From a virus, in the IMG/VR virus record IMGVR_UViG_3300006734_000047, positions 1-22,309 of that record: a stretch of 22,309 nucleotides of DNA; one strand, given 5' to 3'. Position numbers and translations under genes: made by a program. Positions 1 to 22,309 of this stretch are shown in pieces. Below the pieces are notes generated by a model. The model ran no database searches, was not told where the DNA came from, and saw only the letters and a program-made list of their open reading frames with translations. Numbering within the stretch: position 1 is the first letter of the stretch; the number at the start of each line of letters is the position of its first letter.

Positions 1-459
1 ACGTTGTCTCGCAAACTCTCGGATCAAGAGGTCAAGGAGTACCTCCTCTCTAGTTTTGTTGCGTCCGACGATCCATCAAAGGTTTGGATCGGGGATATCA
101 AAAGATCTGGAAAAGATCGGTGGTTGGCATGGCAAAAACAAAGACAGAGTGAGCACTACCTTGTTAACCAGGATCTTGACAGACTGGTTCAACATATGGA
201 AGAAACGGGGGATTCCTTTAACCATCTTTTTGAAACGATGGGAGGACATCCTACACTCCTCAAGTTCTACATCCAACGACGAGTTTCTTTAGAAACATTA
301 ATCATTATGGACATGGTATTGGGGTTCATGAAGAACTGGGACAAGAAGTTTCATGATCCTTTATGGGAGATGTTAAGTTTTAAAATCAAAAAATATAAAC
401 CATTCTTATCCATTTGCAAAGATAAATACATAAAACTTATCAAGGAGAAGTTCCTATGA
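1..459 (+). CDS. gp59: gp59-like loader of replicative helicase, 5' end outside window
   Basis: In T4, gp59 loads the gp41 helicase onto gp32-coated forked DNA during recombination-dependent replication. The visible 152 codons align by eye with the C-terminal two thirds of T4 gp59 (217 residues). Shared landmarks are a WIGDI motif near the left edge (T4 also has WIGDI), a central FYIQRRVSLETLIIMD-type segment (T4 has ISFETFILLD) and a final LWEMLSFKIKKYKPFL stretch (T4 has LVWNNYSIKLKAYRKIL). The frame is open to base 1. The TTG at 4 is therefore probably not the true start, and about 60 N-terminal residues should lie upstream. The stop overlaps the next ATG by 4 bases, and the order 59-33-32 is that of T4. 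Confidence 0.85.
   Translation, partial: TLSRKLSDQEVKEYLLSSFVASDDPSKVWIGDIKRSGKDRWLAWQKQRQSEHYLVNQDLDRLVQHMEETGDSFNHLFETMGGHPTLLKFYIQRRVSLETLIIMDMVLGFMKNWDKKFHDPLWEMLSFKIKKYKPFLSICKDKYIKLIKEKFL
421..428 (+). promoter_or_regulatory. Candidate T4-type late promoter box (GATAAATA)
   Basis: GATAAATA lies inside the 3' end of gp59, 27 nt before the ATG of the gp33-like gene. It matches 7 of 8 bases of the T4 late consensus TATAAATA. The next gene also has an AAGGAG ribosome binding site at 441-446. The box sits in AT-rich coding sequence, so chance occurrence is possible. Confidence 0.35.
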
Positions 460-833
460 AGTTTTTTGAGTCTCCTTATTATCAACAAGAAGTTTCTGAC
501 TTAGAATACTTACAAGAGAAGGTTGAAGAACTTCACTTGTTAATGAATCACACTTCAGGTAAATCACTGGAGAGTCAGATTGAACTACAGGTGGAGTTCT
601 TACATTCTCTATATGCAATGGTGGAAAAAGAACAATGTTTATTGGTGAGACTTCAGTTGGATGGAACTGAAGAAGCTAAGGGAGTTATTAATGAACTATA
701 CACAAAAGCACTTGAAGCCGGTATGGCACCACACCACACGCTGAGTTCATATCATATGGAACTCAAGCAAAATATTAAGATAGAACTCAAACAAATCACT
801 GGTGAAGATCTTGACGATCCAGTAGAGATGTAA
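456..833 (+). CDS. gp33: gp33-like late transcription co-activator, DUF1825-like
   Basis: A 125-residue acidic, mostly helical protein lies between gp59 and gp32, exactly where T4 carries gene 33. T4 gp33 binds the RNA polymerase beta flap and couples late transcription to the sliding clamp. Direct similarity to T4 gp33 is not visible. Instead the opening FFESPYYQQEV and the spacing of later helices recall the cyanobacterial DUF1825 family (opening FFDSE..Q.EA), which cyanophage gp33 proteins resemble as far as I remember. It has a clear AAGGAG Shine-Dalgarno about 10 bases before ATG, and its start overlaps the gp59 stop. The C-terminus (EDLDDPVEM) lacks the hydrophobic clamp-binding end (LDFLL) of T4 gp33. 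The role is inferred mainly from position. Confidence 0.6.
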   Translation: MKFFESPYYQQEVSDLEYLQEKVEELHLLMNHTSGKSLESQIELQVEFLHSLYAMVEKEQCLLVRLQLDGTEEAKGVINELYTKALEAGMAPHHTLSSYHMELKQNIKIELKQITGEDLDDPVEM

Positions 834-839
834 TAAAAT
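811..839 (+). promoter_or_regulatory. Sigma70-type promoter of gp32
   Basis: TTGACG (811-816, 5 of 6 to TTGACA) and TAAAAT (834-839, 5 of 6 to TATAAT) are separated by exactly 17 bases. The expected transcription start is near 846. This lies inside the end of the gp33-like gene and just before gp32, giving gp32 its own host-type promoter. A start near 846 also argues that the ATG at 849 is too close to the mRNA 5' end to be used. Confidence 0.6.
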
Positions 840-866
840 AGTCCTAGGATGACTCTAAACTCAGCT

Positions 867-893
867 AATCCTATCAATCCGATCAATCCTATG
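867..893 (+). repeat. Threefold 9-bp tandem repeat in gp32 leader
   Basis: Three consecutive 9-mers, AATCCTATC, AATCCGATC and AATCCTATG, run directly into the gp32 start codon; the ATG at 891 is the end of the third copy. The stretch has little self-complementarity. T4 gp32 represses its own translation by binding cooperatively to an unstructured repetitive leader, so this is a candidate autoregulatory operator. If the upstream ATG at 849 were used instead, the repeats would encode NPI-NPI-NPM. Confidence 0.5.
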
Positions 894-1805
894 TCCTTTT
901 CAAGTCTCAAGCAAAACAAGAGTTCCGTCTTCCAGCAACTGCAAAAGCAACTGGAAAAGACCCAACAGGTAGGCACTGTTGATGAAAGGTTCTGGAAACT
1001 CTCCACAGATAAAGCTGGCAACGGTTATGCAGTAATTCGTTTCCTTCCCGCCTCAGATGGTGAAGATATGCCGTTTGTTAAACTCTACAGTCACGCCTTC
1101 CAAGGTCCTGGTGGTTGGTACATTGAAAACAGCCTGACCACATTGAATCAAAAGGATCCTCTTGGTGAATACAATCGTGAACTGTGGAACAGTGGTGATG
1201 AGTCACTGAAAGAACAAGTTCGTAAGCAGAAGCGTAAGCTCCAGTACTATTCCAACATCTATGTGGTAAAGGATCCTGCCAATCCTGAGAATGAGGGTAA
1301 GGTATTCCTCTTCAAGTATGGTAAGAAGATCTATGACAAGATCATGGATGTTGTGAATGGCGATGAGTTGGAAGGTCGTGAAGGTTATAATCCCTTTGAC
1401 TTCTGGTCTGGAGCCAACTTTAAACTTCGCGCCAAGAAGGTAGCTGGTTATCCTAACTATGACTCATCTGAGTTTGAGAACCCTGGAACACTTGAGGATC
1501 TAGATGATGCTCAGTTGGAGTCCATCTGGAAGCGTGAGTTTGCTCTTCAGTCTCTAGTTGCACCTGATCAGTTCAAGACTTATGAACAGCTTCAGGAACG
1601 ACTGAATGCAGTTCTGAATCTGAAGCGGGCTGATCGTGAACCTGTAGAAGAGAGTGTGCCGAGTAATCCGTTTGCCACTCGACCTCCCGCCTCTCGTAAT
1701 GTTGAGCCCGTGGAAGAGGTTAATGATAGCCTGCCTTCACAGTCCGCCACAGTTGAAGATGACGATGATGTCCTGGATTATTTCCAGAAACTAGCTGAGT
1801 CCTGA
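891..1805 (+). CDS. gp32: gp32 single-stranded DNA-binding protein
   Basis: This protein coats single-stranded DNA in replication, recombination and repair. The core aligns closely with T4 gp32: AGNGYAVIRFLP, GGWYIEN, YYSNIYVVKDPANPENEGKVF and a GKKIYDKI segment. A spacer follows and then a very acidic C-terminal tail (VEDDDDVLDYF), which in T4 contacts gp59 and other replication partners. I prefer the ATG at 891 (304 residues, opening MSFSSLKQNKSS; T4 has 301). The alternative at 849 adds 14 residues of NPI repeats and lies only about 3 bases from the predicted transcription start. Neither start has a clear Shine-Dalgarno. The T4 zinc-site cysteines are absent: the CPVC of T4 is replaced by DPLG, and the protein contains no cysteine at all. 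Confidence 0.93.
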   Translation: MSFSSLKQNKSSVFQQLQKQLEKTQQVGTVDERFWKLSTDKAGNGYAVIRFLPASDGEDMPFVKLYSHAFQGPGGWYIENSLTTLNQKDPLGEYNRELWNSGDESLKEQVRKQKRKLQYYSNIYVVKDPANPENEGKVFLFKYGKKIYDKIMDVVNGDELEGREGYNPFDFWSGANFKLRAKKVAGYPNYDSSEFENPGTLEDLDDAQLESIWKREFALQSLVAPDQFKTYEQLQERLNAVLNLKRADREPVEESVPSNPFATRPPASRNVEPVEEVNDSLPSQSATVEDDDDVLDYFQKLAES

Positions 1806-2498
1806 TTACTTTCTATAGTCTGTAATTCCCACCTCACTCTTCTGGGGTGGGATATTTTCTGCATAGATGTAGTAATCTCTGACAAAATCGTAGATAACCT
1901 GTGGGTTGATGACCTGAATGAATCTCTTCTGATCATTAAGTCTCCTTTCATATTCCAGGTTGGAAACCGCAACTGGTTTACGATTTGAGATACCAAGATG
2001 TACTGGGTAGTTGTAGTTCTCAGCAACCACCATTCCACCTGGAAAAACAATGTCCTTTTCCAGTCCCATGTTGCGCCTAAGGTCTCTCTCATCCTCTGCA
2101 TCAGTTTCACCAAAGGTTTCCCATCTGTAAATGTTCTCAGTTTCATAGTGATGTATCTGTCCTGCTCCTGCTTCACTTCCATACTTACGAACAACATAGA
2201 TATAAAACTCTGGTTCCGCTAAAGGCCATTGATTATGATAATCAATAATGTCATTGACTTGAAGAATAGTCCAGTAATATTGTTCATCATCATACAACTC
2301 TTTGGAGATCATGTCTGGTCTCTCATTGAGTTTAATCTCATATGAATTATAAATGGTTTCATACTTATAGATATCATCTCTCAACTTCATTGTATGAAAG
2401 AAGTCTTTGATTGATATGGTTTCTGCCTTACCAGCACTGTTCATGCGGTAGGCATACTCAACATTTGGAAAGTGAGAAAAATAATCTGGTGTTGACAT
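1806..2498 (-). CDS. gp53: gp53 baseplate wedge protein
   Basis: gp53 joins baseplate wedges around the hub in T4. The 230-residue product shows the gp53 layout: an opening FSHFPNVEYA (T4 FFDPIEYA), then SIKDFF, a YNSYEIKLNERPD segment, and the hallmark YYWTILQVNDIIDYHNQW (T4 LYWVLLMCNDNYDPYYGW). A region rich in HHYETEN follows, where T4 has YHVNENG. It is slightly longer than T4 gp53 (196). The start shares one base with the gp48 stop (TGATG), so the two are translationally coupled. The stop abuts the convergent gp32 stop with no base between them. Confidence 0.85.
   Translation of the reverse strand: MSTPDYFSHFPNVEYAYRMNSAGKAETISIKDFFHTMKLRDDIYKYETIYNSYEIKLNERPDMISKELYDDEQYYWTILQVNDIIDYHNQWPLAEPEFYIYVVRKYGSEAGAGQIHHYETENIYRWETFGETDAEDERDLRRNMGLEKDIVFPGGMVVAENYNYPVHLGISNRKPVAVSNLEYERRLNDQKRFIQVINPQVIYDFVRDYYIYAENIPPQKSEVGITDYRK
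1827..1860 (+). terminator. Candidate intrinsic terminator after gp32
   Basis: A 7-bp perfect stem (TCCCACC at 1827-1833 with GGTGGGA at 1846-1852) encloses a 12-base loop and is followed by the T-rich TATTTTCT. It begins 22 bases beyond the gp32 stop and lies inside the 3' end of the oppositely oriented gp53. It would end gp32 transcripts before they run antisense through the baseplate block. Confidence 0.5.
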
Positions 2499-3283
2499 CA
2501 GTAACCTACCCTCCCTTCTTGGTGATCCTTTCTAAAGACATACTCAACTTCAGTAAATGACAACTGAAGACTGGTTACAATTGGCATTCCACTGGTGTAT
2601 GTCATGTGTTGTGACATGCCTGAGTTGTATTGTACAGTTACTTGCGTTAAAGCTGCTGGCTTAAACTTACCCATGTATTGATTACTGTACTTGATCTGCC
2701 ATACATGTGGAATCTCAAGTCTTTGTCCCTTCAATTCTGGAGCACTGTAAGATTTAAACTCTTTGATAATATCACAAACAGCCTGAGCATCACCCTCACT
2801 CTTTGGAATGAATGTGAAGTCAAATGTATAGGCCCTAAAGTTAGGGTTCTGATAAAGGAGTTCAGAGTTGGGGTTATAGATTTCTCCTGTTTGCATCTGC
2901 AGAAGGTTACTTGCACTTCCAGCACCAGAGATGCGACCAATAACACCCAGAGCTCCCTGCTTGGCTGCAGCACCCACACCACCTCTAGATTCTACATCAC
3001 TTCTAAACTTATCCACAATATTTTTAATCTTTCCTCCATCCAAATCATTACCAAATGAGTTCACCGCCTCAGCCATTCCTAAGGCGGCATCTCTCTTCAT
3101 GGCACCAACAGGACCAGGAAAGTGTACTGCTTGCCAACTCTGTCCATTGGTGATTGCAGGAACAGCATTTGGTACGTAGATGGTGATTCCACCACCTCCT
3201 CCACCGCCACCTTTGGCACTATACTTGCTGTGTGAGAACTGAACGAAGTCACCTTCGCCAGACATGTCTGAAGGATATCTCAT
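2498..3283 (-). CDS. gp48: gp48 baseplate tail-tube cap
   Basis: gp48 sits on the hub and starts tail-tube polymerisation together with gp54. Residues about 130-260 have the signature of this family: GEIYNPNSELLYQNPNFRAY, then FDFTFIPKSEGDAQAVCDII, EIPHVWQIKYS and a final tube-like beta region (MPIVTSLQLSFTEVEYV). The N-terminal half is low complexity and includes an unbroken run of eight glycines near residue 30. With 261 residues it is much shorter than T4 gp48 (364). It overlaps the upstream 114-residue gene by ATGA and gp53 by one base. gp54 and gp48 share folds, so the assignment to gp48 rather than gp54 rests on the NPN-ELL motif and gene order. Confidence 0.75.
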   Translation of the reverse strand: MRYPSDMSGEGDFVQFSHSKYSAKGGGGGGGGITIYVPNAVPAITNGQSWQAVHFPGPVGAMKRDAALGMAEAVNSFGNDLDGGKIKNIVDKFRSDVESRGGVGAAAKQGALGVIGRISGAGSASNLLQMQTGEIYNPNSELLYQNPNFRAYTFDFTFIPKSEGDAQAVCDIIKEFKSYSAPELKGQRLEIPHVWQIKYSNQYMGKFKPAALTQVTVQYNSGMSQHMTYTSGMPIVTSLQLSFTEVEYVFRKDHQEGRVGY

Positions 3284-3624
3284 GTTTGTCTAAAAAAAGC
3301 GAGAGGCAATTTAGATGCTTCATCCATTTCATCATCTTGTATTTCATATAGGTTTGACTCAACTTCTTGCCAGGTGTATCTCCTGTAGTCATCCCAGTGA
3401 GTATTTATTCCACAAAATCCCCATCTGTGAATGGATGTGCAGGTGACCAAAGGATGTTGATCATACTTTAGATTACGTGTCTTTGGTGTATAAACAAACA
3501 GATAATGTTTGCCCACCTCAGGTACAATCTTATTCCCAGTGCCAAGATATTTAAGTGCGATGAACATGTTATTCATGGCACTTGAACTCATACGAGACTT
3601 GATAAGATCAATGCGATCACTCAT
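3280..3624 (-). CDS. Conserved-looking small protein between gp48 and gp54
   Basis: The 114-residue product is not assigned to a T4 gene. Its middle reads YLFVYTPKTRNLKYDQHPLV, then HRWGFCGINTHWDDYRRYTW. I recall a similar pattern (KLKYYDKFPLV followed by a GFLGLNxHYL motif) from small uncharacterised proteins of marine T4-like phages. There is no signal peptide or membrane segment. It overlaps gp54 upstream and gp48 downstream by ATGA, so it is made together with two tube-initiation proteins, and a structural or assembly role in the baseplate is the likely guess. A seven-T run near its 3' end is not a useful frameshift site, because a -1 shift meets TAG at once. Confidence 0.7.
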   Translation of the reverse strand: MSDRIDLIKSRMSSSAMNNMFIALKYLGTGNKIVPEVGKHYLFVYTPKTRNLKYDQHPLVTCTSIHRWGFCGINTHWDDYRRYTWQEVESNLYEIQDDEMDEASKLPLAFFRQT

Positions 3625-4193
3625 GAGTACTCAGTGGAATAACTTTCATAATTAAACTCTACATTAAACGTTGTAAAGTTATTACGATTTTCACTTGAGA
3701 GATTCACGGCACCAATTGATTTAGGAAAAGCATTGATAAACTTTACTCTCAAAACTTCTTGTAGTTGTTCTCCAAATCCACCACCAGAACTTGATGGATT
3801 CTCTAACTTAACCAGTTGAATGTCACCAACAATCTGTTTATAATATTGCATTCTCATGTTACGCCCACCATCTTGGTTGGCATTGATACCAAGACGATCA
3901 AACCATCTCTTAAAGTCACGGTGAACTGAGAACTCTTGATTCTCAATCACAGAAATCGTCATTGGACTACCCCAAATCATGAGAGAGGGTTGACTTCTTG
4001 CAATACCCATGTTCTCATGACCTCGTGCAACCACAGACTCAACTCTTACCTCTGGAATGGCAGTGGACAGACAGTAGTATTCAAGGTAGTCATTGGTGTT
4101 GCCACCCATGAACTTACTTGGCATGATCACTTTGTAAAGAGTTGGTCTTGAAATACTATTTCTAATTAAAGACTTTGCCTTCTCGTATGACAT
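3621..4193 (-). CDS. gp54: gp54-like tail-tube initiator
   Basis: The 190-residue product has the tail-tube fold pattern: a short N-terminal helix, a YYCLSTAIPEVRVESV strand pair, a FKRWFDRLG helix, then KVKF-type strands ending in NFTTFNVEFNYESYS (T4 gp54 has QITTFDVTFAYRVMQ). In T4, gp54 binds gp48 at the top of the hub and nucleates gp19 tube polymerisation. Here it heads the minus-strand baseplate block 54-114aa-48-53. It is much shorter than T4 gp54 (320), so it could also be called a generic gp19/gp54-family tube protein. Its own late-promoter box (CATAAATA) lies 21 nt upstream, and AAAGG about 14 bases before the ATG may serve as ribosome binding site. Confidence 0.65.
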   Translation of the reverse strand: MSYEKAKSLIRNSISRPTLYKVIMPSKFMGGNTNDYLEYYCLSTAIPEVRVESVVARGHENMGIARSQPSLMIWGSPMTISVIENQEFSVHRDFKRWFDRLGINANQDGGRNMRMQYYKQIVGDIQLVKLENPSSSGGGFGEQLQEVLRVKFINAFPKSIGAVNLSSENRNNFTTFNVEFNYESYSTEYS

Positions 4194-4196
4194 GCA

Positions 4197-4204
4197 TCTA
4201 AATA
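4197..4204 (+). promoter_or_regulatory. Late promoter box for gp4 (TCTAAATA)
   Basis: TCTAAATA lies 22 nt before the gp4 ATG in the 33-bp space between divergent gp54 and gp4. It differs from T4 TATAAATA at one position, and the identical octamer stands before gp26. Together with the minus-strand box at 4215-4222 it forms a nearly symmetrical divergent promoter pair. Confidence 0.55.
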
Positions 4205-4214
4205 CCTTTAAGGT

Positions 4215-4222
4215 TATTTATG
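4215..4222 (-). promoter_or_regulatory. Late promoter box for gp54-gp53 block (CATAAATA)
   Basis: Read on the minus strand, 4222 to 4215 is CATAAATA, 7 of 8 to the T4 late consensus, 21 nt before the gp54 start. The two boxes flank an 11-base near-palindrome, ACCTTTAAGGT (4204-4214), so transcription would diverge from a shared centre. Confidence 0.55.
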
Positions 4223-4226
4223 AGGC

Positions 4227-4676
4227 ATGGCCAAGACATTACAAGGCAGATTCAGACCTCTTCATCCTGAAAAATATAAAGGCGACTATACAAATATTCT
4301 TTACAGATCTTCCTGGGAAAGAACCTTCATGCAGTGGTGTGATAAGACTGAACAGGTAAAGCGTTGGCAGTCAGAAGAGAAAGCCATTTGGTATTATGAT
4401 CCAATCAATAAAAAGAATCGCAGATACTTTCCTGACTTCATTGTTGAGTATGAAAGGAATGATGGCATTACCATGCAGGAGATGGTTGAGATTAAACCTT
4501 ATCGTCAGGTGATTGGTCCTCCAGAGAATCCCAAGAGAAGAACAAAAGCGTGGGCACAAGCAGTCCAAACATACATTATTAATGAAGCAAAGTGGAAGGC
4601 AGCCAGAAATTATTGTGAAGATAGGGGCATGAACTTTAGATTGATTACGGAGAAAGACCTTGGACTTACCCTCTAA
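4227..4676 (+). CDS. gp4: gp4 head completion protein
   Basis: T4 gp4 (gp50) stabilises the DNA-filled head before tail attachment. The 149-residue product is colinear with it: opening GRFRPLHPEKYKGDYTNI, then YRSSWERTFMQWCD, WQSEEKAIWYYDP, YFPDFIVEY, VEIKPYRQ and a C-terminal AKWKAARNYCEDRG helix. T4 has 150 residues. The SSWE, PDF and EIK elements are arranged like the E / D / E-x-K pattern of restriction-endonuclease-like folds, which suggests a DNA-processing function. Shine-Dalgarno-like GAGG stands only one base before ATG, an unusually short distance. A late-promoter box is 22 nt upstream. Confidence 0.92.
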   Translation: MAKTLQGRFRPLHPEKYKGDYTNILYRSSWERTFMQWCDKTEQVKRWQSEEKAIWYYDPINKKNRRYFPDFIVEYERNDGITMQEMVEIKPYRQVIGPPENPKRRTKAWAQAVQTYIINEAKWKAARNYCEDRGMNFRLITEKDLGLTL

Positions 4677-4679
4677 ATA
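4672..4679 (+). promoter_or_regulatory. Late promoter box for gp26 and tail operon (TCTAAATA)
   Basis: TCTAAATA overlaps the gp4 stop codon and lies 24 nt before the gp26 ATG. It is the same octamer, at nearly the same distance, as the one before gp4. It probably drives the long tail operon that starts at gp26. Confidence 0.5.
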
Positions 4680-4703
4680 ATATTACTACATCATAACTTT
4701 GTT

Positions 4704-5408
4704 ATGCCTTTACCCAAGCCAACGAGACCAGAATATTCCTGCACAATTCCATCATCTGGTAAGAGAATCAAGTACCAACCCTTCTCTGTGAAGGAGGAGA
4801 AGATTCTTATTCTGGCTTCTGAGTCTCAGGACATGGATGAGATTACAAATGCCATCACCAATGTTCTAAACAATTGTGTTACAACTGCTGGGTTTGATGT
4901 TAAGGATCTGGCATTGTTTGACATTGAGTTTCTCTTTCTGAAAACCAGAGCTAAGTCAGTTGGAGAGAAACTCGCAGTTAAAGTTACTGATCCTAATGAT
5001 CCAACTTACACAGTGGATCATGAGATTGACATTGATAAGATTGAAATTCAAAAGACCAAAGGACACACTGACCTGATTGATTTGGGTGGTGGCACCAGTG
5101 TCAAGATGGGTTACCCAGACATCAACTTCTTTGCAGAAGGTGTCAATGTGAACACCATTGGAGAAAGACTTGACTTGGCGGCCAAGTGTGTCAAACAAAT
5201 TATTGTGGGTGATGAAGTATATAATAAAGAGGACACCACTGAGGCAGAAACAGAAGATTGGTTAGAAGGATTGACTGCTGAACAATTCACCAAGATTATG
5301 AACTTCTTCCTAACAATGCCGAAACTGAAGCACAGTTTTACACTGAAGAACAAGAACACAGGTGAGGACTTTACCATCACTTTGGAGGGCCTGGCAGATT
5401 TTTTTTGA
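4704..5408 (+). CDS. gp26: gp26 baseplate hub subunit / assembly chaperone
   Basis: The 234-residue product matches the T4 base-plate protein family (gp26, 208 residues in T4): opening LPKPTRPEYSCTIPSSGKR, PFSVKEEKILILASES, NVLNNCV and LALFDIEFLFLKTRAKSVGE, then a C-terminal ILTVPK-like region (EQFTKIMNFFLTMPKLKHSF). In T4, gp26 is needed for assembly of the central hub with gp51, gp28, gp27, gp29 and gp5. The gene ends in a run of eight T directly followed by TGA. A -1 slip there would extend the protein into the next reading frame. No Shine-Dalgarno is obvious before the ATG. Confidence 0.88.
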   Translation: MPLPKPTRPEYSCTIPSSGKRIKYQPFSVKEEKILILASESQDMDEITNAITNVLNNCVTTAGFDVKDLALFDIEFLFLKTRAKSVGEKLAVKVTDPNDPTYTVDHEIDIDKIEIQKTKGHTDLIDLGGGTSVKMGYPDINFFAEGVNVNTIGERLDLAAKCVKQIIVGDEVYNKEDTTEAETEDWLEGLTAEQFTKIMNFFLTMPKLKHSFTLKNKNTGEDFTITLEGLADFF

Positions 5409-5458
5409 TGGCGATGATGCACAATAATTTGATCCAACATTATGAACGCATCTTCGCC
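5399..5458 (+). promoter_or_regulatory. Candidate programmed -1 ribosomal frameshift signal
   Basis: Eight T (5399-5406) give the slippery heptamer T TTT TTT in the gp26 frame. The gp26 TGA (5406-5408) follows at once. A stem-loop begins at 5410: GGCGATGATGC (5410-5420) pairs with GCATCTTCGCC (5448-5458) with a single T-T mismatch, and ATAAT (5424-5428) pairs with ATTAT (5439-5443) inside the loop. The spacer from heptamer to stem is 4 bases. A -1 slip continues as F-F-L-M-A-M-M-H into the 5408-5599 frame without any stop. Confidence 0.55.
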
Positions 5459-5599
5459 TTTAAACAATACCATGGATGGAGTGTCACAGAGATTGAAGAA
5501 CTCATTCCATGGGAACTTGATGTTATGACATCTCTCTTATCTAATTACCTGGAACAACTTGAACTGTCACGCAAGCAAGCTGCTCAAGAGATGAGATAA
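5408..5599 (+). CDS. Small gp51-position protein or frameshift extension of gp26
   Basis: A 63-residue helical product (from ATG 5408; TTG at 5405 and ATGs at 5414 and 5417 are alternatives) contains HYERIFAFKQYHGWSVTEIEEL. Such short proteins with an aromatic F-x-x-KQYHGWS-like core recall the second component of tail-assembly chaperone pairs. T4 places gp51, another hub assembly factor, right after gp26. The ATG overlaps the gp26 stop as TGATG. No close Shine-Dalgarno exists; GGAGG at 5384-5389 is about 20 bases away. Expression is therefore by coupling or by the -1 frameshift. Homology to T4 gp51 (249 residues) is not visible. Confidence 0.7.
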   Translation: MAMMHNNLIQHYERIFAFKQYHGWSVTEIEELIPWELDVMTSLLSNYLEQLELSRKQAAQEMR

Positions 5600-5602
5600 A
5601 TA
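5595..5602 (+). promoter_or_regulatory. Weak late-promoter-like box (GATAAATA)
   Basis: GATAAATA overlaps the stop of the preceding small gene, only 13 nt before the ATG of the large tail gene. The leader would be under 10 nt and the Shine-Dalgarno AAGGA would fall at its 5' end. Function is doubtful; the gene is probably read from upstream. Confidence 0.25.
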
Positions 5603-5615
5603 ACTCTAAAAGGAT

Positions 5616-7931
5616 ATGTCGATCCTCAGTCAGATATACGGTGAAGCTAAGGGAATTGAAACTTCTCTTGGTAAAATGAGTAAGTCTCTCTCCAAGATGG
5701 AGGAGGAGGATCGACGCAGTAATCGCCAGGAAGATAAGTATCGTCAATTTATAATCACACAGAGAAAGAGAGAATCACAAGATCGTAAGCGATATCATAA
5801 AGAATACACTGAAACAATTGAGAATACAGTTGGCAAGAAAGCTGGCGCTAACATCGTCAAAGGTGGATTGCTAACTGCGCTGGCAGTTGGTCTTGGTGCT
5901 GCAGTTGCCAAGTCACTCTTTGATAAGAATGTCTTAGGAAACTTTTTAGGTGGAGATGGAGAATCAGATTCGTCAGGTTCATCATCAGGTGGTGGAACCT
6001 CAGGTACAGAAGAGACAGGCGGTACTGGTACAGAATCATCAACAACTTCATCATCAAGCGGCCAATCATCAGGTCCTGTAACAGCAGACACTGCAGGCAA
6101 AATTCAAACTGGAATTGATGTTGGCAGAGTATCATCACCCTTTCTGAAGAGACTTATTCCTGGTGTTGGAATGGCTTTTGGAGCAGCAGAAGCTGCAAGC
6201 TCAGCTGCCGCCGGTGATCACTTTGGTGCAGGACTGGCTGGTCTTTCAATGGTTCCAGGTCCAATTGGATGGACTGGATTGGCTGGTAAGGCACTCTGGG
6301 ACTGGAGTAAGTCAGACGAACAAAGACAGAAAGAACAAGAGAAATTAGCTGAAGCACTGAACAAAGTAATGGCGAAACAGTCTGGTGGGTTCACTGGAAT
6401 GGTTCCTAACCTTGGCCAACCTGCAACAGGAGACCACTTCCTTACATCAGTGGCACCAGGTTCTTACATCATGAATCGCAATCTTGTGTCTGCCATTGGA
6501 CATCAATCTGGTGGCATTCCTGTTGCATTGGAGAGGGGCGAGATTGCGTTGCCACCTGGATCTTTTGATCAAAGCATGATGGACTTCCTTAATTATGATG
6601 CGTTCCCTCGTTTCCAAACTGGTGGCATTGTTGAACACCTGCACGGAGACCCAAGTCGATCTGGTTATGACGCCAGTCATGGATCAGAAGCCAATGCTCA
6701 TGACCACTACGCTTTCTCATCTCGTGACTTGATGATTAAAGTCAAAGACCAACTAATTGCAAAGGGATATAACATCACAGAATTCAGTGGTGAAGGCGGT
6801 CATGCTCCAGGTGGATGGCATTACAGAGATGGAGGGACCGCATTTGATGTTCCTTGGTCTCAGTTTGGTAGTGGTCCCATCACTGAATCTGATTATAAAA
6901 AATCAAGAGCTTTACAGTCTCATGTTCATGAGATTTTGAGTAACATGGGTCACAGTCCTAGTGTTACAGTTCAAGCCAGTGTTCCTGCAGACACAGGTGG
7001 AGGAGCAAGTAACTCAGGAAGAGGATCATCTACCAGTTCAGGTGACTCATTGTTTGGTGGTTTTGGTGAACTAGGATCTATGTTAAGTGGATTATTAGGT
7101 GAAATGAATTCTGTCTTTAGTAGCATTGGTGGATTGTTTGATGCAGGCGGTGGCAGTGGACTAGGTGGAATGTTTGGTGGTATGGGATCTAGTGGAAGTG
7201 GTGAAATTTCATCCCTAGGTTCTGGAAAAGGAACACTTAAGGGGTTGGGAGAACAAGACTGGAAGGACTTGGCATATATCGTAAGTGCAGAAGCAGCCAG
7301 AGGAACAGATGATGAGTATGGTGTAGCTGCGGCAATCCTGAATAGAGTTGCACATCCAGATTATCCCAACACCATCAAAGGAGTTGGTGTTCAACCTGGA
7401 CAATTTGAGGCGGTCTTTAAAGGATTGGCCTATGAAGATCCACAACTGGCTAAGAAACTTCAACAGAATCAGGACAAGATTGCAGCAGCGCTTGAAAAGT
7501 TACAAGGCAGAACAGACTTCAAAGGCACAACACAATATGGAAACATGGGTTCCAGTGACATCAGATTCTCAGAGAATGGAAACTTCTATCATTACGCATC
7601 ACAAGTTGGTCGCAATGATCCAGTGCCTCAGAATCCATCACAACAATGGAAGCAATGGGTTGCAGCACAAAGAGGTGGGAGTATCACCAAACATATGCAG
7701 TCAGGTGGCAATGTGATTGCAGACAATCTAAAACACCTTAATGAAACATTTAAGATGTACGAACTTGACACATCCAATCCCATCATCATCATGCAGGATG
7801 ACACTGGACCTGAGATTAGTATGTCAGGTGGAGCAACCAACAACACACCTCAGTATCTGCCAACCAGATCTGATTGTTGGGCGTCTGCTATGCTGGAATA
7901 CAGAGAAAGAAGTTTTAATGTTGTAAGCTAA
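5616..7931 (+). CDS. Modular tail protein with M15-like peptidase and SleB-type hydrolase domains
   Basis: This 771-residue virion-type protein is built of modules. Residues 1-75 form a charged coiled coil, 82-100 a hydrophobic segment (GGLLTALAVGLGAAVAKSLF), and 113-155 a Ser/Gly/Thr linker. Residues 250-340 carry Q-S/T-GG repeats with GSYIMNRNLVSAIG, as seen in tape-measure-like proteins. Residues about 340-445 resemble an M15-type peptidase (H396, H402, GTAFD ending at D411, H436 or H438). After a Gly-rich linker, residues 540-665 match the cell wall hydrolase_2 (SleB) family: DLAYIVSAEAARG, YGVAAAILNRVAHPDYPNTI and QPGQFEAV. The C-terminus ends in NPIIIMQDD, then SAMLEYRERSF. The next gene has the same plan. 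It begins with AAGGA two bases before ATG. Predicted role: opening the peptidoglycan during infection. Domain calls are by pattern only. Confidence 0.8.
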   Translation: MSILSQIYGEAKGIETSLGKMSKSLSKMEEEDRRSNRQEDKYRQFIITQRKRESQDRKRYHKEYTETIENTVGKKAGANIVKGGLLTALAVGLGAAVAKSLFDKNVLGNFLGGDGESDSSGSSSGGGTSGTEETGGTGTESSTTSSSSGQSSGPVTADTAGKIQTGIDVGRVSSPFLKRLIPGVGMAFGAAEAASSAAAGDHFGAGLAGLSMVPGPIGWTGLAGKALWDWSKSDEQRQKEQEKLAEALNKVMAKQSGGFTGMVPNLGQPATGDHFLTSVAPGSYIMNRNLVSAIGHQSGGIPVALERGEIALPPGSFDQSMMDFLNYDAFPRFQTGGIVEHLHGDPSRSGYDASHGSEANAHDHYAFSSRDLMIKVKDQLIAKGYNITEFSGEGGHAPGGWHYRDGGTAFDVPWSQFGSGPITESDYKKSRALQSHVHEILSNMGHSPSVTVQASVPADTGGGASNSGRGSSTSSGDSLFGGFGELGSMLSGLLGEMNSVFSSIGGLFDAGGGSGLGGMFGGMGSSGSGEISSLGSGKGTLKGLGEQDWKDLAYIVSAEAARGTDDEYGVAAAILNRVAHPDYPNTIKGVGVQPGQFEAVFKGLAYEDPQLAKKLQQNQDKIAAALEKLQGRTDFKGTTQYGNMGSSDIRFSENGNFYHYASQVGRNDPVPQNPSQQWKQWVAAQRGGSITKHMQSGGNVIADNLKHLNETFKMYELDTSNPIIIMQDDTGPEISMSGGATNNTPQYLPTRSDCWASAMLEYRERSFNVVS

Positions 7932-10429
7932 TGAAACTATCAGCAGTCTTAGGACTTGAAACTAGCAAGTCAGTCAAAGCTCTTAATGATATTACCAATG
8001 GCATTCAGTCTTTGTTTAATATCAGGAATCAAGATCAAGCAAGAGAAGCAAAGTACTTCCAACAAGGTGCTGCACTCACCAAGCAGGAGATGCAGGATGC
8101 CAAAAAGTTTGAACAACAACAGTTCAGAAATGCACGTGATTATGAAAGATCAATTGAACAAGGTAAAGGCAGTGGCAGAGCAGCTGAACTTGCAATGTTG
8201 TTGGGAGGTGGTGTCTTAGCTGCAAATCTCTTAGGTAAAGCAACAAGTCTCAAGACTTATGGCGGAAGTCTCTTCAGTGAAAACTCTGACTTCACTAAAG
8301 AGTTTACTCAATCATTTGAGAAAGAAACTAAAAAGAGAAGCACCTCATCCTCTAGTTCTACTCCATCCTCTAGTTCTAGTCAGCCAACAAAAAAACCTCA
8401 GGGACAGGTCGCAACTCAAGGCAAAGGCAAATCGTTTGAACACTACAAGTATCTTACAGGTACGTTAGGACTCTCAGACCATCATGCCCGTGGATTAGTT
8501 GCCAATGCCATTCGCGAGAGTTCATTGAATGCAAAGGCTCGCTCAGGTGATGATGGTGGACCTGGCGGTCTGTTTCAGTGGAAAGGATCTCGACAAACTG
8601 AAACTGTCAGAAAACTTGTTGAGTCTGGTGACTGGAGAGGTCAGTACAAATATGCTCTCACAGAAGATGTTGGACCACAATATCAACCTCAACGTTTCAA
8701 TTCTGCACAGGCCGCAGCTGATTGGTGGATGCGCAAGTGGGAGCGTCCAGCCAGACCTGAACATGACAGCAAAAAACACAGAAAGATTCTAAGCGAACTT
8801 GGTTTCCAGAAAGGTGGTGAGGTTCGCCAAAATGATGACAATTCTAATCCCCAAGCACCAGGTGGAAACAGAACTCGAATCAGTGGTGGATCACCCAGTA
8901 AAGATGGATTTGATGCAGGCAATGGAAGTAAGTCAAGAAGAATCTTTCTACACTGGACAGCAGGAAGTTATGATCAAACATTTGGTAACTATCACACAGT
9001 CTTTCTTGGAAGTGGTCAACCAGTAAGACAAACAAAATACGATCAGGACAAGAACCAACACACAGCTGGCGCCAACACAAACTCAATTGGATTGAGTCTA
9101 GCTGCTATGAAAGGTGGATCTGAATCAGCTGCCAGAAGAGGCAACATGGGTTCACATCCACCCACTGATGCGCAGATTAAATCTATGGCTTTGGAGATCG
9201 CAAGAATCGCCAAAGCATGGGGATGGAATGCGAGTGACATTGACAAGAATGTAATGACACATGGTGAGTGGGAAAGATATGCAACCAGTAGTGGACTTCT
9301 ACCTGGTGGACCACAAAGATGGGATCTGGACATTCTAAAGGCAGGTGATCAGTTTGGTTCTGGTGGACCTAAGCTTAGGTCTATGGCAAAATCAATGTTG
9401 CAACAACTAGCACAAGGTCAACAACCAGCCTCTGTTGGCGCACCAACAGAATACTCAGAAGCAGACAATAAATCTGAATCCAATCAAGGTAATCCAGTTC
9501 AAGAAGACAACAAAGATCAAAAACAAATAAGACAAATCATCTCAACTCCAAACATTGTATCTGAACTCACATCAATGGGTCCATTGGGTGAGATGATCCT
9601 TGGAATGGTTAAGGCAACAACTGCAGCTGCAGGATTTGACATTTTTGGACTGGGCAATCTTGAACCCACTGTGCAAAATGTTGTGACAGGAATCACTCCT
9701 TCTCAATCATCAGCACAAGCAGCTGCAGCTGACGCACCCGCCAGTGAACAGGAACAAAAAAAGACTGCAGCAGCAGTCACAGAAGCCACGACCGTCATCA
9801 AGAACATTGTAAAAACTAATCACCCTGATACTGGTTCTGGTTATACAGTCAAGGGATTGATGGACTACAAACAAAGACCTGCTGTATTTTCACAGGCAGC
9901 TGCGTATCACTTTTCCAAAATGATGCAAGACGCAAATGGCGCAATAAAGGGTAGTGACATCTCCAGCAGTCAAAGAAGTAAATCTAAGAACGCATCATTA
10001 CCAGGAGCACATCATAACTCATCTCATCTTTATGGCGAAGCTCTTGATGTAATTGGTTCAACTATGGACTGGATGAAAGCGAATGGATCCAAGTATCATT
10101 GGAGTTATGGTTATAGCCATGGTTCAAATAGCGCTCACTTTAATTACAAAGGACCAGAACAACTTAGTTTAAATGACATCCAACAGAAGCAATCTGGTGG
10201 AGTCGTCTCAATGCAAACTGGTGGCAGTATTGCATCACAATTCAACTCAACTCACTCATCACCAACAAATAAATACCAAAGACCAGTTGTGATTATACAA
10301 AAACCTAAATCTATGTCTACACCTTCTATGTCTATAGTTGATGAGGCTGGATCAGATTCATCAGGAAAAATGAGTGCCAGTGTTGTTTCAACATCAATGT
10401 ACAAGTTCGCTAGAGGATCTCGTACCTGA
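7931..10429 (+). CDS. Modular tail protein with lysozyme-like, amidase and M15-like domains
   Basis: The 832-residue product parallels its neighbour. Residues 1-80 are a coiled coil, about 88-105 a hydrophobic segment (LLGGGVLAANLLG) and 137-152 a Ser-rich linker. Residues about 168-290 resemble phage tail lysozyme (NAIRESSLN, GGLFQW). Residues 330-470 look like an N-acetylmuramoyl-L-alanine amidase_2 domain with likely zinc ligands H341 (in LHWTAG), H444 (in THGEWER) and D465 (in QRWD). Residues about 640-745 carry an M15-type motif S-x-H-x-x-G-x-A-x-D (H699 to D706) and a later H736 (AHFNY). Q-S/T/K-GG motifs at 293, 754 and 762 mark module borders. It starts as TAATG with the previous gene and overlaps gp27 as TGATG. 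It is likely a virion hub or tail protein with several wall-cutting activities. Catalysis is not proven. Confidence 0.8.
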   Translation: MKLSAVLGLETSKSVKALNDITNGIQSLFNIRNQDQAREAKYFQQGAALTKQEMQDAKKFEQQQFRNARDYERSIEQGKGSGRAAELAMLLGGGVLAANLLGKATSLKTYGGSLFSENSDFTKEFTQSFEKETKKRSTSSSSSTPSSSSSQPTKKPQGQVATQGKGKSFEHYKYLTGTLGLSDHHARGLVANAIRESSLNAKARSGDDGGPGGLFQWKGSRQTETVRKLVESGDWRGQYKYALTEDVGPQYQPQRFNSAQAAADWWMRKWERPARPEHDSKKHRKILSELGFQKGGEVRQNDDNSNPQAPGGNRTRISGGSPSKDGFDAGNGSKSRRIFLHWTAGSYDQTFGNYHTVFLGSGQPVRQTKYDQDKNQHTAGANTNSIGLSLAAMKGGSESAARRGNMGSHPPTDAQIKSMALEIARIAKAWGWNASDIDKNVMTHGEWERYATSSGLLPGGPQRWDLDILKAGDQFGSGGPKLRSMAKSMLQQLAQGQQPASVGAPTEYSEADNKSESNQGNPVQEDNKDQKQIRQIISTPNIVSELTSMGPLGEMILGMVKATTAAAGFDIFGLGNLEPTVQNVVTGITPSQSSAQAAAADAPASEQEQKKTAAAVTEATTVIKNIVKTNHPDTGSGYTVKGLMDYKQRPAVFSQAAAYHFSKMMQDANGAIKGSDISSSQRSKSKNASLPGAHHNSSHLYGEALDVIGSTMDWMKANGSKYHWSYGYSHGSNSAHFNYKGPEQLSLNDIQQKQSGGVVSMQTGGSIASQFNSTHSSPTNKYQRPVVIIQKPKSMSTPSMSIVDEAGSDSSGKMSASVVSTSMYKFARGSRT

Positions 10430-11676
10430 TGTCATTTGATTTACCCACTGAGTACAGCGTACAATCTCTTAAAATTGATGGACAAGATGCTAGAGCATTG
10501 ATGATGTCTCTGTCTGTTTTTGAGAATATCTTTTCACCTATCATCTCAGGACAAATTGTTTTGCTTGAGACTGATTATGTGAAGTTCATTGAGAAGTATG
10601 AGATTGAAGGAAGTGAGAAGTTTGAATTTCAAATCAAAAGTGCAGAGGAATCCTACAAGTTTGAAGGGTTTCTTAATGGACTACGCAACAAAGAGAATGA
10701 TAATTCAAACACCATCTACACCTTTGACTTTACCACCAAAGAACTGAGAAAGAATGAGGAGAAGTTTATCTCCAAGGCTTACAAAGATAAGAACCCCAAA
10801 GAAATTGTAAGTGAGATGATAAAGGAGATGGATGGCAAGGAAGAGAAAGTGAATGGAAGTGGCAAGCCCATGACATACATTGTACCAAGAAAGAGACCTT
10901 GGGATGTTATTAAGTATGTCTTAACTCATGGTGTTCCTAATAAATCAGATGCAACAGAAGGTGAGAAGGAAAAGAGAGACGAAAAGGCTGAGGGTGTGGG
11001 TGGATTCTTTTGTTGGAACACACAGAAGGGGTTTAGATTTGCTTCAATTGAGGATACAATGAAGGGAAGTGCGGGCACAAATGCAGGTGAATTCACTCTA
11101 AGAACTGAGAATAAGGGCAGTGATGTGAGTGAACTTATGAAGTCAATTATTCGTTACGACTTTCAAATCATGGGTGACATTCATGCCAAGATGAGATCAG
11201 GTGCATTCAAGAGTAAGAATGTTGTGTTTGATCTTGACAAATTACACTACAAAGAGTATGAGTATAAGAATGAGGACATGATGTCTGAGAAACAAAAGAA
11301 GGCCGTTAAAGAACCAACTCGTGTAATGATTTGTCCATTCTCTAATGAGAGGCATGAGAATGAATCTCAAAAGGCAAAGAGACACAAGTACGATCAAAGA
11401 AAGTTATACATTCAACAGACACCAGGAGGAGAGAACACCTACGACGACATTCAAGGAACTCTCACTCTTTATCCACAACTCAAGATGATGGCAGGTGACA
11501 CTCTTACTGCCAAGATCTACAGAGTAAAGGGAGCTGGTGATGGAGGTTATGACAGAAAACACTCTGGCAAATACGTTATTCAAGAAGTGGCTCATCACTT
11601 TCTTGCAAATGGTAATAAAGCGTACACCACAGTTACAGTAATCAGAAGCACGAAACAACAGAAGGACGGACAATGA
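10429..11676 (+). CDS. gp27: gp27-like baseplate hub subunit
   Basis: The 415-residue product begins with a hub-type beta domain (YSVQSLKIDGQDARALMMSLSVFENIFSPIISGQIVL) and a FEGFLNGLRNKEN stretch. A KEIVSEMIKEM helix follows, then IVPRKRPWDVIKYVLTHG, the region that in T4 gp27 reads VPDIPWTSTFENYLSYV. It ends in a barrel (LTLYPQLKMMAGDTLTAKIYRV, then GKYVIQEVAHHF; T4 GVKIIFND, then FYVDEVIHEL). T4 gp27 (391 residues) forms the trimeric ring holding gp5. Immediate overlap with the gp5 OB-fold gene (ATGA) supports the call. Confidence 0.75.
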   Translation: MSFDLPTEYSVQSLKIDGQDARALMMSLSVFENIFSPIISGQIVLLETDYVKFIEKYEIEGSEKFEFQIKSAEESYKFEGFLNGLRNKENDNSNTIYTFDFTTKELRKNEEKFISKAYKDKNPKEIVSEMIKEMDGKEEKVNGSGKPMTYIVPRKRPWDVIKYVLTHGVPNKSDATEGEKEKRDEKAEGVGGFFCWNTQKGFRFASIEDTMKGSAGTNAGEFTLRTENKGSDVSELMKSIIRYDFQIMGDIHAKMRSGAFKSKNVVFDLDKLHYKEYEYKNEDMMSEKQKKAVKEPTRVMICPFSNERHENESQKAKRHKYDQRKLYIQQTPGGENTYDDIQGTLTLYPQLKMMAGDTLTAKIYRVKGAGDGGYDRKHSGKYVIQEVAHHFLANGNKAYTTVTVIRSTKQQKDGQ

Positions 11677-13997
11677 CACATTTAACACCAGAAGCCAGAT
11701 CAGAATTCTTTGGGCGTGACAGTCTCATGCCATTCATTGCCTGCATTGAAGATGTCAATGATCCCAAGGGTGCCCACAGAGTTAAGGTAAGATGTGTTGG
11801 CATTCACCCCAAGGAAAAGAAGGGTGACAAAATGGAATCATTGAAGACGGAAGACCTTCCCTGGGCAAGAGTTGGTTACTCCACACAGTTTCCCATGGGT
11901 GCCAGAATTGGAGCCAAGCATGGTTTGTTGCCTGGTTCCTGGGTGTTTGGTTACTTTCTGGATGGAGAAGACTGTCAAGACCCATTAATATTGTGTACCC
12001 TGGCTGCCACAGCAAAGGCAGTAGATAAGGATGACAGAGAGGATCTTAAAGGGGAAGATGGAACAGCAGAAGAGAGTGATAAGGCATTTGACAAAGTCAA
12101 GTTGTCACCTAAGACACAACCTAACTCTGCATTGAGAACATCAGAAGAGAAGGGCAAAGAGTTTAAGGCTGGCGCGGACAAAGCAGGTGATGCCATCAAC
12201 ATGGACTTTGACCTTGATGCGGGCAATCAGTCTGATGGCAAACAGGCAATGAGATCTCATGAGGCTGAGATCAGACAAGAGAAAGAACAAACAGTTGAGA
12301 CACCACAAGCACAACAGGCTTACATTCTTCAAGCAGACGGTAAGTGTGGAACTGCAGAACATGCAAAGAAGGACATTCAAGTCAGAAACAAACAATACAT
12401 GCCTGCTGGAGACAGCAGAAAGACCAGAGAGGATGTTGTTTGGGACAAATACACTGGCAAGTACCTTGACATGCAAGGCATTTATGCCCAGTTAGGATTG
12501 GATCTTTGCGGTCTTTTGAAAGAAGCCATTAACACAAAGAGAGCTAAAAAGAATGATGAGAGAAGAGAAAAACATTCACAGGAATTAGAGAAGGAAGCAA
12601 AAGAGAAGGGCAGAAATCCAGAGCCCATGGAGAAAAAGAATAAGGAGAAGACTGACGAGAATGATAAGTTTAATGCCACCTTCCAGGAATCTTTGATTGA
12701 CATTCTGTGTAAATTAATGATGCAGATGGTGTCTGCAATGGATGGTGGAGGTGCCTCTGGTGGAGGAGGTGGAGCTGGTGGAGGAGGTGGAGGATCACCT
12801 ACTCCTAATGATTGGGGAGCAGAGTGTCTCGCTGAACAGATGCTCAATAATGTCAACACCATCACTGATGCCGCATTAGAAGCAGCAGAAGCTTCTGCTT
12901 CTGGTGGCGGTGGTGGAGGCGGTGGCGGTGGTGGAGGCGGAGGATCCAGTCTCATCTCTGCTGCCATGAGTCTTCTCAAGAAAGACCTGAAGTTCCCACA
13001 AGAAAGAAAGTACGCAGAGAAGAAAGAAGTCCATAACAGTGAAGGAGATAAGTCTCAATCGAATAAGAATAAAGAGATGGGATGTCGTGAAGACAGAAAG
13101 TACGACACAGAAGAAGGCGCTAAAGGAGGCAGTGCTGGAGGTGGATCAGGTGGTTCTGCTGGTGCTGCTTATGCTGGGCCCAAGTCACAAGCCACCGGAG
13201 AAGGTTCCACTCTGGTGACACCCAACACAACTGAATGGTTTGCCAGGGCTAACTGGGGCGGAATGACTAATCCCGGTGATGGAACTTATTCAACCATTCC
13301 CTGTGAAGATGCCATTGATCCATTACCACCACCACAGGGTAACAATGGTGTGGGAATTGCATTACCACTTCCAAGTTTAGATAAGATTTGTGCATCTAAT
13401 TTTGCCAATGGGATCCCCAATCAAGTTGTTTTAAAGAGAAGAGGACGGTTGTACTTCTACTCCAACATGTACAACACTTCTTTGGCATTCCCATCCATCT
13501 TTATCAAAGGTTATATTGGCACACCCATTCCTGTTGTTGACAGATCATCTGGAGAGTTTGTTGCCATTTTAACAAACTGCAAGAGTTTCACTCAACCAGA
13601 TTCACCAATCACAATTATTCCTGACAAAAGTCCCATTGGCATCACCACAGATGATCCAAATTATGACATTCAATTAGGTGGTTTCTTTATTGCCAATATG
13701 GGATTTGATTATTGTAATCCTGCCATTGAAATTTATGACAGAGACAAGAAGACAACAGAGAATGCCAAGGTCAAATTGATTGTTGATGAGGGTAATATTG
13801 TTGACTATGAGGTTCTAAATAGTGGTACAGGATTCAAGAGAATTCCAGATGTGAAGATTATAGATCTTGATGGATGTCCTGGATTTGGAGCTAAGTTATT
13901 TCCCATCATGAATGTGGTTGCTAGACCTGATGCACCTCCACTCCCTGAACCAGTTCAGGCAGTTTACTGTCCTAGCAATAGGAATTATTACTTCTAA
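11673..13997 (+). CDS. gp5: gp5-like central spike protein: OB-fold, no lysozyme domain
   Basis: Residues 15-112 are a clear gp5 N-terminal OB domain: FIACIEDVNDPKGAHRVKVR, GIHP, DLPWARV and GYFLDGEDCQDPLILCTL (T4 has VGVVEDRMDPLKLGRVRVR, GLHP, KLPWMSV). This domain seats gp5 on gp27. The T4 arrangement of OB, lysozyme and beta-helix is not followed. The middle (about 115-600) is charged and low complexity with two polyglycine regions, the longer a run of 14. The C-terminal 170 residues form a beta-rich module with DEGNIVDYEVLNSGTGFKRI. No lysozyme catalytic region is visible. With 774 residues it is longer than T4 gp5 (575). The beta-helical needle is a separate gene 2 bases downstream. Confidence 0.8.
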   Translation: MTHLTPEARSEFFGRDSLMPFIACIEDVNDPKGAHRVKVRCVGIHPKEKKGDKMESLKTEDLPWARVGYSTQFPMGARIGAKHGLLPGSWVFGYFLDGEDCQDPLILCTLAATAKAVDKDDREDLKGEDGTAEESDKAFDKVKLSPKTQPNSALRTSEEKGKEFKAGADKAGDAINMDFDLDAGNQSDGKQAMRSHEAEIRQEKEQTVETPQAQQAYILQADGKCGTAEHAKKDIQVRNKQYMPAGDSRKTREDVVWDKYTGKYLDMQGIYAQLGLDLCGLLKEAINTKRAKKNDERREKHSQELEKEAKEKGRNPEPMEKKNKEKTDENDKFNATFQESLIDILCKLMMQMVSAMDGGGASGGGGGAGGGGGGSPTPNDWGAECLAEQMLNNVNTITDAALEAAEASASGGGGGGGGGGGGGGSSLISAAMSLLKKDLKFPQERKYAEKKEVHNSEGDKSQSNKNKEMGCREDRKYDTEEGAKGGSAGGGSGGSAGAAYAGPKSQATGEGSTLVTPNTTEWFARANWGGMTNPGDGTYSTIPCEDAIDPLPPPQGNNGVGIALPLPSLDKICASNFANGIPNQVVLKRRGRLYFYSNMYNTSLAFPSIFIKGYIGTPIPVVDRSSGEFVAILTNCKSFTQPDSPITIIPDKSPIGITTDDPNYDIQLGGFFIANMGFDYCNPAIEIYDRDKKTTENAKVKLIVDEGNIVDYEVLNSGTGFKRIPDVKIIDLDGCPGFGAKLFPIMNVVARPDAPPLPEPVQAVYCPSNRNYYF
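12759..12794 (+). repeat. Imperfect 18-bp tandem repeat coding polyglycine
   Basis: Two 18-bp units, 12759-12776 and 12777-12794, share their first 16 bases (GGTGGAGGAGGTGGAG) and differ only at the end (CT versus GA). They code the first glycine-rich tract of the gp5-like protein. Confidence 0.7.
12903..12938 (+). repeat. Perfect 18-bp tandem duplication coding polyglycine
   Basis: GGTGGCGGTGGTGGAGGC occurs twice without a mismatch (12903-12920, 12921-12938) and is followed by GGAGGA, giving 14 consecutive glycine codons. Exact identity at synonymous positions indicates recent duplication by slippage or recombination. Confidence 0.85.
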
Positions 13998-13999
13998 TT

Positions 14000-15394
14000 A
14001 TGTCCCAGATTAAAGACGAGAAGCAAGAATATCAATACGCCACTGGATGGACCACTCCTTCTGGTCATGAGTTTCATTTTTATGACACTCCAGAGAACGA
14101 AAGATTTGTTGTCAAACACTCCAGTGGTTCTCACATTGAGTTCAAAGCAGATGGCAGTATCTTTGTCAAGTCTCTCAAAGACTTGCACTGGAGTTCCAGT
14201 GTTGTCTCAAAGGCGTCTGATGGTGAGACAACAGGCAAGGCATCTGAAGTCACCACACAAAGAATTGGTACCAACTATACGATTGATTGCTTAGGTGAAT
14301 TCAATCTCAAGTGTCGTAAATTTAATCTTGAGGTAGGTGAAACTGCACACATCTATGCAGGCGAAGACCTTGAGATGAAGGCCAACAACGTGTGGACTCG
14401 TGCCACTGAGGCTGTTTCAGTTGAAGGTCAGAAAGCCATTCACATGGACACTGATCAATACACAGCAAGGATGGTGTCTCAGAAGACTGAACTGGGCACA
14501 TTTGAGGATGGAGGCAAAGGTGGCATCAACATTCTTAATCTGAATGGACACTCAATCATTAATAACAAAGATGAGAATGGTGGAATCACCATTGCGTCAA
14601 AGGGTTATCTCAACCTGGTGTGTGGACAGGAGAGAGTTGATGTTACAGGTAAGTATGAAGGTGTTTGGAAAGAACCAGAGAAAGAAGGCAAGGCAACATT
14701 CACGACTAAGATTTACAAACCAGAGAAACAAAATAAGCAGGACGTAAATAAAGAGAAACCTGGTGATTATTACTTTGAGTCAGAGGCAGGTGCCACCTAC
14801 ATCTATGGCAAGAAGTATGAAGGATCTAAAGAGAATCCAGAAGATGGTCGCCACGTAAAAGTTGAGAAGGGCAATGATATTCTCACCATCATGGATGGTG
14901 ATAAAGAAACTAACCTACAGAAAGGTAAGTGGAATATCAACCTTCAAAAGGGTGACTTTGAATGGATGATTAATGGTAACTGGAAGAGAACAGTTACTGG
15001 CATGGAAGAGGACACCACCTCCAAAGGTAGAAACTCTGTATATGGTAAAGGTAAGACAGAAACCATTGGAGCAGGTGGTGGAGGTGGAGGAGGTTTCTAC
15101 TTCTCTGATTACAATCCTAACCTGATTGTTACACCATCCTTTAATATTCATGAGGATCCTTGCACACCTGATCCATTACCTCCCAACACACCAATCATTC
15201 CTGGACTTCCAGATGAAGATGACTCCTCATCTCCAGAGAACAATGGTGGAGAAGGTGGTGGTTCTGGTGGCGGCGGTGGCGGCGGATTCCCCAACCTTCC
15301 CATTGGCACTCTGCTTCAGATGATTCTTGGTGATAACATCAAGAAAGTCCAGAAGAATATGATGTTTAAAGCAACCAAGATCTTCCTCAACTGA
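14000..15394 (+). CDS. Separate beta-helical needle, gp5 C-terminal-like
   Basis: The 464-residue product opens with TPSGHEFHFYDTPENERF, then HSSGSHIEFKADGSIFVKS. This is the pattern that starts the T4 gp5 C-terminal beta-helix (HSIEFDDTPGKERLHYRHPSGTYQQV). It continues with short repeated strands (for example YTIDCLGEFNLKCRKFNLEV, then AHIYAGEDLEMKA). Later segments alternate charged strands and end in polyglycine tracts (GGGGGGG near residue 360 and GGGGGGG near 425) and a short helix. It starts 2 bases after the OB-fold gp5. Together the two would rebuild the central spike that T4 makes from one precursor. Length variation and glycine tracts make the tail end of the fold uncertain. Confidence 0.75.
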   Translation: MSQIKDEKQEYQYATGWTTPSGHEFHFYDTPENERFVVKHSSGSHIEFKADGSIFVKSLKDLHWSSSVVSKASDGETTGKASEVTTQRIGTNYTIDCLGEFNLKCRKFNLEVGETAHIYAGEDLEMKANNVWTRATEAVSVEGQKAIHMDTDQYTARMVSQKTELGTFEDGGKGGINILNLNGHSIINNKDENGGITIASKGYLNLVCGQERVDVTGKYEGVWKEPEKEGKATFTTKIYKPEKQNKQDVNKEKPGDYYFESEAGATYIYGKKYEGSKENPEDGRHVKVEKGNDILTIMDGDKETNLQKGKWNINLQKGDFEWMINGNWKRTVTGMEEDTTSKGRNSVYGKGKTETIGAGGGGGGGFYFSDYNPNLIVTPSFNIHEDPCTPDPLPPNTPIIPGLPDEDDSSSPENNGGEGGGSGGGGGGGFPNLPIGTLLQMILGDNIKKVQKNMMFKATKIFLN

Positions 15395-15396
15395 TC

Positions 15397-16203
15397 ATGA
15401 CACTTGAAGAAATTTTAGCAGAACTACCTTTAGGTAGATTTATAAGATGGACTGTTTGCAGTGGTCCTAACAGTTGTTATGTCACTGAAGAAAGTGAAGC
15501 TAACTGGGCAACTGTTTATGCTTCATTGATTGGCGAGATACCATTGAATGGATTCACAGTTGCAGGAAGTGTATGGAATAGAGTTGTTGATCCAGACTGG
15601 GATGAAGATTTATTTGACGAGAATGATTCAGACACCTGGCCTGGTTACATAGAAGTTCCTGTGTCTCATGTCAATGTCTCCACACAGATCTCCACAGTTG
15701 TAGACCCAGACAGAAACACACCTGCAATTGAATTGTTTGGTCAGATTGAGAACAATCCAGACAATCCAATTGATCCTAACTGGCCCTACTGGTCTCTCTG
15801 TGGCATTGTGGATGGATCTTATTACATCTACCCTGTAGTATTTCCTGATGCAAGATTCTGTTATCTACCAAGATGTTCTGGAACTTATAACTTCCAAGGT
15901 GAGCAGTGTGTTAAGGACACAGGATGGTTTCCTCTTGAACCATATGATCCCACAGCAGAACCACCACTCTATCCTATTGATGCCTTAACTGCATTTGTAC
16001 CATCATCTCAAATAGAATTCTTATTTGAGTATGCAGTTTCATTTACTTACAGAATTGTAGGTGAAACTGAAAATGATTTTGGTCAGGAGTTTACTGTTGG
16101 ACTTAAACTTTATCAAACAGTTCTGGCACCAAATCATAACTGGGAGGCACTGATGCAACAGATTATCAGTATGTCTTACTTTGGCAACGGGATTTATCAC
16201 TAA
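15397..16203 (+). CDS. Unassigned protein between needle and PAAR tip
   Basis: The 268-residue product is not recognised. It begins with a short helix (LEEILAELPLGRFIRW), then an acidic, tryptophan- and proline-rich region (VVDPDWDEDLFDENDSDTW) and a cysteine-containing middle (LPRCSGTYNFQGEQCVKDTGW). Beta-rich segments follow (IEFLFEYAVSFTYRIV, then FTVGLKLYQTVL) and an amphipathic end. No signal peptide or membrane helix is seen. It begins 2 bases after the needle stop and its stop overlaps the PAAR start (TAATG). It is therefore co-translated with spike components, and a structural role at the baseplate centre is the best inference. Confidence 0.75.
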   Translation: MTLEEILAELPLGRFIRWTVCSGPNSCYVTEESEANWATVYASLIGEIPLNGFTVAGSVWNRVVDPDWDEDLFDENDSDTWPGYIEVPVSHVNVSTQISTVVDPDRNTPAIELFGQIENNPDNPIDPNWPYWSLCGIVDGSYYIYPVVFPDARFCYLPRCSGTYNFQGEQCVKDTGWFPLEPYDPTAEPPLYPIDALTAFVPSSQIEFLFEYAVSFTYRIVGETENDFGQEFTVGLKLYQTVLAPNHNWEALMQQIISMSYFGNGIYH

Positions 16204-16505
16204 TGGCACTACCAGCAACACGAATAGGTGACAAGGACATCATCCATTGCACTCAACCAGTTCGAAGCGAAGGTGCAAAAACTGTTTTTGTGAATGGAAG
16301 ACCTTGGTCATGTTTCACACACGTCAATACTCCTCACGACAAACCAAATCCTGCACCTCCACCTCGCTGCATTATGCACACTAAACCCATCGCAAAGGGT
16401 TCCTCAACAGTCTTTGTTGAGACATTAGGAGCAGGTAGAGTATCAGATCCTATCCTTGAATGCACAGAAGTAGCAGAAGGATCACCTGACGTATTCTGTG
16501 GATGA
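16203..16505 (+). CDS. gp5.4: PAAR-domain spike tip protein, gp5.4-like
   Basis: PAAR proteins cap the spike with a zinc-stabilised cone; T4 gp5.4 (97 residues) is one. The 100-residue product opens LPATRIGDKDIIHCTQPV and has the repeated PAAR pattern of short strands (TVFVNGRPWSCFTHVN, then CIMHTKPIAKGSSTVFVE). His/Cys pairs suited to zinc binding are H15/C16, C-x-x-H in CFTH and C-x-x-H in CIMH. It is a bare PAAR domain without N- or C-terminal extension. The stop overlaps the next gene's ATG (ATGA). Confidence 0.85.
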   Translation: MALPATRIGDKDIIHCTQPVRSEGAKTVFVNGRPWSCFTHVNTPHDKPNPAPPPRCIMHTKPIAKGSSTVFVETLGAGRVSDPILECTEVAEGSPDVFCG

Positions 16506-16801
16506 TGGAACACGAAACAAATTTACAGTATGCCATTGTGATGGCAGAACACAGCAGAGGAGAACCTGTGGGCGCCTCTATCTACAGAGAAGGCAGATTT
16601 CTTTGCTGTGAAGATAGCACAGTGTTACTGAAGTGTGATCCAACAGCTACAGCAGAAATCAATGCCATTCGTATGGCATGTTCTATGCTAGGACGAACTA
16701 ACCTAGATGACTGTGTTTTGTACTCAAGTCGCAAGCCCTGTCCCATGTGTGATGAAGTTATCAAGGCTTGCAACATTAAAGAAGTACATTACCCATCATA
16801 A
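16502..16801 (+). CDS. Truncated guanine-deaminase/TadA-fold protein lacking the zinc His
   Basis: The 99-residue product (or 98 from ATG 16505) aligns well with bacterial guanine deaminase of the cytidine-deaminase superfamily: an opening MEHET, then DPTATAEINAIRMAC and LDDCVLYSSRKPCPMC. Guanine deaminase reads DPTAHAEVTAIR and LDDCILYTSCEPCPMC. The catalytic glutamate (TAE) and the two zinc cysteines (PCPMC) remain, but the zinc-binding histidine of HAE is threonine (codon ACA). The protein stops about 55 residues before the usual end, just after the VHYPS strand. It is therefore probably not a normal zinc deaminase. It is translationally coupled to PAAR as the last gene of the tail operon and overlaps the convergent gp46 by 13 bases. 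A structural role or altered metal site is possible. Confidence 0.75.
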   Translation: MMEHETNLQYAIVMAEHSRGEPVGASIYREGRFLCCEDSTVLLKCDPTATAEINAIRMACSMLGRTNLDDCVLYSSRKPCPMCDEVIKACNIKEVHYPS

Positions 16802-18516
16802 CGACTGAAGCCTTTGATACGATTGACTTCAATACAATGATCAAACTTGTCTTTGAAGTTACCTGACAGAGTGTGATCAACTACGACAACCCTTTGATTG
16901 TCGTCCAGCTTATACCTGAGGAAGTTAATGAGACGATCTTTCCCATCTTCATCCAGGGACGAGCTAAAAACCTCATCAAGTATAAGCAGGTTCGTCGTAA
17001 CTGAGTTTTTGAGCTTACCAATTTCACGCCAGGTGAACATGAGGGCAAGGTCAATACGTGACTTCTGTCCCTCTGAGAATGAAGCATAGGAGAAGTCTTG
17101 ATGTAACGGGGACTGGACTGTCTCATTGAACTCATCATCAAGGTTAAAGTAAATAGGCAGATCAAACTCTTCCAGATGACGACGAATGAGTTTGTTCATC
17201 ACAGGCAGATACTTCTTGACAATCTCTGTCTTGATGCCACTGTCTTTCAGGAGGTTGTTAATAATCTCATGTTCGTAGATCACCTGCATCAACTTATACT
17301 TCTTCTCAGTCTCCTCAGTGAATTGTTCCCTCAACAATTCTAACTTACCACGATCCTTATCCAGGTTAGACGAAGCACTTTGCAGGTCTTGTAACCTTTT
17401 CTGGAGTGAACTGAGGAGTTTTTGTGCTGCACTTACCTCACTCTCGTATTTGTAAACGAGGTTCTGAAGTGAAGCAACCTCCTTCTCTTTCTCATGAATG
17501 GCTTTGAGTTGTTCTGCGTACTTATTGCACTGATCTTTAGCTTCCGCCACTCCAGTCTGGAACTTATCTACTTCAGATTGTGAGGTGGTAACGTACTTTT
17601 CCTTGATGTCAGGATGGATGTCTTGGAGACAAGTATGACAGGTGTCATTGTCTTGGTAAAAATTGATGTTACTTTCATTGCGTTCTATCTTTGCTTGTAG
17701 TTTTGCGATGATTCCTATCAGAGCCTCTGACTTCTTGCGTGGATTATCTTTCAGTAACTCTTTCAGTTCTTCGTTCTGAGACGCAATCTCTTCCTGCACG
17801 AGACGAATGTTCTCTTGGTGAGACTCAATGTCAACCTTGCACTGATCAATCTCAGTCTGAATCGAATCAGTGTCAGCCTGAGACTTAACCTCAATGTCCT
17901 TAATATGTTGCTCCTGTACATCAATCTTGAACTCAATGTTACCAATCTCACCCTTCAGTGCATTGAGTGATTCTTTGTGACCACGGAGGCGTTCCTTAGC
18001 AATGACTGACATTGTACTAAAGACCTTGATATCCAGAAAGTCCTCCACACATTCTCTGCGCCCTGCAGTTGGAAGTTGCATGAAAGGAACAAAATTACTC
18101 GAACCAAGTATAACAATCTGTGTGAACGACTTATAAGAGAGTTTGAGGATGTTTTGCTCGAGGAAGGTTTGGTTGTCTCTGTCTGCTGCTTTGGAGTCAA
18201 GTTCTTCTCCATTGCGGAAGATCTTAAAGACCTTTGGCTTCTGTCCTCTGAGAACTTTGAATTCATCGTTACCGATGTGAAAGACTACTTCAGTCAACAA
18301 TGCTTTCTTGTTCTGTGTGTTAACCAATTGAGGTAGGTTTACACGACGAAACGGTTTGTTGAACAGAGCATAACAAATCACATCCAGAATTGTGGACTTA
18401 CCACTTCCATTTAATCCATGAACCAGAGTGGTTTTGTTCTCATTGAGTTGTATTGTAACAGGTTGATTACCAACAGAGAGAAAATTCTGGAATGTTATGG
18501 ATTCAAATAAGATCAT
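16789..18516 (-). CDS. gp46: gp46 recombination endonuclease subunit (Rad50/SbcC-like)
   Basis: The 575-residue ATPase partners gp47 to resect DNA ends for recombination-dependent replication. Visible motifs are Walker A GLNGSGKST near residue 35, a long central coiled coil with a zinc hook C-x-x-C (CHTC near residue 290), the ABC signature region FSEGQKSRIDLALMF and Walker B LLILDEVFSSSLDEDG. T4 gp46 has 560 residues. I chose ATG at 18516 (MILFESITFQNFLSV) over one 48 bases upstream. GGAAA stands about 9 bases before it, and family members begin with this strand. It overlaps the DUF3110-like gene by 14 bases, and the convergent deaminase-like gene by 13. Confidence 0.93.
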   Translation of the reverse strand: MILFESITFQNFLSVGNQPVTIQLNENKTTLVHGLNGSGKSTILDVICYALFNKPFRRVNLPQLVNTQNKKALLTEVVFHIGNDEFKVLRGQKPKVFKIFRNGEELDSKAADRDNQTFLEQNILKLSYKSFTQIVILGSSNFVPFMQLPTAGRRECVEDFLDIKVFSTMSVIAKERLRGHKESLNALKGEIGNIEFKIDVQEQHIKDIEVKSQADTDSIQTEIDQCKVDIESHQENIRLVQEEIASQNEELKELLKDNPRKKSEALIGIIAKLQAKIERNESNINFYQDNDTCHTCLQDIHPDIKEKYVTTSQSEVDKFQTGVAEAKDQCNKYAEQLKAIHEKEKEVASLQNLVYKYESEVSAAQKLLSSLQKRLQDLQSASSNLDKDRGKLELLREQFTEETEKKYKLMQVIYEHEIINNLLKDSGIKTEIVKKYLPVMNKLIRRHLEEFDLPIYFNLDDEFNETVQSPLHQDFSYASFSEGQKSRIDLALMFTWREIGKLKNSVTTNLLILDEVFSSSLDEDGKDRLINFLRYKLDDNQRVVVVDHTLSGNFKDKFDHCIEVNRIKGFSRYDG

Positions 18517-18781
18517 TAGTAATGGTTTCCATTCTCGGGATAACGAAGTCTCCAGGTTCCACAATGGTGTATGCGTAACCCATGAGTGAACACAACTTAT
18601 CTATTTCATCCGACTTTGTTTCAGTGACATGAAGAATTTCGCCAATGGCTTCCAGGTGTGTATTGTAGGTGATGGCGTCATCTTTGTCAACAAAGAACTG
18701 GACGATTGTCTCACCTTCAGTATCCACACTCGCAAATGCCCCAGACTCAATCTCACCTTCTCGTTTGGTTAGAATGTACAT
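18503..18781 (-). CDS. DUF3110-like small protein between gp47 and gp46
   Basis: The 92-residue product resembles cyanobacterial DUF3110 as I recall it: a first strand, then IVQFFVDKDDAITYNTHLEA, DEIDKLCSLMGY and TIVEPGDFVIP (family pattern: D-DA-RYA-LLEA, then EI-FC-GY and V-G-L-PP). The fold looks like a small ferredoxin-like alpha/beta domain. The start overlaps the gp47 stop (TAATG) and the end overlaps the gp46 start. It is thus made in step with the nuclease complex. Function is unknown. It could be an accessory subunit or a host-derived regulator. Confidence 0.7.
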   Translation of the reverse strand: MYILTKREGEIESGAFASVDTEGETIVQFFVDKDDAITYNTHLEAIGEILHVTETKSDEIDKLCSLMGYAYTIVEPGDFVIPRMETITNDLI

Positions 18782-19830
18782 TAGACCTCCTGTGCTTCAA
18801 CGTAAAGCGACTTCATGATGTCCACTAAATTATCTAACTTGACCTCTTCAGGTACTACATCAAGTGCATAAATGTAGTTGGTAAGAGTGGTTAGTGTATC
18901 CTCCGCTTCTATCTCAACTTCATCATCAAGAGTGATCTCAAAGTTCTCAATGATCTTAAGGTCATGAATACCCACTCCATATAATTTATCTACAAATGCA
19001 GACAGTTTTCTGGGTGTGGATTTCTCTACAATCAGTTTCAGGTAACACGACTTGTAGACATTAGGATTGAATAATTTACCATCATCCTCATTGTAATAGA
19101 TCTTATGATACATTGAGTTAGGATTCTCAATGAACTCTAGTTCTTGTGTGTCGATTCTAAAAAGGTGAAAACCTCTTTTGTCTCCCTCATCATTCCAGTA
19201 GAGTTGATAAGGATTACCAAGGTAAGTAATGTTACCGCTACTATTCTTTTTGTGAAAGTGACCAGAAAAGACTTTTGAGAACTGGCTGAAGACCCTGGCA
19301 TCAGTTCCATGTTGGCACTGATAGTTTTGATTAGCGTAGAAGCCAGCGATCTCAAGGTGACCCATTGCAACTGAGGCTTTAGATTGGTTACGGGCCTCAA
19401 GGAATTCTTCAGCGTTGTCTTCACAGATCCAAGGAATGAAAAAGACTTCTTGTCCTTCGATCTTGACTGTCTGGGGCGAGGAATAACAGGTGACGTTGTC
19501 ATATTCATTCAGGTTAAGTCCTGGTGCATTGATACGAAGTGTGTTCTTATAGAAGATGTCGTGGTTGCCTACGATGATGTGGACTTGTATGCCTCTTTCC
19601 TTAAGCGGATCGAAGAATACTCTCTTCGCCCAATCGAGCGACCAGTAATCAATTCCCTTACGAACATCAAAACAATCTCCCAGATGGATGACCGTCTTAA
19701 TGTGCTCCTTATCCAGAGTGGGGAAAAATACCTCTTTATAGAAAGTTTCAAAATAGTCGTGGAAGATTTGTGAACCTTTACGAATCCCGAAGTGAGTGTC
19801 AGTTATCAGTGCGACCTTAGGCGCGACCAT
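18781..19830 (-). CDS. gp47: gp47 recombination nuclease subunit (Mre11/SbcD-like)
   Basis: This metallophosphoesterase nuclease works with gp46. Phosphoesterase motifs appear in order: ITDTHFGIRKG (D-x-H), HLGDCFDVRKGIDYW (GD), IIVGNHDIFYKN (GNHD), AMGHLEIAGFY (GH) and SGHFHKKN (GHxH). Length 349 residues compares with 339 in T4, and IPWICEDN and GNPYQL positions also match. The start overlaps the upstream 167-residue gene by 14 bases, with no strong Shine-Dalgarno (CTACCTTCAAAAAT before ATG), so coupling is likely. Confidence 0.93.
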   Translation of the reverse strand: MVAPKVALITDTHFGIRKGSQIFHDYFETFYKEVFFPTLDKEHIKTVIHLGDCFDVRKGIDYWSLDWAKRVFFDPLKERGIQVHIIVGNHDIFYKNTLRINAPGLNLNEYDNVTCYSSPQTVKIEGQEVFFIPWICEDNAEEFLEARNQSKASVAMGHLEIAGFYANQNYQCQHGTDARVFSQFSKVFSGHFHKKNSSGNITYLGNPYQLYWNDEGDKRGFHLFRIDTQELEFIENPNSMYHKIYYNEDDGKLFNPNVYKSCYLKLIVEKSTPRKLSAFVDKLYGVGIHDLKIIENFEITLDDEVEIEAEDTLTTLTNYIYALDVVPEEVKLDNLVDIMKSLYVEAQEV

Positions 19831-20320
19831 ATTTTTGAAGGTAGGCTACATCCCAATTATAATCGATATCCTCCTGTTGTTGAACTGGTTCTGCTTCAGC
19901 GTTAGCATCTTGCAACGCGTCAGGAATTTGTTTATCTTGTGGCGTTCTCAGGTCATTTACTGACGTCTGGTTAAGAGCTATCTCTAACTTATTATCCTGT
20001 GCCATGATGGATGGAAAGGGTGAATCCATGTCAATTCTAACTGCCTTCTTATTGCCATCATCCTGAACACGACCAAAGGTGCTGGCCATATTTCTCTTGG
20101 CTTCTGTGTCTGACAGGTCCAACTCACCATAAACCTGTTGATGTGCATCCTCAGGTGACATTCCCTGTTTGCGTAGAGCGTCAACTGCCCTTCTCTGTTG
20201 AGTGACAGGATGCTCGTTCTCAAAGGTGTTGTTCTCTGGTGTTCCGACAAAGGGAGTTGGTGCCGCCTGTAGGGCTGGAATGTTCTCAACCAAGTCCCAA
20301 AGTTCCTGCAGTGGGTCCAT
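19817..20320 (-). CDS. Unassigned acidic protein upstream of gp47
   Basis: The 167-residue product is polar, rich in Gln, Asp and Glu, and probably largely disordered. A short predicted helix opens it (DPLQELWDLVENIPALQ). A helical pair QQRRAVDALRKQGMSPEDAHQQV resembles small head-tail or DNA-associated helical motifs, but I cannot assign a family. The C-terminus DYNWDVAYLQKYGRA is aromatic and may be a peptide docking motif. It lies 13 bases after gp55 and overlaps gp47, so it sits in the recombination/late-sigma operon. No signal or membrane segment is seen. Confidence 0.65.
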   Translation of the reverse strand: MDPLQELWDLVENIPALQAAPTPFVGTPENNTFENEHPVTQQRRAVDALRKQGMSPEDAHQQVYGELDLSDTEAKRNMASTFGRVQDDGNKKAVRIDMDSPFPSIMAQDNKLEIALNQTSVNDLRTPQDKQIPDALQDANAEAEPVQQQEDIDYNWDVAYLQKYGRA

Positions 20321-20330
20321 GTTTTAGTTT

Positions 20331-20338
20331 TATTTATC
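20331..20338 (-). promoter_or_regulatory. Weak late-promoter-like box (GATAAATA)
   Basis: On the minus strand GATAAATA overlaps the gp55 stop codon and stands only 10 nt before the ATG of the 167-residue gene. The very short leader and the overlap with a stop codon make this a weak candidate. Confidence 0.22.
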
Positions 20339-20819
20339 TTCCCTGTCGACGCTGGTCCACAGCATCTTTGATTGAGTTATAATCAGATGATGTTCCCATC
20401 TGATCACCTACAAAGAACTCTTCAAAACCTGACTTAGAAATAATCTTATCACAAATCTCAATCTGTTTCTTCTCTTTACCAATTCGTCGAATGAATGCGT
20501 ACCAACAAACCTGAGTGAAATAAGAGAATGGGTTAGATGATTTCTCAGGATCAAATCTGTTACAGTAGACTACACAGTTCTCCACTGCATCCATCACCAT
20601 GTCTTGGCGATACATGTAGTTGGAGAAGTTAGGACGTGTTGAAAGATGTTCTGCAATGTCAAGAAAGCACTTACCAATGTATCGTGGAATACGAGGTTTT
20701 GGTTGCCCTAATTCTTTTGCTTCCTCAATGGATTTGATGTAAGCCTTCATCTCTTTATAGAACTCTTTATTGTCTATAAAGTTGTTCTTACGTCTTTTTG
20801 TTGGTTGTGTTGCATTCAT
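20334..20819 (-). CDS. gp55: gp55 late-transcription sigma factor
   Basis: gp55 directs host RNA polymerase to TATAAATA late promoters. The 161-residue product follows T4 gp55 (185): NFIDNKEFYKEMKAYI (T4 NYVNNKELLQAIIDW), a region IPRYIGKCFLDIAEHLSTRPNF, then YRQDMVMDAVENCVVY, NRFDPEKSSNPFSYFTQVCW and AFIRRIGKEKKQ, equal to the sigma region-2 segment of T4 ([31 protein letters not shown]). The C-terminus is short and ends in DQRRQGR. It lacks the LDFLY sliding-clamp-binding end of T4 gp55. Tandem sigma70-type promoters lie upstream. Confidence 0.9.
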   Translation of the reverse strand: MNATQPTKRRKNNFIDNKEFYKEMKAYIKSIEEAKELGQPKPRIPRYIGKCFLDIAEHLSTRPNFSNYMYRQDMVMDAVENCVVYCNRFDPEKSSNPFSYFTQVCWYAFIRRIGKEKKQIEICDKIISKSGFEEFFVGDQMGTSSDYNSIKDAVDQRRQGR

Positions 20820-20841
20820 ATCTTATTGGAGACATGTGATT

Positions 20842-20870
20842 ATTATAATATATGTTGTTATGGTTGTTCA
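20842..20870 (-). promoter_or_regulatory. Sigma70-type promoter proximal to gp55
   Basis: On the minus strand, TGAACA (20870-20865, 4 of 6) and a perfect TATAAT (20847-20842) are spaced by 17 bases. Transcription would start near 20835, about 15 bases before the gp55 ATG. Confidence 0.5.
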
Positions 20871-20892
20871 CTTAGCGCGCCCATTCTAATTG

Positions 20893-20922
20893 GTTATAAT
20901 TGTTAGTGACACTTTCAGACAA
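20893..20922 (-). promoter_or_regulatory. Sigma70-type promoter distal to gp55
   Basis: On the minus strand, TTGTCT (20922-20917, 4 of 6) and TATAAC (20898-20893, 5 of 6) are spaced by 18 bases. With the proximal promoter it occupies most of the 120-bp gap 20820-20939, the longest gene-free stretch of the window. A 10-bp palindrome TACTTAAGTA lies at its upstream edge. Confidence 0.4.
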
Positions 20923-20939
20923 CTACTTAAGTAAGTACA

Positions 20940-21368
20940 TTAAGTACCTTTAGGTAGATCAGGAGAACTATCATACACATCTTCTAACCTAGATCTAAAA
21001 GATTCAATCTTACCAACATATCCAGAATTGCGCTTGGTTTCAACCTTTCTCTTTACAGGATTAGAAGCCAGAGCAGCCATCAAAGCTTTACGATAGAATT
21101 CAACACCAAACTTATCCAACTCAGAGACAGTGATGACATCCTCTCTGTTGACAACACACATATCATCAGATGAAAAAAGGAGCCACTTTTTTGGTGTCAG
21201 GCCAGAGACAACAATACCCTTCTGTATATCAACCTGATTATTCTCACCAATTACAATGGGATTTTGGAAGACAAAGTACTCCTTGCCCTCTTCATTCACA
21301 TGCATGAGTTGTGTGAGGATCTCTTCTCCAGTGATTAATTTTACAGTTGCATGAAAGGAATCTGTCAT
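20940..21368 (-). CDS. Unassigned small beta-rich protein upstream of gp55
   Basis: The 142-residue product opens with ATVKLITGEEILTQLMHV, then EEGKEYFVFQNPIVI. This pattern of two long strands around a G-E-E turn recalls Sm/LSm-like small barrels. A second strand pair (IVVSGLTPKKWLLFSSDDMC), a helix-rich stretch (VITVSELDKFGVEFYRKALMAAL) and a charged, probably flexible tail follow. The start overlaps the 56-residue gene (ATGA) and the stop precedes the gp55 promoter region. The Sm-like suggestion is only pattern-based. Similar proteins next to gp55/uvsW occur in other marine T4-like phages as far as I remember. Confidence 0.75.
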   Translation of the reverse strand: MTDSFHATVKLITGEEILTQLMHVNEEGKEYFVFQNPIVIGENNQVDIQKGIVVSGLTPKKWLLFSSDDMCVVNREDVITVSELDKFGVEFYRKALMAALASNPVKRKVETKRNSGYVGKIESFRSRLEDVYDSSPDLPKGT

Positions 21369-21535
21369 AAGTTACTTTTGAAACTAGGAATCAGTTGATA
21401 TGCCATCTTATCTCTTAGCTTATTGATTCTCTCTTCATCATAATGTGCAAAGTTGGGATACTTCTCAACCTTTTTATAATAATGGAGGGCATTAATGATG
21501 ATGGTGTAGTCCTCCATGTCTAATTCGAAGTTCAT
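21365..21535 (-). CDS. Small 56-residue protein coupled to uvsW
   Basis: A short minus-strand frame runs MNFELDMEDYTIIINALHYY, continues with a charged helix (YDEERINKLRDKMAYQL) and ends SFKSNL. The predicted structure is a helical hairpin; no family is recognised. Both ends overlap neighbours by ATGA (uvsW stop with its start, its stop with the next start). That is strong evidence for a real gene despite its size. A CATAAATA box lies 22 nt upstream inside uvsW. Confidence 0.75.
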   Translation of the reverse strand: MNFELDMEDYTIIINALHYYKKVEKYPNFAHYDEERINKLRDKMAYQLIPSFKSNL

Positions 21536-22309
21536 ATAGGTAGATCAGCCTCAGATGTATTTATGGGCACCTCAATCATACGATACTCAAATTTCTCATC
21601 CACATAGAACTTGATTCTCTCTGCCAAATGATTCAAGGTAAAGTTTGATCGACCGTGGGGAAATCTAAAGTCATCTGATATGTCGTGCAGTTTTGCAGTC
21701 TCCTTGTCTTTGGCCTTACGAAGACCTCTACCAATTGATTGAAGAACTCGTATACGACTCTTGGAAGGGGAAGCAAAGACGACATGGTGGAGGTTCTTAA
21801 TGTTAACACCAGTGGACATCGTACCATAAGAACCGAGAATGATATTGTCATCCGAAGCTTCAGCAATGGCACGTACCTCTTCTCTCTCTTTGACTTTAAC
21901 ATCTCCGTAGATCAGGTGTACAGGTCGATTAGTTCTCTCCTCCATCATTTCTTTAAGTGGAATACCTTGCCCTTCGACTCGCGTGAAGAGAACTAATACG
22001 TTTCCTTTGAGAGAGTTAGCAAGATTACAAATAAAACGATTACGGTTATGATGGAGCCCAATAAACTCGATCTCATCGTTATAGGAATCAAACTTGCGAG
22101 GTTCATGTTTCAGTGTGATAATGTCAACATTGAGTTTGGCAAGGAATCCCTTCTCCATGAGATCAGCAGAGGAGGTTGTCTTATAGACAGGGCCAAATAA
22201 ACCTTCTAGAATAAGCTTATTTACATTCTTACCATCCAATGTACCAGTGAACCCATAACGCCACTTAACATCTTGGCATTTATTCATGATACCTTGTAAG
22301 CATTTGGCT
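21532..22309 (-). CDS. uvsW: UvsW helicase, C-terminal part (5' end outside window)
   Basis: UvsW is a superfamily-2 helicase that unwinds R-loops and branched DNA and controls origin use in T4. The visible 259 codons hold the C-terminal RecA-like domain: FGFTGTLDG-like motif III region (YGFTGTLDGKNVNKLILEGL), FTRVEGQG, then ILGSYGTMSTGVNIKNLHHV (motif V) and QSIGRGLRKA (motif VI). The end, LNHLAERIKFYVDEKFEYRM, matches the T4 UvsW end. The frame stays open to the right edge, so the ATG at 22287 is internal. The stop overlaps the small downstream gene. Confidence 0.92.
   Translation of the reverse strand, partial: AKCLQGIMNKCQDVKWRYGFTGTLDGKNVNKLILEGLFGPVYKTTSSADLMEKGFLAKLNVDIITLKHEPRKFDSYNDEIEFIGLHHNRNRFICNLANSLKGNVLVLFTRVEGQGIPLKEMMEERTNRPVHLIYGDVKVKEREEVRAIAEASDDNIILGSYGTMSTGVNIKNLHHVVFASPSKSRIRVLQSIGRGLRKAKDKETAKLHDISDDFRFPHGRSNFTLNHLAERIKFYVDEKFEYRMIEVPINTSEADLPI
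21558..21565 (-). promoter_or_regulatory. Candidate late promoter box inside uvsW (CATAAATA)
   Basis: On the minus strand CATAAATA lies 22 nt before the start of the 56-residue gene, the same octamer and nearly the same distance as before gp54. It could give late expression to the two small genes downstream of uvsW. Confidence 0.38.

Follow-up and report, generated by a model that had tools for sequence, protein, structure and literature searches.

A conserved junction predicted to fuse gp26 to a gp51-like extension by -1 frameshifting in a T4-like cyanophage

The 3´ end of the gp26 gene in a 22,309-nucleotide stretch of viral DNA (IMG/VR record IMGVR_UViG_3300006734_000047; hereafter the window) very probably directs a programmed -1 ribosomal frameshift, which would yield a 298-amino acid gp26-gp51 fusion in addition to gp26 itself. 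This reading, first put forward in an earlier note made from the sequence, is supported by a conserved run of T residues, by the -1 register of the two reading frames, and by structure in the downstream RNA. Frameshifting of this kind has already been reported for many tailed phages, T4-like phages among them, and we regard the window as a further well-supported case. What is new here is a minor variant, wherein the slippery sequence carries a seventh T and is followed immediately by TGA. The features of the junction are as follows.

4704-5408, + strand: gp26 gene, 234 amino acids; predicted short tail-assembly chaperone (TAC-N); matches PF12322 (E=1.8e-60) and phrog_150 (E=6.4e-66); AlphaFold2 pLDDT 88.9
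5384-5389, + strand: Shine-Dalgarno (SD)-like GGAGGG, ending 9 nt before the heptamer and probably enhancing the frameshift
5399-5405, + strand: slippery heptamer, T_TTT_TTT when read in frame with gp26; T_TTT_TTY is found here in 103 of 105 distinct junctions
5405-5599, + strand: -1 frame, a 64-codon gp51-like C-terminal extension (TAC-C) plus stop; matches phrog_634 (E=3.9e-18) and T4 gp51 residues 200-244; alignment A4
5406-5408, + strand: gp26 stop codon TGA, abutting the 3´ end of the heptamer
5408-5410, + strand: ATG overlapping the gp26 stop; putative reinitiation site for free gp51, not conserved
5410-5458, + strand: predicted downstream stimulatory hairpin, with arms at 5410-5420 and 5448-5458 and an inner helix within 5424-5443

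The gp26 gene ends with GAT TTT TTT TGA in its own frame, and the T8 run at 5399-5406, which leads directly into TGA and creates the T-TTT-TTT heptamer as originally described, has no second copy on either strand of the window. As the earlier note stated, no stop interrupts the -1 frame at the junction; this frame is open starting 40 nt ahead of the gp26 stop and continues to its own stop codon at 5597-5599. Following a slip, the first codon read would be TTG (5405-5407), and 64 codons would be translated before the stop is reached, giving a predicted product of 298 rather than 234 residues whose additional segment begins LMAMMHNN. The length of 63 residues that the earlier note assigned to the small frame holds for initiation at its ATG, but the shift itself adds 64. 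Another contig (IMGVR_UViG_3300025057_000113; L099/L136) carries 2905 bases identical to the window, T8 included, and its sample may be the same or a related one. Over both strands of the window, TTTTTTY is rarer than expected, with 6 matches compared to 16.5 from shuffled sequences.

We gathered gp26 homologues from IMG/VR and from annotated phages and removed duplicates, leaving 105 distinct junctions. An in-register T_TTT_TTY is present at 103 of these gp26 ends (99 TTTTTTC and 4 TTTTTTT), and the stop codon in the relatives lies directly after the heptamer or one codon later. Such a pattern could conceivably reflect a chance T run closing one of two ordinary adjacent genes, with Phe-Phe maintained for protein reasons only. 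Phe-Phe at the gp26 C-terminus is indeed kept by all members of alignment A1, and T-rich codons are common. However, synonymous choices at the heptamer are fixed beyond codon usage, and this is true in unrelated lineages. At the 103 heptamer junctions, Phe-Phe is preceded by any of four residues (S 52, D 36, N 8, A 7), each time encoded by a codon with T in third position, and TTT is the invariant codon for the first Phe. The computed chance of this synonymous pattern is ~10^-39, a figure that takes the sequences as independent and therefore overstates the evidence, whose strength it bounds from above. Furthermore, the -1 register is constant: rather than lying far apart, the gp26 and gp51 frames overlap, with the gp51 frame open, at every junction checked and in eight distant T4-like phages. 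Among the offsets tested, only the region 5-60 nt downstream is unusually structured. The idea of a chance T run is, in our judgment, almost certainly wrong.

The earlier note had suggested comparing this junction across related cyanophages, and among the 105 junctions the T run proves to be interrupted only in two distant phages, Vibrio D509 (ACTTTTCAAG TAA; gp26 end at 2223) and Klebsiella phi1_146041 (GAGATTTTCATT TAA; gp26 end at 2241), both of which lack the T6 heptamer. A gp51-like frame is nevertheless still present at -1 in both, and these two phages likely use another slippery site. The gp26 end of Pseudomonas phage pf16 (at 2214) reads GAT TTT TTT CAC TAG, indicating that the T_TTT_TTT heptamer is present in a non-cyanobacterial T4-like phage as well.

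Relative to its near relatives, the window heptamer carries a C-to-T difference at the seventh position that is synonymous in both frames, and the stop immediately after the heptamer is common to its clade. Two mutually similar contigs from outside this clade, L113 and L131, carry TTTTTTTTGATGGC at the gp26 end with a TGA stop. The window, L113 and L131 share T8-TGATGG, and all three stops are TGA, although three cases are too few to interpret. We consider it unlikely, if conceivable, that T_TTT_TTT with an immediate TGA in these three represents a retuned site with an altered ratio of short to long chaperone relative to the TTTTTTC relatives. At such a site, slippage could also occur with TGA in the ribosomal A site, or polymerase slippage at T8 could be added.

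The RNA downstream of the heptamer provides a second line of evidence. The stem-loop that was originally noted four bases past the heptamer is evident in the window, where 5410-5420 pairs with 5448-5458 over 11 bases, broken by a single T-T mismatch, and encloses an inner helix. Folding of positions 5395-5465, as the earlier note proposed, gives -19.9 kcal/mol (z -4.38), and 0 of 200 shuffled sequences fold as well. We assessed the conservation of structure by folding each sequence against shuffles and by counting named pairs. Over the 103 heptamer junctions, the region 5-60 nt after the heptamer has a mean z of -2.25 (82% of junctions below -1), whereas mean values at eight control offsets, both upstream and downstream, range from -0.46 to +0.38.

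Individual stems are less constant than the presence of structure. Many marine relatives have a hairpin of up to 11 base pairs starting 5 nt past the heptamer, and in this marine group (82 junctions) 69.0% of cells pair, compared with 27-47% for slid pairings and no more than 65.5% after the 3´ arms are permuted among sequences; all pairs of this hairpin are intact in 18 of the 82. Within the window's clade, 8 of 18 near relatives retain all of the inner 10 pairs of the stem, others adopt alternative hairpins, and there is little covariation (80.8% paired versus a permuted mean of 78.9%). RNAalifold returned no consensus structure for the ungapped junction sets because the stems differ between clades, and an Rfam search of the window gave no match.

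A third element lies upstream. SD-like sequences located approximately 10 nt before a slippery site are enhancers of frameshifting in bacteria. In the window, GGAGGG ends 9 nt before the heptamer and 18 nt before the ATG at 5408. In 83 of 103 junctions, GAGG is found approximately 10 nt ahead of the heptamer, and the Glu of the E-G motif encoded here is specified by GAG in 82 of 93 cases, compared to 736 of 2269 (32%) Glu codons elsewhere in gp26. Judging from its sequence and placement, the window GGAGGG probably acts as a frameshift enhancer. Ribosome binding site-like motifs near slippery sites are also discussed in PMC10885494.

An alternative reading of the same junction is that ribosomes terminate at TGA and restart at the ATG at 5408, giving a free 63-amino acid gp51 and no fusion. 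The TGATG overlap that this process would exploit, which the earlier note did not mention, is present in the window, and gp51 is annotated as a separate gene in several records. Moreover, the codon at this position in 18 near relatives is most commonly ATG (13), with GTG in 2. In the other three relatives, however, the position is GTA (2) or ACG (1). For 21 of the 105 junctions, the gp51 frame contains none of the codons ATG, GTG and TTG between its upstream stop and 7 codons past the heptamer, and a ribosome binding site-like match precedes any candidate gp51 start in only 6 of 105. The window itself has no Shine-Dalgarno sequence at normal spacing before the ATG at 5408, as the earlier note had recognized in stating that the small frame lacks a close ribosome binding site. 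Reinitiation would also leave unexplained the heptamer, the downstream structure, and the natural fusion of a gp26-like domain to a gp51-like tail in T4 gp51. As the sole explanation it is very unlikely, but reinitiation could occur in addition to frameshifting. Within the window's clade, conservation is greater for the Met codons at 5414 and 5417 (18 of 18 and 16 of 18, respectively), and in this clade alone a gp51 start may lie downstream at these positions. In S-CAM1, S-WAM2 and ACG-2014e (L002, L007 and L008; approximately positions 1505-1680), the conserved gp51 frame is unannotated, and the next annotated gene begins beyond it.

The slip might instead be made by RNA polymerase. A run of eight T residues is long enough for bacterial polymerases to slip, and a single extra U added at the window T8 would yield mRNAs encoding the same fusion directly. 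However, 99 of the 103 relatives have T6C, which is probably too short for such slippage, in an otherwise identical arrangement, and a shift by the ribosome is what the SD-like element and the conserved hairpin downstream would suit. We find it extremely unlikely that transcriptional slippage accounts for the fusion by itself, although it could add to a ribosomal shift in the window phage.

Protein comparisons reveal how the two frames relate to known families. The window gp26 matches the PF12322 profile over its full length (2-218 of 219) and also matches phrog_150, while the -1 frame corresponds to the C-terminal half of phrog_634, which is annotated as ‘baseplate hub assembly catalyst’. The gp51 domain is not represented in Pfam. 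T4 gp26 matches PF12322, as does T4 gp51 (249 amino acids) at residues 1-201; the latter also matches phrog_634 (E 1.2e-23), and comparison by hhalign of alignment A4, representing the -1 frame family, with the T4 gp51 tail gives a match at residues 200-244 (E=5.7e-5). T4 gp51 is therefore a gp26-like domain joined to a gp51-like tail, which argues that gp26 is the short chaperone (TAC-N), that the 298-amino acid product would be the long one (TAC-NC), and that T4 has as one gene what phages of the window type would make by frameshifting. This natural fusion likewise supports the earlier proposal that the phage keeps a two-product chaperone system.

AlphaFold2 models gp26 with confidence, and the BFVD matches of the model include many T4-type gp26 proteins. 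Comparison of this model with PDB structures gave no significant match, and a PDB sequence search with the gp26 profile returned chance-level matches only. Fifth in the structural comparison is the HK97 tail assembly chaperone 2ob9 (E 1.1, probability 0.51, rmsd 3.8 over 65 columns), a weak match with a compact superposition, which is only suggestive of a fold like that of the HK97 chaperone. The two genes that follow gp51 (771 and 832 amino acids; 5616-10429) have matches of the cell wall hydrolase or endolysin type, with only a weak match to tape-measure proteins (phrog_1107, E=0.0072), too little to identify either gene firmly as the tape measure. A tape-measure gene might be expected where these endolysin-type genes reside.

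From these elements we infer the shift, how often it would occur, and the roles of the products as follows. The majority of ribosomes would terminate at TGA and release the 234-amino acid gp26. A minority would stall at the downstream hairpin, with help from the SD-like GGAGGG approximately 10 nt upstream of the heptamer and perhaps also from the adjacent stop codon, slip back by one base on T_TTT_TTT, and translate 64 more codons to complete the fusion. If the products behave like lambda gpG/gpGT, the tape-measure protein would be coated by the short form, and tail-tube subunits would be brought in by the C-terminal extension of the long form.

The lambda gpG/gpGT and P2 gpE/E+E´ systems resemble the window in that a short product is accompanied by a -1 extended product, with frames that overlap near the end of the first gene, but their slippery sequences differ from that of the window. 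Closer counterparts exist among T4-like phages. The work of Vladimirov, Gautam and Davidson (2022, Virology 566:9-15) is said to assign T4 genes 26 and 51 as TAC-N and TAC-NC, and reportedly describes frameshifting in several T4-like groups. As far as these accounts go, such systems share with the window the same genes (26 and 51 in T4) and a poly-T -1 slippery site; the window has T_TTT_TTT with a stop directly after it, whereas most relatives have T_TTT_TTC. T4 shares the protein domains described above but differs in that genes 26 and 51 are separate, lie on opposite strands, and lack a frameshift junction. A passage in PMC12846349 citing Vladimirov et al. 2022 describes poly-T as a known -1 signal in the TAC-N genes of T4-like phages, and one in PMC10885494 citing the same study states that some T4-like phages dispense with frameshifting and encode the short form and the fused long form in a gene each. 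The conserved tail assembly chaperone motif GTTTTT is described for Vandenendeviridae and Andersonviridae phages such as Adele, which belong to families other than that of the window phage (PMC12846349).

Taken together, the statistics from approximately 100 junctions support production of the long chaperone via -1 frameshifting in cyanophages and in several distant T4-like phages, whereas T4 encodes it as a separate gene. The sequence patterns that the earlier note named as counting against the shift do not hold for the family as a whole. Annotation can be mended on this basis, given that gp51 in these phages probably forms the C-terminal portion of a fusion protein. In lambda, tail assembly is controlled by the relative amounts of short and long chaperone, and cyanophages could also be used to test whether this holds for T4-like myoviruses.
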